This document shows positions 1-64,000 of a stretch of 64,000 nt of DNA, in pieces (the stretch's first letter is position 1; every line of letters begins with the position of its first letter). The stretch is from Streptomyces caniferus (lineage in GTDB: Bacteria > Actinomycetota > Actinomycetes > Streptomycetales > Streptomycetaceae): positions 2,303,501 through 2,367,500 of the forward strand of contig NZ_BLIN01000005.1 in assembly GCF_009811555.1 (NCBI RefSeq), given 5' to 3'. The notes beneath the pieces were generated by a model. The model saw nothing but the letters and a program-made list of their open reading frames with translations. It was not told the origin of the DNA and searched no databases. The position numbers and the translations under genes are program-made.

Positions 1-3000
1 TTCGGAGACCACCGTGGCGCCGGAGTTGCGGACGCAGAAGCGTTCGCCGACCCGGCCGCGCAGGTACAGCTCGCCGCCGGTGGCGCCGTAGGCGAGGGTG
101 TTGCCCGCGATGGTGGAGTACTCGGCGAGGTGGTCGGCGCCGCGGTCCGGACGGACCACGACCCGGCCGCCGGACAGGCCCTTGCCGACGTAGTCGTTGG
201 CGTCGCCCTCCAGGCGCAGCGTGACACCGCGCGGCAGGAACGCACCGAAGGACTGGCCGGCCGAGCCGGTGAAGGTGATGTCGATCGTGTCGTCGGGCAG
301 GCCCGCGCCACCGAACTTCTTGGTGACCTCGTGGCCGAGCATGGTGCCGACGGTCCGGTTGATGTTGCGGATCGCGATCTGCGCCCGGACCGGCTGGGCG
401 GCCTCGGCGGTGTCCGCGGCCAGGGCGTCGGCGGCGAGCTTGATCAGCTCGTTGTCGAGCGCCTTCTCCAGGCCGTGGTCCTGCTCGATGACCTGGTGGC
501 GCACGGCGCCCTCGGCCAGCTCGGGGACGTGCAGCAGCGGGGCCAGGTCCAGGCCCTGCGCCTTCCAGTGGTCCACCGCGCGGGAGGTGTTCAGCAGCTC
601 GGCGTGGCCGATGGCCTCGTCGAGGGTGCGGAAGCCCAGCTCGGCGAGGATCTCACGGACCTCTTCGGCGATGAACTGGAAGAAGTTGACGATGTACTCG
701 GCCTTGCCGCTGAACCGCTCGCGCAGCGTCGGGTTCTGGGTGGCGATGCCGACCGGGCAGGTGTCCAGGTGGCACACGCGCATCATGACGCAGCCGGAGA
801 CGACCAGCGGGGCGGTCGCGAAGCCGAACTCCTCGGCGCCCAGCAGGGCGGCGATGACGACATCGCGGCCGGTCTTGAGCTGACCGTCGGTCTGCACCAC
901 GATCCGGTCGCGCAGGCCGTTGAGCAGCAGCGTCTGCTGGGTCTCGGCCAGGCCCAGCTCCCAGGGGCCGCCCGCGTGCTTGAGCGAGGTGAGCGGCGAG
1001 GCGCCCGTACCGCCGTCGTGGCCGGAGATCAGGACCACGTCCGCGTGCGCCTTGGAGACACCCGCGGCGACCGTGCCGACGCCGACCTCGGAGACCAGCT
1101 TCACGTGGATGCGGGCCTGCGGGTTGGCGTTCTTGAGGTCGTGGATCAGCTGAGCCAGGTCCTCGATGGAGTAGATGTCGTGGTGCGGCGGCGGGGAGAT
1201 CAGACCGACGCCCGGGGTGGAGTGCCGGGTCTTGGCGACCCACGGGTAGACCTTGTGGCCGGGCAGCTGGCCGCCCTCGCCGGGCTTGGCGCCCTGGGCC
1301 ATCTTGATCTGGATGTCGTCGGAGTTGACCAGGTACTCGGACGTCACACCGAAGCGGCCGGAGGCGACCTGCTTGATGGACGAGCGGCGCGCCGGGTCGT
1401 AGAGCCGCTCGGGGTCCTCGCCGCCCTCACCGGTGTTGGACTTGCCGCCCAGCTGGTTCATGGCGATGGCCAGCGTCTCGTGCGCCTCCTGGGAGATGGA
1501 GCCGTACGACATGGCGCCGGTGGAGAAGCGCTTGACGATCTCGGACGCTGGCTCGACCTCCTCGATCGGGATCGAGGGACGCTCGGAGGCGAAGGAGAAC
1601 AGGCCGCGCAGCGTCATCAGCCGCTCGGACTGCTCGTTCACCCGCTCGGTGTACTGCTTGAAGATGTCGTAGCGGCGCGAGCGGGTGGAGTGCTGGAGCC
1701 GGAAGACGGTGTCCGGGTCGAAGAGGTGCGGCTCGCCCTCGCGGCGCCACTGGTACTCGCCGCCGATGTCCAGCGCGCGGTGGGTGGCGGCGATGCCGGA
1801 GGCCGGGTAGGCCTTGGCGTGCCGCGCCGCGACCTCCTTGGCGATGACGTCCAGGCCCGCGCCGCCGATCTTGGTGGCGGTGCCGTGGAAGTACTTCTCG
1901 ACGAACGCCTCGTCCAGGCCGACGGCCTCGAAGACCTGCGCGCCCCGGTAGGAGGCGACGGTGGAGATGCCCATCTTGGACATGACCTTCAGGACGCCCT
2001 TGCCGAGCGCCTTGATCAGGTTCTTGATGGCGGTCTCGGCCTCGACACCGGGCAGGAAGGTGCCGGCGCGGACCAGGTCCTCGACCGACTCCATGGCCAG
2101 GTACGGGTTGACGGCCGCGGCACCGAAGCCGATGAGCAGCGCGACGTGGTGCACCTCGCGGACATCGCCGGCCTCGACGAGCAGACCGACCTGGGTGCGC
2201 TCCTTGGTGCCGATGAGGTGGTGGTGGACCGCGGCGGTGAGCAGCAGCGACGGGATCGGCGCGTGCTCGGCGTCGGAGTGCCGGTCGGAGAGCACGATCA
2301 GCCGGGCACCGTCGTCGATGGCGGCGTCGGCCTCGGCGCAGATCTCCTCGATCCGGGCGGCCAGCGACTCGCCGCCGCCGGAGACCCGGTAGAGGCCGGA
2401 GAGGGTCACGGCCTTCATGCCGGGCATGTCGCCGTCGGCGTTGATGTGGACGAGCTTGGCCAGCTCGTCGTTGTCGATGACCGGGAAGGGCAGGGTCACG
2501 CTGCGGCAGGAGGCCGCGTTCGGCTCCAGGAGGTTGCCCTGGGGGCCGAGCGAGGAGATCAGCGAGGTGACCAGTTCCTCGCGGATGGCGTCCAGCGGCG
2601 GGTTGGTGACCTGCGCGAAGAGCTGCGTGAAGTAGTCGAAGAGCAGCCGGGGCCGCTCGGAGAGCGCGGCGATCGGCGAGTCGGTGCCCATCGAGCCGAT
2701 GGGCTCGGCGCCGGCCTTGGCCATCGGGGCGAGGATGACGCGCAGCTCTTCCTCGGTGTAGCCGAAGGTCTGCTGGCGGCGGGTGACCGAGGCGTGGGTG
2801 TGCACGATGTGCTCACGCTCGGGCAGGTCCGCGAGCTCGATCAGGCCGGAGTCCAGCCACTCCTGGTAGGGCTGCTCGGCGGCGAGCTGCGCCTTGATCT
2901 CGTCGTCCTCGATGATGCGGCCCTCGGCGGTGTCCACGAGGAACATCCGGCCGGGCTGCAGGCGGCCCTTGCGGACGACCTTCGCGGGGTCGATGTCCAG

Positions 3001-4215
3001 GACGCCGACCTCGGAGGAGAGCACGACCAGGCCGTCGTCGGTGACCCAGTAGCGGCCGGGGCGCAGACCGTTGCGGTCGAGGACCGCGCCGACCTGGGTG
3101 CCGTCGGTGAAGGTGACGCAGGCCGGGCCGTCCCAGGGCTCCATCATCGTGGAGTGGTACTGGTAGAAGGCGCGCCGGGCCGGGTCCATGGAGGGGGAGT
3201 TCTCCCACGCCTCGGGGACCATCATCAGCACCGAGTGCGGCAGCGAGCGGCCGCCGAGGTGGAGCAGCTCCAGGACCTCGTCGAAGGAGGCCGAGTCGGA
3301 GGCGTCCGGGGTGCAGACCGGGAACAGCCGGTCGAGGTTGGCTGCGGTGTCGGCGCCGAAGAGCTCGGTGGCGAGCTGCGACTCACGGGCGCGCATCCAG
3401 TTGCGGTTGCCCTTGACCGTGTTGATCTCGCCGTTGTGCGCGACGAAGCGGTACGGGTGCGCGAGCGGCCAGCTCGGGAAGGTGTTGGTGGAGAACCGCG
3501 AGTGGACCAGCGCGACGGCGGTGGCGAAGCGGCGGTCGGACAGGTCCGGGAAGAAGGGCTCCAGCTGGCCGGTGGTCAGCATGCCCTTGTAGACGATCGT
3601 CCGGGCGGACAGCGAGGGGAAGTAGACCCCGGCCTCCCGCTCGGCGCGCTTGCGCAGCGCGAAGGCCTTGCGGTCGAGCGCCAGGCCGGTGTTCACACCG
3701 TCGCGCACGAAGATCTGGGAGAAGGCCGGCATGGTGGCGCGGGCGCCGTTGCCCAGCAGCTGCGGGGCGACCGGGACCACCCGCCAGCCGATGACGTCCA
3801 GGCCCTCTTCGCCGGCGATCGTCTCGATGCGCGAGACGGCGTCGGCCGCTTCCTGGGCATCGGACGGCAGGAAGGCGATGCCGACGGCGTAGGCGCCGGC
3901 GTCGGGGAGCTCGAAGGTGACGTTCTCGCGGAGGAACGCGTCCGGCACCTGGAGCAGGATGCCGGCGCCGTCGCCCGAGTCGGGCTCGGAGCCGGTGGCA
4001 CCGCGGTGCTCCAGATTCGTCAGGACGGTGAGTGCCTGCTCGACCAGTGCGTGGCTGGCCTCGCCGGTGAGGGTGGCCACAAAGCCGACGCCACAGGCGT
4101 CGTGCTCGTTGCGCGGGTCGTACATGCCCTGCTGGGCAGGGCGGCCGTCCATGGGCGACCAGGCGGCGGCGCTGGCGCTGCTGGTGGTCGCGGAGTGCGT
4201 GGACGCGAAACGCAT
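1..4215 (-). CDS. gltB: Glutamate synthase large subunit (3' end cut by window edge)
   Basis: Large subunit of NADPH-dependent glutamate synthase. It moves the amide nitrogen of glutamine, as tunnelled ammonia, onto 2-oxoglutarate to make glutamate. The protein starts [11 protein letters not shown] leader of about 40 residues precedes Cys41 in HDACGVGF, which in this family is the N-terminal nucleophile of the class II glutaminase domain after propeptide removal. Further on are the FMN-site stretch [13 protein letters not shown] and the 3Fe-4S motif [12 protein letters not shown] (C-x5-C-x4-C, near residue 1145). 1,405 codons are visible; complete bacterial GltB proteins are about 1,500 residues, so roughly 100 C-terminal residues are outside. 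The small subunit gltD would be expected just beyond the left edge. The ATG follows a GGGAGA ribosome site and an inverted repeat. Confidence 0.97.
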
Positions 4216-4223
4216 CGGCTCTC

Positions 4224-4266
4224 CCAACGTCGTCGTGGCATAGGCATTGCCGAGGGACGACGTTGG
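4224..4266 (-). promoter_or_regulatory. Inverted repeat in the gltB leader, next to the ribosome site
   Basis: On the gltB strand, CCAACGTCGTC is followed after 21 nt by its exact complement GACGACGTTGG (11 bp stem). The 3' arm runs straight into the GGGAGA ribosome site, and the ATG is 8 bases further. In RNA this hairpin would sit against the Shine-Dalgarno sequence. A DNA operator is the alternative. Function is inferred only. Confidence 0.4.
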
Positions 4267-4504
4267 CCCTCCGCGAAATTTCGTGCAGGTTACAGGATGG
4301 CTCCCTTCTCAAAAAGCGAAAAGGGGCTTCCAACATGCGGACACCGCAAGTGCGGTGAGTCAGTACGCGGACGGAATCGGAGCCGTCCCACCAGGCGGCG
4401 TTCGTCGAGCGACATTGCCCGCGACGCCTGGGCCTTATGCCCGGTCGTCAACAAACCGAAACCGCTGGGTAACGCGGTAATTATGCAGTCACCCGTATGA
4501 CACG

Positions 4505-5245
4505 TCACCCTACGACGGTTCCGAAGAGTGCTCCCAGGGCGTACGTCACACCCGCGGCCGCGCCGCCGAGGGCCAGTTGGCGCAGCCCGCTGAACCACCA
4601 GGAACGTGCCGTCACTCGCGCCACAACCGCCCCGCAGGCAAACAGTCCGACCAGCGCGAGCAGCACCGCAGGCCAGATCGCGGACGCCCCCAACAGGTAA
4701 GGAAGGACAGGCAGAAGCGCGCCCAGCGCAAACGATCCGAAGGAGGACACCGCGGCAACGGTGGGCGAAGGAAGGTCGGAGGGGTCTATGCCCAACTCCT
4801 CGCGGGCGTGGATCTCCAGGGCCTGCTCCGGGTCCCGGGACAGCTGTTCCGCGACCTGCCGGGCGAGCGCCGGCTCGACCCCGCGCGACTCGTAGAGGGC
4901 CGCGAGCTCCTCCAGCTCGTCCTTGGGGTGCTTGCGCAGCTCGGAGCGCTCGATTTCCAGCTCGGCCTGCACCAGCTCGCGCTGCGAGGCGACCGAGGTG
5001 TACTCCCCCGCGGCCATCGAGAAGGCGCCGGCGGCCAGGCCCGCCAGGCCGGTGATGATGATCGTCTGCTGCGACAGCGCACCGCCGGCGACACCCGTCA
5101 TCAGGGCGAGGTTCGAGACCAGCCCGTCCATCGCGCCGAAGACGGCGGGGCGCAGCCAGCCGCCGTTCACATCGCGGTGGGTGTGGTTGTCGCGGTGGGC
5201 GGCGTGCGTCGGCGCCGCGGCATCCATGATCTCCATGACGGACAT
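4505..5245 (-). CDS. VIT1/CCC1-family iron/manganese transporter
   Basis: A 246-residue membrane protein of the VIT1/CCC1 family, which exports or stores Fe2+ or Mn2+. The first membrane segment holds the family stretch GWLRPAVFGAMDGLVSNLAL. A second hydrophobic segment follows (GLAGLAAGAFSMAAGEYTSV). Next is a charged cytoplasmic stretch of about 90 residues rich in Glu (ELEIERSELRKHPKDELEEL), which in this family forms the metal-binding hub, and then two or three C-terminal membrane segments. The ATG (MSVMEIMDAA) is preceded by GGGAG at about 10 nt; longer upstream reading has low-complexity translation and no ribosome site. It is transcribed divergently from the ADP-ribosylglycohydrolase operon and lies upstream of gltB on the same strand, 289 bp away. 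Confidence 0.88.
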   Translation of the reverse strand: MSVMEIMDAAAPTHAAHRDNHTHRDVNGGWLRPAVFGAMDGLVSNLALMTGVAGGALSQQTIIITGLAGLAAGAFSMAAGEYTSVASQRELVQAELEIERSELRKHPKDELEELAALYESRGVEPALARQVAEQLSRDPEQALEIHAREELGIDPSDLPSPTVAAVSSFGSFALGALLPVLPYLLGASAIWPAVLLALVGLFACGAVVARVTARSWWFSGLRQLALGGAAAGVTYALGALFGTVVG

Positions 5246-5598
5246 ATCGGTACCTACTCCCTGCAGCGAGGTGTGGGCCGATGGCGGCGCTTCCCCCTTC
5301 AACACCTCGAAGTTAGGCGCGCATCGCCCTCCGCCGCTAGCAAGGAAGGCCGAACTTACCGCGCTGACCTGCGGTTTTTCCCCGGGGTCGGCGATGAGAT
5401 CCGGGTCACACCCCCTTTTCGGGCCGTCCGGCTCTCCCGTCCCGGGTGCCGTCCGAGGGAGTCGACCGGGTGACCCTGCCCCCCGGGACAGGAGAGCCGG
5501 GCCGCCGCGTGGCACGGATACAGCGCAGCGGTCCCAGCCGGCCGGCGCCCCGCGGTCCCGGGCGGCGCTCCGGCCCGTACGACAGAACGGCACGCACC
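5246..5598. promoter_or_regulatory. Divergent control region between VIT1 gene and the ARH operon
   Basis: This 353 bp gap contains no convincing gene and must carry promoters for both directions. It holds a long imperfect hairpin (5430-5498, listed separately) on the operon side. I could not pick reliable -10/-35 elements. An in-frame GTG at 5446 could lengthen the first operon protein by 51 residues, but the added sequence is low-complexity and Pro/Arg-rich, so I left it out. Confidence 0.4.
5430..5498 (+). promoter_or_regulatory. Long hairpin in the leader of the ARH operon
   Basis: GGCTCTCCCGTCCCGGG (5430-5446) pairs with CCCGGGACAGGAGAGCC (5482-5498): 16 of 17 positions complementary, around a 35-nt loop. 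Two more G-C pairs extend it outward. It lies about 100 bp before the first operon start and could be a leader attenuator or an RNA processing structure. No U-run follows. Confidence 0.4.
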
Positions 5599-6771
5599 AT
5601 GAGCGCAGCGCCCTCCCCGCCCGCGGATCCGGGCGTGCCCGCCGCCGCGGACGGCGGGATGCGCGACCGGGCCCGCGGCGCGATGCTCGGGCTGGCCGTC
5701 GGCGATGCGCTCGGCGCCCCGGCGGAGAACATGAAGCCCTCGCAGATCCGGGCCCGCTGGGGCCGGATCGAGGGGTACGTCGAGGACGACCCGGCCGGCA
5801 CCGACGACACCGAGTACGCCATCTTCTCGGGGCTGCTGCTCGCCGGGCACGGTGCGGCGCTGACCGTCGCCCATGTCGAGGCGGCCTGGCACCAGTGGAT
5901 CGCCGACCGCGACGAGGGGCCGTTCCGCGGCGCGGGCTTCAGCGAGCGCGGCACCCTGGAGAACCTCCGCCGGGGCCTGGCCGCCCCGATCTCCGCCCAG
6001 CACCGGCACGCCTGGAGCGACGGGCTGGCGATGCGCGCCGCGCCGTTCGGGGTGTTCGCCGCCGGGCGCCCCGCCGAGGCCGCCCGGCTGGTCGCCATCG
6101 ACGGCACCGTCAGCCACGACGGCGAGGGGATCTACGGCGGCCGGGCGGTGGCCGCCGGGGTCGCCACCGCCATGGTCGCCCTCCCCCAGGGACCGTCGAC
6201 GGTCCCCCGGTCTCCCCTCGGTTCAGGGGGGACACCCCACACCGACGCAGTGATCGCCGCCGCGCTGTCCGTCGTACCGGAGGACTCCTGGACCGCCCGC
6301 TCCCTGCGCCGGGCGGTCGGCGCCGCCCAGCGCTCGCGGTACGACCCGGGCATCACCCAGCTCGGCACCGAGCGCGCGGTGCGCTCGGCGGTCGTGGTGG
6401 GCGGCTACCCCTGGACGGACCTGGCGCCGGAGGCCGTCGGCCTGGCCTTCGGCGCCTTCGCGGCGGCCCGTGGCGACTTCGCCGGCTCGGTGCTGACCGC
6501 GGTCAACATGGGGCGCGACGCCGACACCACGGCGGCCGTGGCCGGCGCGCTGGCCGGTGCGCTCTGCGGCGCCGCCGCGATCCCCGAGGCCTGGGCCGGT
6601 GCCATCGGCCCGGCGCGCGGCAGCTGTCTGCCGTCGATGGCGGGCTACCACGTCCTGGACATCGCGGACCTGCTGACGCCGCGGGCGGCCGCCGGGGCTC
6701 CTGCCGCGGCGGGGCCCGGGGCCGGGCAGGGCCGCGGGGCCGGCTCCGGCGTCGGGGCGGGGACCGGATGA
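5599..6771 (+). CDS. ADP-ribosylglycohydrolase family protein, operon copy 1
   Basis: A 390-residue protein with the ADP-ribosylglycohydrolase (ARH) fold, a dinuclear-Mg hydrolase family that cleaves N- or O-glycosidic bonds to ADP-ribose or related ribosides. Family motifs are present: GAMLGLAVGDALGAPAE at the N-terminus, the metal motif TDDTEYA, and the C-terminal metal motif VNMGRDADTTAAVAGAL. The active site therefore looks complete. Residues encoded at 6181-6240 (LPQGPSTVPRSPLGSGGTPH) are an in-frame 20-residue insert derived from a palindromic repeat. The C-terminus is Gly/Ala-rich. The start (MSAAPSPP) lacks a clear ribosome site and is uncertain. The stop overlaps the next start (ATGA). 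Substrate unknown. Confidence 0.85.
   Translation: MSAAPSPPADPGVPAAADGGMRDRARGAMLGLAVGDALGAPAENMKPSQIRARWGRIEGYVEDDPAGTDDTEYAIFSGLLLAGHGAALTVAHVEAAWHQWIADRDEGPFRGAGFSERGTLENLRRGLAAPISAQHRHAWSDGLAMRAAPFGVFAAGRPAEAARLVAIDGTVSHDGEGIYGGRAVAAGVATAMVALPQGPSTVPRSPLGSGGTPHTDAVIAAALSVVPEDSWTARSLRRAVGAAQRSRYDPGITQLGTERAVRSAVVVGGYPWTDLAPEAVGLAFGAFAAARGDFAGSVLTAVNMGRDADTTAAVAGALAGALCGAAAIPEAWAGAIGPARGSCLPSMAGYHVLDIADLLTPRAAAGAPAAAGPGAGQGRGAGSGVGAGTG
6181..6240 (+). repeat. Palindromic repeat inserted in frame in ARH copy 1
   Basis: Exactly 60 nt, containing the perfect palindrome GGGACCGTCGACGGTCCC and a C-run/G-run pair (TCTCCCC, then GGGGGGACACCCC). It adds 20 residues with no place in the ARH fold without shifting frame. 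It resembles the short G-run/C-run palindromes scattered through Streptomyces genomes and the piece in sdhA at 27424-27453. Confidence 0.6.
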
Positions 6772-8096
6772 GCGGCACACGTGCCGCGCCGGACGCCGCC
6801 CCCGCCCCGGCCGTCCCGCGGGACACCGCCGGGGCCCGCAGCCGTATCGAAGGGCTGCTGCTCGGGCTGGCCGCGGGCGACGCCGCCGGGTGGCCCGCGG
6901 CCCGGCACCGGGCGGCGCGGATGCCGGAGTGGACCCGGCGGCTCACCCGTGAGCTGGACACCTTCGCCGAGCAGAACGCGACCACGACCCTGCCGGTGCC
7001 GATCGCGCTGAACCAGCCGCCCGAACCGCTGCGGCTGGGCCCCTCCGACGACGCCGAGTGGGCCGCCTTCACCGCCGAATCGGTGCTCACCGCGGCCGGT
7101 GCGCTCCTCAGCGATCTGGGCCGGGACCGCCGGATGCGGGCCGCGATCGATCTCGCCTGGAACGCCCTGGCCGGTGAGGTCGCCGCGGCCGCCGACCGGG
7201 CCCCCGAGGTGGAGTCCGCGGTGCTGCCGCTGCGCGCCCGGATCTCGGTACGGGCCGGGCTCGGCAACCTCGCCGCCGGGCTGCGGCCGCCCGCCACCGG
7301 CCACGACAACCCGCACTTCTTCGACGACGCGGCGTGTGTGCGTGCCGCCGTACTGGCCGTGGTGCATCCGGGCGAGCCGTCCGCGGCCGCCGACCTGGCC
7401 GAGTACGACGCGCGCTACACCCAGGACGGCGACGGGGTGCACGGCGCCCGTGCGATGGCCGCCGCGGTCGCGGCCGCGCTGGGCGGTGCGGCGGCCGGCG
7501 GCTGTGTGGAGGCGGCCCTGGAGCAGCTCCCCGAGGGCACCGAGATCCGCCGCAACGCCCTGCACGCGGTCCGTCTCGCCCGGGCCTTCGCCACGGACGG
7601 CAGGGGCCGTTCCGGGCCCCCGGGCACGGCCTTCGCCCTGGTGCCCGTACTGGAGCACGAGATCGTCGACCACGTCTACAGCTACGGCATCGCCGCGGCC
7701 GAGACCGTCCCCGTGGCGCTGGCGCTCGCGCTGGCCACGGACGGGCTGGTCGCCGAGGCGGTACCGGCCGCCGCCTGCCTCTCCCGGGTCGCCGACTCCG
7801 CGCCGGCCCTGGCCGGGGCGCTGACCGGAGTGCTCGGCGGCGCCCACGCCCTGCCCCGCACCTGGCGCGACGCCTGCCGGGTGCTGTCCGGCTGTGCGCT
7901 GCCGCGGCTGGCCGGCACGGACCTCGTCGAGCTGGCCGGGCTGCTCGCCGGTACGGAGCTGACCGCCCCCGAAGCCGCGGGGACGGCTGTTCCCCCGGCC
8001 GTCCCCCCGGCCCTCACGGAAGCCCTCCCGGAAGCCGTCCCGGGTGCCCTGCCGGTCTCCCTCTCCCCCACCGTGGAAGGACTCACCCGCACATGA
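6768..8096 (+). CDS. ADP-ribosylglycohydrolase-like protein, operon copy 2, probable pseudoenzyme
   Basis: A 442-residue ARH-fold paralogue starting MSGTRAAPDA, with a 4-bp overlap to copy 1. The N-terminal motif survives as GLLLGLAAGDAAGWPA, but the first metal motif is changed from TDDT to SDDAEWAAF. At the C-terminal metal motif it reads CLSRVADSAPALAGAL where active members have GRDxDT, so one of the two Asp ligands is Val. It also has extra sequence between the first two motifs and a Pro/Ala-rich tail of about 40 residues. It probably keeps the fold and binds, rather than hydrolyses, a ligand, or acts as a partner of copies 1, 3 or 4. That role is inference. Confidence 0.75.
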   Translation: MSGTRAAPDAAPAPAVPRDTAGARSRIEGLLLGLAAGDAAGWPAARHRAARMPEWTRRLTRELDTFAEQNATTTLPVPIALNQPPEPLRLGPSDDAEWAAFTAESVLTAAGALLSDLGRDRRMRAAIDLAWNALAGEVAAAADRAPEVESAVLPLRARISVRAGLGNLAAGLRPPATGHDNPHFFDDAACVRAAVLAVVHPGEPSAAADLAEYDARYTQDGDGVHGARAMAAAVAAALGGAAAGGCVEAALEQLPEGTEIRRNALHAVRLARAFATDGRGRSGPPGTAFALVPVLEHEIVDHVYSYGIAAAETVPVALALALATDGLVAEAVPAAACLSRVADSAPALAGALTGVLGGAHALPRTWRDACRVLSGCALPRLAGTDLVELAGLLAGTELTAPEAAGTAVPPAVPPALTEALPEAVPGALPVSLSPTVEGLTRT

Positions 8097-9436
8097 CCCA
8101 CGCAAGCGAGCAGACACCGGCCGCGGCGCCGGACGCCCCGGACGCCCCGGACGCCCCGAACGCCTCCGGCGCACAGGCCGACGGGGCCGCCCGGGTCCGG
8201 CCGGCCATCACCGTCGCCCCGGTCGCCACGCCGGCGCCCCCGGGTCCGGTGCCGCCCGTCGTCCCCGCCCCGCCGTCCCTGGAGGACCGGGCGGTCGGCG
8301 CGCTGGTCGGTGCCGCCGTCGGCGACGCGCTCGGCGGGCCCGTCGAGGGCTGGTCGCCGGAGGAGATCGTCAAGCGGCACGGCGGCCGGGTCGGGGGCAT
8401 CGTCGGACCGTTCCACGACGACTGGCGCACCGCCCGCCCGATCGCGCCGTACCACAAGGGCGACGGGCACGTCACCGACGACACCTTGATGACGCATGCG
8501 CTGGTGCGGGTCTACGAAACGGTGCGCGACCACCTCGACGCCTACGACATCGCCGACCACCTCGTACCGGATCTGATCGGCACCCCGCGCTGGATCCCGG
8601 AGCTGGAGACCGAGGCGCTGCCGCTGCAGCGGATCTTCCTCGCCGAGAAGTGGATCGTGGCGCGGCTGCACTACGGGCACGCCGACCCGCGCGAGGCAGG
8701 CGTCGGAAACATCGTCAACTGCGGTGCGGCGATGTACATGGCACCGGTCGGCATCGTCAACGCCGGCAACCCGGACCGGGCGTACGCCGAGGCGCTGGAC
8801 ATCTCCGCCGCCCATCAGTCCTCCTACGGGCGGGAGGCGGCGGGGGTGTTCGCCGCGGCCGTGGCCGCCGCGTTCATGCCGGACGCCACCCCGTCCTCCG
8901 TCGTCGTCCAGGCGCTGCGGCTGGCCAAGGACGGCACCCGCGCCGCGATCGAGGCGGTCTGCGAGGCCGCGGCGACGCTCACCGACCCCGAGTCGGCGCT
9001 GATGCCGCTGCGTGCGGCGATCGCCCCCTTCGACACGGTGGGTCCGGACTACCGCAACCCGTCGCTCGGTGCCCGGCGCCCCTCCCGGCTGCACGCCGTC
9101 GAGGAACTCCCCATCGCCCTGGGCATGGTGCTGATCGGTGGCGGCGACTTCCGGGCCACGGTCCTCGGCGCGGTCAACTACGGCCGCGACTGCGACTCGA
9201 TCGCCACGATGAGCGGCGCGCTCGTCGGCGCGCTGCGGGGGGCGGCGGCGGTGCCGGCCGAGTGGAGCGAGGAGGTCGCCCGCGCCAGCCGGCTCGATCT
9301 GCAGGCGCCCGGGGCGGCGCTGGCGACCGTCGCCCGCGAGGTCTTCACCCGTGACCGGGCCCGCGCCCGCACCCACGAACAGGCCTTCACCGCGATCTCG
9401 GCCATCCCGGCGATGACGGAGGCGGGCGGGCGGTGA
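8093..9436 (+). CDS. ADP-ribosylglycohydrolase family protein, operon copy 3
   Basis: A 447-residue protein. The first ~60 residues are an Ala/Pro/Asp-rich disordered leader with repeated DAP units, followed by a full ARH domain. Motifs: GALVGAAVGDALGGPVEG, HVTDDTLMTHAL (metal), and VNYGRDCDSIATMSGAL (metal). The active site looks intact. A long middle section (HYGHADPREAGVGNIVNCGAAMYM has conserved polar residues) matches the larger ARH subtype often annotated simply as ADP-ribosylglycohydrolase. Its ATG overlaps the stop of copy 2, so the two are translationally coupled. Substrate unknown. Confidence 0.85.
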   Translation: MTHASEQTPAAAPDAPDAPDAPNASGAQADGAARVRPAITVAPVATPAPPGPVPPVVPAPPSLEDRAVGALVGAAVGDALGGPVEGWSPEEIVKRHGGRVGGIVGPFHDDWRTARPIAPYHKGDGHVTDDTLMTHALVRVYETVRDHLDAYDIADHLVPDLIGTPRWIPELETEALPLQRIFLAEKWIVARLHYGHADPREAGVGNIVNCGAAMYMAPVGIVNAGNPDRAYAEALDISAAHQSSYGREAAGVFAAAVAAAFMPDATPSSVVVQALRLAKDGTRAAIEAVCEAAATLTDPESALMPLRAAIAPFDTVGPDYRNPSLGARRPSRLHAVEELPIALGMVLIGGGDFRATVLGAVNYGRDCDSIATMSGALVGALRGAAAVPAEWSEEVARASRLDLQAPGAALATVAREVFTRDRARARTHEQAFTAISAIPAMTEAGGR

Positions 9437-10884
9437 CGACCACGGCGGCCGTCGTCCGGCCCGGTGCCGCCGCACCGCTCCGGGTGACCTGGGTGCAGCC
9501 CGAGGACCTGGTCGGTCATGAGCTGCGGCAGGCGGCGGAGGACGGCCGGGACGCCGCCGGGATCGCGCGGCGGTGGCGGGCCGCGGGCGGGGCGACGGCA
9601 CCCGGCCGGGCGGGCGCCTCCCCCGGCCCCGCGGACCCGGCCCTGCGCACCCTCGCCGGGACACTGCTCGACGAACTCGCGCTGCTGCCCTGCCCGTCGG
9701 AGCGCGACGAGCCCACCGGACTGACGGACATCCAGGCGACCTGGGCGCCGGTGCGCCGCGGTCCCCGGCCGGACGACCGCGCCCTGACCGCCCGGCTGGA
9801 GGCCGCCTGGCTCGGACGGGCGGCCGGCTGTCTGCTCGGCAAGCCGGTCGAGAAGCTGCCGCTGCGCGGTATCCGTGCGCTGGCCCGCTCGACCGGGAAC
9901 TGGCCGCCGTCCGCGTACTTCGGCGAGACCGGCCTCGATCCGGCACTGGCCGCGCGGTACCCGTGGAACCGCCGCAGCCGCGCCACCTCGCTCGCCGGGA
10001 ACATCGACGGCATGCCGGAGGACGACGACCTCAACTACCCGCTGCTCGCGCTGCTGCTCCTCGAACGCCATGGACACGGCTTCACCACCGCCGACGTGGC
10101 GCGGCTGTGGCTGGACACCCTCCCGGCCGGCCGTACCTTCACCGCCGAGCGCCTCGCGTACCGCAACCTCCTGGACGGCATCGAGCCGCCGCACACCGCG
10201 CGCCACCGCAACCCGTTCCGGGAGTGGATCGGCGCGCAGATCCGCGCCGACGTCTTCGGCTGGACCCACCCCGGCGACCCGGTGGCCGCCGCCGCGCAGG
10301 CCTGGCGGGACGCCACCCTCAGCCATACCGCGAACGGGGTGTACGGCGCGATGTTCACGGCCGCCGCGCTCGCCGCGGCGGCCGGCGGCACCGCCGATGT
10401 GCACGGCGCGCTGGAGGCCGGGCTGGCCGTGGTCCCGGCGCGCTCCCGGCTCGCGCGGGCCGTCCGCACCGGTATCGCCGCCGCGCACGACGAGCCCACC
10501 GGTACGCCGGACGGCTTCGCCGCCGTCGTCGACCGGCTGCACACCGCGTACGGGCACCACCACTGGGTGCACGTCGTGCCGAACGCGGCGCTGCTCGCCG
10601 CCGCGCTCACCCATGCCGACGGTGACTTCAGCGGCTCCATCTGCCGTGCGGTGTCCGGCGGTTGGGACACCGACTCCAACGGCGCCACGGCTGGTTCGCT
10701 GGCCGGGCTGCTCGCCGGATCGCCCCGGGCGCTGCCCGCCCGCTGGACGGCACCGCTGCGCAACCGGCTCGCCACCAGCATCGGCGGGCTGGACGGCATC
10801 GGCTTCGACGCCCTCGCGGCCCGTACCGCGGCACTGGCCGTGCCGGACCCCTCACCCGACCGACCGGAGGCATCCGCACCATGA
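9433..10884 (+). CDS. ADP-ribosylglycohydrolase family protein, operon copy 4
   Basis: A 483-residue protein starting at a GTG inside the GTGA overlap with copy 3. An N-terminal section of about 110 residues (LRVTWVQPEDLVGHELRQ) precedes the ARH domain. The domain reads LEAAWLGRAAGCLLGKPVEK, then PEDDDLNYPLLAL in place of TDDT (three Asp kept), and ends with the metal motif SGGWDTDSNGATAGSLAG. This is a divergent subtype from copies 1 and 3, so the four copies are not recent tandem duplicates. Probably active, with a different preference. It is followed by an ATGA overlap to the CoA-transferase gene. Confidence 0.82.
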   Translation: MTTTAAVVRPGAAAPLRVTWVQPEDLVGHELRQAAEDGRDAAGIARRWRAAGGATAPGRAGASPGPADPALRTLAGTLLDELALLPCPSERDEPTGLTDIQATWAPVRRGPRPDDRALTARLEAAWLGRAAGCLLGKPVEKLPLRGIRALARSTGNWPPSAYFGETGLDPALAARYPWNRRSRATSLAGNIDGMPEDDDLNYPLLALLLLERHGHGFTTADVARLWLDTLPAGRTFTAERLAYRNLLDGIEPPHTARHRNPFREWIGAQIRADVFGWTHPGDPVAAAAQAWRDATLSHTANGVYGAMFTAAALAAAAGGTADVHGALEAGLAVVPARSRLARAVRTGIAAAHDEPTGTPDGFAAVVDRLHTAYGHHHWVHVVPNAALLAAALTHADGDFSGSICRAVSGGWDTDSNGATAGSLAGLLAGSPRALPARWTAPLRNRLATSIGGLDGIGFDALAARTAALAVPDPSPDRPEASAP

Positions 10885-12137
10885 CCGATCCGTCCCTGTC
10901 CGGGCGGCCCGAGCCCGGCGCCGGCGGCCGCACCGCCCCCGAGCCCCCCTCCCCCGGTCCGCTCGCCGGGCTGCGGGTGCTCGATCTCGCCACCCTGTTC
11001 GCCGGTCCGCTCGCCGCCACCCTGCTGGGGGACTACGGCGCCGAGGTGATCAAGGTCGAGCATCCGCACCGGCCCGACCCCTCGCGCGGCCACGGCCCCG
11101 CCAAGAACGGCGTCGGCCTGTGGTGGAAGCTGCTGGGCCGCAACAAGAAGACCGTCACGCTCGACCTCTCCCACCCGGACGGCCGGGACGTCCTGCTGCG
11201 GCTGGCCGCCGGCGCGGATGTCGTCGTCGAGAACTTCCGGCCGGGGACCCTGGAGCGGTGGGGGCTGGGCTGGGAGGAGCTGTCGGCCCGCAATCCGGGG
11301 CTGGTGCTGGCCCGGGTCACCGGCTTCGGGCAGTTCGGCCCGTACGCCCGCCGGCCCGGGTTCGGGACCTTGGCCGAGGCGATGAGCGGTTTCGCCGCGA
11401 TCACCGGCGAGCCGGACGGGCCGCCGACCCTGCCGCCGTTCGGCCTCGCCGACGCGATCGCCGCGCTGACCACGTCGTACGCCGTGATGGCCGCGCTGCA
11501 CCGGCGGACGGCCACCGGGCGCGGCCAGGTCATCGACCTGGCGCTGATCGAACCGATGCTGACCGTCCTCGGCCCGCAGCCGCTCTGGTACGACCAGCTC
11601 GGTCACGTCCAGCCGCGGACCGGGAACCGCTCCGCCAATGTCGCGCCGCGCAACACCTACCGCACCGCCGACGGCTCCTGGGTGGCGGTATCCACGTCGG
11701 CCGAGTCGGTCGCCGGGCGGGTGATGCGGCTGGTCGGCCGGCCCGAGGTGATCGACGAGCCCTGGTTCGCGACCGGCGCGGGGCGGGCCCGTCATGCCGA
11801 GGAGCTCGATGGGGCGGTCGCCGGCTGGATCGCCCGGCACGACCGCGCCGAGGTGCTGGCCGCCTTCGAGAAGGCCGAGGCGGCGGTGGCGCCCATCTAC
11901 GACATCCGCGAGGTGATGGCGGATCCGCAGTATCAGGCGCTGGACTCGATCACCGAGGTCCCGGACGAGGAGCTGGGCACCGTCCGGATGCAGAACGTCC
12001 TCTTCCGGCTCTCCGAGACGCCCGGCGGCATCCGGTGGGCGGGGCGCCCGCACGGTGCGGACACGGACGAGGTGCTCGCCGGCATCGGGCTGACCGGTCC
12101 CGAGATCGACGCGCTGCGCGTGGCGGGTGTGCTGTGA
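10881..12137 (+). CDS. Class III (CaiB/BaiF family) CoA-transferase
   Basis: A 418-residue protein of the CaiB/BaiF family, which transfers CoA between carboxylic acids through an acyl-enzyme intermediate. Recognised by LAGLRVLDLATLFAGPLAA, GAEVIKVEHP, VVVENFRPGTLERWGLG and VTGFGQFGPYARRPGFG. At the usual catalytic Asp position (as in MQDAV of formyl-CoA transferase) this protein reads DLALIEPML, which puts Glu there; I recall Glu in related actinobacterial members. The gene starts at an ATGA overlap with ARH copy 4 and ends in a GTGA overlap with the lyase. The pairing suggests that one acid is activated to its CoA ester and then cleaved. Confidence 0.88.
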   Translation: MTDPSLSGRPEPGAGGRTAPEPPSPGPLAGLRVLDLATLFAGPLAATLLGDYGAEVIKVEHPHRPDPSRGHGPAKNGVGLWWKLLGRNKKTVTLDLSHPDGRDVLLRLAAGADVVVENFRPGTLERWGLGWEELSARNPGLVLARVTGFGQFGPYARRPGFGTLAEAMSGFAAITGEPDGPPTLPPFGLADAIAALTTSYAVMAALHRRTATGRGQVIDLALIEPMLTVLGPQPLWYDQLGHVQPRTGNRSANVAPRNTYRTADGSWVAVSTSAESVAGRVMRLVGRPEVIDEPWFATGAGRARHAEELDGAVAGWIARHDRAEVLAAFEKAEAAVAPIYDIREVMADPQYQALDSITEVPDEELGTVRMQNVLFRLSETPGGIRWAGRPHGADTDEVLAGIGLTGPEIDALRVAGVL

Positions 12138-13159
12138 GGCCGGCTCCCCCGACGCCTCGGCCTGCGGCCGCCTCCACCCCGCTGACCTGGCTGTACGTTC
12201 CCGGGGACCGCCCCGAGGTGGTCGCCAAGGCGCTCGGCTGCGGAGCCGATGTGGTCGTGGTCGACCTGGAGGACGCGGTCGCCCCGGACCGCAAGGAACA
12301 CGCGCTGCGCGCGACGGCCGAGCTGCTGGCCGACCCGCGCCCCGGCCGCTCCCCGGTCCATGTGCGCGTCAATGCGCTCGACGGCCCGCTCGCCGAGACC
12401 GAGATCCGCACGCTCGCCGCGCTGCCGGGCCTGGCCGGTCTGCGGCTGCCCAAGGTGCAGAGCCCGGCGGATGTCCAGCGCGCCGCCGACTGGGCGACGA
12501 CGGCGGCCGGGCCCGTCGCACGGCACCTCCGGCACGACGCGGAAGGGGCCGTGCGCCCGGCGGGGCACGCCCTCGCGGGCCGCCTCGCCCCTCCCCCCAC
12601 GGCCACCGGAGCCGGCACCGCCACCCTGGCCCCCGCGGCCGCCGCCCCCACGGCTCTCCCCGCCGCCCCGGCGCTGTACGCCCTGCTCGAATCCGCGCTG
12701 GGCATCGAGCACGCCTTCGCCATCGCCACCGCGCACCCGGCCCTGCGCGGGATCGCCCTCGGTGAGGCCGATCTGTGCGGGGAACTGGGGGTGCGGGACG
12801 ACGCGGGGCTGGCCTGGCCGCGCAGCCGGACCGTGGTCGCCGCCCGCGCGGCCGGGCTGGCCCCGCCGCCGCAGTCGGTCTACCCCGACGTCCACGACCT
12901 GGAGGGGCTGGCCCGGTCCTGCGCGGAGGGCCGGGCGCTGGGGTTCCTGGGCCGGGCGGCGGTCCATCCCCGTCAGCTCCCGGTCATCGAGGCCGCGTAC
13001 CTCCCCTCGGCGGAGGAGATCGCGGCGGCACGGGAGACGGTGCGGGCGGCCACGGCGGAGGGCGGCGGGGCGCTGGCGCTGCCGGACGGCCGGTTCGTGG
13101 ACGCGGCGGTGGTCGCGGGGGCCCGGCGGGTACTGGAGCTGGCCGAACGCCGGCGCTGA
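12134..13159 (+). CDS. CitE-like CoA-ester lyase (HpcH/HpaI aldolase family)
   Basis: A 341-residue protein of the citrate-lyase beta / malyl-CoA / citramalyl-CoA lyase family, which splits 3-hydroxyacyl-CoA esters by Mg-dependent retro-aldol or Claisen cleavage. Recognised by TWLYVPGDRPEVVAKAL, GADVVVVDLEDAVAPDRKEHA, VHVRVNALDG, LLESALGIEHAFAIA and LGEADLCGELGV, and it ends with the family C-terminal pattern GRAAVHPRQLPVI. Between the helix before the active site and LYALLESA it has an extra Ala/Pro-rich stretch of about 45 residues (roughly 125-172) not usual in the family. Last gene of the six-gene operon, with a bidirectional terminator behind it. Exact acyl-CoA unknown. Confidence 0.85.
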   Translation: MRPAPPTPRPAAASTPLTWLYVPGDRPEVVAKALGCGADVVVVDLEDAVAPDRKEHALRATAELLADPRPGRSPVHVRVNALDGPLAETEIRTLAALPGLAGLRLPKVQSPADVQRAADWATTAAGPVARHLRHDAEGAVRPAGHALAGRLAPPPTATGAGTATLAPAAAAPTALPAAPALYALLESALGIEHAFAIATAHPALRGIALGEADLCGELGVRDDAGLAWPRSRTVVAARAAGLAPPPQSVYPDVHDLEGLARSCAEGRALGFLGRAAVHPRQLPVIEAAYLPSAEEIAAARETVRAATAEGGGALALPDGRFVDAAVVAGARRVLELAERRR

Positions 13160-13188
13160 CCCCCACTCGCGCCGCCGGGTCCGGACAG

Positions 13189-13234
13189 CACCGCGCCGGG
13201 CGGACCCGACGTTTCGGGTCCGCCCGGCGCGGTG
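13189..13234. terminator. Bidirectional terminator, ARH operon / lgt
   Basis: A perfect 21-bp stem (13189-13209 with 13214-13234; arm core CGCGCCGGGCGGACCCGA) and a CGTT loop, placed between the converging ends of the CitE-like gene and lgt. No T-run, as is common in Streptomyces. Confidence 0.85.
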
Positions 13235-13251
13235 GGCAGCCGGTGGCCGCC

Positions 13252-14379
13252 TCAGGACTTCTTGGTGCTGCCGCTTCCGGCGGGCTTGGCGGCGTCCGCC
13301 GCGGGGGCGTCCGCCCCGTCCTCGCCCTTCTCACCGTCGGACGTGTCCTTCGCGGACTCCGCCTCCTTGCCGGACTCGGCCGCCTCGGCGGTGCCGTCGG
13401 CGCCCGCCTCCGCGGCGTCGTCCTGCGACGCTGCCTTCGACGACGGCTTCTCGACCGACACCTTGGCGTCATCGGCGGCGCCGGCGTCAGAGGACTCGGT
13501 GGTCCCGCCGGCACCCTCGGCGCCGTCGGTCCCCTCGCCGTCCTCGTCCCCGGCGGGCTGGGCCCCCGGCTCGACGACGGCTTCCCGGCCGGGTGCCTTC
13601 TTGGCGGAGATCACGAAGTAGCCGACGGCCAGGACGAAGACGATCAGCGCGGTCCAGACGTTGAGCCGCAGGCCGAGGATGTGGTGCGCCTCGTCGACCC
13701 GCATGTACTCGATCCAGGCACGGCCGGCGCAGTAGGCGGCGACGTACAGCGCGAAGGCCCGCCCGTGGCCGAGCCGGAAGCGCTTGTCGGCCCAGATCAC
13801 CAGCGCCGCGACGCCGAGGCACCACAGGCACTCGTAGAGGAAGGTCGGGTGGTAGGTGCCGCCGATGCGTCCGATGGCCGGGTCGGAGCTGATCTTCAGC
13901 GCCCACGGGACGTCGGTCGGCTTGCCGTACAGCTCCTGGTTGAACCAGTTGCCCCAGCGGCCGATCGCCTGCCCGATGGCCAGGCCCGGCGCCAGCGCGT
14001 CGGCGTAGGCCGGGAGCGGGATGCCGCGCCTGCGGCAGCCGATCCAGGCACCCACGGCGCCGAGCGCGACCGCGCCCCAGATGCCGAGGCCGCCCTCCCA
14101 CACCTTGAAGGCGTCGAGCGGGTGGCCGTTCGGGCCGAAGTACGGCTCGTACGTCGTGATGACGTGGTAGAGGCGTCCGCCGACCAGCCCGAAGGGCACG
14201 GCCCATACGGCGATGTCGGCTACGGTGCCGGAGCGGCCACCGCGCGCTACCCAGCGCTTGTTGCCGAGCCAGACGCCGACGAAGACGCCGATGATGATGC
14301 AGAATGCGTAGCCGCGCAGCGGGATCGGGCCGAGATGTACGACGCCGACCGACGGGCTGGGAATGAATGCGAGGTCCAT
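13252..14379 (-). CDS. lgt: Prolipoprotein diacylglyceryl transferase
   Basis: Membrane enzyme that transfers diacylglycerol from phosphatidylglycerol to the lipobox Cys of prolipoproteins, the step before LspA (also in this window). 375 residues, with about seven membrane segments. Family signatures: LRGYAFCIIIGVFVG, VGGRLYHVITTY, GLGIWGAVALGA, GQAIGRWGNWFNQELYG and HPTFLYE. The C-terminal ~90 residues are an acidic, Ala/Glu/Asp-rich disordered tail that is longer than in E. coli Lgt and typical of Streptomyces. The ATG (MDLAFIPSP) fits the normal N-terminus. It lies downstream of the DsbA-like gene on the same strand with a 140-bp gap. Confidence 0.96.
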   Translation of the reverse strand: MDLAFIPSPSVGVVHLGPIPLRGYAFCIIIGVFVGVWLGNKRWVARGGRSGTVADIAVWAVPFGLVGGRLYHVITTYEPYFGPNGHPLDAFKVWEGGLGIWGAVALGAVGAWIGCRRRGIPLPAYADALAPGLAIGQAIGRWGNWFNQELYGKPTDVPWALKISSDPAIGRIGGTYHPTFLYECLWCLGVAALVIWADKRFRLGHGRAFALYVAAYCAGRAWIEYMRVDEAHHILGLRLNVWTALIVFVLAVGYFVISAKKAPGREAVVEPGAQPAGDEDGEGTDGAEGAGGTTESSDAGAADDAKVSVEKPSSKAASQDDAAEAGADGTAEAAESGKEAESAKDTSDGEKGEDGADAPAADAAKPAGSGSTKKS

Positions 14380-14519
14380 GGCAGGGTCGACGCTACCGCG
14401 CCGGGCGGGGTCGGCGACAACCCGCCCGGCAACGGCTGCGTAACGACGCCGCGCTCGGACGATGACGCTGCGTGTCCGGGAGGACGGCAGCGCCACCGGG
14501 GACACCGGGGCGGAACCCG

Positions 14520-15500
14520 CTAGGACCCCGGCGGCACGCTCGTGCCGTTCGGCTTCCCGTGCGCGGAAGGGTTCGTTCCGTTCGGCTTCCCCTCGGTCGA
14601 GGCGCCCGGTCCGTTCTGCTGCTCCCGGGCCGAGGCGCCCGGGCCGGCCGGCCTTCCCCGGGTCGAGGTGCCCGGGTGCGGCGAGGTGCCGGTGTGCGGT
14701 GAGGCGCTCTTCCCGGGCTGCTTGCCCTTGTCGGCGTCCAGCACCATCTTCTTCAGGTCCGCGGGGGTGAACCGGCCGCCCTTCTCCTTGGCGAGGTCCT
14801 TGCCGTTGAGCAGGACGGTCGGGGTGCCGCGGTATCCGGACGTGGCGAAGGCGTCGGTCGACTTCTGCACGAAGCGGTCGTACCTGCCGTCGTTGACGCA
14901 GGTGGTGAAGGCGGGGGTCACCAGCCCCTTGACCTTGCCGGCCAGTTGGAGGAGGTACTGCTTGTCGGCGAACTTGTCCTGCGTCTCGGGCGGCTGGTGG
15001 GAGTAGAGGACGTCGTGGTACGCGCGGAACTTCCCCGCGTCCTGGGCGCACAGGGCGGCGTTGGCGGCGTTGAGCGATCCCTTGCCGCCGGCGTTCCCGT
15101 CGATGATCGTCACGAGGTGGTACTCGCTCCTGAGCCGGCCGGAGTCCTCCAGCTCATGGACGACCGGACGGAAGGCGGTCTCGAACTGCTGGCAGGCGGG
15201 GCAGCGGAAGTCCTCCCACACGGTGAGTGTGGAGGGGGCGTTCGGCGCACCGACGGGAATGGCGGGTCTGCTGCCGCCGCTGGCCTGTTTCGGGCGGGCG
15301 GTTTCGTTGTCGGAGCTGCTCTTGCCGCCGCCGGACGAGGTCGCCCAGATGGCGATGCCGCCGGCGACCGCCAGCACCGCCAGCACCGATCCGGCGGCCA
15401 CGGCCTGCCGGCGGCGCCGGGCGCGCGTCCGCTCCTTTTCCCGCTGTTCCTGCATCCGCTCGCGGGCGGTTCTCTTACCCTCATGGTTCTTCTGGCTCAC
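14520..15500 (-). CDS. DsbA-family membrane-anchored thioredoxin-fold protein
   Basis: A 326-residue predicted thiol-disulfide oxidoreductase facing outward. A basic N-terminus (MSQKNHEGKRTARERMQEQ, then an Arg-rich run) leads into one membrane anchor (AVAAGSVLAVLAVAGGIAIW). The DsbA-like domain follows, with the redox motif CPAC in FRCPACQQFE, preceded by the usual LTVWEDF, and the cis-Pro region YRGTPTVLLNG. The last ~60 residues are a Gly/Pro/Thr/Ser-rich tail. The GTG start was chosen because it gives the same short basic leader as the two related proteins at 49932 and 51661. It is separated from trpA by a terminator, so it probably has its own promoter and may be cotranscribed with lgt. 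Confidence 0.85.
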   Translation of the reverse strand: MSQKNHEGKRTARERMQEQREKERTRARRRRQAVAAGSVLAVLAVAGGIAIWATSSGGGKSSSDNETARPKQASGGSRPAIPVGAPNAPSTLTVWEDFRCPACQQFETAFRPVVHELEDSGRLRSEYHLVTIIDGNAGGKGSLNAANAALCAQDAGKFRAYHDVLYSHQPPETQDKFADKQYLLQLAGKVKGLVTPAFTTCVNDGRYDRFVQKSTDAFATSGYRGTPTVLLNGKDLAKEKGGRFTPADLKKMVLDADKGKQPGKSASPHTGTSPHPGTSTRGRPAGPGASAREQQNGPGASTEGKPNGTNPSAHGKPNGTSVPPGS

Positions 15501-15516
15501 GCCCCTGGACAACGAA

Positions 15517-15544
15517 GCGGAGGGGTGCCGTCGCACCCCTCCGC
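15517..15544. terminator. Terminator of the trp operon
   Basis: GCGGAGGGGTGC and GCACCCCTCCGC form a perfect 12-bp stem with a CGTC loop, about 70 bp beyond the trpA stop. Confidence 0.8.
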
Positions 15545-15613
15545 ACCGATGTTCGCCCTATCGAGGGACAGCCGCCGGGCCCGACTGCCCGGGGCCCGGC
15601 CGCACGGATCCGC

Positions 15614-16428
15614 TCAGGTCCGCTTGCGCACGCCCTCGGCCAGCTCGGCCGCCAGGCCGCGGATCCCGTCGAGACCGTCCGCCAGATCGCCGTCGGCCGC
15701 CAGCATCCGCTTGACGAACGCCGAGCCGACGATCACACCGTCCGCGAACTGCGCCACCTCGGCGGCCTGTTCGGGGTTGGAGACGCCGAGGCCGACGCAG
15801 ACCGGCAGGCCGGTGGTCGCCTTGGTGCGCCGTACGAGGTCCTGCGCCTGCGCGCCCACCGACTCGCGGGTGCCCGTGACACCCATCAGCGAAGCGGCGT
15901 AGACGAAGCCGGAGCCGGCCGCCGTGATCTCGGCGAGCCGTGCGTCCTTGCTGCTGGGGGCGACGACGAAGACGGTGGCGAGGCCGTGCTTGTCGGCGTG
16001 CTCCCGCCAGGTCGCGGACTCCTGGACCGGCAGGTCGGGCAGGATGCAGCCGGCGCCGCCCGCCTCGGCCAGCTCGGCGGTGAACCGCTCGATGCCGTAG
16101 CGGTCGATCGGGTTCCAGTACGTCATGACGAGGACGGGCTTGCCGGTGGCCTCGTGGGCCTCGCGGACCGTCCGCATCACGTCCGCGATCTTCACTCCGC
16201 CGCGCAGGGCGATGTCGTCGGCGGTCTGGATGACGGGGCCGTCCAGGACCGGGTCGCTGTGCGGCAGCCCGATCTCCACGACGTCCGCGCCGCCCTCGAA
16301 GACGGCCTTGGCCGCCTCGATGCCGCCGTCGACGGTCGGGAACCCGGCCGGCAGGTAGGCGATCAGGGCCGACCGGCCCTCGGCCTTCGCGGCGGCGAGG
16401 GTGTCGCCCAACAGCTTGATGTTCCCGC

Positions 16429-16432
<4 letters not shown>
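15614..16432 (-). CDS. trpA: Tryptophan synthase alpha chain
   Basis: Cleaves indole-3-glycerol phosphate to indole and glyceraldehyde 3-phosphate; the indole passes by tunnel to TrpB. 272 residues, a normal length for the TIM-barrel family. The catalytic pair is visible as Glu53 ([10 protein letters not shown]) and Asp64 (VLDGP). The phosphate-binding loop [13 protein letters not shown] and [10 protein letters not shown] are present. The ATG overlaps the trpB stop by 4 bp, so the two subunits are coupled. A strong hairpin after the gene ends the operon. Confidence 0.98.
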
Positions 16433-17715
<1,283 letters not shown>

Positions 17716-17953
17716 CAGACGCACTCCTAGGCCGGGGCGGCTGCCCCGGAAGTCCGGTTGTGTCGGAGACATGCGGGATCGGGCAACACGGTATGGGGCG
17801 CGCGGTGCGGGTGCCGCCACCACGGAAACGGCAGGAACCGGTTCCGCGGACGGTCGGGTGCGGACCGGCGGTCGTCGGGAAGGACGCCGCCGGCCGGCGG
17901 TCAGCGGACCGCCGTGGCCCGAAGCGGCCCGGCGCCGGAACGGGGCCGACGCG

Positions 17954-18238
17954 TCAGCGCGCGGACCCCGGTCGCCATCGCCTGCCGTTGATCTGTCCCG
18001 GCTCGGATCCGATGTGGTACCTGACCCTGCGTCCGTGGACCCGTCGCGCGGGCGCCCGGCAGCCTCGGTGCCACGGGGGCAGCGCACAGCGCTGCGGGGC
18101 GGGGCTGCGGTGGGCGGCGCAGACGCCGCGGACCGGCGCCGGGCCCACGTGGGTGGCCGCCGCCGCGGTACGCACACCGGCCGGGCCCGGGTACGGAACC
18201 CGGACCTGGCAGCGGCTGTCTGCGGCGGTGGCGCTCAT
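17954..18238 (-). CDS. trpM: TrpM-like tryptophan biosynthesis modulator
   Basis: A small basic protein between trpC and trpB. In Streptomyces coelicolor the product at this position (TrpM) was described as modulating tryptophan synthesis and development. The C-terminal half is what I recognise: [20 protein letters not shown] followed by [12 protein letters not shown]. The reading frame opens with an ATG 25 bp after the trpC stop, giving 94 residues. An internal GTG at 18148 would give 64 residues, close to the length I remember for TrpM, so the start is uncertain. It is very Arg/Pro/Cys-rich (five Cys in the long form). No catalytic motif is visible; role taken from position and family. Confidence 0.7.
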
Positions 18239-18263
18239 GTCGGTGTGTGCCGTCCCCGGGCGC

Positions 18264-19073
18264 TCAGGACCGGCCGTGCCGGATCGCCGGGTGGGAGCCC
18301 GCTGCGACCAGGTCGGCGACCGCGGTCCTGGGGTCCTTGCCGGTCACCAGCGACTCGCCGACCAGCACCGCGTCCGCGCCGTCGTTGGCGTACGCGATCA
18401 GGTCGTGCGGGCCGCGCACCCCGGACTCGGCGATCTTGACGATGTGGTCGGGGATCTCGGGGGCGACCCGGGCGAAGTTCCCGCGGTCGACCTCCAGGGT
18501 CTTCAGGTTGCGGGCGTTGACGCCGATGATCTTGGCGCCGGCGTCCACCGCGCGGGCGACCTCTTCCTCGTCGTGCACCTCGACCAGCGGCGTCAGCCCG
18601 ATCGACTCGGCGCGCTCGATCAGCGAGACCAGCGCCTCCTGCTCCAGCGCGGAGACGATCAGCAGCGCGAGGTCGGCGCCGTAGGCACGGGCCTCCCACA
18701 GCTGGTAGGCGGTGACGATGAAGTCCTTGCGCAGGACGGGGATGTCGACCTTGGCGCGGACGGCCTCCAGGTCGGCCAGCGAACCGCCGAACCGGCGCTG
18801 TTCGGTCAGCACGGAGATGACCGCCGCGCCGCCCGCCTCGTAGTCGGCGGCCAGGCCGGCCGGGTCGGCGATCGCGGCGAGCGCGCCCTTGGAGGGGCTG
18901 GAGCGCTTGACCTCGCAGATCACCGTGACGCTCTCGCCCTTCAGCGCCGCGACGCCGTCCTTGGCGGGGCGCGCCTTCTGGGCCCGCTCCTTGAGCTCGT
19001 CGAGGCCGACGCGCGCCTGCCGCTCTGCGAGGTCGGCGCGGACGCCGTCGATGATCTCGTCGAGCACACTCAC
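18264..19073 (-). CDS. trpC: Indole-3-glycerol phosphate synthase
   Basis: Closes the indole ring: CdRP to indole-3-glycerol phosphate with loss of CO2 and water. 269 residues, a single-domain TIM barrel without a fused TrpF; the isomerase step is supplied by PriA (30816). Signatures: [13 protein letters not shown] (catalytic Glu and Lys), VLRKDFIV, GINxRNL-type [12 protein letters not shown], and AESGVRG. The GTG start ([10 protein letters not shown]) has an excellent AAGGAGG about 8 nt upstream, better than the upstream in-frame alternatives. Followed at 25 bp by trpM. Confidence 0.97.
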
Positions 19074-19257
19074 GCGAGCGGCCTCCTTCTTGAGCGGTGG
19101 AGGTGGACAGTGGCCTGGGGGACGAACCGTCCCGTCCGGCACTCCGATGGTATCCGCCAGGGGAGGCAGGTCTCACATCCGGTGGACTCCGGTCCCACGA
19201 CCTGGACATCTCGGGGTCGCGTGGTGGGATGCGCGGCGGCGGCGCACGGCCGGCGGG

Positions 19258-19704
19258 TCACGGTGCCAGCCCGCTGCCGAAGGGGAGGTTGCGGACGAGC
19301 GTGAAGACCAGCAGCAGACCGCCCAGGGCCCACCAGTGGGCCGCTCGCGGCCGCGGACCCGCCGTGGGGCGTCCGCGCACCGCCCGGCCCAGCCAGCGGG
19401 CCCAGAGGACCGCACAGGCGGCGTATCCGGCCACCGCGAGGGCGTTGGCGCCGAGCGCCGCGACGAGATCGCCGTGGGCGACGGCATGGGCGCTGCGCAG
19501 GCCGCCGCAGGCCGGGCAGAGGAGACCGGTGAGGTGCAGCAGCGGGCACACCGGGTAGTGGCCGGGCTCGTTCGGGTCCACGGCGCCGAGCCAGGCGAAG
19601 GCGGCGGTGGCGGCGGCCAGGACGCCCAGGGGTGCCGCGAGACGGCGGGGCAGGCCGCCGTGGAGTCGGGCTTCGGGCCGGTGCCGTGCCGCGGGTTCGC
19701 TCAC
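19258..19704 (-). CDS. DUF2752 small membrane protein
   Basis: A 148-residue membrane protein of unknown function. The DUF2752 core is clear: CPLLHLTGLLCPACGGLRS, with three conserved Cys and a following HAVAHGDL, between hydrophobic segments. It has three predicted membrane segments, the last being WWALGGLLLVFTLVRNLPF. GTG start chosen (SEPAARHRP). It sits inside the trp cluster, 184 bp before trpC, next to two other small membrane proteins, a placement conserved in Streptomyces. The CPACGG knot could bind metal or be redox active; not established. Confidence 0.82.
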   Translation of the reverse strand: MSEPAARHRPEARLHGGLPRRLAAPLGVLAAATAAFAWLGAVDPNEPGHYPVCPLLHLTGLLCPACGGLRSAHAVAHGDLVAALGANALAVAGYAACAVLWARWLGRAVRGRPTAGPRPRAAHWWALGGLLLVFTLVRNLPFGSGLAP

Positions 19705-19871
19705 GTGCCGATTGTGCGGCCGTACGCGCAAAGGCGCAGCTTCTCGGCCGCCGTACGGAATGGGGCACGGACGGCGGGTACGGCACCACGGGTGCGTACG
19801 GGCCGGGAAGCGGCGCCTTCGAGGGGTGCCACGAGGGTGGCGCCGGGCCGCGGCGCCACACGAGCGGGAGC

Positions 19872-20117
19872 TCAGCCCTCCTGCGGCTGCGCCTGCGCCT
19901 GGGGACGCGGCTTGGCCGAGCGCTTGGGCTCCTGGCCCAGGCCCGCCGCACGCATCAGACCGCCGACCACGGCACCGAGGCCGATCAGCACGATGCCGGC
20001 CCAGAAGCCGGGCACGTTCGCCAGCACGATGAAGGCTCCGGAGACGCAGAAGCCGATGAACGAGATGATGACGCCGGTCCAGGCGGCGGGGGTGTGTCCG
20101 TGGCCACTGCTCGACAT
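19872..20117 (-). CDS. HGxxPAAW-family small membrane protein
   Basis: An 81-residue actinobacterial membrane protein named for its motif, here HGHTPAAW at residues 6-13, followed by two membrane segments (VIISFIGFCVSGAFIVLA and GIVLIGLGAVVGGLM) and a polar Gln/Pro/Lys-rich tail. No enzymatic motif. Repeatedly found in the Streptomyces trp cluster between the Trp-associated membrane protein and trpC. An AGGAG-type site precedes the ATG at about 6 nt. Confidence 0.85.
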   Translation of the reverse strand: MSSSGHGHTPAAWTGVIISFIGFCVSGAFIVLANVPGFWAGIVLIGLGAVVGGLMRAAGLGQEPKRSAKPRPQAQAQPQEG

Positions 20118-20202
20118 GAATGCTCCTCGTTGCTCTCTCGCGCCGGGGTCGGGGCGCGGTGATCCTCAGCGCCCATTGTCACCGATGCCGGGCGGGGCCT
20201 TT

Positions 20203-20868
20203 TTACCGGGTGGGGTCCTCACCACGGTCCAGGGACTTCCAGATCTCCTCCGGGCGGTCCAGATCGGGCGCGGCCGGAGCGCGCCGCGGGCCGCGGGCGC
20301 CGCCGGGCGTGCGCTCGTACCGGCCCGACATGGCGGGCCAGTGGCGCCCCTGGGCGAGCGCCAGCAGCCCGGCGAGCAGCAGCAGCAGACCGCCGGCGGC
20401 GGCCACCCACGGCCATCCGGTGTGCGTGACGTGATGCACATCGGCTCCGGTCAGACCGACCGCGGTGGCGGCCTTCTCCCGCAGCGCCGAGGTGTCGGAG
20501 TTGCCCAGCACCGCGGCGACGACGATGCCCACGCCGCTGAGCGCGAGCAGACCGGCGACCGCGATCCGGCCGGCCCGGCGCACCGCGAAGACGGCGACCA
20601 GCGCGGCCAGGCCGACGACGGCCAGCGCGCCGGGCACACCGGTCACATCGGCACCGGTCACGCTGCGCGGCAGCTCGCCCTGGGCCAGCACCGCGGTGCC
20701 CTCGGCCCAGGTACGGCCGGAGGCCAGCAGCGCCAGGGCGGCGCCGACCGCGCCGGCCGGCAGCGCCAGGGCGAGACTGCGCTTCGCGCGGGACGCGGGC
20801 CGGGCCTGCGGGGGCCCGGGCGCGGCCGAGGACTCGGTCTCGGCAGGGGTCTGGGGTACGGCACTCAC
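20203..20868 (-). CDS. Trp operon-associated membrane protein (TIGR02234 type)
   Basis: A membrane protein of about 221 residues of the TIGR02234 / Trp_oprn_chp type, found beside trp genes in actinobacteria; function unknown. It has four predicted membrane segments (LALALPAGAVGAALALLAS, ALAVVGLAALVAVFAV, VAGLLALSGVGIVVAAVLG, WVAAAGGLLLLLAGLLALA). An outside loop holds the family stretch SGRTWAEG, and the C-terminal tail is charged and ends RPEEIWKSLDRGEDPTR. Two GTG codons (20877 and 20868) could start it; neither has a good ribosome site. I used the one giving MSAVPQ. Confidence 0.82.
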   Translation of the reverse strand: MSAVPQTPAETESSAAPGPPQARPASRAKRSLALALPAGAVGAALALLASGRTWAEGTAVLAQGELPRSVTGADVTGVPGALAVVGLAALVAVFAVRRAGRIAVAGLLALSGVGIVVAAVLGNSDTSALREKAATAVGLTGADVHHVTHTGWPWVAAAGGLLLLLAGLLALAQGRHWPAMSGRYERTPGGARGPRRAPAAPDLDRPEEIWKSLDRGEDPTR

Positions 20869-20923
20869 GCGTACCACTATCGCGCACCGGCCGGCGGCGA
20901 CCGGCGCGCGGGGTACCGGCCGG

Positions 20924-20992
20924 CTACCGGCCCAGGTGGCTGGCGGTGTTCACGGCGCGCAGCACCGCGGCCGCCTTGTTGGGCACTCGGGG
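20924..20992 (-). pseudogene. Diverged second copy of the trpE 3' end
   Basis: Read on the minus strand this encodes [18 protein letters not shown] then a stop. The real trpE ends [18 protein letters not shown], then a stop. About 60 of 70 nt match 21062-21131, with a 1-nt deletion before the Asn codon. It begins only about 70 bp beyond the trpE stop, in the spacer before the next gene. There is no start and no upstream trpE-like sequence, so it is a relic. Confidence 0.8.
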
Positions 20993-21009
20993 CACCCCGC
21001 GACGGGGTG
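20993..21009. terminator. Small hairpin between trpE and its tail copy
   Basis: CACCCCG-CGA-CGGGGTG, a perfect 7-bp stem. With the larger hairpin at 21029-21052 it could attenuate transcription from trpE into the downstream genes. Confidence 0.4.
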
Positions 21010-21028
21010 AACCGGGGCAGGAGCCGTT

Positions 21029-21052
21029 GGTGGTCCCGCCCGGTGGACCACC
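21029..21052. terminator. Hairpin after trpE
   Basis: GGTGGTCC (21029-21036) pairs with GGACCACC (21045-21052) around an 8-nt loop, about 10 bp beyond the trpE stop. A possible partial terminator inside the cluster. Confidence 0.5.
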
Positions 21053-21061
21053 CTCGGCGCA

Positions 21062-22606
21062 CTACGTCCCCAGGTGATTGGCCGTGTTCACCGCCCGCAG
21101 CACCGCGGCCGCCTTGTTGCGGCACTCGGTGTCCTCGGCCGCCGGGTCGGAGTCGGCGACCACGCCGGCGCCCGCCTGGACGTAGGCGGTGCCGTCCCGC
21201 AGCAGGGCCGTGCGGATCGCGATGGCGGTGTCGGAGTCGCCGGCGAAGTCGAGATAGCCGACACAGCCGCCGTACAGGCCGCGCCGGGTCGGCTCCAGCT
21301 CCTCGATGATCTGCAGGGCGCGGGGCTTGGGGGCGCCGGAGAGCGTGCCCGCGGGGAAGCAGGCGGTGAGCACGTCGAAGGCGCTGCGGCCCTCGGCCAC
21401 CCGGCCGGTGACCGTCGAGACGATGTGCATCACATGGCTGTAGCGCTCGACGGACATGAAGTCGACGACCTCAACGCTGCCCGGCTCGCACACCCGGCCC
21501 AGGTCGTTGCGGCCCAGGTCGACCAGCATCAGGTGCTCGGCGCGCTCCTTGGGATCGGCCATCAGCTCGTCGGCGAGGGCCTGGTCCTCCTGGACCGTCG
21601 CGCCGCGCGGGCGGGTGCCGGCGATGGGGTGGACCATGGCCCGGCCGTCCTCGACCTTCACCAGCGCCTCGGGGCTGGAGCCGACGACGTCGAAGGCCGG
21701 CCGCGCACCGTCCTCGGAGCCCTCGAAGCGGAAGAGGTACATGTACGGGCTGGGGTTGGTGGCCCGCAGCACCCGGTAGACGTCCAACGCGCTGGCCGTG
21801 CAGGGGGTTTCGAAGCGCTGGGAGGGCACGACCTGGAAGGCCTCGCCGGCCCGGATGCGCTCCTTGATGTCCTCGACGGCCTCCTGGAAGGAGGGGCCGC
21901 CCCACTCGGCGGTGTACGGCGGGACCTCGGACGGCGGCAGCGCGGCCGCACTGGCGGGCGCGGGACGGGAGAGGTCGTCGGCCATGGCGTCCAGGCGGGC
22001 CACCGCGTCCGCGTAGGCCTCGTCGATCCCGGTGTCGAGGTCGTTGTGGTTGATCGCGTTGGCGATCAGCAGGACCGTGCCGTTCCAGTGGTCGAGGACG
22101 GCGAGGTCGGAGGTGAGCAGCATGGTCAGCTCGGGCAGTCCGAGGTCGTCCTCGGTCTGCTCGCCGACCTTCTCCAGACGGCGCACGATGTCGTAGCCCA
22201 GGTAGCCGACCATGCCACCGGTGAACGGCGGCAGTCCCTCGCCCTCGATGAGGTCGCGGGGGGTGTGCAGCGCCTCGACGGTGGTGCGCAGCGCTTCGAG
22301 CGGGTCGCCGCCGGTGGGCATGCCGACGGGCGGGGTGCCGAGCCAGTGCGCCTGTCCGTCGCGGGTGGTGAGGGTGGCGGCGCTGCGGACGCCGATGAAG
22401 GAGTAGCGCGACCACGTACGGCCGTTCTCGGCGGACTCCAGGAGGAAGGTGCCGGGGCGTTCGGCGGCGAGTTTGCGGTAGAGCCCGACCGGTGTGTCGC
22501 CGTCCGCGAGCAGGCGCCGGGTGACGGGGATGACCCGCCGGTCCTTGGCGAGGGTGCGGAAGCTGTCGAGGTCCGGAGTGGCGGTGCCGGTGGTTCCCGT
22601 GGTCAT
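21062..22606 (-). CDS. trpE: Anthranilate synthase component I
   Basis: Converts chorismate to anthranilate, using ammonia from the TrpG glutaminase (not in this window). 514 residues. The N-terminal domain carries the tryptophan-feedback motif TFLLESAE (the LLES element). The chorismate-binding domain has [53 protein letters not shown] and [14 protein letters not shown]. It starts 11 bp after the hisI stop, so hisI and trpE are cotranscribed. I found no Trp-rich leader peptide in front of it. A diverged duplicate of its last ~70 bp lies downstream. Confidence 0.98.
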
Positions 22607-22617
22607 GGCAGCGGAGC

Positions 22618-23007
22618 CTACTGGTCCCGGCCGGGCCCGGTGGCCAGTACATCCGCATCGAAGCAGGTGCGGTCGCCGGTGTGGCAGGCGGCACCGACCT
22701 GGTCGACCCGGACCAGGACGGTGTCCGCGTCGCAGTCCAGCGCCACCGACTTGACGTGCTGGACGTGGCCGGAGGTGTCGCCCTTGACCCAGTACTCCTG
22801 GCGGCTGCGGGACCAGTACGTGCAGCGGCCGGTGGTGAGGGTGCGGCGCAGCGCCTCGTCGTCCATCCAGCCGAGCATCAGCACCTCGCCGGTGTCGTAC
22901 TGCTGGGCGATGGCGGGGACCAGGCCGTCGGCGCCGCGCTTGAGGCGGGCGGCGATGGCGGGGTCCAGGGCGGGGGTGGTGTCCGGGGTGGAGGCGCGGC
23001 TGCTCAT
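22618..23007 (-). CDS. hisI: Phosphoribosyl-AMP cyclohydrolase
   Basis: Third step of histidine synthesis: opens the purine ring of PR-AMP. About 129 residues, single-domain (no HisE fusion). Zn/Mg ligand motifs are visible: [13 protein letters not shown], then [12 protein letters not shown], preceded by [14 protein letters not shown] and [19 protein letters not shown]. The start is either ATG 23007 (MSSRAST) or ATG 23016 three codons earlier; neither has a clear ribosome site. It is separated from the other his genes and heads the trp cluster instead, 11 bp before trpE. Confidence 0.95.
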
Positions 23008-23040
23008 GGTGTCCATTGTGCCGTGCGGCATCCTGCAGAT

Positions 23041-23184
23041 ATGCATCATCAGCAGCCGCCCGTGCCACCACCGCCGCCGGACCCGGACCGCGCCGCGCGA
23101 GTGGCGGCGCGGGTGCTGGGAGCGGTGTTCCTGGCGGCGGTGGTGGTCGGCGTGGTCGTCGCGGTGGTGGTCTTCCACTCGTGA
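23041..23184 (+). CDS. Tiny single-pass membrane protein
   Basis: A 47-codon frame, [20 protein letters not shown], followed by a hydrophobic helix of about 24 residues ([20 protein letters not shown]) ending FHS. Diverges from hisI with only about 30 bp between starts. The Pro-rich head plus membrane anchor is protein-like rather than a chance frame, but there is no strong ribosome site and I do not recognise a family. Possibly real. Confidence 0.45.
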
Positions 23185-23199
23185 GACGGCGGCGGGGCC

Positions 23200-23214
23200 G
23201 GCCCCCACGGGGCC
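23200..23214. terminator. Weak convergent hairpin
   Basis: GGCCCC-CAC-GGGGCC, a 6-bp stem between the converging tiny ORF and the TIGR03085 gene. Confidence 0.35.
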
Positions 23215-23230
23215 TTCGGGGACTCCGGGG

Positions 23231-23863
23231 TCACACCCCCAGCTTCGCCGCCCGCAGCCGCTCGATGGCCTCCTTGTCGCCGTCCAGCTCCACCTCGGCG
23301 ACGTCCTGCCGGCCGAAGGCGAAAAGCGTCAGCTCGCCCGGCTCGCCGACGACCGTGACCACGGGCGTGCCGCGGTGGGCCACCGCCGTGCGCCCGTCCG
23401 GGCGCCGCAGCACCAGGCCCACCGGCGACTTGCGGCCCAGCACCCGGGCCATCCGCTCGATCCTGGACCACAGGACGTCCGCGAAGACGGGGTCCAGCTC
23501 CCGCGGACTCCAGTCCGGCCGGGCCCGCCGTACGTCCTCGGCGTGCACATAGAACTCGACGGTGTTGGACGCCTCGTCGATCTGCTTCAGGGCGAACGGC
23601 GACATCCGCGGCGGCCCGGTCCTGATCAGCCGGATCAGCTCCTCGTACGGCCGGCCGGCGAACTCCGCCTGCACCCGCTCCAGCCGTGCGGCCAGCGGCT
23701 TGACGAGGATTCCGCCGGCCGCGTCGGCGCGCCGCTCGCGCACCACCACATGTGCGGCCAGATCCCGCGCGCTCCAGTTCTCGCACAGCGTCGGCGCCTC
23801 GGGGCCGGCGCTCTCCAACAGGTCGGCGAGGAGGAGCCGTTCACGCTTCGCATGGGTCGACAT
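23231..23863 (-). CDS. TIGR03085-type DinB-fold metal-binding protein
   Basis: A 210-residue actinobacterial protein of the TIGR03085 family, related to the mycothiol-dependent maleylpyruvate isomerase N-terminal (DinB-like) domain. Recognised by [40 protein letters not shown] and [19 protein letters not shown]. His residues in LAAHVVV and [10 protein letters not shown] fit the three-His metal site of DinB proteins. Probable thiol- or metal-dependent enzyme; reaction unknown. Its ATG lies 9 bp after the LysR stop on the same strand, so the two are likely cotranscribed. Confidence 0.8.
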
Positions 23864-23872
23864 GCGGCCAGC

Positions 23873-24850
23873 CTACGACCGGCCACCGCCGCCTGCCACG
23901 GGGCCGCGCCCGGCACCGTCCGGACTCCCCCGCCCGGCGGGGCCGTCCCCGCTTAAGGACCCGCCCGCCTCCGGGTGGTCCAGCAGGATGCGCTCCAGCT
24001 CCCGGGCGGCGCGCGGCGGGGAGACGTCGCCGCGGTGGGCGACGGACACCACGCGGTGCATACCGGGCGTCGAGAAGCGGGTGACGCGCAGGCCGGAGCG
24101 TGCGGCGACCATGCTGGGGACCACGGCGACGCCCAGCCCGGCCCGGACGAAGCCGAGGACCGCGTCCATCTCGCCGCCCTCGACGGTGAAGGTGGGCTCG
24201 AAGCCGGCCGCCCGGCACGCCGCGGTGGTGAATTCCCGCAGGTCGTAGCCGCGGCGGAACATGGCCAGCGGGCGGCCCCGCAGGTCCTCGACCCGGATGC
24301 GGGCGCGCCGGCCGACGGGGGCCGGGCGGTCGGGTGCGGAGACCACGACGAGTTCCTCGCGCAGCAGGTCGGAGGTGGTCAGGGCGGGGGCCTGGACCGG
24401 GAGCGGGGTGATGACCAGGGCCAGGTCCAGCGCGCCGTCGGCCAGCGCCCGGACGAGGTCCTGCGAGCCGTCCTCGGTCACGAGCAGCTCCACGCCCGGA
24501 TAGGCGGCGTGGAAGGCCCTCAGGACGTCGGGGACGAGGCTGGCGCACAGGCTGGGCGGGGCGCCGAGGCGCAGCCGCCCGCGGCGCAGCCGGGCGACCT
24601 CCTGGACCTCGCGGCGGGCGGTCTCGGCATCGGCGAGGATGCGCCGGGCGAACGGCAGCAGCGTCTCGCCGGCGTCGGTGAGGGTGATGTGGCCGCGGGC
24701 ACGGTGGAACAGCTCCGCACCCAACTCCCGCTCCAGCGAACGGATCTGCTGGGAGAGCGAGGGCTGGGCGACGTGTTCGCGCTCGGCGGCGCGGGTGAAG
24801 TGCCGGGTGTCGGCCACGGCGGCGAAGTAGCGGAGCTGCTGCAGCTGCAT
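23873..24850 (-). CDS. LysR-family transcriptional regulator, divergent from sdh
   Basis: A 325-residue LysR-type regulator. The N-terminal winged helix-turn-helix is clear: MQLQQLRYFAAVADTRHFTR, then AEREHVAQPSLSQQIRSLE and ELGAELFHR. An effector domain of about 200 residues follows, with the usual LRLGAPPSLCASLVPDVLRAF and EGGEMDAVLGFVRAGLGVAV. The ATG was chosen because it opens the canonical LysR N-terminus. It diverges from sdhCAB over 95 bp containing a perfect T-N11-A palindrome, and probably controls its own gene and sdh. The effector is unknown; a C4-dicarboxylate or redox cue would suit. Confidence 0.9.
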   Translation of the reverse strand: MQLQQLRYFAAVADTRHFTRAAEREHVAQPSLSQQIRSLERELGAELFHRARGHITLTDAGETLLPFARRILADAETARREVQEVARLRRGRLRLGAPPSLCASLVPDVLRAFHAAYPGVELLVTEDGSQDLVRALADGALDLALVITPLPVQAPALTTSDLLREELVVVSAPDRPAPVGRRARIRVEDLRGRPLAMFRRGYDLREFTTAACRAAGFEPTFTVEGGEMDAVLGFVRAGLGVAVVPSMVAARSGLRVTRFSTPGMHRVVSVAHRGDVSPPRAARELERILLDHPEAGGSLSGDGPAGRGSPDGAGRGPVAGGGGRS

Positions 24851-24870
24851 ACCAGGAATGGTAGGCGGTG

Positions 24871-24885
24871 ATAGGCATCGCCTAT
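24871..24885. promoter_or_regulatory. LysR-type operator (T-N11-A palindrome)
   Basis: ATAGGCATCGCCTAT: perfect 6-bp arms with a 3-nt centre and the T-N11-A spacing LysR proteins recognise. It is 21 bp from the LysR start and 60 bp from sdhC. Confidence 0.7.
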
Positions 24886-24906
24886 GGAGATGAGCCGGAC
24901 CATGTC

Positions 24907-24937
24907 TTGGACTGATGACGGGGCCGGTCCCTACCGT
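24907..24937 (+). promoter_or_regulatory. Putative sdhC promoter
   Basis: TTGGAC, a 19-nt spacer, then TACCGT, which puts transcription start within a few nt of the sdhC ATG. No ribosome site is visible, so the message may be leaderless. Confidence 0.35.
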
Positions 24938-24945
24938 CGGGACCC

Positions 24946-25701
24946 ATGGCACTGGACACACGGACGGACCGACGGCCGTCCTTCGCGGGCCTCCTGTGGC
25001 GCTCGACCGTCGGCAAGAAGACCGCGATGGCCGTCAGCGGCCTCGTGATGCTGCTGTATCTGGTCGTCCATATGCTCGGCAACCTCAAGATCTTCTTCGG
25101 GGCGGCGGACTTCGACGGGTACGCCGCCTGGCTGCGCACCATCGGCGAGCCGTTCCTGCACCACGAGTGGTTCCTGTGGATCGCGCGGGTGGTGCTGGTC
25201 GCCGCGGTCGTGGTGCACGCGGTGGCCGCCTACCAGCTCAGCCGCCGGGACCTCGCCGCCCGGCCGACCGGTTACGCCCGCCCGTCGCCCGGCCACCGCC
25301 CCGGGCCGGGGCGCCCGGCGCCGCGCCTCCTGCGGCGCCGGCGCGCGAGCTATGCCGCCCGGACGATGCGCTGGGGCGGGGTCATCCTCGGTCTCTTCCT
25401 CGTCTGGCACCTGCTGGACCTGACGACGCTGACGGTGAATCCGCGCGCCGAGGCCGGCCACCCGTACGCGAACGTGGTGGCGTCCTTCTCCACCTGGTAC
25501 GGCAACACCGTCTACGTCGTGGCGATGCTCGCCCTGGGCCTGCACGTCCGGCACGGCTTCTGGAGCGCCGCGCAGACGCTGGGCGCCAACCGGCCCGGCC
25601 GCGACCGGATGCTCAAGGCCCTCGCGAACGCGCTCGCCGCCGTCCTGACCGCGGGCTTCCTCGCCGTCCCCGTCTCCGTGATGACCGGAGTAGTGAGCTG
25701 A
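24946..25701 (+). CDS. sdhC: Succinate dehydrogenase cytochrome b subunit
   Basis: Membrane anchor of succinate dehydrogenase / fumarate reductase, the single-subunit, multi-span cytochrome b558 type. 251 residues with five membrane segments: [71 protein letters not shown] and the C-terminal [17 protein letters not shown]. Histidines within the segments ([22 protein letters not shown]) are the likely haem ligands. The loop between segments 2 and 3 carries a Pro/Arg-rich stretch ([20 protein letters not shown]), possibly inserted. First gene of sdhCAB; the next start is 1 bp after its stop. Confidence 0.93.
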
Positions 25702-25702
25702 C

Positions 25703-27720
<2,018 letters not shown>

Positions 27721-27724
<4 letters not shown>

Positions 27725-28464
27725 ACCTCACCCTGCGCATCTGGCGCCAGCGGAACGCCGACGCCCCCGGTGCCCTGTCCACCTACCGGGTGGAGGACGT
27801 CTCGCAGGACATGTCGTTCCTGGAGATGCTCGACACCCTCAACGAGGAACTCCTGCTGGCCGGCGACGATCCGGTCGCCTTCGACCACGACTGCCGTGAG
27901 GGCATCTGCGGCGCCTGCTCGCTCGTCATCAACGGCGAGGCGCACGGCCCCGAGCCCACCACCACCTGCCAGTTGCACATGCGGTCCTTCCGGGACGGCG
28001 ACACCATCGACATCGAACCCTGGCGCGCCGCCGCCTTCCCGGTCGTCAAGGACCTGGTCGTCGACCGCTCCGCCTTCGACCGCATCATCCGCTCCGGCGG
28101 CTACATCACCGCCCCGACCGGCGCCGCCCCCGAGGCACACGCCACCGCCGTGCCCAAACCGGCCGCCGACACCGCCTTCGAGCACGCCGAGTGCATCGGC
28201 TGCGGCGCCTGCGTGGCGGCCTGCCCCAACGGCTCGGCGATGCTCTTCACGGCCGCCAAGGTCGTCCACCTCAACTCCCTTCCCCAGGGCGCCCCGGAGC
28301 GGGAGAGCCGCGTCCTGGACATGGTGGAGCAGATGGACGCCGAGGGCTTCGGCGGCTGCACCAACACCGGGGCGTGCGCGACCGCCTGCCCCAAGGGGAT
28401 TCCCCTCTTCAGCATCGCCACGATGAACCGTGAGTTCGTCCGGGCCGCGCGCAAGGGGCGCTGA
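27721..28464 (+). CDS. sdhB: Succinate dehydrogenase iron-sulfur subunit
   Basis: Carries electrons from FAD to quinone through three Fe-S centres. 247 residues. The 2Fe-2S ligands are in [20 protein letters not shown] plus the later TTTCQ. The C-terminal ferredoxin-like domain has [18 protein letters not shown] and [17 protein letters not shown]. An Ala/Pro-rich linker of about 25 residues joins the two domains. The ATG overlaps the sdhA stop. It ends 1 bp before the convergent stop of the hydratase alpha gene, leaving no room for an intergenic terminator. Confidence 0.97.
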
Positions 28465-28465
28465 G

Positions 28466-29056
28466 TCAGACCGCGGCGGTCCCGATGAGCCCTTCCCGGG
28501 TGACGAGCGCGGCCAGCTCCGGCTCGCTCCGGCCCGCGGTGCCCTCGGGCCGCCGGGGCAGGACCATGTAGCGGCTCTCCGCACTGGAGTCCCACACCCG
28601 GATCGTGGTGTCGTCCGGCAGCTCCAGCCCGAACTCGGCCAGCACGGCGCGCGGTTCGCGCACCACCCGCGAGCGGTAGGCCTCGCTCTTGTACCAGGAC
28701 GGCGACGGCCCCAGCAGTCCGACCGGATAGCAGGAACACAGCGTGCACACCAGGACGTGGTGCGTACCGGCGGTGTTCTCGACGACCTTGAGCCGCTGCT
28801 CCTGGATGCCGCCCGCCATCGAGAGCCCCACCTCGGGCAGCGCCGCGTTCGCATCGGTCAGCAGCCGCTCCCGGAAGCCCGCGTCGCACCAGGCCCGCGC
28901 CACGATCCGCGCCCCGTTGACCGGCGAGGCGCCCTTCAGCATCGCGCCGAGCGCCTCGTCGAGCTGCGCCTGCCCGACCACACCGGCCTCGATCAGCCGC
29001 TCCTCCAGCCGCCTGACCCGCGCCGCCACCGGCACACTCGTGTGCTCGCCGCTCAT
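28466..29056 (-). CDS. Cobalt-type nitrile hydratase alpha / thiocyanate hydrolase gamma subunit
   Basis: A 196-residue metal-binding subunit of the nitrile hydratase / thiocyanate hydrolase family. The metal claw is VCTLCSCYP (Cys104, Cys107, Cys109). Thr in CTLC, rather than Ser, marks the cobalt type. RIVARAWCDAGFRERLL and the C-terminal WYKSEAYRSRVVREPRAVL are family blocks. It follows the two half-beta genes with a 4-bp overlap, and it is the third gene rather than first as in many nitrile hydratase operons. Nitrile or thiocyanate substrate cannot be decided from sequence. No activator gene is seen nearby. Confidence 0.88.
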   Translation of the reverse strand: MSGEHTSVPVAARVRRLEERLIEAGVVGQAQLDEALGAMLKGASPVNGARIVARAWCDAGFRERLLTDANAALPEVGLSMAGGIQEQRLKVVENTAGTHHVLVCTLCSCYPVGLLGPSPSWYKSEAYRSRVVREPRAVLAEFGLELPDDTTIRVWDSSAESRYMVLPRRPEGTAGRSEPELAALVTREGLIGTAAV

Positions 29057-29340
29057 GACCCGTCCCTCCGCACCCGCTCGATGTACGACTCCCAGAGGTC
29101 GACCGTGACCTCGTGACCGCCCGCGCCCCACAGATCACCCGCGGCGAACGCCACGGTGTAGACGGGCTCGACCCGCGGCTCGGCGACCCCCGCCGCGCGG
29201 TCGTCGGCCAGCGCCCAGCGGCCCTGGCACTCGACGATCCGCCCCACGTGGCCGCGCACGTACCGCGGCACCCGGGTGTGCCCCACGGGGTCGACGGCGC
29301 GCACCCGCACCCGCTCCCCCGCCCGGAACTCAGGCGTCAC
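29053..29340 (-). CDS. Nitrile hydratase beta C-terminal half / thiocyanate hydrolase alpha-like
   Basis: A 95-residue protein matching the SH3-like C-terminal half of nitrile hydratase beta: FRAGERVRVRAVDPVGHTRV, PRYVRGHVGRIVE, VYTVAFAAGDLWG and VTVDLWESYIE. In thiocyanate hydrolase the corresponding half is a separate alpha subunit. The GTG start lies within the previous gene (11-bp overlap) with a GGGGG ribosome site about 8 nt upstream. The stop overlaps the metal-subunit ATG, so all three are coupled. Short and complete; not a broken gene. Confidence 0.85.
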   Translation of the reverse strand: MTPEFRAGERVRVRAVDPVGHTRVPRYVRGHVGRIVECQGRWALADDRAAGVAEPRVEPVYTVAFAAGDLWGAGGHEVTVDLWESYIERVRRDGS

Positions 29341-29599
29341 CGAGCAGCCCCCGCTCGGCCACCAGCTTCTCGATCGCGTACAGCCACCGCTCGTAGTACG
29401 ACGCCGCCAGATACTCCTGCGGGGCCATCCGCTCGACGGTGTCCCGGAACTCGTCGAGGCGGTAGACACCGTTGCGTACCAGCGCGGAGTTCAGTGCGAA
29501 CACCCGCGCCTCCCAGTCGGCGTGGAACGCCGGCTCGTCCGCCTCGATCTCCAGCGCCCCGAACCCGGCCTGGCCACCCACATCGTTGACACGGCTCAT
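29330..29599 (-). CDS. Nitrile hydratase beta N-terminal half / thiocyanate hydrolase beta-like
   Basis: An 89-residue protein matching the helical N-terminal half of nitrile hydratase beta: MSRVNDVGGQAGFGALEIE, EPAFHADWEARVFALNSAL, YLAASYYERWLYAIEKLV. The MxxxxDxGGxxGFG opening is the family signature. In ordinary nitrile hydratase this is fused to the SH3-like half; here, as in thiocyanate hydrolase, they are two genes. It starts 26 bp after hisF on the same strand and so is probably read from the his promoter. No clear ribosome site. Confidence 0.85.
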   Translation of the reverse strand: MSRVNDVGGQAGFGALEIEADEPAFHADWEARVFALNSALVRNGVYRLDEFRDTVERMAPQEYLAASYYERWLYAIEKLVAERGLLGDA

Positions 29600-29625
29600 G
29601 GGGCGAGCCTACGGGCGCGAGCCGG

Positions 29626-30390
29626 TCAGCGCACGGGGTGGCCCGCCCCCCGCAGGGCGTCCTTGACCTGGGAGATGCGCAGGTCCCCGAAGTGGAAGAC
29701 GGAGGCGGCCAGGACCGCGTCGGCGCCGGCCGCGACGGCCGGGGCGAAGTCGTCCAGCCGGCCCGCCCCGCCGGAGGCGATCACCGGGACGGTGACGTGC
29801 TTGCGGACGGCCCCGATCATCTCGACGTCGTAGCCGTCCTTGGTGCCGTCGGCGTCCATGGAGTTCAGGAGGATCTCGCCGGCGCCCAGTTCGGCGGCGC
29901 GGTGGGCCCACTCCACGGCGTCGATGCCGGTGCCGCGGCGGCCGCCGTGGGTGGTGACCTCGTACCCGGACGGGGTCCCGGCGTCGGTGCGGCGGGCGTC
30001 GACCGAGAGGACCAGGACCTGGCTGCCGAAGCGTTCGGCGATCTCCCGGATCACGTCGGGGCGGGCGATCGCGGCGGTGTTGACGCCGACCTTGTCGGCG
30101 CCGGCCCGCAGCAGCTTGTCGACGTCCCCGGGGGTGCGCACGCCGCCGCCGACCGTGAGGGGGATGAAGACCTGCTCGGCGGTGCGGCGGACCACGTCGT
30201 AGGTGGTCTCGCGGTTGCCGGAGGAGGCGGTGATGTCGAGGAAGGTCAGCTCGTCGGCGCCCTCCTGGCCGTAGATCTTGGCCATCTCCACCGGGTCGCC
30301 CGCGTCGCGCAGGTTCTGGAAGTTGACGCCCTTGACGACCCGGCCGTTGTCGACGTCCAGGCAAGGGATGACTCGGACCGCCAGGGTCAT
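29626..30390 (-). CDS. hisF: Imidazole glycerol phosphate synthase cyclase subunit
   Basis: With HisH makes imidazole glycerol phosphate and AICAR from PRFAR. 254 residues, TIM barrel. Catalytic Asp12 is in [15 protein letters not shown] and the second Asp is in LVLSVDARR. Phosphate sites TVGGGVRT and [11 protein letters not shown] are present. Its ATG overlaps the ridA stop by 4 bp. The three hydratase genes follow. Confidence 0.98.
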
Positions 30391-30797
30391 GTCGGTTCAG
30401 GCCTCTCTGACAGTTCTCGGAAGGCTTCCAGTTCTACTTCCACCAGCACACGGGAGTCGACGAAGCCGGAGACCACGACCAGGGTCGAGGCGGGCGGCTG
30501 TGCCGCGAAGAGCTCCCGGTGGGCGCGGCCGGCCGCGTCCACATCGCGCAGGTGGGTGAGGTACACACGGGTGCGCAGGACCGCGTCGGCCCCGAGGCCG
30601 AACGGCTTGAGCGCGGCCAGTGCGTTGGTGAAGGCGGCCCTGGTCTGTTCGTAGGGGTCGCCCTCACCCTGCAGGACGCCGTCGACCAGTGGCATCGTGC
30701 CGGCGACCAGGACCCGGTCGCCGGCCGCCACGGCGCGTGCGAAGCCGAGCTTCTCTTCCCAGGGATTGTCGGTCCGTACGCGCTCGATGGTCATCAT
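30387..30797 (-). CDS. RidA/YjgF-family protein
   Basis: A 136-residue member of the RidA (YjgF/UK114) family, which hydrolyses reactive enamine/imine intermediates made by PLP enzymes. Recognised by [44 protein letters not shown] and the C-terminal [12 protein letters not shown], whose Arg aligns with the catalytic Arg of RidA. It lies between priA and hisF, 18 bp from priA and overlapping hisF, a placement conserved in Streptomyces. The link to histidine synthesis is by context only. Confidence 0.9.
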
Positions 30798-30815
30798 GCG
30801 GCCTTTCGTTCGCCG

Positions 30816-31547
30816 TTACGACACTGCTGCCAGCGCCTCTTCGAGGGTGAACGCCTTCGCATAGAGCGCCTTGCCGACAATCGCGCCCTCGACACCTTCC
30901 GGTACCAGCGAGGCCAGCACCCGCAGGTCGTCGAGGGAGGAGACGCCGCCGGAGGCGACCACGGGCCGGTCGGTGGCCGCGCAGACGTTCCGGAGCAGCT
31001 CGACGTTGGGGCCCTGGAGGGTGCCGTCCTTGTTGATGTCGGTGACGACGTAGCGGGCGCAGCCCTCGGAGTCGAGGCGGGCCAGCGTCTCGTAGAGGTC
31101 GCCGCCGTCGCGGGTCCAGCCGCGGCCGCGCAGCGTCGTCCCGCGGACGTCCAGACCGACCGCGATCTTGTCGCCGTGCTCGGCGATGACCTTGGCGACC
31201 CACTCGGGGGTCTCCAGCGCGGCGGTGCCGAGGTTGACCCGGCGGCAGCCGGTGGCCAGGGCCGCGGCGAGCGTGTCGTCGTCCCGGATGCCGCCGGACA
31301 GCTCGACCTTGATGTCCATGGTGCGGGCGACCTCGGCGATCTGCGCCCGGTTGTCACCGGTGCCGAAGGCCGCGTCCAGGTCGACGAGGTGCAGCCACTC
31401 GGCGCCGGCCCGCTGCCAGGCGAGAGCCGCCTCCAGCGGGTCGCCGTAGGAGGTCTCGGAGCCGGACTCGCCGTGCACCAGGCGGACGGCCTGGCCGTCG
31501 CGGACGTCCACGGCGGGGAGGAGTTCGAGCTTCGAAGCGTTCGGCAT
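30816..31547 (-). CDS. priA: Bifunctional HisA/TrpF isomerase (phosphoribosyl isomerase A)
   Basis: Actinobacterial PriA isomerises both ProFAR (histidine pathway) and phosphoribosylanthranilate (tryptophan pathway), which explains why no trpF is present among the trp genes here. 243 residues. The catalytic pair is Asp14 (PAVDVRDGQ) and Asp170 ([10 protein letters not shown]). The flexible-loop Arg and Trp of PriA are present in [10 protein letters not shown]. The ATG shares its first base with the hisH stop (TAATG). It therefore ties the his and trp operons of this window together. Confidence 0.97.
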
Positions 31548-32203
31548 TACAGGGTCTCGATCCAATTGGTCAGGAGCTGGGCACCGGCGTCGCCGGACTT
31601 CTCGGGGTGGAACTGGGTGGCCCACAGCGGGCCGTTCTCGACCGCGGCCACGAACCGCTCGCCGTGCGTGGCCCAGGTGACCGCCGGCGCGGTGAGGTGC
31701 GGGTTGCCGACCTCCAGCTCCCAGTCGTGCACCGCGTAGGAGTGCACGAAGTAGTAGCGGGCGTCGGCGGGCAGCCCGGCGAAGAGCCGCGAGTCCTCGG
31801 GGGCGTCGACGGTGTTCCAGCCCATGTGCGGGACGACGTCGGCCTTGAGCGGGCCGACCGTGCCGGGCCACTCGTCCAGGCCCTCGGTCTCGACGCCGTG
31901 CTCGATGCCGCGGCCGAAGAGGATCTGCATCCCCACACAGATGCCCATCACGGGGCGCCCGCCGGCCAGCCGGCGTCCGATGAGCCAGTCGCCGCGGGCC
32001 TCCTTGAGCCCGGCCATGCAGGCGGCGAACGCGCCGACGCCGGGGACCAGCAGGCCCTCGGCGTTCATCGCCCGGTCGAAGTCGCGGGTGATCTCCACCT
32101 CGGCGCCGACGTGTGCCAGGGCGCGCTCGGCGGAGCGGACGTTGCCGAAGCCGTAGTCGAAGACGACGACGTTCTTAGGACATGCCGAGGGGGTCAATTC
32201 CAT
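31547..32203 (-). CDS. hisH: Imidazole glycerol phosphate synthase glutaminase subunit
   Basis: Supplies ammonia from glutamine to HisF. 218 residues, class I glutamine amidotransferase. Nucleophile Cys89 is in [13 protein letters not shown]; the His and Glu of the triad are in [21 protein letters not shown] and LLVPGVGAF are the family N-terminal blocks. Its ATG lies inside the end of the small membrane-protein gene (10-bp overlap), so translation is coupled. Confidence 0.98.
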
Positions 32204-32358
32204 ACCTCCAGCCGCAGCACGCCGGCGAGCAGGCAGAGCGCCGAACCGACGGACAGCAGCACGATCAGGCCCTTGGGCAGCTGCTGCTTCCAGAACGAGT
32301 AGACACCGCCGAGGAGGAAGAGCCCGACAAGGATGAAAACGGTGGACAGGCCGTTCAC
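32194..32358 (-). CDS. Small two-span membrane protein in the his operon
   Basis: A 54-residue protein starting [20 protein letters not shown], then a short basic turn ([10 protein letters not shown]), a second membrane helix ([18 protein letters not shown]) and RLEVWN. The GTG has a strong CGGAGGG site about 6 nt upstream, and the stop overlaps the hisH start by 10 bp, so it is a real, coupled gene. Between hisB and hisH. No family name known to me; I recall small hypothetical proteins at this place in other Streptomyces. Function unknown. Confidence 0.75.
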
Positions 32359-32443
32359 TGCACCCTCCGGTCTGCTTCTGCGCCCGCGCCGCGCAGAGCA
32401 GCGGGCGTCGTCGTCCGCGGCCCGGCGGCCGCGCGTGCCTCGC

Positions 32444-33037
32444 TCACAGGGCTCCCTTGGTGGAGGGGATGATCCCGGCCGCGCGCGGGTCGCGTTCGCT
32501 GGCGTAGCGCAGGGCCCGGGCCAGCGCCTTGAACTGGCACTCCACGATGTGGTGGGCGTTGCGGCCGTACGGGACGTGGATGTGCAGCGCTATCTGGGCC
32601 TGGGCGACGAAGGACTCGAAGATGTGCCGGGTCATCGTGGTGTCGTAGGAGCCGATCATCGGCGCCATGTTCTCCGGCTCGGTGTGCACCAGGTACGGGC
32701 GGCCGGAGAGGTCCACGGTCACCTGGGCGAGCGACTCGTCCAGGGGGACGGTGCAGTTGCCGAAGCGGTAGATCCCGGACTTGTCGCCGAGGGCCTGCTT
32801 GAAGGCGGCGCCCAGGGCCAGCGCGGTGTCCTCGATGGTGTGGTGGGTGTCGATGTGCAGGTCGCCGTCGGTCTTGACCTTCAGGTCGAACAGGCCGTGC
32901 CGGCCGAGCTGGTCGAGCATGTGGTCGTAGAAGCCCACACCGGTCGACACCTCCACCTCGCCCCTGCCGTCGAGGTCGATCTCGACGAGCACGGACGTTT
33001 CCTTGGTCGTGCGCTCCACGCGTCCTACGCGGGTCAT
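32444..33037 (-). CDS. hisB: Imidazoleglycerol-phosphate dehydratase
   Basis: Dehydrates imidazole glycerol phosphate to imidazole acetol phosphate. 197 residues, monofunctional (no phosphatase domain). Mn-binding motifs: [34 protein letters not shown] and [16 protein letters not shown]. Its start overlaps the hisC stop by 4 bp. Confidence 0.98.
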
Positions 33038-34182
33038 CGCTTGCTCTCCTTCAGTACTGCGCGAACCGCGTCGAGGAACGCGTCGTTCTCGGCCGGGGTG
33101 CCGGCGGTGACCCGCAGCCAGCCCGGTACGCCGTTGTCACGGACCAGCACGCCGTGGTCGAGGATCGCCTGCCAGGTGGCGTGCGCGTCCTCGAAGAGGC
33201 CGAACTGCACGAAGTTGGCGTCGGAGTCGACGACCTGACAGCCGGCCGCCCGCAGCTCGGTGACCAGGCGGTCCCGCTCGGCCTTGAGCTGCTGGACGTA
33301 CTTCAGGAGCGTGTCGGTGTGCTCCAGCGCGGCGAGCGCGGTGGCCTGGGTGACGGACGAGAGGTGGTACGGGAGCCGGACCAGCTGCACCGCGTCGACC
33401 ACGGCGGGGTCGGCGGCGAGGTAGCCCAGCCGCAGCCCGGCGGCGCCGAAGGCCTTGGACATGGTCCGGGAGACCACCAGATTCGGCCGGCCCTCGATCA
33501 GCGGCAGCAGCGAGGGCCGGTGGCTGAACTCGCCGTAGGCCTCGTCGACCACGACCAGGGCGCCGGCGCCGTCGGCACGGGCCGCCTGCGCCGCCTCGTA
33601 GAGGGCGAGCACGGTCGCCTCCCCGACGGCGGTGCCGGTGGGGTTGTTCGGCGAGCAGATGAAGACCACGTCGGGCCGCTGCTCGGCGATGGTGCGGGTG
33701 GCCGCCTCGACATCGATGGTGAAGTCGTCGTTGCGCGGGCCGGAGATCCAGCCGGTGCCCGTGCCGCGGGAGATCAGCCCGTGCATGGAGTACGACGGCT
33801 CGAAGCCGAGGGCGGTGCGGCCGGGGCCGCCGAAGGTCTGCAGCAGCTGCTGGATGACCTCGTTGGAGCCGTTGGCGGCCCAGACCTGGTCGGTGGCGAC
33901 CTCGTGGCCGCCGGTGCGGGTGAGGTACCGGGCCAGCTCGGTGCGCAGCTCGACCGCGTCCCGGTCGGGGTAGCGGTTGAGCTCGCGGGCGGCCTCGGTC
34001 ACCCGCTCGGCGATCCGCCGGACCAGCGGCTCGGGCAGCGGGTAGGGGTTCTCGTTGGTGTTCAGGCGCACCGGGACGTCCAGCTGCGGCGCGCCGTAGG
34101 GGGATTTGCCGCGCAGCTCGTCCCGGATGGGGAGCCGGTCGATGCGGGACACGGCGGGGTTACGGGTCACGTGCCTGCTCAC
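33034..34182 (-). CDS. hisC: Histidinol-phosphate aminotransferase
   Basis: PLP enzyme converting imidazole acetol phosphate and glutamate to histidinol phosphate. 382 residues, fold-type I. The Schiff-base Lys243 is in [51 protein letters not shown] and [10 protein letters not shown] are also conserved. The GTG start is in a GTGA overlap with hisD; a second GTG four codons later is possible. Confidence 0.97.
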
Positions 34183-35501
34183 TTGCTCTGTGGGACCTTC
34201 CAGTCGAACCTGGCCTTCAGCGCGGCGCCGTGGGCCGGGAGGTCCTCGGCCTCGGCGAGGGTCACCACATGGTGGGTGACCTCGGCCAGCGCGTCGCGCG
34301 AGTAGTCCACGACATGGATGCCGCGCAGGAAGGACTGCACGGACAGGCCGGAGGAGTGGCAGGCGCAGCCGCCGGTGGGCAGGACGTGGTTGGACCCGGC
34401 GCAGTAGTCGCCGAGCGAGACCGGGGCCCAGGGGCCGACGAAGACCGCGCCGGCGTTGCGGACCCGGGCGGCGACGGCGGAGGCGTCGGCCGTCTGGATC
34501 TCCAGGTGTTCGGCGCCGTAGGCGTCCACGACCCGGAGGCCCTCGTCGATGCCGTCGACGAGGACGGTCGCGGACTGCCGGCCGCCCAGCGCCTCGGTGA
34601 TCCGCTCGATGTGCTTGGTGGCGGCGACCTGCCGCTTGAGGGCCGCGTCGACGGCGTCGGCGAGCTCGGCGGAGTCGGTGACCAGCACGGCAGCGGCGAG
34701 GGTGTCGTGCTCGGCCTGGCTGATCAGGTCGGCGGCGACGTGCTCGGGGTCGGCGGTGGCGTCCGCGAGGACCGCGATCTCGGTGGGCCCGGCCTCGGCG
34801 TCGATGCCGATCCGGCCCTTGAGGAGGCGCTTGGCGGAGGCGACGTAGATGTTGCCGGGGCCCGTGACGAGGTTGACCGGCAGGCACTCCTCCGTGCCGT
34901 ACGCGAACATCGCGACGGCCTGGGCACCGCCGGCGGCGTAGACCTCGTCGACGCCGAGGAGGGCGCAGGCGGCGAGGATGGTCGGGTGCGGCCGGCCGCC
35001 GAACTCCTTCTGCGGCGGGGAGCTGACGGCGATGCCGGTGACGCCCGCTTCCTGCGCCGGGACGACGTTCATGACCACGGACGACGGGTAGACCGCGAGG
35101 CCGCCGGGGACGTAGAGGCCGACCCGCTCGACGGGGACCCAGCGTTCGGTGACCGTGCCGCCGGGGACGACCTTGGTGGTGACGTCGGTGCGGCGCTGTT
35201 CGCGGTGGACGATCCGGGCGCGCCGGATGGACTCCTCCAGGGCGGCGCGCACGGCCGGGTCCAGCTCCTCGAGGGCGCTGCGCAGTGCCTCCGCGGGCAC
35301 CCGTACGCGCTCGATCTCGACGCCGTCGAACCGCCGCGCACAATCGATCAGCGCCGCGGTGCCACGATGGCGCACGTCCTCGCAGATGGGCCGCACCTTC
35401 TCCAGGGCGGCTTCCACGTCGAACTCGGCACGGGGCAGCAGGTCGCGCAGGGCGCCGCCCTCGGGGAGGGCGTCACCGCGCAGATCGATTCGGGAGATCA
35501 C
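34179..35501 (-). CDS. hisD: Histidinol dehydrogenase
   Basis: Last two steps of histidine synthesis: NAD+- and Zn-dependent oxidation of histidinol to histidine. 440 residues. Family blocks: [90 protein letters not shown] and [11 protein letters not shown]. First gene of the his operon. The GTG start (ISRIDLRGD) is backed by family length, although the GGGAGG in front of it is unusually close. A perfect 17-bp palindrome lies 41 bp upstream. Confidence 0.97.
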
Positions 35502-35541
35502 CCTCCCAGTGTCTCAGACCCGCTCATGGGCCCATGCGGCC

Positions 35542-35558
35542 GTATCACTCAGTGATAC
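35542..35558. promoter_or_regulatory. Perfect 17-bp palindrome upstream of hisD
   Basis: GTATCACT-C-AGTGATAC, 8-bp perfect arms, 41-57 bp before the hisD start and about 210 bp before the divergent gene. The only AT-richer symmetric site in this 264-bp gap. A likely repressor operator; regulator unknown. A second, 12-bp palindrome (CATGGGCCCATG, 35525-35536) lies between it and hisD. Confidence 0.6.
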
Positions 35559-35765
35559 ACAGCGGCACACGCTCCCCACCCGCCGTCACCCGGCCCCCGG
35601 AAGTTGACCGGAGTTGGCCCTGACCACGCGTGTTCAAGCAGTCACGGGGCGGGCAAGGGCCACGTGACGGCGTACGGGGACGCCTGTGGGACGCCTCACG
35701 ACCCGTGCACGAAGTGCGTCCGAACAGGTTGCGACACACCACGGGAGACACAAGGGGGAACCACA

Positions 35766-37367
35766 GTGACCGAGCCCGGGGACGGCGACGCGCCCGCCGA
35801 CCTGCAGCTGACCACGGCGGAATGGAGCATGTGGCAGGCCTTCCGCAACGGCAGCACCTGCGACCTGCACATCGGCGACCCGGCCCGCGACGATCCGCAC
35901 GGACAGCATCTGTGGGGCCCGGAGCGCCGGGTGCGGGCCCGGGTCGTGGCGCTGCTGCTGCTCGACGGGCCGCCGCCGCAGCCGGGCCGGGTCTCCGCGC
36001 TCCAGCTCACCGGCGCGTACATCACGGACACTCTCGACCTTGCGGGCGGCACGATCAAGCCATTCGTCGAGCTGCGGGACTGCCGCTTCGAGGCCGAGGT
36101 GGTGCTGCCGGAGAGCCGGTTCACCACGCTGCGGATGGTGAACTGTGCGATACCCCGGCTGGAGGCGGCCCGGCTGCACACCGAGGGCGATCTCCATCTG
36201 CCGCGCTGCGTGGTGCACTCCGGCATCCGGCTCAGCGACGCGCACATCGGCACGGACCTGATGCTCAACCAGACCGTGGTGCACAAGGACCGGCAGGGCC
36301 GGTCGATCATGGCGGACGGGATGACCGTCGCCCAGGACCTGCAGGCCGAGATGACCGAGTCCTACGGCGAGCTGTCGCTGCGCGGCGCGACCATCGGCGG
36401 GTCGCTGAGCCTGCGCGGCAGCCGGCTGAGCAACCCCTTCGGCCGCCGGGCGCTGAACGCCCCGCAGCTGACCGTCGAGCGCACCCTCCATCTGACCGCG
36501 GCGGGCCTGGCCAACTCGCCGTTCTCCAGCACCGCCACGCCCCCGTACGGCATCGCGCACACCCCCTCGCGCGGCACCCGTATGCAGCGCTTCGAGTGCG
36601 AGGGCGGGATGCGGCTGGACGACGGGCGGTTCGGCGACGCGGTCGACTTCGAGCACGCCCGGTTCGTCATGGAGTCCGACCAGGAGCTGTCGCTGCGCCG
36701 CATCCAGACGCCCGAGCTGCGCTTCCTCGGCGAGCGCCCGCAGCGCGGCCGGGTGATCCTCTCCGGTGCCCGGGTCGTCAACCTCATCGACAAGTCGGCG
36801 AGCTGGCCGGGGCTCGGCGGACTGTGGATGGCGGGCTTCTCGTACGAGACGCTGATCCCGCGCGGCCCCTTCCCGCTGGCGATGCGGCTGCAGTGGGTGG
36901 CCGCGGCGACCCCGGAGTACGCGCCCGAGCCGTACGAGATGCTCGCCACCTCGCTGCGCACCACCGGCGAGGACTCCGACGCCCGCGAGGTGCTGCTGGC
37001 CAAGCAGCGGCGGCGCCGCGAGACGCTGCCGCTGGCGGCCAAGGCCTGGGGGTTCCTCCAGGACTGGACGGTGGCCTACGGCTACCGCCCGGGGCGGGCC
37101 GCGGTGTGGATGGCCATCCTGTGGGCGATCGGCACGGTCTACTTCTCGATGTCCCCGCCCCCGCCCCTCAAGGCGGGCGAGGCGCCCCCCTGGAACCCGT
37201 ACCTCTACTCCCTGGACCTGCTGCTGCCGGTGATCGACCTCAACCAGGGAGCCGCCTGGAAGCCGGAGGGCGGCGCACAGTGGGCGGCCGCCCTCCTGAT
37301 CCTGGCGGGCTGGGTCCTGGCCACGACGGTCGCGGCGGGCGCGTCGCGATTGCTGCGCAGGCAGTAG
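35766..37367 (+). CDS. Beta-helix (pentapeptide-like) protein with two C-terminal membrane spans
   Basis: A 533-residue protein. The central ~350 residues are a chain of short repeats with periodic hydrophobic positions (TDTLDLAGGTIKPFVELRDC, GSLSLRGSRLSNPFGRRAL, RVILSGARVVNLIDKSA), which suggests a right-handed beta-helix as in pentapeptide proteins. Two membrane helices follow, AAVWMAILWAIGTVYFSM and AAALLILAGWVLATTVAAG. I see no NAD/FAD motif, so the oxidoreductase label sometimes given to such proteins is unsupported. GTG start with AAGGGGG 7 nt upstream. It diverges from hisD and shares the palindrome region. Function unknown. Confidence 0.75.
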   Translation: MTEPGDGDAPADLQLTTAEWSMWQAFRNGSTCDLHIGDPARDDPHGQHLWGPERRVRARVVALLLLDGPPPQPGRVSALQLTGAYITDTLDLAGGTIKPFVELRDCRFEAEVVLPESRFTTLRMVNCAIPRLEAARLHTEGDLHLPRCVVHSGIRLSDAHIGTDLMLNQTVVHKDRQGRSIMADGMTVAQDLQAEMTESYGELSLRGATIGGSLSLRGSRLSNPFGRRALNAPQLTVERTLHLTAAGLANSPFSSTATPPYGIAHTPSRGTRMQRFECEGGMRLDDGRFGDAVDFEHARFVMESDQELSLRRIQTPELRFLGERPQRGRVILSGARVVNLIDKSASWPGLGGLWMAGFSYETLIPRGPFPLAMRLQWVAAATPEYAPEPYEMLATSLRTTGEDSDAREVLLAKQRRRRETLPLAAKAWGFLQDWTVAYGYRPGRAAVWMAILWAIGTVYFSMSPPPPLKAGEAPPWNPYLYSLDLLLPVIDLNQGAAWKPEGGAQWAAALLILAGWVLATTVAAGASRLLRRQ

Positions 37368-37543
37368 GTTGAGGCTTCCCACGTTTTTGTCTTTCGCGCC
37401 GTGGTGGTTGCTCGCCGTTGCCCGCCCGCTAACGCGGTGCCGGCCGCTGCGCTTTGCCTCGGCTCACTTTTGGCTTTCTCGCTGTTGCGCCTGCGGCGGG
37501 CCGGTCCGCTGCGCGGGGCTGTCGGGTGCGGTGACGGGCCTGC

Positions 37544-37596
37544 GCGGGTGGGGGTGTCCGGACTGCTTCGCTTTACGTCCGGACACCCCCACCCGC
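37544..37596. repeat. 20-bp hairpin, left half of the island
   Basis: Perfect 20-bp stem (core GGGTGGGGGTGTCCGGAC, 37546-37563, with 37577-37594) around the 13-nt loop TGCTTCGCTTTAC. Confidence 0.85.
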
Positions 37597-37752
37597 TCCG
37601 ACCCGCCCCCTCCCGTGGGTGGGAAGGAAAAACGTGGGTGGGGCTGCAGGTCGGTGGTCCAGTGCGGCTCGTGGGTCGCAGAGAAGCGGCTTACGGTTGG
37701 CCCGCCCCCACTCACCGTCACTTCATTCCCCCACGGGAGGGGACGGGCCGGA

Positions 37753-37801
37753 GGGGCCTGGTGTGTGGACGTAAAGCGAAGCAGTCCACACACCAGGCCC
37801 C
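37753..37801. repeat. 18-bp hairpin, right half of the island
   Basis: Perfect 18-bp stem GGGGCCTGGTGTGTGGAC around the 13-nt loop GTAAAGCGAAGCA. The loop is the exact reverse complement of the left hairpin's loop although the stems differ in sequence. Confidence 0.85.
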
Positions 37802-37875
37802 GGAGGTCCGTCACCGCACCCACAGCCCCGCGCAGCGGACCCCGCCCGCCGCAGGCGCAACGGCGAACAACCACC

Positions 37876-38019
37876 ACGACGGGACAGTCGACAACGTGGG
37901 AAGGAAAGCCAAGCGCAACCCCCACGACGGGACAGCCGACAACGTGGGAAGCAAAGCCAGTCGCAACCACAACGACGGGATTCCCGACCACGTGGGAACA
38001 CAGCAGAGCGCAGCGTCTA
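37876..38019. repeat. Three 48-bp tandem repeats
   Basis: Units beginning ACGACGGGA at 37876, 37924 and 37972. Units 1 and 2 share ACGACGGGACAG, CGACAACGTGGGAAG and CGCAACC; unit 3 is diverged. Ends 12 bp before the LON-domain gene. Confidence 0.75.
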
Positions 38020-38031
38020 GGCTTACGGGCT

Positions 38032-38778
38032 GTGACCTCCGTGCGCCTACCGCTCTTCCCGTTGAACTCGGTGCTGTTCCCGGGCCTCGTGCTCCCGCTG
38101 AACGTCTTCGAGGCGCGGTACCGGGCGATGATGCGCGATCTGAGCGCGGTGCCCGAGGACGACCGCCGCTTCGCCGTGATCGCGATCCGGGACGGCCGCG
38201 AGGTCGCCGCCACCGCCCAGGGCATGCCGGACGCCACGCTGCCTTCCGCCGAGGGCCCCACGGCGGGCTTCGGCGACGACCCCATGCAGGCGTTCCACGC
38301 CGTGGGCTGTATCGCCGACGCGGCGACCATCCGGGAGAAGTCGTCCGACGACGACACCGGCTACGAGGTCCTCGCCACCGGCACCACCCGCTTCCGGCTG
38401 CTGTCGGTGGACACCTCGGGGCCGTATCTGACCGGCGAGCTGGAGGAGCTGGAGGACGGCGACGGGGAGGGCGCGGGCGCGCTCGCCTCGGGCGTCGTAC
38501 GGGCCTTCCGCACCTACCAGAAGCGGCTGGCCTGGGCGAACGAGCGGACCCTGTCGAGCGGACAGGACCTGCCGGCCGACCCGTCGGTGCTGTCGTACCT
38601 CGTCGCTGCCGCGGCCGTGCTGGACGTCCCCGCCAAGCAGCGGCTGCTGGAGGCGCCGGACACCGCGTCCCGGCTGGGGCAGGAGCTGAAACTGCTTCGC
38701 CAGGAGTCGGCGCTGCTCGGTAAGCTCCCGTCGCTGCCGGCGGTGGACCTGACCCGGCAGCCGACCAGCCCCAACTGA
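38032..38778 (+). CDS. LON substrate-binding-domain protein
   Basis: A 248-residue protein consisting of the N-terminal (substrate-recognition) domain of Lon protease without the ATPase or protease parts. Recognised by RLPLFPLNSVLFPGLVLPLN, VFEARYRAMMRDL, FAVIAIRDGREV, AVGCIADAATI and GTTRFRLLSVD, followed by a helical C-terminal bundle. Such stand-alone proteins are common in actinobacteria; role unknown, perhaps an adaptor. The GTG start gives the normal domain opening; longer upstream reading runs into the repeat island. The YbaK gene follows 34 bp later. Confidence 0.88.
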   Translation: MTSVRLPLFPLNSVLFPGLVLPLNVFEARYRAMMRDLSAVPEDDRRFAVIAIRDGREVAATAQGMPDATLPSAEGPTAGFGDDPMQAFHAVGCIADAATIREKSSDDDTGYEVLATGTTRFRLLSVDTSGPYLTGELEELEDGDGEGAGALASGVVRAFRTYQKRLAWANERTLSSGQDLPADPSVLSYLVAAAAVLDVPAKQRLLEAPDTASRLGQELKLLRQESALLGKLPSLPAVDLTRQPTSPN

Positions 38779-38812
38779 CCGACCGGCCCGACCCACGCGA
38801 GGCACGAAGACG

Positions 38813-39307
38813 GTGGCGAAGAAGTCCAGGAAATCCGTCGGCACGCCTGCCACGGCGGCCCTCACCGCGGCGGGCGTCGCGTTCACCACGCACGCCTACG
38901 CGCACGACCCGGCCGCCGCGTCGTACGGCGAGGAGGCCGCCGAGGCCCTCGGTGTCGCGCCCGACCAGGTGTTCAAGACGCTGCTGGCGGACGTCGACGG
39001 CACCCTGACGGTCGCCGTGGTCCCGGTGTCGGGGTCGCTGGACCTCAAGGCGCTGGCGGCCGCGGTGGGCGGCAAGCGGGCCACGATGGCCGATCCGGCG
39101 GCGGCCGAGCGCAGCACGGGCTACGTCCTGGGCGGGATCTCGCCGCTGGGGCAGCGCAAACGGCTGCGCACGGTCGTGGACGCCTCGGCCGAGGGCCGGG
39201 CGACGGTCTGTGTGTCGGCGGGGCGGCGCGGGCTGGAGGTCGAGCTGTCGCCGGAGGATCTGGTGGCGCTCACGGGGGCGCACCTCGCGCCGATCGCCCG
39301 CGGCTGA
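38813..39307 (+). CDS. ybaK: YbaK/Cys-tRNA(Pro) deacylase family protein
   Basis: A 164-residue trans-editing enzyme that removes cysteine or other wrong amino acids from tRNA(Pro). YbaK features: ALGVAPDQVFKTLLADVDG with the catalytic-region Lys in FKTL, VAVVPVSGSLDLKALAAAVG, TGYVLGGISPLGQRKRLRTV and VCVSAGRRGLEVELSPEDLV. The GTG start is 34 bp after the LON gene; a short weak hairpin lies beyond the stop. Confidence 0.93.
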   Translation: MAKKSRKSVGTPATAALTAAGVAFTTHAYAHDPAAASYGEEAAEALGVAPDQVFKTLLADVDGTLTVAVVPVSGSLDLKALAAAVGGKRATMADPAAAERSTGYVLGGISPLGQRKRLRTVVDASAEGRATVCVSAGRRGLEVELSPEDLVALTGAHLAPIARG

Positions 39308-39316
39308 AACGCACGG

Positions 39317-39344
39317 CGGGGCGACCAGAGGACCGGCCGCCCCG
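39317..39344. terminator. Weak convergent terminator
   Basis: CGGGGCG and CGCCCCG, a 7-bp stem with a 14-nt loop, between the ybaK and DUF2567-like stops. Confidence 0.4.
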
Positions 39345-39358
39345 TACGTCTGCGCAGG

Positions 39359-40078
39359 TCAGTCCGCGGCGGGCGGCTGCGGCGTCGGCTCGTCCCCGGG
39401 CCAGTGCGGCGCCTCCGGCTCCGGGTCGCGCGGCCCGAACAGCCCGGTCAGTGCGAGCTGGGTGAGCATCGCGCCGATCGGCCAGGCCAGCAGCGCGCCC
39501 TTGGCCTGCAGCCGCAGCGGGCCGTCGAAGGTCACCCCGGGGCCGACCTGCTTGGCGTGTGCGGCCACGTCCGGCGTGGGGCCCAGCCACATGCCCGTCA
39601 CCCAGCCCAGCACGGCGCCGAGCAGCCCGCCCACGACCAGCGCCACGACCAGCGGGATCCCGCCGCGCCGGCGGAAGAGGAAGACCGCGGCGGCGGTGAG
39701 CACGCCGAAGCCGAGGGACAGCAGGACGAAGGTGCCGTCCGCGCCGATCGCCTCCTCGCCCTCGGTGTTCTTGAGATAGACGTTGCGGGTGTCCGCGATC
39801 AGCGGGATGTGCGGCGCGAGCCAGTTCCACAGCACGCCGAGCAGTACGCCGCTCACCGCGACCACGAGCGCGATCAGTGCGCCCTCGCGCAGCTCACGGG
39901 CCAGCTCGGGGCCGCCGAGGCCGCCGTGGTCGGCGACGGGCGCGGCCTCGGGGTGCTGCGGCTCGTCGGGCGGTTGGTTGTCGGGTGGCGTCAGCGGTGC
40001 GGTCACCCCGTCATCGTGCCAGGTGGGGCTGGTGGGACCCGAAGCAGGACGGCCGTTCGGTGTGGTGGCGCCCGTCAT
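39359..40078 (-). CDS. DUF2567-like membrane protein
   Basis: A 239-residue membrane protein. The first ~80 residues are Pro/Ala-rich and disordered. Four hydrophobic segments follow: GALIALVVAVSGVLLGVLWN, TFVLLSLGFGVLTAAAVFLF, PLVVALVVGGLLGAVLGWVT and LLAWPIGAMLTQLALTGLF. The DUF2567 name is from general resemblance and is tentative. The ATG overlaps the permease stop (ATGA), so it is coupled to the ABC exporter and may be an accessory of it. Function unknown. Confidence 0.7.
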   Translation of the reverse strand: MTGATTPNGRPASGPTSPTWHDDGVTAPLTPPDNQPPDEPQHPEAAPVADHGGLGGPELARELREGALIALVVAVSGVLLGVLWNWLAPHIPLIADTRNVYLKNTEGEEAIGADGTFVLLSLGFGVLTAAAVFLFRRRGGIPLVVALVVGGLLGAVLGWVTGMWLGPTPDVAAHAKQVGPGVTFDGPLRLQAKGALLAWPIGAMLTQLALTGLFGPRDPEPEAPHWPGDEPTPQPPAAD

Positions 40079-40899
40079 CGGGACGCCGCCCGGCGGTACG
40101 CCCATGTGGCGACGGCCAGCGAGAGCACTCCCACGGCCGCGCAGACCCCCAGGTCGGCGCCGACCGCAACCCAGTCGGGATGCGGGTCGAAGCTGCGCGC
40201 CAGCGCCTCCACGCCGTAGGTCGAGGGCAGCAGATCGCGGGCCCAGCCGATCACCTCGGGCATCCGCTCGGCCGGCAGCACCCCCAGCAGCAGCGCCGCG
40301 GACATGCCCAACTGGCCGCAGAGCGTGGCGAGTTCGGGCCGGGGCGCGAGCAGGCCGAGGGCCGCGCCGAGACCGGCCAGTGCCGCCCCGGCGAGCGGGA
40401 GCACGGCGGCCAGCACCCACAGGTGGGCCATCGGCAGCTGGAAGAGCACACAGCCGGTGACCGCGGTGACCACCGTCCCCGGCACGGTGAAGGAGGCGTA
40501 CGCGGCGGCGGCGCCGAGCACCACGGCGGCCGGCGGCACCGGCAGCGTGGCGTAGTGGTCGAGCCCGCCGCCGGCCCGCAGCTGGCCGAAGTACTGGGCG
40601 AGGAGGTTGAGCGCCACGAAGGCGACGACCAGCACGCTGGAGCCGGAGACCACGGACCGGGCCGCGTCCCCGCCGTCGACCACCCCGCGCAGCAGGACCA
40701 TGATCCCGATGGACTGGAAGGTGGCGACGAACAGCAGCGGGATCCGTGCGACCCGGGCCCGGGAGAGCTGGGCACGGTAGACGGCGACCAGCGCGGGCAC
40801 CAGACGGGCGCGCGGCGCCAGCGGGGCGGCCTCCTCGGGCCGCGCCCCGCTCGTGCCCGGGACCGCCCCGGCCACCGCCTGCGCGGGAACCACACTCAC
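40075..40899 (-). CDS. ABC-2 type exporter permease
   Basis: A 274-residue integral membrane protein with six hydrophobic segments in the ABC-2 pattern. It begins with a cytoplasmic PRARLVPALVAVYRAQLSRAR, and includes SVLVVAFVALNLLAQYFGQL, VVLGAAAAYASFTVPGTVV and SAALLLGVLPAERMPEVIGW, followed by LLPSTYGVEALARSF, which resembles the ABC-2 signature (LP...Y..EA.R). GTG start; its ATPase lies just upstream (80-bp gap). Substrate unknown. Confidence 0.85.
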   Translation of the reverse strand: MSVVPAQAVAGAVPGTSGARPEEAAPLAPRARLVPALVAVYRAQLSRARVARIPLLFVATFQSIGIMVLLRGVVDGGDAARSVVSGSSVLVVAFVALNLLAQYFGQLRAGGGLDHYATLPVPPAAVVLGAAAAYASFTVPGTVVTAVTGCVLFQLPMAHLWVLAAVLPLAGAALAGLGAALGLLAPRPELATLCGQLGMSAALLLGVLPAERMPEVIGWARDLLPSTYGVEALARSFDPHPDWVAVGADLGVCAAVGVLSLAVATWAYRRAASR

Positions 40900-40980
40900 C
40901 GTGTCACCAAGCCTTCCTCGCTGCCCCCGTGGTCTTCCTTACGTCCGCCGCGGCGGTCCCCGTTCACGCCGTCCCGCTCT

Positions 40981-41991
40981 TCACGCCTTGACCAGCCCCT
41001 CCGCCCGGCCCCCCAGGGCCAGGTACACGTCCTCCAGGCTGGGCGTGGCCAGCGTGAAATCGTCCAGGGCCGCGAAGGCGGGTCCCGCGGTGACCGCGGC
41101 CACGGCGGACCGGGCGCGGTCGGCGGGCAGGCGCAGGGTCCAGCGGCGGCCGGAGGTGTGCGCGACGGCTTCGAGGACGGCGACCTCGGGCACCTCCAGC
41201 GGCGGGCGGTCGCGCCACACCAGCTCCAGCCGGACCTCCTCGCTCACCATTTCCTTGAGTCCGCCGGGCGTGTCGCAGGCGATGACGCGGCCCCGGTCGA
41301 TCACCGCGACCCGGTCGAGCACGCTCTCGGCCTCCAGGACGTTATGGGTCACCAGCACCACCGTGGCGCCGCGCTCGGCCCGGCGCCGGTCCACCGCGGC
41401 CCACACGGCGCGCCGTGCGACCGGGTCCATCCCGGTGGTCGGCTCGTCCAGCACCAGCAGCGGCCGCTCGCCGATCAGCGCGGTGGCCAGGCAGGCCAGC
41501 CGCCGCTGCCCGCCGGACAGCTTCTTCAGGGCCCGTCCGGTGAGGTCCCCGAGGCCCAGCTCGCCGATCACGTCGTCCCGCTCGGCGCGCGCCTCGCGGG
41601 CACCGAGCCCGCGCAGCCGTCCGGTGGTCTCCACGGCCAGCGCGACCGTCATCTCGTCCAGGGCGGTGGACTCCTGGCCCAGGTAGCCCAGCAGCCGGGC
41701 GGCCCGCTCCGGGTGACGCACCAGGTCGTGGCCCAGTACGGAGATGCTGCCGGAGTCCGGGCGCAGCAGTCCGGTCAGCTGGCGGACCAGGGTGGACTTG
41801 CCGGCCCCGTTGGGGCCGAGCAGCCCGAAGATCTCGCCGCGGCGCACGTCCAGGGTGATGCCGTCGTTGGCGCGTACGGCGGTCGCCCGTGCCGCCCCGC
41901 GGCGCCCGCGCATCGCGGGGTACGTCTTGACCAGGTCCCGCACGGCGCACACCGGCACCCCGCGCTCCACCTGTTTTGCGCCCGTCCTCAC
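40981..41991 (-). CDS. ABC transporter ATP-binding protein
   Basis: A 336-residue DrrA/CcmA-type ATPase. Walker A GLLGPNGAGKST, Q-loop YLGQES, signature LSGGQRRLACLATAL, Walker B LLVLDEPTTGMDP and the switch VLVTHN are all present. The C-terminal ~90 residues form the extra domain typical of drug/lipid exporters of this class. GTG start. It powers the adjacent ABC-2 permease; the gap to the NYN gene upstream is 83 bp. Substrate unknown. Confidence 0.95.
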   Translation of the reverse strand: MRTGAKQVERGVPVCAVRDLVKTYPAMRGRRGAARATAVRANDGITLDVRRGEIFGLLGPNGAGKSTLVRQLTGLLRPDSGSISVLGHDLVRHPERAARLLGYLGQESTALDEMTVALAVETTGRLRGLGAREARAERDDVIGELGLGDLTGRALKKLSGGQRRLACLATALIGERPLLVLDEPTTGMDPVARRAVWAAVDRRRAERGATVVLVTHNVLEAESVLDRVAVIDRGRVIACDTPGGLKEMVSEEVRLELVWRDRPPLEVPEVAVLEAVAHTSGRRWTLRLPADRARSAVAAVTAGPAFAALDDFTLATPSLEDVYLALGGRAEGLVKA

Positions 41992-42074
41992 GAGCTATGA
42001 GGGTACGCGTCCCCGGCCCGCCTCCGGGCCGCGGGGCTCGGCGGGCGGGCCCAAGGAGGCTGCCGTCGGGCCGG

Positions 42075-43385
42075 TCAGTCGCCTGCCGGAGCGTGCTCGG
42101 CGGCCGTCCGCAGATCGACCTCGCGCCAGAATCCGGCCCGGATCGCATAGCGGTCGTGCTCGTCGATCTGATCGTCCTTGTGGGCCAGCAGGCCGAACCG
42201 GGCGGCGTAGCGCAGCAGTTCACCGTCGATCCGGTGCGGGATGCGCGGGTACTCCGTCGACAGCTGCTGGAGGTGGGTGGTGTCGGAGAGCCGGTCGGTC
42301 CAGCGGCGGGCGAAGACCTGGCCGACCTCGAAGGGGTCGCCGCTGACGGCGGTGATGTCCTCCTCGCGGTCGGCCCAGCGCTGCTCGGCGCTGGTGAGCT
42401 GGGCGAGGGTGGGCAGGGCCGCGGTCTCGGAGGGCTCGCCGACCGGCCCGCCGCGCTCGACCCAGCCCTTGTCGGACGACCAGCGCAGGGTGGCGCCGGC
42501 CGCCGGTGCCTGCGGGGCGGAGCCGCCGGCACCCGCGGCCCCCTGGCCCGCGGCGTGGGCCCGGCCGAGCCCGGCCAGGTCCTTGGGGGTGGGGACGCCC
42601 CTGGAGCCCACTGCGCCGGGCTCGTCGTCGGCGGCCGGTGCGCCCTCGGTGCCGGCCGGTGGCCGGGAGACGCCGTTGGCGCCGTTGCGCTCCCGGGCGT
42701 GCTCGACGGACTCCGGGCCGGTGGCGGCTGCCGCCGCGGCGGCAGCCGCCGCGACCGCGGACTCGGGCAGCGGGGCGGAGAGGATCGCGGCGATCTCGGG
42801 GCGCGGTACCGGCGGCGGCGCGCAGGGGCCGCCGAGCTCCTTGGCGCGCACCGCGCGGGTGATCCAGGTCCGGTCCAGCACCCGCCGCTCGTCGGCCTCG
42901 GCGACCAGGTCCTCGGACTGGTTGTAGTCGCCGTCCGCGGCCTGGACGGCCCACAGGTGGACCGCGACGCCGTGTTCCTTCGCCGACATCAGGCCGGGCA
43001 GGAGGTCGCCGTCGCCGGTGACCAGGACGATGTCGGAGCAGGCGCGGTTACGGGCGAGTTCGGTCAGCTCGGCGTGCATCGCGGCGTCCACGCCCTTCTG
43101 CGCCCAGCGTCCGTCGCTGCGGGTCAGGGCGCCCAGCCGGACGGTGACCCGGGGCATCACCCGCAGTCGCCGGTGCTCGGGCTGCGGGACGCGGTCGGGC
43201 GCGCCGTCGAACCAGTAGATCCGCAGCAGCGGACGTTCGGTGTCCGCCTCGGCGCGCTGGCGCAGGCCCTGGATGAGGGCGGCGTGATCCACCGTGATCC
43301 GGGAACGGGCGGGCTCTCCGGCGAGCAGGCTCGCCGCGGCGCCGAGCAAATACCCGGCGTCCACCAGGACGACACAGCGATCCAC
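42075..43385 (-). CDS. NYN-domain (LabA/DUF88-like) protein
   Basis: A 436-residue protein. The N-terminal ~180 residues are a NYN/PIN-like nuclease domain: VDRCVVLVDAGYLLGAAASL, then RIYWFDGAPD, KGVDAAMHAELTELA and DIVLVTGDGDLLPGL. The Asp residues in VDAGY, KGVDA and TGDGD fit a metal-dependent RNase site. A linker follows with a run of ten Ala and much Gly/Pro, and then a separate ~120-residue helical C-terminal domain (EVGQVFARRWTDRLSD). GTG start chosen for its AGGGTGG site and because it opens directly on the first strand. RNA target unknown. Confidence 0.85.
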   Translation of the reverse strand: MDRCVVLVDAGYLLGAAASLLAGEPARSRITVDHAALIQGLRQRAEADTERPLLRIYWFDGAPDRVPQPEHRRLRVMPRVTVRLGALTRSDGRWAQKGVDAAMHAELTELARNRACSDIVLVTGDGDLLPGLMSAKEHGVAVHLWAVQAADGDYNQSEDLVAEADERRVLDRTWITRAVRAKELGGPCAPPPVPRPEIAAILSAPLPESAVAAAAAAAAAATGPESVEHARERNGANGVSRPPAGTEGAPAADDEPGAVGSRGVPTPKDLAGLGRAHAAGQGAAGAGGSAPQAPAAGATLRWSSDKGWVERGGPVGEPSETAALPTLAQLTSAEQRWADREEDITAVSGDPFEVGQVFARRWTDRLSDTTHLQQLSTEYPRIPHRIDGELLRYAARFGLLAHKDDQIDEHDRYAIRAGFWREVDLRTAAEHAPAGD

Positions 43386-43570
43386 GATCCACCCTCTTCC
43401 CTGAGGTGCTGATGTCCGGTCGCCCCCCGGCTCGGCCCGTGGCACGAGTTCTCTTCGGTTGTGCTTCGAGTCTGCCCGACCCTACGGGCGTTATCTGCCC
43501 GAACTCGATCATCGGCGTGGCGGATTCGGCGGGGATCTCGAGTACAGCGCGTGATCAACCGTATAACGCA

Positions 43571-43582
43571 GGGTAATTACCC
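43571..43582. promoter_or_regulatory. 12-bp palindrome in a divergent gap
   Basis: GGGTAATTACCC, perfect, in the 274 bp between the NYN gene and the small hydrophilic-protein gene and about 80 bp before the latter. A possible operator; regulator unknown. Confidence 0.35.
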
Positions 43583-43659
43583 GAAATGCAGCGGTCTGTC
43601 CGCCATGTAAGTCTGGGTTCCGGCCCCGATCCCAGATTCCCCCCTCAGGAGGCACGATC

Positions 43660-43839
43660 ATGGCCAAGGACAAGAAGCAGGACCGCAGTCAGCAGCAGAA
43701 GACGGCATCCGCGGCCGAGCGCGGCCAGCAGGAAGCACAGAAGGCGAGCCTGGAGGCACAGTCCCAGTCGCGGTCGCAGGCGCAGGGCAGCCCGGCAGAT
43801 GTTGCGCGTAAGCACCAGCGGCGCTTCGGTCACAACTGA
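43660..43839 (+). CDS. Small hydrophilic protein
   Basis: A 59-residue, Gln/Lys/Arg/Ser-rich, probably unfolded protein: MAKDKKQDRSQQQKTASAAE, ending in DVARKHQRRFGHN. An ideal AGGAGG site lies 8 nt before the ATG. It has its own short transcription unit, with a divergent promoter region in front and a strong hairpin 20 bp behind. The conserved-looking C-terminal RRFGHN resembles small hydrophilic proteins I recall from other Streptomyces. Function unknown. Confidence 0.75.
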   Translation: MAKDKKQDRSQQQKTASAAERGQQEAQKASLEAQSQSRSQAQGSPADVARKHQRRFGHN

Positions 43840-43858
43840 TCCACGCCGTACAGAGGTT

Positions 43859-43889
43859 GAGGGGCGCGTCCACTTCGGGCGCGCCCCTC
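43859..43889. terminator. Bidirectional terminator, small protein gene / dnaE
   Basis: GAGGGGCGCG and CGCGCCCCTC, a perfect 10-bp stem with an 11-nt loop, between converging genes. Confidence 0.75.
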
Positions 43890-43916
43890 GGGGTTGGCAG
43901 GGCCGGAGCCCGCGGA

Positions 43917-46900
43917 TCAGCCCGCCAGGCAGGACGGGCCGAGCAGCACCTTCAGATCACCGAACAGCGACGGGTCGGGCGTGACCCGGTGCCGGTCCAG
44001 TCGGAGCACGGTCGTCTTGCGCGCCCCCTGCAGCTTGATCCGCACCTCCGTGGCGCCCCGGTGGCTGTTCAGCACCTCGCCGAGCTTCTCGACCATCGGC
44101 GGGGTGACCTTGACCGTCGGAATGGTGATCGTCACGGGGGCGTTGGCACCGGCCTCCGAGAGGTCGGGGACCATCATCTCCATGGCCACCAGCCGCGGGA
44201 TGTCCTCGCGCTTGTCGAGGCGGCCCTTGACGAAGACCACGGTGTCCTCGACGAGTTGGGTGGACACCAGCTGGTAGGTCGCCGGAAAGAACATGCAGTC
44301 GATGGAGCCGGCCAGGTCCTCGACCGTGGCGATCGCCCAGGCGTTGCCCTGCTTGGTCATCTTGCGCTGCAGGCCGGAGATGATGCCGCCGATGGTGACG
44401 ATCGAACCGTCGGAGTAGTCGCCGCCGGTCAGCTGGGCGATGGCGGCGTCCGCCTTGTCGGACAGTACGTGTTCCAGGCCGAAGAGCGGATGGTCGGAGA
44501 CGTAGAGGCCGAGCATCTCGCGCTCCTGGGCGAGGAGGTAGGTCTTGTCCCACTCGATGTCCGAGAACTCCACGTCCAGACCGAAGCCGGGGCCCTCGTC
44601 CGCGCTGTCGTCGCCCATGCCGCCGAAGAGGTCGAACTGCCCCTCGGCCTCCTTGCGCTTGACCTGGACGACGTTGTCGATCATCGGTTCGTAGTGCGCC
44701 GTCAGGCCCTTGCGGGTGTGGCCCATCTCGTCGAACGCGCCGGCCTTGATCAGGGATTCGGTGGTCCGCTTGTTGCAGACGACCGCGTCGACCTTGTCGA
44801 GGTAGTCCGGGAAGGAGAGGTACTTCCCCTTCGCCTTGCGGCTGCGGATGATCGAGTCGACGACGTTCTGGCCGACGTTGCGGACCGCGGTGAGGCCGAA
44901 GAGGATCACGTCGTCACCCTGGGCGGCGAAGTTGGCCTCGGACTCGTTGACGTTCGGCGGCAGCACCTTGATGCCCATGCGGCGGCATTCGTTCAGGTAG
45001 ACCGCCGACTTGTCCTTGTCGTCGCGCACCGAGGTCAGCAGCGCGGACATGTACTCGGCCGGGTAGTTGGCCTTGAGGTAGGCGGTCCAGTAGGTGACCA
45101 GGCCGTACGCGGAGGAGTGCGCCTTGTTGAAGGCGTAGCCGGCGAACGGGACCAGGACGTCCCACAGGGCCTGGATCGCCTGGTCGGAGAAGCCGTTCTT
45201 GCGGGCACCCTCCTGGAAGAGCACGAAGTTCTTCGCCAGCTCCTCGGGCTTCTTCTTGCCCATGACGCGGCGGAGGATGTCGGCCTCGCCGAGGGAGTAC
45301 CCGGCGATGATCTGGGCGGCCTTCTGCACCTGCTCCTGGTAGACGATCAGGCCGTAGGTGAGGCCGAGGACCTCCTTGAGGGGCTCCTCCAGCTCCGGGT
45401 GGATCGGGGTGATCTCCTGGAGGCCGTTCTTGCGCAGCGCGTAGTTGGTGTGCGAGTCCATGCCCATCGGGCCGGGACGGTAGAGCGCCGAGACGGCGGA
45501 AATGTCCTCGAAGTTGTCGGGCTTCATCAGCCGCAGCAGCGAACGCATCGGGCCGCCGTCGAACTGGAAGACGCCGAGGGTGTCGCCGCGGCAGAGCAGC
45601 TCGAAGGTCTTGGGGTCGTCGAGCGGTACGGAGAGCATCTCCAGGTCGACGCCCTTGTTGGCCTTCACCATCTTGACCGCGTCGTCCATGATCGTGAGGT
45701 TGCGCAGGCCCAGGAAGTCCATCTTGAGCAGGCCCAGCGACTCGCACTGGGGGTAGTCCCACTGCGTGATGGTCACGCCGTCGGTGTGCCGCGTCCAGAG
45801 CGGGGCGTGGTCGACGATGGGCTCACTGGACATGATCACGCCGGCCGCGTGCACACCCATCTGCCGGACCAGGCCCTCGACGCCCTTGGCGGTGTCGATG
45901 ACCTTCTTCACGTCCGGTTCGTTCTCGTACATCCCCCGGATCTCGCCCGCCTCGCTGTAGCGCGGGTGCTGGGGGTCGGTGATGCCGCTGAGGTCGATGC
46001 CCTTGCCGAGGACGTCGGCGGGCATGGCCTTGGTGAGGCGGTCGCCCATGGCGTAGGGGTAGCCGAGGACGCGCGCGGAGTCCTTGATGGCGTTCTTGGC
46101 CTTGATCTTGCCGTAGGTGCCGATCATGGCGACCTTGTCGGAGCCGTACTTCTCCGTCACATACCGGATCACTTCGACGCGCCTGCGCTCGTCGAAGTCG
46201 ATGTCGACATCGGGCATGGAGACGCGCTCGGGGTTGAGGAACCGCTCGAAGATCAGTCCGTGCGTGATCGGGTCGAGGTCGGTGATGCCCATGGCGTACG
46301 CCACGATCGAACCGGCCGCGGAACCTCGGCCGGGGCCGACCGCGATGCCGTTGTTCTTGGCCCACATGATGAAGTCGGCGACCACGAGGAAGTAGCCGGG
46401 GAACCCCATCTGGATGATGATGTCCATCTCGTACTCGGCCTGCTTCTGCCGGTCCTCGGGGACACCGCCCGGGTAGCGGCGCTGCATGCCGACCCGGACC
46501 TCCTCCTGGAACCAGGTGACCTCGGTGAAGCCCTCCGGGATGTCGAACTTCGGCATCAGGTCGCGCTTCTCGAACATCCCGTCGGTGTCGATCTGCTCGG
46601 CCACCAGGAAGGTGTTGGCGCAGCCCTGCTGCCAGGCGTCCGAGGAGTCGATGGCGTACATCTCGTCCGTGGACTTGAGGTAGTAGCCGGTGCCGTCGAA
46701 GCGGAAGCGGTCCGGGTCGGAGAGGTTCTTGCCGGTCTGGATGCACAGCAGCGCGTCGTGCGCCGTGGACTCGTGGGCGTAGGTGTAGTGCGAGTCGTTG
46801 GTGACCAGCGGCGGGATGTCGAGCTTCTTGCCGATCTCCAGGAGGCCGTCGCGGACCCGGCGCTCGATCTCGATGCCGTGGTCCATCAGCTCCAGGAAAT

Positions 46901-47468
46901 ACCGGTCCTTGCCGAAGATGTCCTGGTACTCGGACGCGGACTTCAGCGCCTCGTCGAACTGGCCGAGCCGCAGCCGGGTCTGCAGCTCACCGGAGGGGCA
47001 GCCGGTGGAGGCGATCAGGCCCTCGGACCACTGGGCGATGGTCTCCTTGTCCATCCGCGGCCACTTCGTCAGCCAGCCCTCGGCGTACGCGTCCGAGGAC
47101 AGCCGGAAGAGGTTGTGCAGACCGGTCTTGTTCGCCGCCCAGATCGTCTTGTGCGTGTAGCCACCGGAGCCCGAGACGTCGTCGCGCTTCTGGTGCGGCT
47201 GGCCCCACTGGACCTTGCGCTTGTTGCGCCGCGACTCCGGCGCCACATACGCCTCGATGCCGATGATCGGCGTCACCCCGGCCTTCTTCGCCGAGTGGAA
47301 GAAGTCGTACGCGCCGTGGAGGTTGCCGTGGTCGGACATGGCGATATGCGTCATGTCCATTTCGTTGCACGCCTTGAACATGTCCGACAGCCGCGCCGCA
47401 CCGTCCAGCAGTGAGTACTGGGTGTGGACATGCAGGTGCGTGAAGGGGGGCCTGGACGAGGCTGCCAC
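43917..47468 (-). CDS. dnaE: DNA polymerase III alpha subunit
   Basis: Catalytic subunit of the chromosomal replicase. 1,183 residues, DnaE1 type. The N-terminal PHP domain is intact, with FTHLHVHTQYSLLDG and AMSDHGNLHG, so it may keep proofreading activity as in mycobacterial DnaE1. The polymerase active site has PDVDIDFDERRR, with GPGRGSAAGS and KMDFLGLRNL nearby. The beta-clamp motif QFDLF is near residue 945, and the OB-fold domain follows (VTIGGIISGLQRKMTKQGN). The GTG start gives MAASSRPPFTHLHVH, with a GGAGG site upstream. Divergent from the DUF2252 gene. Confidence 0.98.
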   Translation of the reverse strand: MAASSRPPFTHLHVHTQYSLLDGAARLSDMFKACNEMDMTHIAMSDHGNLHGAYDFFHSAKKAGVTPIIGIEAYVAPESRRNKRKVQWGQPHQKRDDVSGSGGYTHKTIWAANKTGLHNLFRLSSDAYAEGWLTKWPRMDKETIAQWSEGLIASTGCPSGELQTRLRLGQFDEALKSASEYQDIFGKDRYFLELMDHGIEIERRVRDGLLEIGKKLDIPPLVTNDSHYTYAHESTAHDALLCIQTGKNLSDPDRFRFDGTGYYLKSTDEMYAIDSSDAWQQGCANTFLVAEQIDTDGMFEKRDLMPKFDIPEGFTEVTWFQEEVRVGMQRRYPGGVPEDRQKQAEYEMDIIIQMGFPGYFLVVADFIMWAKNNGIAVGPGRGSAAGSIVAYAMGITDLDPITHGLIFERFLNPERVSMPDVDIDFDERRRVEVIRYVTEKYGSDKVAMIGTYGKIKAKNAIKDSARVLGYPYAMGDRLTKAMPADVLGKGIDLSGITDPQHPRYSEAGEIRGMYENEPDVKKVIDTAKGVEGLVRQMGVHAAGVIMSSEPIVDHAPLWTRHTDGVTITQWDYPQCESLGLLKMDFLGLRNLTIMDDAVKMVKANKGVDLEMLSVPLDDPKTFELLCRGDTLGVFQFDGGPMRSLLRLMKPDNFEDISAVSALYRPGPMGMDSHTNYALRKNGLQEITPIHPELEEPLKEVLGLTYGLIVYQEQVQKAAQIIAGYSLGEADILRRVMGKKKPEELAKNFVLFQEGARKNGFSDQAIQALWDVLVPFAGYAFNKAHSSAYGLVTYWTAYLKANYPAEYMSALLTSVRDDKDKSAVYLNECRRMGIKVLPPNVNESEANFAAQGDDVILFGLTAVRNVGQNVVDSIIRSRKAKGKYLSFPDYLDKVDAVVCNKRTTESLIKAGAFDEMGHTRKGLTAHYEPMIDNVVQVKRKEAEGQFDLFGGMGDDSADEGPGFGLDVEFSDIEWDKTYLLAQEREMLGLYVSDHPLFGLEHVLSDKADAAIAQLTGGDYSDGSIVTIGGIISGLQRKMTKQGNAWAIATVEDLAGSIDCMFFPATYQLVSTQLVEDTVVFVKGRLDKREDIPRLVAMEMMVPDLSEAGANAPVTITIPTVKVTPPMVEKLGEVLNSHRGATEVRIKLQGARKTTVLRLDRHRVTPDPSLFGDLKVLLGPSCLAG

Positions 47469-47702
47469 GGCGGAGGACCTCCAGAAGTACGAAGCGGCGC
47501 GAAGCGCCTCGGCGAGGGGCGGCGGCCGGACCGCGGATGGACGGCCGGCGACGGATGGATGAGACGGTCTCGAAGTCTACGACTCCTGACTGACAATCGC
47601 CGGGCACCGACGAGTAGCCTCGCGCGTTGTCAGTGGCAGATCCGCGACGGGCTCCGCCACGGCTCTCCGTACTCCCTTCCGCACCTCAGGAGGCACCCAG
47701 CG

Positions 47703-49061
47703 ATGCCGTCCCAGCACGCCCCGGCGCAGGACGCCGAGCAGCGCGGCGAGGAAATCCTCGCCGTTTTCGACACCGCCTTCGGGGAGCTGCTCGCCGCCGA
47801 CCCCGCGGCCTTCCGCGTGAAATTCCGGAAGATGGCCGCCTCCGCCTTCGCCTTCTACCGGGGCACGGCCTGTCTGTTCTACCGGGACCTGGAGGCCGCG
47901 CAGGAGGACGGCGGCAAGGACAGCGGCCCGTATCTGGACGAACGGACCGGCCGGGTGTGGATCCACGGCGATCTGCACGCCGAGAACTTCGGCACGTACA
48001 TGGACTCCACGGGCCGGCTGATCTTCAACGTCAACGACTTCGACGAGGCGTACGTCGGGCCGTTCACCTGGGACCTCAAGCGGTTCGCCGCCTCGGTCGC
48101 GCTGATCGGCTACGCCAAGGCGCTCAGCGACAAGCAGATCACCGACCTGGTGCGCACCTACGCCGCCGCCTACCGGGAGCGCATCCACGCACTGGCCCCG
48201 GGGACCAAGAGCTCCGACCGGGACGAGCTGCCGCCCTTCACCCTGGACACCGCCGAGGGACCGCTGCTGGGCGCGCTGCGCGACGCCCGCTCGCTGACCC
48301 GGTTCGGGCTGCTGGACTCGATGACGGAGATCCGCGACTTCGAGCGCCGCTTCTCGGCGGGCGGCGGCAGCGTCGAGCTGGACGCCGCGACCCGTTACAA
48401 GGTCCTCGCCGCCTTCGACGGCTACCTGGAGACGCTGCCGGAGTCGAGCCTGGACCGCCCGGACTCCTACCGCGTCAAGGACGTGGTCGGCCGCCGCGGC
48501 ATCGGCATCGGCTCGGCCGGTCTGCCCTCGTACAACATCCTGCTCGAGGGCAACAGCGACGCCCTGGAGAACGACGTCGTGATCTACATGAAGCAGGCGC
48601 AGACCCCGGCCGTCTCCCGGCACATCACCGACCCCGCGGTCCGCGGCTACTTCCAGCACGAGGGCCACCGCACGGTGATCTCGCAGCGCGCCCTGCAGGA
48701 CCACGCCGACCCGTGGCTGGGCTGGACCGAACTCGACGGCGCGGGCCAGCTGGTCGCCGAGATCTCGCCGTACGCCGTGGACCTGGACTGGTCGGACATC
48801 GACGACCCGGAGGAGATCGCGGCCGTGGTCGCCGACCTGGGCCGGGCCACCGCGACCATGCACGCCGCCGCGGACGACGAGAGCGGCCACTCGCTGGTGC
48901 CGTTCTCGACGGAGCGGGCCATCGACGCGGCCATCGCGGCCGACGAGGAGGGCTTCGCGTCCCTGCTGGTGGACTTCGCGCACTCCTACGGCGCCCGCGC
49001 CCGCGCCGACCACCAGATCTTCGTGGACCTCTTCCGCAACGGCCGGATCCCGGGCCTGTAG
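47703..49061 (+). CDS. DUF2252 protein (kinase-like fold)
   Basis: A 452-residue protein of the DUF2252 family, whose motifs resemble aminoglycoside-phosphotransferase/kinase folds: MAASAFAFYRGTACLFYRDL, the catalytic-loop-like VWIHGDLHAENFGTYMDS, the metal-site-like FNVNDFDEAYVGPFTWDLKR, plus DVVGRRGIGIGSAGLPSYNI. The ATG has AGGAGG 8 nt upstream. Monocistronic: divergent from dnaE and followed by a 12-bp hairpin. The substrate is not known for the family. Confidence 0.87.
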   Translation: MPSQHAPAQDAEQRGEEILAVFDTAFGELLAADPAAFRVKFRKMAASAFAFYRGTACLFYRDLEAAQEDGGKDSGPYLDERTGRVWIHGDLHAENFGTYMDSTGRLIFNVNDFDEAYVGPFTWDLKRFAASVALIGYAKALSDKQITDLVRTYAAAYRERIHALAPGTKSSDRDELPPFTLDTAEGPLLGALRDARSLTRFGLLDSMTEIRDFERRFSAGGGSVELDAATRYKVLAAFDGYLETLPESSLDRPDSYRVKDVVGRRGIGIGSAGLPSYNILLEGNSDALENDVVIYMKQAQTPAVSRHITDPAVRGYFQHEGHRTVISQRALQDHADPWLGWTELDGAGQLVAEISPYAVDLDWSDIDDPEEIAAVVADLGRATATMHAAADDESGHSLVPFSTERAIDAAIAADEEGFASLLVDFAHSYGARARADHQIFVDLFRNGRIPGL

Positions 49062-49088
49062 GGGCTCGGCGGCGGGTCCGAGGCGTGC

Positions 49089-49119
49089 CCGTACGCACCG
49101 TATGGTGCGGTGCGTACGG
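49089..49119. terminator. Terminator of the DUF2252 gene
   Basis: CCGTACGCACCG and CGGTGCGTACGG, a perfect 12-bp stem with a 7-nt loop, 27 bp after the stop. Confidence 0.8.
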
Positions 49120-49131
49120 CTTCGGACCCCC

Positions 49132-49161
49132 TTAGCCGCGGCTTATGCCACCCCATGGCAC
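49132..49161 (+). promoter_or_regulatory. Conserved block upstream of redox module 1
   Basis: TTAGCCGCGGCTTATGCC followed by CATGGCACACTC; matches the block before module 2 with one base of spacing difference. A possible promoter kept in the duplication. Confidence 0.35.
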
Positions 49162-49172
49162 ACTCGGCTGCA

Positions 49173-49832
49173 ATGGACATCTCGGCGGCACACCTGCGGG
49201 CACTGCGCGCGGCGCTCTTCACGGCGCTGTGCGTGACGCTGTCCGCGGCGTCGCATGTGCTGCTGTCCCGTATGCCGCTGCCGCTGACCACCGTCGCCGC
49301 GCTCTGCGCCGCCGTCTTCGCCCTCGCCTATGCGCTGGCCGGCCGGGAGCGCGGCTTCTGGCGGATCGCGGCGCTGCTGGTCCCCCTGGAACTCGCCGCC
49401 GATCTGGTCTTCAGCCTGGGGCAGCACACCTGTTACGGGGAGGCCGGCGGCCCGGTCGCCGGTCCGCTGCGCTCGCTGGGCGTGGATCTGCTGTGCGGTG
49501 GCGACCCCGTGGGATCACCGCTGGCGCGGCTGTCCCACGAGGACGTCACCCCGCAGGTCACCTGGCTCGTGCTGCTCGCGGCGCATGTGTGCACCGCGCT
49601 GCTGGCGGCGGGCTGGCTGCGCCGCGGCGAGGCCGCGCTGTGCCGGCTGCTGGGCGCGGTGGCGGGCTTCGCCTTCCGCCCGCTGCTGGTCGCCGTCGCG
49701 GTCATCGGCGCCGCCACCGCACCGCGCCGCCCGGCGCCCGCCCCCGTACGGTCCGGGCGCCCCGCCCGTGCCCTCCCCCTGCTGGTGCACTGCGTCGTGC
49801 GCCGCGGGCCGCCCTGCGCGCTCGCCGCCTGA
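49173..49832 (+). CDS. Four/five-span membrane protein, redox module copy 1
   Basis: A 219-residue membrane protein, paralogous to the gene at 50905. Hydrophobic segments: LFTALCVTLSAASHVLLS, VAALCAAVFALAYALAG, IAALLVPLELAADLVFSLGQ and VTWLVLLAAHVCTALLAAGW. Both copies conserve QHTCYGxAGGPV, LLCGG and the C-terminal LPLLVHCVxRRGPP, including the Cys in each. A DsbA-like gene follows 100 bp later in both modules. The conserved Cys and this pairing suggest a thiol-redox partner, by inference only. The start is uncertain (ATG 49155 is an alternative). I do not recognise a named family. Confidence 0.72.
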   Translation: MDISAAHLRALRAALFTALCVTLSAASHVLLSRMPLPLTTVAALCAAVFALAYALAGRERGFWRIAALLVPLELAADLVFSLGQHTCYGEAGGPVAGPLRSLGVDLLCGGDPVGSPLARLSHEDVTPQVTWLVLLAAHVCTALLAAGWLRRGEAALCRLLGAVAGFAFRPLLVAVAVIGAATAPRRPAPAPVRSGRPARALPLLVHCVVRRGPPCALAA

Positions 49833-49931
49833 GCCTTCGGCCACGCGGCCCGCGTACGCCCGCGCCGCGCGCGTACGCCCTCGACAGCACGCATCCGACG
49901 ACCCACGGATCTCCACGGAGCAGGAACAGTC

Positions 49932-50780
49932 ATGAGCAACCGCAACAACCAGGCCAACAAGCAGGCAGCCCGCGAGCGGCTGCGCGCCGAGCGTGAGCGG
50001 CAGGCGAAGAAGGACCGGCTCCGCCGGCAGCTGATCGTCGGCGGTGCCATCGTCGGCGTCCTGGCGATCGCCGGCGGTATCGGGGTGGCGGTCTCCAACA
50101 TGGGCGGCGGCAGTTCCGCCGCCAGCGGGGGCAGCGGCGACTGGGCGAAGGCCGCGAAGGCCCCGCTGGTCAAGCCCCAGAACACCAGCGGCAAGAACGG
50201 CACCACGGTCGTCGTCGGCAAGAAGGACGCCAAGAACACCCTGAACCTCTTCGAGGACCCGCGCTGCCCCGGCTGCGCGGCCTTCGAGCAGACCGTCGGC
50301 GCCACCGTCGAGAAGGACATCGAGGACGGCAAGTACAAGGCGTCCTACCACCTGGGCACGTTCCTCGACGCCAACCTCAAGGGCACCGGCTCCAAGGAGG
50401 CGCTGAGCGCACTGGGCGCGGCCCTGAACGTCAGCCCGGACGCCTTCTTGAAGTACAAGTACGCGCTGTACTCGAAGGAGTTCCACCCGGACGAGACCGG
50501 CCCGGACAAGTTCGCCGACGACAGCTACCTGATCAAGGTCGCCGACACCGTCCCGGCCCTCAAGGGCAACGCGGCCTTCCAGAAGGCCGTCAAGTCGGGC
50601 ACGTACGACCGGTGGGCGCTGGAGATGTCCGACGCCTTCAGCGCGGTCAAGGACGTCACCAGCACGCCGACGATCAAGCTCGACGACACGGTGCTGGGCA
50701 CGGACAGCCCGCAGGGCAAGGTGGCGCCGTCCAGCGTGGCCGCCTTCAACTCCATGGTGGACAAGGCCCTGAAGAAGTGA
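49932..50780 (+). CDS. DsbA-family thioredoxin-fold protein, redox module copy 1
   Basis: A 282-residue membrane-anchored DsbA-like protein. A basic leader (MSNRNNQANKQAARERLRAE) precedes one membrane anchor (LIVGGAIVGVLAIAGGIGVA). The thioredoxin-like domain has CPGC in FEDPRCPGCAAFE, plus LGAALNVSPDAFLKYKYALY, and cis-Pro in TSTPTIKLDD. It likely forms or rearranges disulfides in exported proteins. ATG about 10 nt after a GGAGC site. Closely paralogous to 51661 and more distantly to 14520. A 13-bp hairpin follows the stop. Confidence 0.87.
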   Translation: MSNRNNQANKQAARERLRAERERQAKKDRLRRQLIVGGAIVGVLAIAGGIGVAVSNMGGGSSAASGGSGDWAKAAKAPLVKPQNTSGKNGTTVVVGKKDAKNTLNLFEDPRCPGCAAFEQTVGATVEKDIEDGKYKASYHLGTFLDANLKGTGSKEALSALGAALNVSPDAFLKYKYALYSKEFHPDETGPDKFADDSYLIKVADTVPALKGNAAFQKAVKSGTYDRWALEMSDAFSAVKDVTSTPTIKLDDTVLGTDSPQGKVAPSSVAAFNSMVDKALKK

Positions 50781-50824
50781 CGCAGGCGGCCCGCCCCTCC
50801 CGGCCGGGCCGCGTCCCCCGCCTC

Positions 50825-50855
50825 TCGGCCGGCGTGCTCCCCGCACGCCGGCCGA
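50825..50855. terminator. Terminator after redox module 1
   Basis: TCGGCCGGCGTGC and GCACGCCGGCCGA, a perfect 13-bp stem with a 5-nt loop. Confidence 0.8.
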
Positions 50856-50864
50856 TGCCAAATC

Positions 50865-50894
50865 TTGACCCGGGCTTGCGCCGTGTACATGGCA
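50865..50894 (+). promoter_or_regulatory. Conserved block upstream of redox module 2
   Basis: TTGACCCGGGCTTGCGCC followed by CATGGCAGACTC. Aligns with 49132-49161; TTGACC could be a -35 element. Confidence 0.35.
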
Positions 50895-50904
50895 GACTCC
50901 CGGC

Positions 50905-51615
50905 ATGCAGGCGACGGGAGTACGTCCCGGGGCCCGGCCGGCGGCCGCGCCGGGGACCCAGCTCAGGACGGTGCGGGCGGCACTGTTCACCGTGCTGTGC
51001 ACCACCCTGTCCGCGACCTCCCATGTCCTGCTCTCGCACGCCCCGTTGCCGCCCGCCTGGGTCACCGCGATCTGCGCCGGTGTCTTCGCCGCTGCGTATG
51101 CGCTGACCGGCCGGGAGCGCGGCTTCGGCGCCGTCGCCGCGCTCCTGGTGCCGCTGGAGCTGGCCGCCGACACCGTCTTCACCGCCGGGCAGCACACCTG
51201 TTACGGACCGGCCGGCGGCCCGGTCACCGGCCCGCTGCGCTCGGTCGGCGTCCACCTGCTGTGCGGCGGCGGCGAATGGGGCACCCCGCTGGCCCGGTTG
51301 GCCGCCCATCCGAGCTCACCGCTGCCGCCGGTTCCGCCGGCGGCCCCCTGGCTGCTGCTCGCCGCGCACGTCGCGGTCGGCCTGCTGGCCGCGGCCTGGC
51401 TGCACCGCGCGGACGCCGCGCTGGACGCCCTGCTGCGCGCCGCCGCGGCCGGTGCCTTCCGCCCCCTGCGCACCGCGGCGGCGGTGCGCACCGCCGCCCC
51501 CGCCCCGCCCCGCCGGCGGATCCGGCCGCTGCACCCGCTGCCGCCGGCCCGCCCGCTCCCCCTCCTCGTGCACTGCGTACGGCGCCGCGGCCCGCCCCGC
51601 CCGGCCAGCGCCTGA
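50905..51615 (+). CDS. Four/five-span membrane protein, redox module copy 2
   Basis: A 236-residue paralogue of the gene at 49173. Shared blocks: RAALFTVLCTTLSATSHVLL, ALTGRERGF, ALLVPLELAADTVF, AGQHTCYGPAGGPVTGPLRS, LLCGGG, and the C-terminal LPLLVHCVRRRGPP. Copy 2 has a longer Pro/Ser-rich loop before its last helix. The three Cys shared with copy 1 are all kept, while the Cys within the last helix of copy 1 (HVCTALL) is not. The start is the ATG giving MQATGVRPG. Its DsbA-like partner begins 46 bp after the stop. Confidence 0.72.
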   Translation: MQATGVRPGARPAAAPGTQLRTVRAALFTVLCTTLSATSHVLLSHAPLPPAWVTAICAGVFAAAYALTGRERGFGAVAALLVPLELAADTVFTAGQHTCYGPAGGPVTGPLRSVGVHLLCGGGEWGTPLARLAAHPSSPLPPVPPAAPWLLLAAHVAVGLLAAAWLHRADAALDALLRAAAAGAFRPLRTAAAVRTAAPAPPRRRIRPLHPLPPARPLPLLVHCVRRRGPPRPASA

Positions 51616-51660
51616 CCAGCACACCGAAGCCGGCACGACCTCGAGGGGACCCCACCACCC

Positions 51661-52602
51661 ATGAGCAACCGCAACAACCTGGCCAACAAGACCGCGGCCC
51701 GTGAACGCATCCGGGCCGAGCGGGAACGCCAGAAGAAGAAGGAGAGGCTGCGCCGCCAACTGACGGCGGCGGGCGCGGTGATCGGCGTCCTGGCGGTGGC
51801 CGGCGGCATCGGCTACGCCGTGATGAAGGCCAATGAGCCCACGGGCTGGGAGGCCGCCAAGGAGGCCAAGCTCGTCACGCCCGCGCACACCCAGGGCAAG
51901 AACGGCACCGAGATCCTGATAGGCGACAAGAACGCCAAGCAGACCCTGGAGGTCTTCGAGGACGTCCGCTGCCCGGCCTGTGCCGCCTTCGAGCAGAGCA
52001 GCGGCAAGGCCCTGGTCAAGGACATCGAGGACGGCCGGTACCGGGCCCGCTTCACCATGTACACCTTCATCGACGACGCCCAGGGCGGCGGCGAGGGCTC
52101 GAAGAACGCGCTGAGCGCGCTGGGCGCGGCGCTGAACGTCAGCCCCGAGGCGTTCTTGAAGTACAAGTCGGCGCTGTACTCGGCCAAGTACCACCCCGAC
52201 GAGCGCGAGGACCTCTACGCCAAGGACTCCGAGCTGCTCAAGGTCGCCGCCGACGTGCCGGAGCTGAAGAACGACAAGGCGTTCACCGCGGCGGTCAAGA
52301 AGGGCACCTACGACCGCTGGGCGATGGAGATGACCGCGCTGTTCGGGCGCAAGGGCATCAAGGGCACACCGTCGTTCATGCACGGCGACAAGAAGCTGGT
52401 GATGCCGCAGGTGCCGCAGCAGCAGATGACGCAGGCGCAGTACAACCAGCTGGCCCAGGCCAACTTCAAGAAGATGATCGACAAGGAGTTCGGCCCGGCG
52501 AAGGGGTCGGCCGGCGGGGACCGGGGCAAGGGCGGCAGCACGGGCGAAGGTGGCGCGAAGGGCATCCGCGAGGGCGAAAAGGATCCCTCGGGCGCCCACT
52601 GA
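51661..52602 (+). CDS. DsbA-family thioredoxin-fold protein, redox module copy 2
   Basis: A 313-residue paralogue of the protein at 49932, with the same plan. Basic leader MSNRNNLANKTAARERIRAE, membrane anchor (LTAAGAVIGVLAVAGGIGYA), and CPAC in FEDVRCPACAAFE, which differs from CPGC in copy 1. The shared block LGAALNVSPEAFLKYKSALY and cis-Pro in IKGTPSFMHGD follow, with a longer Gly/Lys-rich C-terminal tail. The different dipeptide between the active-site Cys should change its redox potential. A hairpin with 10-bp arms follows. Confidence 0.87.
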   Translation: MSNRNNLANKTAARERIRAERERQKKKERLRRQLTAAGAVIGVLAVAGGIGYAVMKANEPTGWEAAKEAKLVTPAHTQGKNGTEILIGDKNAKQTLEVFEDVRCPACAAFEQSSGKALVKDIEDGRYRARFTMYTFIDDAQGGGEGSKNALSALGAALNVSPEAFLKYKSALYSAKYHPDEREDLYAKDSELLKVAADVPELKNDKAFTAAVKKGTYDRWAMEMTALFGRKGIKGTPSFMHGDKKLVMPQVPQQQMTQAQYNQLAQANFKKMIDKEFGPAKGSAGGDRGKGGSTGEGGAKGIREGEKDPSGAH

Positions 52603-52618
52603 GCGCCTTTCGGACAAC

Positions 52619-52659
52619 GGGAGGGCGAATTTCTCGGGGATACCGGAAATCGCCCTCCC
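52619..52659. terminator. Terminator after redox module 2
   Basis: GGGAGGGCGA and TCGCCCTCCC, perfect 10-bp arms with further partial pairing inside a 21-nt loop. Confidence 0.65.
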
Positions 52660-52692
52660 AGGTCCGTTTACCGGCCAGTAAGGTGATCGGCC

Positions 52693-54336
52693 GTGACCGA
52701 TCATGACCAGATCTCGCGCCGCACAGCCGTCACGGCCGTAGCCGCCACCGCCGCACTTCTGCCGTTCGCCGGCGCCGCCACCGCACACGCCCAAGGGGCC
52801 GCGGACCAGGGCTCGTTCTTCCAGCACGGAGTCGCCTCCGGGGACCCGCTCCCCGACGGCGTCCTGCTGTGGACCCGGGTCACGCCGACCCCGGCGGCGA
52901 CCCCCGGCTCCGGCCGCGGACCGGCGACCAAGGTGAGCTGGCAGGTGGCGACCGACAAGGGCTTCGCGTCCCTCGTCGCACGGGGAACCCTGACCACCTC
53001 CGCCGCCTCCGACCACACCGTCAAGGCGGACGTCCGCGGCCTGCGCCCGGCCACCCACTACTACTACCGCTTCACCGTCGACGGGCAGCACTCCCCCGTC
53101 GGCCGGACCCGTACCGCCCCCGCCCACGACACCGCGGCGGGCAACATCCGCTTCGGCGTGGTCTCCTGCGCCAACTGGGAGTCCGGCTACTTCTCCCCCT
53201 ACCGGCACCTGGCCGCCCGCACCGAACTGGACGCGGTGCTGCACGTCGGCGACTACCTCTACGAGTACAAGTCCGGCGAGTACCCGGACTTCAAGTACGT
53301 CGTCCGCCCGCACTCCCCCGCCCATGAGCTGCTGACGCTCGCCGACTACCGCATCCGGCACGGCGTCCACAAGACCGACCCGGACGCGCTGGCCATGCAC
53401 GCCACGCACCCGGTCATCGCCATCTGGGACGACCACGAGTTCGCCGACAACGCCTGGAAGGGCGGTGCGGTCAACCACACGGCGGACACCGAGGGCCCCT
53501 GGTCCGCGCGGATGGCCGCCGCGAAGCAGGCCTACTTCGAGTGGATGCCGGTGCGCCCCTCGATCGCCGGCACCACCTACCGCAGGCTGCGCTTCGGCAC
53601 CCTCGCCGATCTGCATCTGCTGGATCTGCGCTCGTTCCGCGACGCCCAGGCCAAGCCGGGCAGCGGTGAGGTCGACGACCCGAACCGTACGATCACCGGC
53701 CGCGCCCAACTGGACTGGCTCAAGTCCGGACTCGAGCGCTCGGACACCGCCTGGCGGCTGGTCGGCACCTCGGTGATGATCTCGCAGGTCGCCTTCGGCG
53801 CCGTCCCCGCGAAGCTGCTCGGACCGCTCGCCGAGATCCTCGGGATACCCAAGGAGGGCCTCGCGATCAACACCGACCAGTGGGACGGCTACACCGACGA
53901 CCGGCGCGAGCTGCTGAGCCACCTCAGCGACCGCGGTATCGACAACACCGTGTTCCTGACCGGCGACATCCACATGGCCTGGGCCAACGACGTACCGCTC
54001 CAGGCCGCGACCTACCCCGCCAACCGGGCGGTGGCGACGGAGTTCGTGGTCACCTCCGTCACCTCCGACAACGTGGACGACTTCCTGCACGTCGCCCCGC
54101 ACACCCTCTCCCTGGCCGGGGTCGCCGCCATCAAGGCCGCCAACCGGCATGTGAAGTGGCTGGACATGGACTCGCACGGCTACGGGGTCCTGGACGTCAC
54201 CGCCGAGCGGACACAGATGGACTATTTCGGCATCTCCGACAAGACGGATCCGAACGCCACCAGCACCCTGCTGCGCTCGTACCGGACCCGGTCCGGCACC
54301 CAGCAGGTGGAGCGCGCGGAACAGCCGCTCGTCTAG
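52693..54336 (+). CDS. phoD: PhoD-type alkaline phosphatase (Tat-exported)
   Basis: A secreted phosphodiesterase/phosphatase of the PhoD family that releases phosphate from organic esters. 547 residues. A Tat signal ([20 protein letters not shown] then AHA) leads to the PhoD N-terminal domain ([20 protein letters not shown]). The catalytic domain has [12 protein letters not shown] (metal Cys), [21 protein letters not shown] and [10 protein letters not shown]. The GTG start gives [11 protein letters not shown]. PhoD genes in Streptomyces are under PhoR-PhoP. Only one poor match to a PHO box unit (GTTTACCGGCC, 52666-52676) is visible, so PhoP control is not shown here. Confidence 0.94.
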
Positions 54337-54346
54337 GACTCCGCCC

Positions 54347-54361
54347 CGGCCCGGCGGGCCG
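54347..54361. terminator. Small convergent hairpin
   Basis: CGGCCC-GGC-GGGCCG, a 6-bp stem between the phoD and hydrolase stops. Confidence 0.4.
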
Positions 54362-54367
54362 TTCGGC

Positions 54368-54979
54368 TCACAGCTCGGCGAGGAAGCCCAGCGCCACCTT
54401 CCAGGCGCTCTCCGCCGCCTCCGCGTCGTAATCGGGCAGATCGGGGTCGGTGAAGAGGTGGCCGGCGCCGGCGTAGCGGAAGACCTCTACGTCCGCGCCG
54501 GCCCGGCGCATCTGGAGATACCAGGCGTTCAGCCAGTCGTGCGGCTCGTACGGGTCGGGGTCGGCGACATGCAGCTGCACCGGCAGGTCGTCGGCGACGG
54601 CGCCCTCCGCGATGTCGGAGGTGCCGTGCAGCAGGAGCAGCCCCCGGGTCTTCTCGTCGCCCAGGGCGAGGTTCTGGGCGACCGAGCCGCCGAAGGAGAA
54701 ACCGGCGTAGACCAGCCCGCGGTCGGAGTAGGGCGCGACGGCCATGACGGCGCGCTTGAGCAGCTCGTCCTTGCCGATCTCGTCCTTGATGAGAATGCCG
54801 TCCGGGACCGAGTCGGCGGTCCGGCCGTCGAACAGATCGGGGACGATCACCTCGTGCCCCGCGGCGCGCAGCCGGTCCGCCGCCGCGTGCACCGCGGGAC
54901 GCAGCCCGCACACCGAATGAATCAGGACAATCGTCGAAAGTCCGCTGGTCGAGGACTCGGTGGAGGCCGGCACTGACAT
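54368..54979 (-). CDS. Dienelactone hydrolase-family alpha/beta hydrolase
   Basis: A 203-residue cytoplasmic alpha/beta hydrolase. Recognised by IVLIHSVCGLRPAV, GHEVIVPDLFDG, the nucleophile elbow GFSFGGSVAQ, and the catalytic His in AGAGHLFTDPDLPDYD. The nucleophile is Ser (GFSFGG), whereas true dienelactone hydrolases use Cys, so it is more likely a general carboxylesterase of the family. The ATG has an AGGGAAG site. Divergent from the MscS gene, with 106 bp between them. Confidence 0.87.
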   Translation of the reverse strand: MSVPASTESSTSGLSTIVLIHSVCGLRPAVHAAADRLRAAGHEVIVPDLFDGRTADSVPDGILIKDEIGKDELLKRAVMAVAPYSDRGLVYAGFSFGGSVAQNLALGDEKTRGLLLLHGTSDIAEGAVADDLPVQLHVADPDPYEPHDWLNAWYLQMRRAGADVEVFRYAGAGHLFTDPDLPDYDAEAAESAWKVALGFLAEL

Positions 54980-55085
54980 CACTTCCCTGAAGTTGGATCG
55001 ATCTGCCCCCATCGTGCCAGTTACGGTCATGGGGACCGGGTACCAGCACACCACAGCCCCTCGCACCCCATGGAGGAGGAGAATC

Positions 55086-56183
55086 GTGTCCTTGGAGGAC
55101 GTCCTGCGTCCGGTCGTCGTCATCGGCGGCGCGGTCCTGCTCGCGCTCATTCTGGTCTGGCTCGCCGACCGGGCACTGCGCCGGATCGATGCGGCCCATC
55201 CGGAGACCCCCTTGTGGGGACTGCTGCGCCGCTGCCGGATACCGCTGCAAGTGGCCCTCTGCGCGGCCCTGTTGCGCGGCTCGTTCGACCACGCGGGCCT
55301 GGATCCGGTCAAGGAACATGCGGCGGGCATCGGCCAGGCGCTGACCCTGGTCCTGATCGCGGCCACCGCCTGGCTGGCCGTCCGGGCCGCGGCGGCGATC
55401 GTCGAGTCGTCGTACTCGCGCTACGCCGCCGGCGCCCGGGACGCGGCGCGGGTGCGGCGGGTACGGACCCAGGTGACGCTGATCCAGCGGGTGGTGACGG
55501 CCGTGGTGATCGTCGTCGCGGCCGCCTCGATGCTGCTGACCTTCCCGGCGATGCGGGCGGTCGGCACCTCCATGCTGGCGTCGGCCGGGCTGCTGGGCAT
55601 CGTCGCCGGTATCGCCGCCCAGTCCACCCTCGGCAATCTCTTCGCCGGGCTGCAGATCGCGTTCGGCGACATGGTGCGGATCGGGGACACCGTCGTCGTG
55701 GACGGCGAGTGGGGCAGCGTCGAGGAGATCACGCTGACCTTTCTGACCGTACGGACCTGGGACGAGCGGCGGATCACCATGCCGGTGTCGTACTTCACCG
55801 GCAAGCCGTTCGAGAACTGGTCGCGCGGCGGTGCGCAGATGACCGGCACGGTCTTCTTCCACCTCGACCACAGCGCGCCGGTGGAGAAGATGCGCCAGCG
55901 GCTGCTGGAGGTCCTCCAGGAGTGCCCGGAGTGGGACGGCAGGTCCTGGAGCCTGGTGGTCACCGACACCACCCCGTCCACGATCGTGGTGCGGGCGCTG
56001 GTGACCGCCCGGGACTCGGACACCCTCTGGACGGTGCGCTGCGAGGTCCGCGAGCGGCTGCTGGAGTGGCTGCAGGCCGAGCACGCCTACGCGCTGCCGC
56101 GGGTCACCACCGTCGCGGCGCCGCCGGCCACCCCCGCACTGGAGCGGGGCGAGGAGCCGGGCGCGCGGTCCGCGCAGGACTGA
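55086..56183 (+). CDS. Small-conductance mechanosensitive channel (MscS family)
   Basis: A 365-residue MscS-type channel that opens under membrane tension to relieve hypo-osmotic shock. Membrane helices VVVIGGAVLLALILVWLA, LTLVLIAATAWLAVRAAAA and VVTAVVIVVAAASMLLTF come first. The pore helix follows (LLGIVAGIAAQSTLGNLFAG), with the beta-domain start FGDMVRIGDTVVVDGEWGSV, then TVRTWDERRITMPVSYF. The GTG has an ideal GGAGGAG site 3-9 nt upstream. Confidence 0.93.
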   Translation: MSLEDVLRPVVVIGGAVLLALILVWLADRALRRIDAAHPETPLWGLLRRCRIPLQVALCAALLRGSFDHAGLDPVKEHAAGIGQALTLVLIAATAWLAVRAAAAIVESSYSRYAAGARDAARVRRVRTQVTLIQRVVTAVVIVVAAASMLLTFPAMRAVGTSMLASAGLLGIVAGIAAQSTLGNLFAGLQIAFGDMVRIGDTVVVDGEWGSVEEITLTFLTVRTWDERRITMPVSYFTGKPFENWSRGGAQMTGTVFFHLDHSAPVEKMRQRLLEVLQECPEWDGRSWSLVVTDTTPSTIVVRALVTARDSDTLWTVRCEVRERLLEWLQAEHAYALPRVTTVAAPPATPALERGEEPGARSAQD

Positions 56184-56218
56184 GCGCCGGCCGGCCCGGC
56201 CGTCGCGACGCCCGGCGC
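56184..56218. terminator. Weak convergent terminator
   Basis: GCGCCGG and CCGGCGC, a 7-bp stem with GC-rich self-pairing sequence inside, between the MscS and antiporter stops. Confidence 0.4.
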
Positions 56219-56222
56219 GGCC

Positions 56223-57818
56223 TCAGGGCGCGCCCCGCAGGCTGCGCATGTCCAGATGCCGCAGCACCCGGTCGACGATCTCCGGGTCGGCGCCCGGTTC
56301 GCTGCGTGCCGCCAGCACCTCGTGCCGGGCGGCCGAGAGCATCTCGCCCTGGATGCGGTGCACCTTCTTCAGCCGGGTGATGCGCTTGTCGAAGAGCTCG
56401 CGCCGCTCGTCGTCGACGATGTCCGGCGCGATCCGGGCGCCGATGTCGTGCGCCCGGCGGGCCAGCTGTTCGCTGACCTCGTCGGGCAGCTCCTCGACCT
56501 CCAGGATCTCCTTCAGGCGCCGCTTGGACGCCTTGATCACCCGGATCGCCAGCTCCCGCTCCAGCGCGTCGACGACGTCGGTGTCGGCCCGCACCCGCAG
56601 TCTGCGCACCAGCCAGGGCAGGGTGAGGCCCTGGACGAGGAGGGTGGAGAGCACCACCGCGAAGGCGATGAAGAGGATGTCGTCGCGGGCCGGGAAGTCG
56701 TTGCCGCCGTCGATCGCGTACGGAATGGCCAGCGCCAGCGCCACCGAGGCCACCCCGCGCATCCCCGACCACCACATGATGAGCGTCTCCCGCCAGCTCA
56801 TCGGGATCTCCTCGTCGTAGTCGCGGCGCTTGTGCATCCGCTTGGCCAGCCAGGCGGCGGGCAGCAGCCACAGGAGCCGGACGCCGACGACCACCCCGAC
56901 GACGGCGGCGCCGGCGCCGAGCAGCTGGCCCCAGCGGTGGGAGGCCGCCCCGAAGATGTTGTGCAGCTCCAGGCCGATCAGCCCGAAGGCGACCCCGGTG
57001 ACCAGGGTGTCGACGACCTCCCAGAAGGTGTAGCCGGCCAGCCGGCCCATCACGTCGTCCGGGTCGACCGCGTACTCGGCCAGGAACAGCGCACAGGTCA
57101 GCACCGCGAGCACACCGGATCCGTGGAAGTTCTCGGCCAGGACGTAGGCGACGAACGGCACCAGCAGCGTCAGACCGATCTGCAGCGTCGGGTCGCCGAG
57201 CAGCCCCATCAGCTTGTTGGTGACCCAGCCCAGCAGCAGGCCGACCGCTATGGCGACCACCGCGGAGAGCACCAGCTGGCCGACCGCGACGGGCACCGAG
57301 AACGTTCCGCTGACCGCCGCGGTGAGCGCGACGTGGTAGAGCACGATGGCGGTGACGTCGTTGAACAGCCCCTCGCCCTCCAGGATCGAGACCATCCGGC
57401 GGGGCAGCCCGAGTTTGCCGGCGACGGCGGTCGCGGCGACCGGGTCGGGCGGGGCGACCAGCGCGCCGAGCACGACCGCGGCGGCCACCGGCATCCCCGG
57501 CACCACCGCCTGGGCGACGGCGGCGACCGCGGCGGTGGTGGCGAAGACCAGCGCCACCGCGAGCAGGAAGATCGGCCGGAGGTTGGCGGTGAACTGCCGC
57601 CAGGAGGTGCGCTGCACGGCCGCGTAGAGCAGCGGCGGCAGCACCACCGGCAGGATGAACTCGGGCGGCACCTCGACGTTGGGCACGAACGGCAGCAGTG
57701 CCAGGACGGCGCCGGCGACGGTCATCAGCACCGGTGACGGAAGCCCCAGCCGGTCGCCGACCGGAACCATGACGACGGCTCCGAGCAACAGGACGAAGAT
57801 CAGAGCCAGCTGGTCCAC
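56223..57818 (-). CDS. CPA1-type Na+/H+ antiporter
   Basis: A 531-residue sodium/proton antiporter of the NhaP/NhaK (CPA1) type. About twelve membrane segments fill the first ~400 residues. The ion-binding motifs are VAPPDPVAATAVAGKLGLP and LEGEGLFNDVTAIVLYH (the E..ND pair). The C-terminal ~130 residues are cytoplasmic and charged, with a predicted helical regulatory region (ALERELAIRVIKASKRRLKE). GTG start giving MDQLALIFVLLLGA. Confidence 0.93.
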   Translation of the reverse strand: MDQLALIFVLLLGAVVMVPVGDRLGLPSPVLMTVAGAVLALLPFVPNVEVPPEFILPVVLPPLLYAAVQRTSWRQFTANLRPIFLLAVALVFATTAAVAAVAQAVVPGMPVAAAVVLGALVAPPDPVAATAVAGKLGLPRRMVSILEGEGLFNDVTAIVLYHVALTAAVSGTFSVPVAVGQLVLSAVVAIAVGLLLGWVTNKLMGLLGDPTLQIGLTLLVPFVAYVLAENFHGSGVLAVLTCALFLAEYAVDPDDVMGRLAGYTFWEVVDTLVTGVAFGLIGLELHNIFGAASHRWGQLLGAGAAVVGVVVGVRLLWLLPAAWLAKRMHKRRDYDEEIPMSWRETLIMWWSGMRGVASVALALAIPYAIDGGNDFPARDDILFIAFAVVLSTLLVQGLTLPWLVRRLRVRADTDVVDALERELAIRVIKASKRRLKEILEVEELPDEVSEQLARRAHDIGARIAPDIVDDERRELFDKRITRLKKVHRIQGEMLSAARHEVLAARSEPGADPEIVDRVLRHLDMRSLRGAP

Positions 57819-57920
57819 GGTGGCTACGCTCCGGGGTCGGATTCGATCATTTGCCGACCCCAGCGTGCCACGACGAGGGCGGTTGCCCGCCGTGTCGGCT
57901 CCCGCGCGATCCCCGCCGGA

Positions 57921-58862
57921 TCAGTTGCTCTCGTCGCGGACGGTGTCGAGGGCCTGCTGCAGATCGTCCGGGTAGGCGCTCTCGAACTCGACCCAGCGGC
58001 CGTCCGAGGGGTGCTCGAAGCCCAGCCGCATGGCGTGCAGCCACTGCCGGGTGAGGCCCAGGCGCTTGGCGAGGGTGGGGTCGGCGCCGTAGGTCAGGTC
58101 GCCGACGCAGGGGTGGCGGTGCGCCGACATGTGCACCCGGATCTGGTGGGTGCGGCCGGTCTCCAGCTTGATGTCGAGCAGGCTGGCCGCGCGGAACGCC
58201 TCGATCAGGTCGTAGTGCGTGACGGAGGCCTTGCCCTCGGCCGTCACCGCCCACTTGTAGTCGTGCTGCGGGTGCCGGCCGATGGGGGCGTCGATGGTGC
58301 CGCTCATCGGGTCCGGGTGGCCCTGGACCAGGGCGTGGTAGCGCTTGTCGACCGTACGCTCGCGGAACTGCTGCTTGAGCAGCGTGTAGGCGCGCTCGGA
58401 CTTGGCGACCACCATCAGGCCGGAGGTGCCGACGTCGAGGCGGTGCACGATGCCCTGGCGCTCGGCGGCGCCGGAGGTGGAGATGCGGTAGCCGGCCGCG
58501 GCCAGACCGCCGATGACGGTCGTTCCCGTCCAGCCGGGGCTGGGGTGCGCGGCGACGCCGACGGGCTTGACGATCACGACGATGTCGTCGTCGTCGTGGA
58601 CGATCTCCATGCCCTCGACGGGCTCGGCGACGATCTCCACGGGCGGCGCGGCCTGCGGCATCTCGACTTCCAGCCAGGCGCCGCCGCTCACCCGCTCGGA
58701 CTTCATCACCTCGGAGCCGTCGACCCGGACCTTGCCGGCGGCGGCGAGCTCGGCCGCCTTCGTACGGGAGAAGCCGAACATCCGGGCCAGCGCGGCGTCG
58801 ACGCGCTCGCCCTCCAGGCCGTCCGGTACGGGCAGGGTGCGGATCTCGGGAATGGTGCTCAC
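57921..58862 (-). CDS. rluD: RluD-family 23S rRNA pseudouridine synthase
   Basis: Converts uridines of 23S rRNA (helix 69 in E. coli) to pseudouridine. 313 residues. An S4 RNA-binding domain ([20 protein letters not shown]) is followed by the RluA/RluD catalytic domain, with the catalytic Asp in [20 protein letters not shown] and the block [25 protein letters not shown] start. Lies just downstream of lspA on the same strand (113-bp gap), a common actinobacterial pairing. Site specificity assumed from family. Confidence 0.94.
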
Positions 58863-58975
58863 CCCACGAGTATGGCAGTCCCACCATGGTGCCCTGCCCG
58901 GCGGCCGGGACCCGGCCCCGGACGGCCCGTCAGCGCGGTCGGGGCCGGTCGGCCCCTGCGCGGCCTGCGGGCCGG

Positions 58976-59578
58976 TCAGTCCTTGTGGACGGTCCCGTCG
59001 GGGTCGAGCCCGCGGAAGGAAAGGATCACGATCAGGATGCCGCCGCAGACGATCCCGGAGTCGGCGAGGTTGAAGACCGCGAAGTGCGCCGGGGCGATGA
59101 AGTCGACCACCGCGCCCTCGAAGACCCCCGGCGAGCGGAACAGCCGGTCGGTGAGGTTGCCGAAGGCGCCGCCGAGCAGCAGCCCGAGCGCGATCGCCCA
59201 GGGCAGGCTGTAGAGCTTGCGGGCGATCCGGGCGATCACCACGATCACCGCCACCGCGATGAGGGTGAGGAAGATCGTCAGTGCCTCGCCCATGCTGAAC
59301 GCGGCGCCGCGGTTGCGGATCACGGTGAACTGCAGCAGCGTCCCGATGACCTGGATGGGCTCATGGTGCTCCAGCTTCGCGACCACCAGCAGCTTGCTGC
59401 CCAGGTCGAGCAGGTAGACGAGGAGCGCGACCAGCAGCAGCGCGGTGATCCGCCGCTTGCCCCGGACGGTGTCCTTCTCCGGCGTCACCGCCTCTCCCCC
59501 CTCGGATTCCGCCGTGGAATCCGCTCCGGAACCCCGCTCGGGTTCCGGCGTGCCGGTGATGCGTTCCGCCTCTGCCAC
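58976..59578 (-). CDS. lspA: Lipoprotein signal peptidase II
   Basis: Aspartyl protease that cuts signal peptides from lipoproteins already modified by Lgt (13252). 200 residues: a ~40-residue polar Glu/Gly-rich N-terminal extension, typical of actinobacteria, then four membrane helices. The catalytic Asp residues are in [20 protein letters not shown] and [13 protein letters not shown], and [13 protein letters not shown] is also conserved. GTG start with a weak ribosome site. Confidence 0.95.
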
Positions 59579-59699
59579 GTGTGAGTCCCTCAGCCCGTTG
59601 TGTCCACGGCCGGGCCATGCCCGGCTGAACCACGAGAGTACGGCACACACCTGCGGGGGCGGGCAGTTCGGGTGCCGTCCACGACAGTTCCCGGCCGCC

Positions 59700-60530
59700 T
59701 CAGCGCCGCTCCTGTTTCTGTTTGCACTCCACGCACAGCGTCGCCCGCGGGAAGGCCTGCATCCGCGCCTTGCCGATGGGGTTGCCGCAGTTCTCGCAGA
59801 GCCCGTAGGTGCCCGCGTCCAGCCGGCCGAGGGCCCGCTCGGTCTGGTGGAGCATCTCGCGGGCATTGGAGGCCAGCGCCAGCTCGTGTTCGCGGGTGAT
59901 GTTCTTGGTGCCGGTGTCGGCCTCGTCGTCGCCCGCGCCGTCACCGGAGTCGCGCATCAGCCCCGCGATGGCGTCCTCGGCCGAGACGATCTCCAGGCGC
60001 AGCCGCGTGGTCTCCTCCATCAGCTCGGTCCGCGCCGCGGCGACCTCTTCGGGCGTCCAGGGTTCCTCGCCGGGCCGTACGGCGAGCTCCCCCGGCGCCG
60101 CGGCCACCCGGGCCATGGGCACCGCGGAGTCGTCGCCGTGGGCCTTGGCCGTTGAGGCCGCAGTCTTCTTCGCCACCACCGTCTTGGCTCCCGTCTTCTT
60201 AGCGGGCACCGCGGCCGTCTTGGCCGGAGCCTTCTTCGCGGTCTTCTTCGCGGTCTTCTTCGCGGCCGGCTTCTTCGCGGCCGGCTTCTTCGCGGCCGCC
60301 TTCTTGGCCGTGGCCTTCTTGGCCGTGGCCTTCTTGGCCGTGGCCTTCTTGGCCGTGGCCTTCTTGGCCGTGGCCTTCTTGGCCGTGGCCGTCCCCGGCG
60401 CCGTCGTGCCGGCCGCCGTCTTCCGGGCCGCGGCCTTCTTCGGCGCTGTCTTCTTCGGTGCAGGCTGCTTCGCGACGGCCTCGTCGGCAGGCGTCGTGCT
60501 CTTCTCCGCGGCGGTCTTCTTCGCCACCAT
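59700..60530 (-). CDS. ddbA: DksA/TraR zinc-finger protein with histone H1-like tail
   Basis: A 276-residue two-part protein. Residues ~20-120 are Lys/Ala/Thr repeats ([19 protein letters not shown], then KKPAAKK) like eukaryotic histone H1 tails and suited to binding DNA. The C-terminal part is DksA/TraR-like: a helical hairpin ([20 protein letters not shown]) and the zinc finger [13 protein letters not shown] with CVECKQKQ. A protein of this plan was described in S. coelicolor as DdbA, which is why I use that symbol. The ATG ([10 protein letters not shown]) has AAGGGG 9 nt upstream. Divergent from ileS. Confidence 0.87.
60301..60390. repeat. Six tandem 15-bp repeats in ddbA
   Basis: TTCTTGGCCGTGGCC repeated six times (codons for the KKATA unit). 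Similar 15-bp units (TTCTTCGCGGCCGGC type) adjoin at 60236-60300. Repeat number should vary between strains by slippage without frameshift. Confidence 0.9.
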
Positions 60531-60863
60531 GGCCGCGACCCCTTCACCTAGGTGACTTTGTTCGCGAATCGTGACGGGAACGATAAATCGCCGCACGCCA
60601 CGCGGCAACGGGACGCACCGCCCTCCGGGACCCGCCGCCCGCCCCGGACGTCCGGTCCGCCTCGTCCGTGCCCCGCTCCACGGGCGGTCGTCCGGCCCTC
60701 GGCGCGGCACCCGTCTGCTCGCCATTCGGGTCACGGCGCGCCCCGGCTCGCAGCGGCGGCGCGAGGCCGGGCCACGGCACGGCGGGAGCCGGCGGCGCCC
60801 CCGTACGGTGCCCCGGGGTCCGGACCCTCCCCCGGTCGCCGGAAATCCGGTCGGCCACCGACG
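60531..60863. promoter_or_regulatory. Divergent region between ddbA and the ileS promoter
   Basis: About 330 bp, GC-rich, with no coding frame I believe. The ddbA side has an AT-richer stretch (60560-60595, with GATAAATCG) that probably holds its promoter. I found no other clear site. Confidence 0.3.
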
Positions 60864-60889
60864 GCTCGGCCCCGTACACTGGGCCGAGC
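60864..60889 (+). promoter_or_regulatory. Putative ileS promoter -10 inside an inverted repeat
   Basis: TACACT (60875-60880) fits the Streptomyces TANNNT -10. It is flanked by perfect 9-bp arms GCTCGGCCC (60864-60872) and GGGCCGAGC (60881-60889). No good -35. Confidence 0.45.
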
Positions 60890-60944
60890 GAGAGGCATTG
60901 ACGGGACGAGTAGCGCCGTACGCAGCCAGCAGCGACCCGGGGAC

Positions 60945-61157
60945 GGTGGGAGCCCGGGGGTGTGCGCGACGCGAAGATCACCCCGGAGCCGCCGGAAGAA
61001 AGCCCGCACAGCACCCGCGGCGCGAGTAGAACCGGCAGCGCGACCCCAATGAGGGGGCGGTGCAGCGACACCGCCAAGGAGGGTGGTACCGCGGGAGCGC
61101 AGGCTCTCGTCCCTCCGGACGGAGAACGCAGCAGGTGTCCGCCGGAGGAAGCCCCCG
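60945..61157 (+). ncRNA. Translational T-box riboswitch of ileS
   Basis: A leader RNA that senses uncharged tRNA(Ile). A very short stem I is formed by CCGGGGGTG (60954-60962) with CACCCCGG (60979-60986) and has specifier codon ATC at 60977-60979. The T-box sequence GGAGGGTGGTACCGCGG starts at 61078, with TGGT (61084-61087) to pair with the tRNA end ACCA. GGAGGG (61078-61083) can pair with CCCTCC (61111-61116). Alternatively CCTCCGG (61112-61118) pairs with CCGGAGG (61142-61148), the ileS ribosome site. That gives translational, not transcriptional, control. The 5' boundary is approximate. Confidence 0.9.
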
Positions 61158-64000
61158 ATGAGTCCGCAGCCCCAGTACCGCCAGGTACCCGCCCAGGTAG
61201 ACCTTCCCGCGCTCGAGCATGCCGTGCTCGAGTTCTGGCAGGAGCAGAAGATCTTCGCCCGTACCCTCCAGCAGTCCGAGGGACGGCCCGAGTGGGTCTT
61301 CTACGAGGGCCCCCCGACCGCCAACGGCATGCCCGGCGCGCACCACATCGAGGCGCGCGTCTTCAAGGACGTCTTCCCCCGGTTCCGCACGATGCAGGGC
61401 TACCACGTCGACCGCAAGGCCGGCTGGGACTGCCACGGCCTCCCGGTCGAGCTGGCCGTGGAGAAGGAGCTGGGCTTCAACGGCAAGAAGGACATCGAGG
61501 CGTACGGCATCGCCGAGTTCAACGCCAAGTGCCGCGAGTCGGTGACCCGCCACACCGACGCCTTCGCCGAGCTCACGACCCGCATGGGCTACTGGACCGA
61601 CCTGGACGCCCCGTACCGCACGATGGACCCCGACTACATCGAGTCGGTGTGGTGGTCGCTGAAGGAGATCTTCGGCAAGGGCCTGCTGGTCCAGGACCAC
61701 CGTGTCGCCCCCTGGTGCCCGCGCTGCGGCACCGGCCTGTCGGACCACGAGCTGGCCCAGGGCTACGAGAACGTCGTCGACCCCTCGGTCTTCGTCCGCC
61801 TCCCGCTGACGTCCGGCCCGCTGGCCGGCCGGGCCGCGCTGCTCATCTGGACGACCACCCCCTGGACGCTGGTCTCCAACACCGCCGTCGCCGCGCACCC
61901 CGACGTCACCTATGTCGTGGCCACCGACGGCACCGAGCAGCTGGTCGTCGCCGAGCCGCTGCTGGAGAAGGCCCTCGGCGAGGGCTGGAGCGCCACCGGC
62001 GAGTCCTTCACCGGCCGCGAGATGGAGCGCTGGGCCTATGAGCGCCCCTTCGGCCTCGTCGAGCTCGACGGCGCCAACATCGTCGTCAACGCCGAGTACG
62101 TCACCACCGACGACGGCACCGGCCTCGTCCACCAGGCCCCGGCCTTCGGTGAGGACGACCTCAGGACCTGCAAGGCGTACGGCCTGCCGGTGATCAACCC
62201 GGTCCGCCCGGACGGCACGTTCGAGGAGGAACTGGGCCTGGTGGGCGGCCAGTTCTTCAAGAAGGCCGACGAGGCGCTGGTCGCCGACCTCGACGCCCGC
62301 GGCCTGCTCTTCCGGCACCTCGCCTACGAGCACAGCTACCCGCACTGCTGGCGCTGCCACACCGCGCTGCTCTACTACGCCCAGCCGTCGTGGTACATCC
62401 GCACCACCGCGGTCAAGGACGCCCTGCTGCGGGAGAACGAGAACACCAACTGGTTCCCGGAGTCGGTCAAGCACGGCCGCTTCGGCGACTGGCTGAACAA
62501 CAACATCGACTGGGCGCTGTCCCGCAACCGCTACTGGGGCACCCCGCTGCCCATCTGGCGCTGCGAGGAGAACCACCTCACCTGCGTCGGCTCGCTCGCC
62601 GAGCTGACCGAGCTGACCGGCACCGACCAGTCGGGCCTGGACCCGCACCGCCCGTACATCGACGCGGTCACCTTCGCCTGCCCGACGTGCCAGGGCACCG
62701 CGACCCGCGTCCCCGAGGTCATCGACGCCTGGTACGACTCGGGCTCGATGCCGTTCGCGCAGTGGGGCTACCCGTACCGCAACAAGGAGCTGTTCGAGAA
62801 GCGCTACCCGGCGCAGTTCATCTCCGAGGCCATCGACCAGACCCGCGGCTGGTTCTACACCCTGATGGCCGTCGGCACGCTCGTCTTCGACAAGTCCTCG
62901 TACGAGAACGTGGTCTGCCTCGGTCACATCCTCGCCGAGGACGGCCGGAAGATGTCCAAGCACCTGGGCAACATCCTCCAGCCGATCCCGCTCATGGACC
63001 AGCACGGCGCCGACGCGGTCCGCTGGTTCATGGCCGCCGGCGGTTCCCCCTGGGCCGCCCGCCGGGTGGGCCACAGCACCATCCAGGAAGTCGTCCGCAA
63101 GACGCTGCTGACGTACTGGAACACCGTCGCCTTCCAGGCGCTGTACGCCCGCACCTCCCAGTGGGCGCCGTCCGCCGCCGACCCGGCCCCGGCCGACCGC
63201 CCGCTGCTGGACCGCTGGCTGCTCGGTGAGCTGAACACCCTGGTCGAGCAGGTCACCGAGTCCCTGGAGTCCTTCGACACCCAGCGGGCCGGCAAGCTGC
63301 TGTCGTCCTTCGTCGACGACCTCTCCAACTGGTACGTCCGCCGCTCCCGCCGCCGCTTCTGGCAGGGCGACGCCGCCGCGCTGCGCACGCTCCACGAGGT
63401 CATCGAGACCGTCACCCGTCTCCTGGCCCCGCTCACCCCGTTCATCACCGAGCGGGTCTGGCAGGACCTGGTCGTCCCGGTCGCGCCGGAGGCCCCGGCG
63501 TCCGTCCACCTCTCCAGTTGGCCGGTCCCCGACCGGGCGCTCATCGACCCGGAGCTGTCGGGCCAGATGCAGCTGGTGCGCCGGCTGGTCGAGCTGGGCC
63601 GTGCCACCCGTGCCGAGTCGGGGGTGAAGACCCGCCAGCCGCTGTCCCGTGCGCTGGTGGCGGCCCACGGCTTCGCCGGCCTGCCCGAGGACCTGCGCGC
63701 ACAGATCGCCGAGGAGCTCAACGTCAGCTCGCTGGCCTCGCTGGCCGACTCCGCCTCCGGTCGCGGGGGCGGCGATTCCCTGGTCGACACCACCGCCAAG
63801 GCCAACTTCCGGGCCCTCGGCAAGCGGTTCGGCAAGGGCGTCCAGGCGGTCGCCAAGGCCGTCGCCGCCGCGGATGCCGCGGCGCTCTCGCTGGCCCTGC
63901 GCGACGGCACGGCGAGCGTCGAGGTCGACGGGGAGACCGTCTCGCTCGCCCCCGACGAGGTCATCATCACCGAGACCCCGCGCGAGGGCTGGTCGGTGGC
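61158..64000 (+). CDS. ileS: Isoleucyl-tRNA synthetase (3' end cut by window edge)
   Basis: Charges tRNA(Ile). 947 codons are visible; about 100 more are expected. Starts MSPQPQYRQVPAQVDLPALE, 9 nt after a GGAGG site controlled by the T-box. The class I signature appears as PPTANGMPGAHH, that is GAHH where most synthetases have HxGH. The second signature is KMSKHLGN. Editing-domain motifs (LLIWTTTPWTLVSNTAVA, TGLVHQAPAFGEDD), the WDCHGLPVE block and Cys pairs in WCPRCG and CWRCH are present. Overall it is the eukaryote-like type 2 enzyme common in actinobacteria. Confidence 0.97.
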   Translation, partial: MSPQPQYRQVPAQVDLPALEHAVLEFWQEQKIFARTLQQSEGRPEWVFYEGPPTANGMPGAHHIEARVFKDVFPRFRTMQGYHVDRKAGWDCHGLPVELAVEKELGFNGKKDIEAYGIAEFNAKCRESVTRHTDAFAELTTRMGYWTDLDAPYRTMDPDYIESVWWSLKEIFGKGLLVQDHRVAPWCPRCGTGLSDHELAQGYENVVDPSVFVRLPLTSGPLAGRAALLIWTTTPWTLVSNTAVAAHPDVTYVVATDGTEQLVVAEPLLEKALGEGWSATGESFTGREMERWAYERPFGLVELDGANIVVNAEYVTTDDGTGLVHQAPAFGEDDLRTCKAYGLPVINPVRPDGTFEEELGLVGGQFFKKADEALVADLDARGLLFRHLAYEHSYPHCWRCHTALLYYAQPSWYIRTTAVKDALLRENENTNWFPESVKHGRFGDWLNNNIDWALSRNRYWGTPLPIWRCEENHLTCVGSLAELTELTGTDQSGLDPHRPYIDAVTFACPTCQGTATRVPEVIDAWYDSGSMPFAQWGYPYRNKELFEKRYPAQFISEAIDQTRGWFYTLMAVGTLVFDKSSYENVVCLGHILAEDGRKMSKHLGNILQPIPLMDQHGADAVRWFMAAGGSPWAARRVGHSTIQEVVRKTLLTYWNTVAFQALYARTSQWAPSAADPAPADRPLLDRWLLGELNTLVEQVTESLESFDTQRAGKLLSSFVDDLSNWYVRRSRRRFWQGDAAALRTLHEVIETVTRLLAPLTPFITERVWQDLVVPVAPEAPASVHLSSWPVPDRALIDPELSGQMQLVRRLVELGRATRAESGVKTRQPLSRALVAAHGFAGLPEDLRAQIAEELNVSSLASLADSASGRGGGDSLVDTTAKANFRALGKRFGKGVQAVAKAVAAADAAALSLALRDGTASVEVDGETVSLAPDEVIITETPREGWSV

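Follow-up and report, generated by a model that had tools for sequence, protein, structure and literature searches.

An actinomycete operon of four ADP-ribosylglycohydrolase-fold proteins, a CoA-transferase-fold protein and a CitE-like lyase may be the catabolic half of a furanoside uptake locus

The window analysed here is a 64,000-nucleotide stretch of the Streptomyces caniferus genome. Six genes lie on its plus strand at positions 5599-13159, every frame is free of internal stops on translation, and the five junctions are 4-bp overlaps reading, in order, ATGA, ATGA, GTGA, ATGA and GTGA, exactly the arrangement described in the original prediction. The first four genes encode members of the ADP-ribosylglycohydrolase (ARH) family (PF03747): ARH1 (5599-6771, 390 amino acids), ARH2 (6768-8096, 442 amino acids), ARH3 (8093-9436, 447 amino acids) and ARH4 (9433-10884, 483 amino acids). 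The fifth gene (10881-12137, 418 amino acids) encodes a protein with the CoA-transferase family III fold (PF02515), and the sixth (12134-13159, 341 amino acids) encodes a CitE/RipC/Rv2498c-like 3-hydroxyacyl-CoA lyase (PF03328). The last gene is followed by an inverted repeat with perfect 21-bp arms (13189-13234, no strand assigned), probably a terminator that separates the operon from a convergent lgt-like gene. A scan for sigma-70-like promoters, which is uninformative for Streptomyces, returned 0 where 0.2 were expected. We rejected a defence or mobile-element reading of the region because no tRNA or Rfam match was found in the window and the locus lies next to trp-like genes in a slot that is conserved.

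All four ARH proteins match PF03747 with 114.6-185 bits (cut-off 26.2; E values from 9e-33 to 3e-54), and identity between them is approximately 29-35% over the longest pairwise matches, bearing out the earlier statement that they differ strongly and are not recent copies; judged by sequence, they are old paralogues. Metal-site residues were placed by motif rather than by structure. In ARH1, the metal-motif residues and the flap Glu are invariant in 47 of 47 aligned sequences, one position being Thr or Ser. ARH3, a cluster-specific orthologue, retains its metal motifs ([ST]DD and DxD[ST]) and flap Glu in every one of 106-107 aligned sequences. ARH4 is extended at its N-terminus, and its metal site is a variant (PEDDD, GWDTDS) in which the flap Glu and DTDS are kept and EDDD stands where other ARHs show [ST]DD, invariant in 101-102 sequences; its predicted fold resembles the structures of DraG and ARH3. 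The metal site of ARH2 is degenerate, with the flap Glu present in 0 of 46 aligned sequences and the first Asp of DxD in 0 of 48. ARH1 adjoins ARH2 in all 50 loci that have both, and the motifs suggest that ARH2 is probably a non-catalytic partner of ARH1. A multi-subunit ARH complex, one of two options in the original prediction, survives for this pair and not beyond it.

Gene 5 matches PF02515 with 419.5 bits (cut-off 23.3). All 99 of the 99 cluster sequences have Gly in the column corresponding to the class III catalytic Asp (Asp165 in Mct, Asp173 in YfdE), identified by motif and not by structure, and an invariant Glu stands four residues downstream. The Asp is present in all six other near-full-length members of the PF02515 family in the same genome (five partial matches were left out), and its absence from the operon protein is a real weakness of any reading in which this protein loads CoA. 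Gene 6 matches PF03328 with 111 bits, and the Glu of its LLES motif and the Asp of its GEAD motif are conserved in 98 of 98 sequences; by sequence correspondence these would be the counterparts of Glu112 and Asp138, the metal-binding residues of Rv2498c (PMC6689899). The lyase misses every specific profile cut-off by far, including those of RipC (143.7 bits, cut-off 375) and citrate lyase beta (134.3 bits, cut-off 443.4). Rv2498c and RipC (NCBIfam) are CitE-family lyases that yield acetyl-CoA and a keto acid, and their metal motifs match those of the operon lyase; the operon differs from these systems in having no hydratase, a lyase that scores below the RipC cut-off and a CoA-transferase in which Gly replaces the catalytic Asp.

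We compared 80 named loci, of which the 66 with full context are the base for the locus counts given below; these counts may take in one species twice. The six-gene block is conserved across actinobacterial families and the 66 loci span many genera. Co-occurrence of the genes outside this species, whose absence was to have refuted the original prediction, was found: ARH3, the CoA-transferase and the lyase are clustered in 66 of 66 loci. ARH4 is present in 65, and 56 have a LacI-type regulator, two permeases and a binding protein, which always precede ARH3 in this order. In these 56 transporter loci, the CoA-transferase/lyase pair follows ARH3 in 52 and precedes the regulator in 4. A ribokinase-like PfkB kinase occurs in 46 of the 66 loci, directly 3' of ARH4 in 42 of them, and a glycosidase-like protein occurs in 47, ARH1/ARH2 in 20 and an esterase in 15. 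In the named set, 46 loci have the glycosidase-like protein only, 19 have ARH1/ARH2 only, 1 has both and none has neither. Because 10 loci of one family hold both, we rejected the idea that the two are mutually exclusive and treat them as overlapping modules. ARH3 itself was found in 43 of 246 genomes of the class (weakest match, E = 3.4e-140) and in 8 of 296 genomes of the phylum, a set that includes members of the class; all 8 belong to the same genus.

The accessory genes were identified with Pfam and NCBIfam profiles in one locus, L040, and by BLAST in the others. In L040, the repressor, the permeases and the binding protein all match sugar families, the best NCBIfam model for the repressor being RbsR, below its cut-off. 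The predicted model of the glycosidase-like protein resembles TIM-barrel glycosidases with low overall TM-scores, and in one genome this protein is fused to the kinase. Among 84 same-strand neighbour genes, esterases (15) are the only frequent family of the 25 listed out of 77, in which the other families have at most 3 members each, save an overlapping hydrolase model. The operon in the window contains no transporter, LacI or kinase gene of its own. In 7 of 7 other loci of the genus, drawn from 17 other same-genus genomes carrying ARH3, a kinase gene lies between genes 4 and 5, and it is missing from the window version, which is a reduced version of a fuller locus.

A role in carbohydrate catabolism is well supported by this gene context. 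From the gene content, co-conservation, intact and degenerate motifs and folds, we infer the sugar and acid substrates, the reactions and the direction of flow, and we propose with moderate confidence that the operon supplies the catabolic half of an uptake locus, widespread in actinobacteria, for a ribose-like furanoside carrying an organic acid. In the complete locus, the LacI-type repressor would control a sugar ABC importer that takes up a glycoside of ribose, or of a similar furanose, with an organic acid that is, at least sometimes, ester-linked. ARH3 and ARH4 would hydrolyse glycosidic bonds through a binuclear metal site, helped by the ARH1-ARH2 pair, by the TIM-barrel glycosidase-like protein or sometimes by both; within the pair, ARH2 would accompany ARH1 in a non-catalytic or altered role. 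The released sugar, probably ribose, would be phosphorylated by the ribokinase-like enzyme, and the acid would be freed by the esterase where one exists. The CoA-transferase-fold protein would then attach CoA to the acid, and the CitE-like lyase would split the acyl-CoA into acetyl-CoA and a keto acid. Because no more than these two recurrent enzymes act on the acid, it probably enters as a 3-hydroxy dicarboxylate, for example citramalate or hydroxymethylglutarate. A more specific proposal, to which we give slightly less than even chances, is that this is a previously undescribed actinomycete pathway in which ARH-fold proteins, including an obligate pair of active ARH1 and pseudo-enzyme ARH2, are true glycosidases that dismantle an imported 3-hydroxy-dicarboxylate furanoside, after which the acid is processed by a CoA-transferase whose nucleophile is unusual and by a CitE-type lyase. 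A literature search, with most subscription papers outside its reach, returned no account of the locus or of its CoA-transferase/lyase genes.

Alternatively, the ARH proteins could remove ADP-ribosyl marks from protein, DNA or RNA, or have ADP-ribose or O-acyl-ADP-ribose as their substrate, with the CoA-transferase and lyase recycling the acyl part. We consider this unlikely. The family name and fold point in this direction, as do the binuclear metal motifs, which are shared with the DraG, ARH1 and ARH3 (ADP-ribosyl)hydrolases and are intact in the operon's ARH1 and ARH3 and variant in ARH4, and in one locus, L040, the lyase is followed by a macro-domain fragment (25.8 bits against a cut-off of 22). 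SCO2028-SCO2031 of S. coelicolor are also listed as uncharacterised DraG/ARH homologues in two papers, one of which names SCO2028-SCO2030. Against it, the context is one of carbohydrate uptake, with a sugar ABC importer, a LacI repressor and a kinase, and of the 77 families found in the scan of the 84 same-strand neighbours, the 25 listed include neither a Nudix nor an ADP-ribosyltransferase family. ARH1 does not pass the NCBIfam DraG model (71.2 bits, cut-off 337.05) and, in one low-scoring pairwise alignment, has the equivalent of the DraG-specific Asp97 in 0 of 47 sequences and Gly or Ala at the position of Glu121, likewise DraG-specific and in contact with adenine, in 47 of 47; the degenerate ARH2 is a further difference from these hydrolases. 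SCO2028 and SCO2030, putative orthologues, showed no activity on uracil-ADP-ribose, a single substrate. Of the earlier proposal that an acid is released from a conjugate, loaded with CoA and cleaved, the riboside version fits the transporter, LacI regulator, ribokinase-like kinase, glycosidase-like protein and esterase of relatives and is favoured over ADP-ribosylation signalling, and ADP-ribose as the conjugate is unsupported. If the catabolic model is correct, many bacterial "ADP-ribosylglycohydrolases" would be nutrient glycosidases unconnected to ADP-ribosylation, several uncharacterised ADP-ribosylglycohydrolase-like proteins would acquire a nutritional role, the count of S. coelicolor DraG/ARH homologues would be misleading and the ARH fold would gain a catabolic role.

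The sugar could be another furanose, such as the apiose or arabinofuranose of plant glycosides, with the rest of the model unchanged. Ferulic acid esterases are among the closest solved structures to the one in-operon esterase compared, an arabino-oligosaccharide binder is among the many sugar-binding PDB relatives of the binding protein, and 1 of the 84 neighbour genes encodes a GH127 arabinofuranosidase-like protein. The ribokinase model TIGR02152 (cut-off 299.65) is passed by two of five kinases profiled (L040, 309.5; L061, 312.1) and missed by three (L125, L101 and L123), a second ribokinase model, NF008353, is missed by all five, and ribokinase-family enzymes accept other sugars. All five kinases nevertheless have TIGR02152 as their top model, which argues for ribose. 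The characterised ARHs require the cis 2''- and 3''-hydroxyls of ribose, according to a review, and a furanose other than ribose seems improbable to us. The locus may offer a direct route to the substrate through its single binding protein, its single kinase and the three ARHs that seem to be active. Two further features of interest are the conserved pairing of an enzyme with a pseudo-enzyme and a subgroup of CoA-transferases that lack the usual catalytic Asp.

It is also conceivable, and in our judgement very unlikely, that the CoA-transferase and lyase are merely co-regulated and act on an acid of their own that has nothing to do with the glycoside. In L051, L057 and L058 the pair lies next to a TRAP-type permease with no ARHs, and other ARH-free clusters also contain it, the profiled one of which (L052) has cyclase, MmgE/PrpD and amidohydrolase genes; because of these occurrences, we regard the pair as a portable acid module. 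Genome G121 has an ARH cluster without the pair on the stretch examined and a stand-alone pair elsewhere. The retention of the pair with ARH3 throughout the full-context loci, which come from many genera and show two different gene orders, argues against this reading.

The proposed glycoside pathway resembles several described systems. Bacteroides ribose-utilisation (rus) loci combine ribokinases, hydrolases and riboside transport, some with ARH-like genes; they differ in their TonB-type uptake, and we know of no CoA-transferase/lyase pair in them. E. coli yegTUV (PMC10819704) and a staphylococcal unit (PMC3637587) likewise join an ARH gene to a nucleoside/base-type permease and a kinase (a putative sugar kinase and a ribokinase, respectively), but they have a single ARH and another transporter class, and these papers are not known to name a CoA-transferase/lyase arm.

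The window genome holds homologues of permease, permease and binding protein elsewhere, 73, 69 and 56% identical to those of a complete Streptomyces cluster; the LacI match that scores highest in it has 36% identity. Among 81 genomes of the genus, a permease homologue and ARH3 are both present in 43, ARH3 only in 15, permease only in 12 and neither in 11, a weak tie (Fisher p = 0.069); as the association is not significant, we rejected an in-trans transporter as a strict partner of ARH3. In another genome of the genus, such a transporter alone fills the slot between the lgt- and VIT/gltB-like genes.

Translation of the stretch placed the six genes exactly where the original prediction had them, joined by five 4-bp start/stop overlaps. 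Pfam assigned genes 1-4 (ARH1-ARH4) to ADP_ribosyl_GH, gene 5 to CoA_transf_3 and gene 6, the CitE-like lyase, to HpcH_HpaI, while none of the six proteins reached the cut-off of any NCBIfam model. The ARH proteins share ~29-35% pairwise identity over their longest matches. A perfect 21-bp inverted repeat starts 29 bp past the last operon stop, ahead of a convergent lgt-like gene; lgt-, dsbA-, trpA-, trpB- and trpC-like genes occupy the minus strand downstream (13252-19067), and this lgt/dsbA/trp-like neighborhood is also present in all seven same-genus loci read. The names lgt, VIT, gltB, dsbA and trp are those we presume for neighboring genes from their sequences. Among the matches listed, the nearest named relative is S. 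nigrescens HEK616 (L138; ARH1 90%, ARH3 92%), in keeping with a Streptomyces genome. The window lyase (12134-13159; 341 aa) contains an Ala/Pro-rich stretch at ~residues 125-180, which makes it longer than most called relatives.

A contig scan with an ARH3 alignment gave at least 593 confirmed matches, of which the best 80 by similarity to a non-Streptomyces sequence were retained, all carrying actinobacterial names. Gene counts were made by tblastn on the 66 of these 80 with at least 7 kb before and at least 9 kb after ARH3 (the other 14 were omitted). ARH3, the CoA-transferase and the lyase were found in 66/66 of these loci, ARH4 in 65/66, and ARH1 and ARH2 in 20/66. Among 246 genomes drawn from the class, ARH3 matches occurred in 43, and by match score these form a sharply delimited orthologue group, since the weakest match (3.4e-140) lay far inside the limit of 1e-30. 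ARH2 matches (E <= 0.001, general ARH matches included) and lyase matches (E <= 1e-25) each occurred in 48 genomes. Of the 43 genomes with ARH3, 40 had a lyase match within 12 kb of it; among the remaining three, G168 has a weaker lyase match inside the cluster (L048, L064), and in G131 the contig ends ~400 bp from ARH3. The third, G121, has ARH1-4 (L044) with neither a CoA-transferase nor a lyase on the 1.9 kb of contig past ARH4, and carries a separate CoA-transferase/lyase pair at another place (L057). In six class genomes the lyase is matched and ARH3 is not.

Among the same 66 loci (from the best 80 of at least 593), a LacI regulator, two permeases and a binding protein were all present in 56, a glycosidase-like protein in 47 and a kinase in 46. 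Among the matches listed, ARH3 is preceded by these four transport genes, in the order given, in 56/56 loci, the CoA-transferase follows ARH3 in 52 of the 56 and precedes the regulator in 4, and the kinase comes immediately after ARH4 in 42 of 46 kinase loci. Pfam and NCBIfam identified the genes of a single locus, L040, and BLAST extended these identities to the remaining loci. For all five kinases profiled, the best model was the ribokinase model TIGR02152, its cut-off being reached by those of L040 and L061 and missed by those of L125, L101 and L123; a second ribokinase model was passed by none of the five. The best NCBIfam model of the L040 repressor was RbsR, with a score below cut-off. 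LacI, transporter, ARH1-4, CoA-transferase and lyase occur all together in Streptomyces/Streptantibioticus loci L119, L125, L129 and L148. Function in carbohydrate uptake and catabolism is well supported by this gene context, and the kinase together with ARH chemistry suggests ribose as the sugar. A second type of cluster, without ARH3 (L043 2877-11527, L047 7959-14357, L049 412-6833), has LacI-, permease- and binding-protein-like genes with an ARH1-like/ARH2-like pair, and in L043 also kinase-like and ARH4-like genes.

Less probably, the ARH proteins are erasers of ADP-ribosylation or ADP-ribose hydrolases. That reading draws on the name of the family, on the conservation of the metal sites and on a short macro-domain fragment that follows the L040 lyase (17756-17995), the single hint towards ADP-ribose within a cluster. 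This fragment lies outside the 84 same-strand neighbor genes, chosen among 190 unlabelled genes within or close to clusters, that we scanned with Pfam; Nudix, macro and ADP-ribosyltransferase families were absent from the 25 families listed of the 77 found there. In a same-genus genome that lacks the cluster, a full macro-domain gene (L070 13092-13634) and an ARH4-like gene (49%) lie ~3 kb apart.

A review describes ARH enzymes as having a binuclear metal center and a flap Glu and as using the ribose cis hydroxyls. Throughout the aligned ARH1 and ARH3 sequences the equivalent motif residues are preserved; ARH4 preserves the flap Glu and DTDS and has EDDD where others have [ST]DD, and its predicted structure, with a mean pLDDT of 86, has matches to those of DraG and ARH3. 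By one weak alignment, neither the Asp specific to DraG nor the Glu that contacts adenine is present in ARH1. ARH2 has lost the flap Glu in 46/46 and the first Asp of DxD in 48/48 aligned sequences, its other Asp positions each being retained in 43/48. ARH1 adjoins ARH2 in all 50 loci with both, and all three loci with ARH2 but not ARH1 are truncated by the end of a contig or stretch. These motif losses and the constant adjacency would suit an active enzyme, ARH1, with a non-catalytic partner, ARH2.

S. coelicolor SCO2028-SCO2031 would be orthologues of the window ARHs, judging from gene number and a presumed place near the trp genes, since SCO2038 belongs to the trp locus. Two papers count these genes among uncharacterised homologues of DraG/ARH, one of the two naming SCO2028-SCO2030 only; a third assayed SCO2028 and SCO2030 on uracil-linked ADP-ribose and describes them as inactive.

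Within the carbohydrate reading, we infer the identity of the acid and the reactions. The lyase metal motifs are preserved in 98/98 sequences, and a relative, Rv2498c, is described as cleaving (R)-HMG-CoA and (S)-citramalyl-CoA (PMC6689899). At the position of the catalytic Asp described for class III CoA-transferases, the cluster enzyme has Gly, with an invariant Glu four residues further (99/99); all six other near-full-length family members in the window's genome have Asp. Eight of eight aligned stand-alone relatives have the same Gly and Glu, which argues that this signature marks a subgroup rather than decay. Because the recurrent cluster genes include no hydratase or dehydrogenase, the acid is likely to be a 3-hydroxy dicarboxylate from the start. 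Malate is unlikely to need this route, leaving a citramalate- or HMG-like acid as our guess. Stand-alone CoA-transferase/lyase pairs without ARHs (L051 10097-12153, L057 8415-10477, L058 7995-10051) adjoin a TRAP-type (DctM-like) permease and are accompanied by genes that look GntR-like. Pairs in other clusters (L052 9757-11861, L053 9764-11808, L054 7711-9767) may disclose the native acid; those clusters contain cyclase, MmgE/PrpD, amidohydrolase and further genes, with families profiled in L052 only.

The window version of the locus is reduced. It resembles the ten transporter-less loci among the 66 (best 80 of at least 593), from nine Streptomyces and [Kitasatospora] papulosa, in flanking gene sizes. 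A kinase gene separates ARH4 from the CoA-transferase in all seven same-genus loci read (L061-L063, L066-L069); the window operon has none there, and among the matches listed 6 of the 10 transporter-less loci also lack it. The window's 9.15-Mb genome has a PfkB kinase (48%) elsewhere, in an apparent ribose operon. Its LacI matches are distant, the best-scoring one at 36% identity and none of those listed above 40%. Another contig carries a permease, permease, binding-protein unit 73, 69 and 56% identical to the transporter of L125, a complete cluster of Streptomyces sp. NRRL F-5123. In L175, a locus of a same-genus genome with no ARH3 match, only a transporter of this kind lies between lgt- and VIT/gltB-like genes. 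Across 81 genomes of the genus, permease and ARH3 are only weakly associated (43 with both, 15 ARH3 only, 12 permease only, 11 neither; Fisher p = 0.069), and in seven further loci read (L176-L182) the unlinked unit recurs with neighbors of its own, so a partnership in trans with the window operon is at most plausible.

The glycosidase-like protein, which in L060 forms a fusion with the kinase, gave no Pfam match in its N-terminal part. Its model (mean pLDDT 82) resembles TIM-barrel glycosidases (a GH129 enzyme, amylases and fucosidases; E ~1e-9, with low whole-protein TM-scores of ~0.3-0.35), and its C-terminal part resembles formylglycine-generating-enzyme/EgtB folds. PF00756 esterases made up 15 of the 84 scanned neighbors, every other family except the overlapping Hydrolase_4 model numbering three or fewer; in 15 of the 66 full-context loci (best 80 of at least 593), 6-464 bp separate such an esterase from a cluster gene, and in six loci from a single family the esterase gene diverges from that of the repressor. 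Large esterase proteins of 768 and 788 aa follow the lyase in L073 (17834-20140) and L101 (17613-19979), the former with a beta-propeller (SBBP) repeat. In genome G000, four ARH-family matches with identical scores lie near contig ends (C1:462316, C1:473773, C2:5217, C8:5276) and probably represent a single gene that occurs several times through terminal repeats or duplicated ends.
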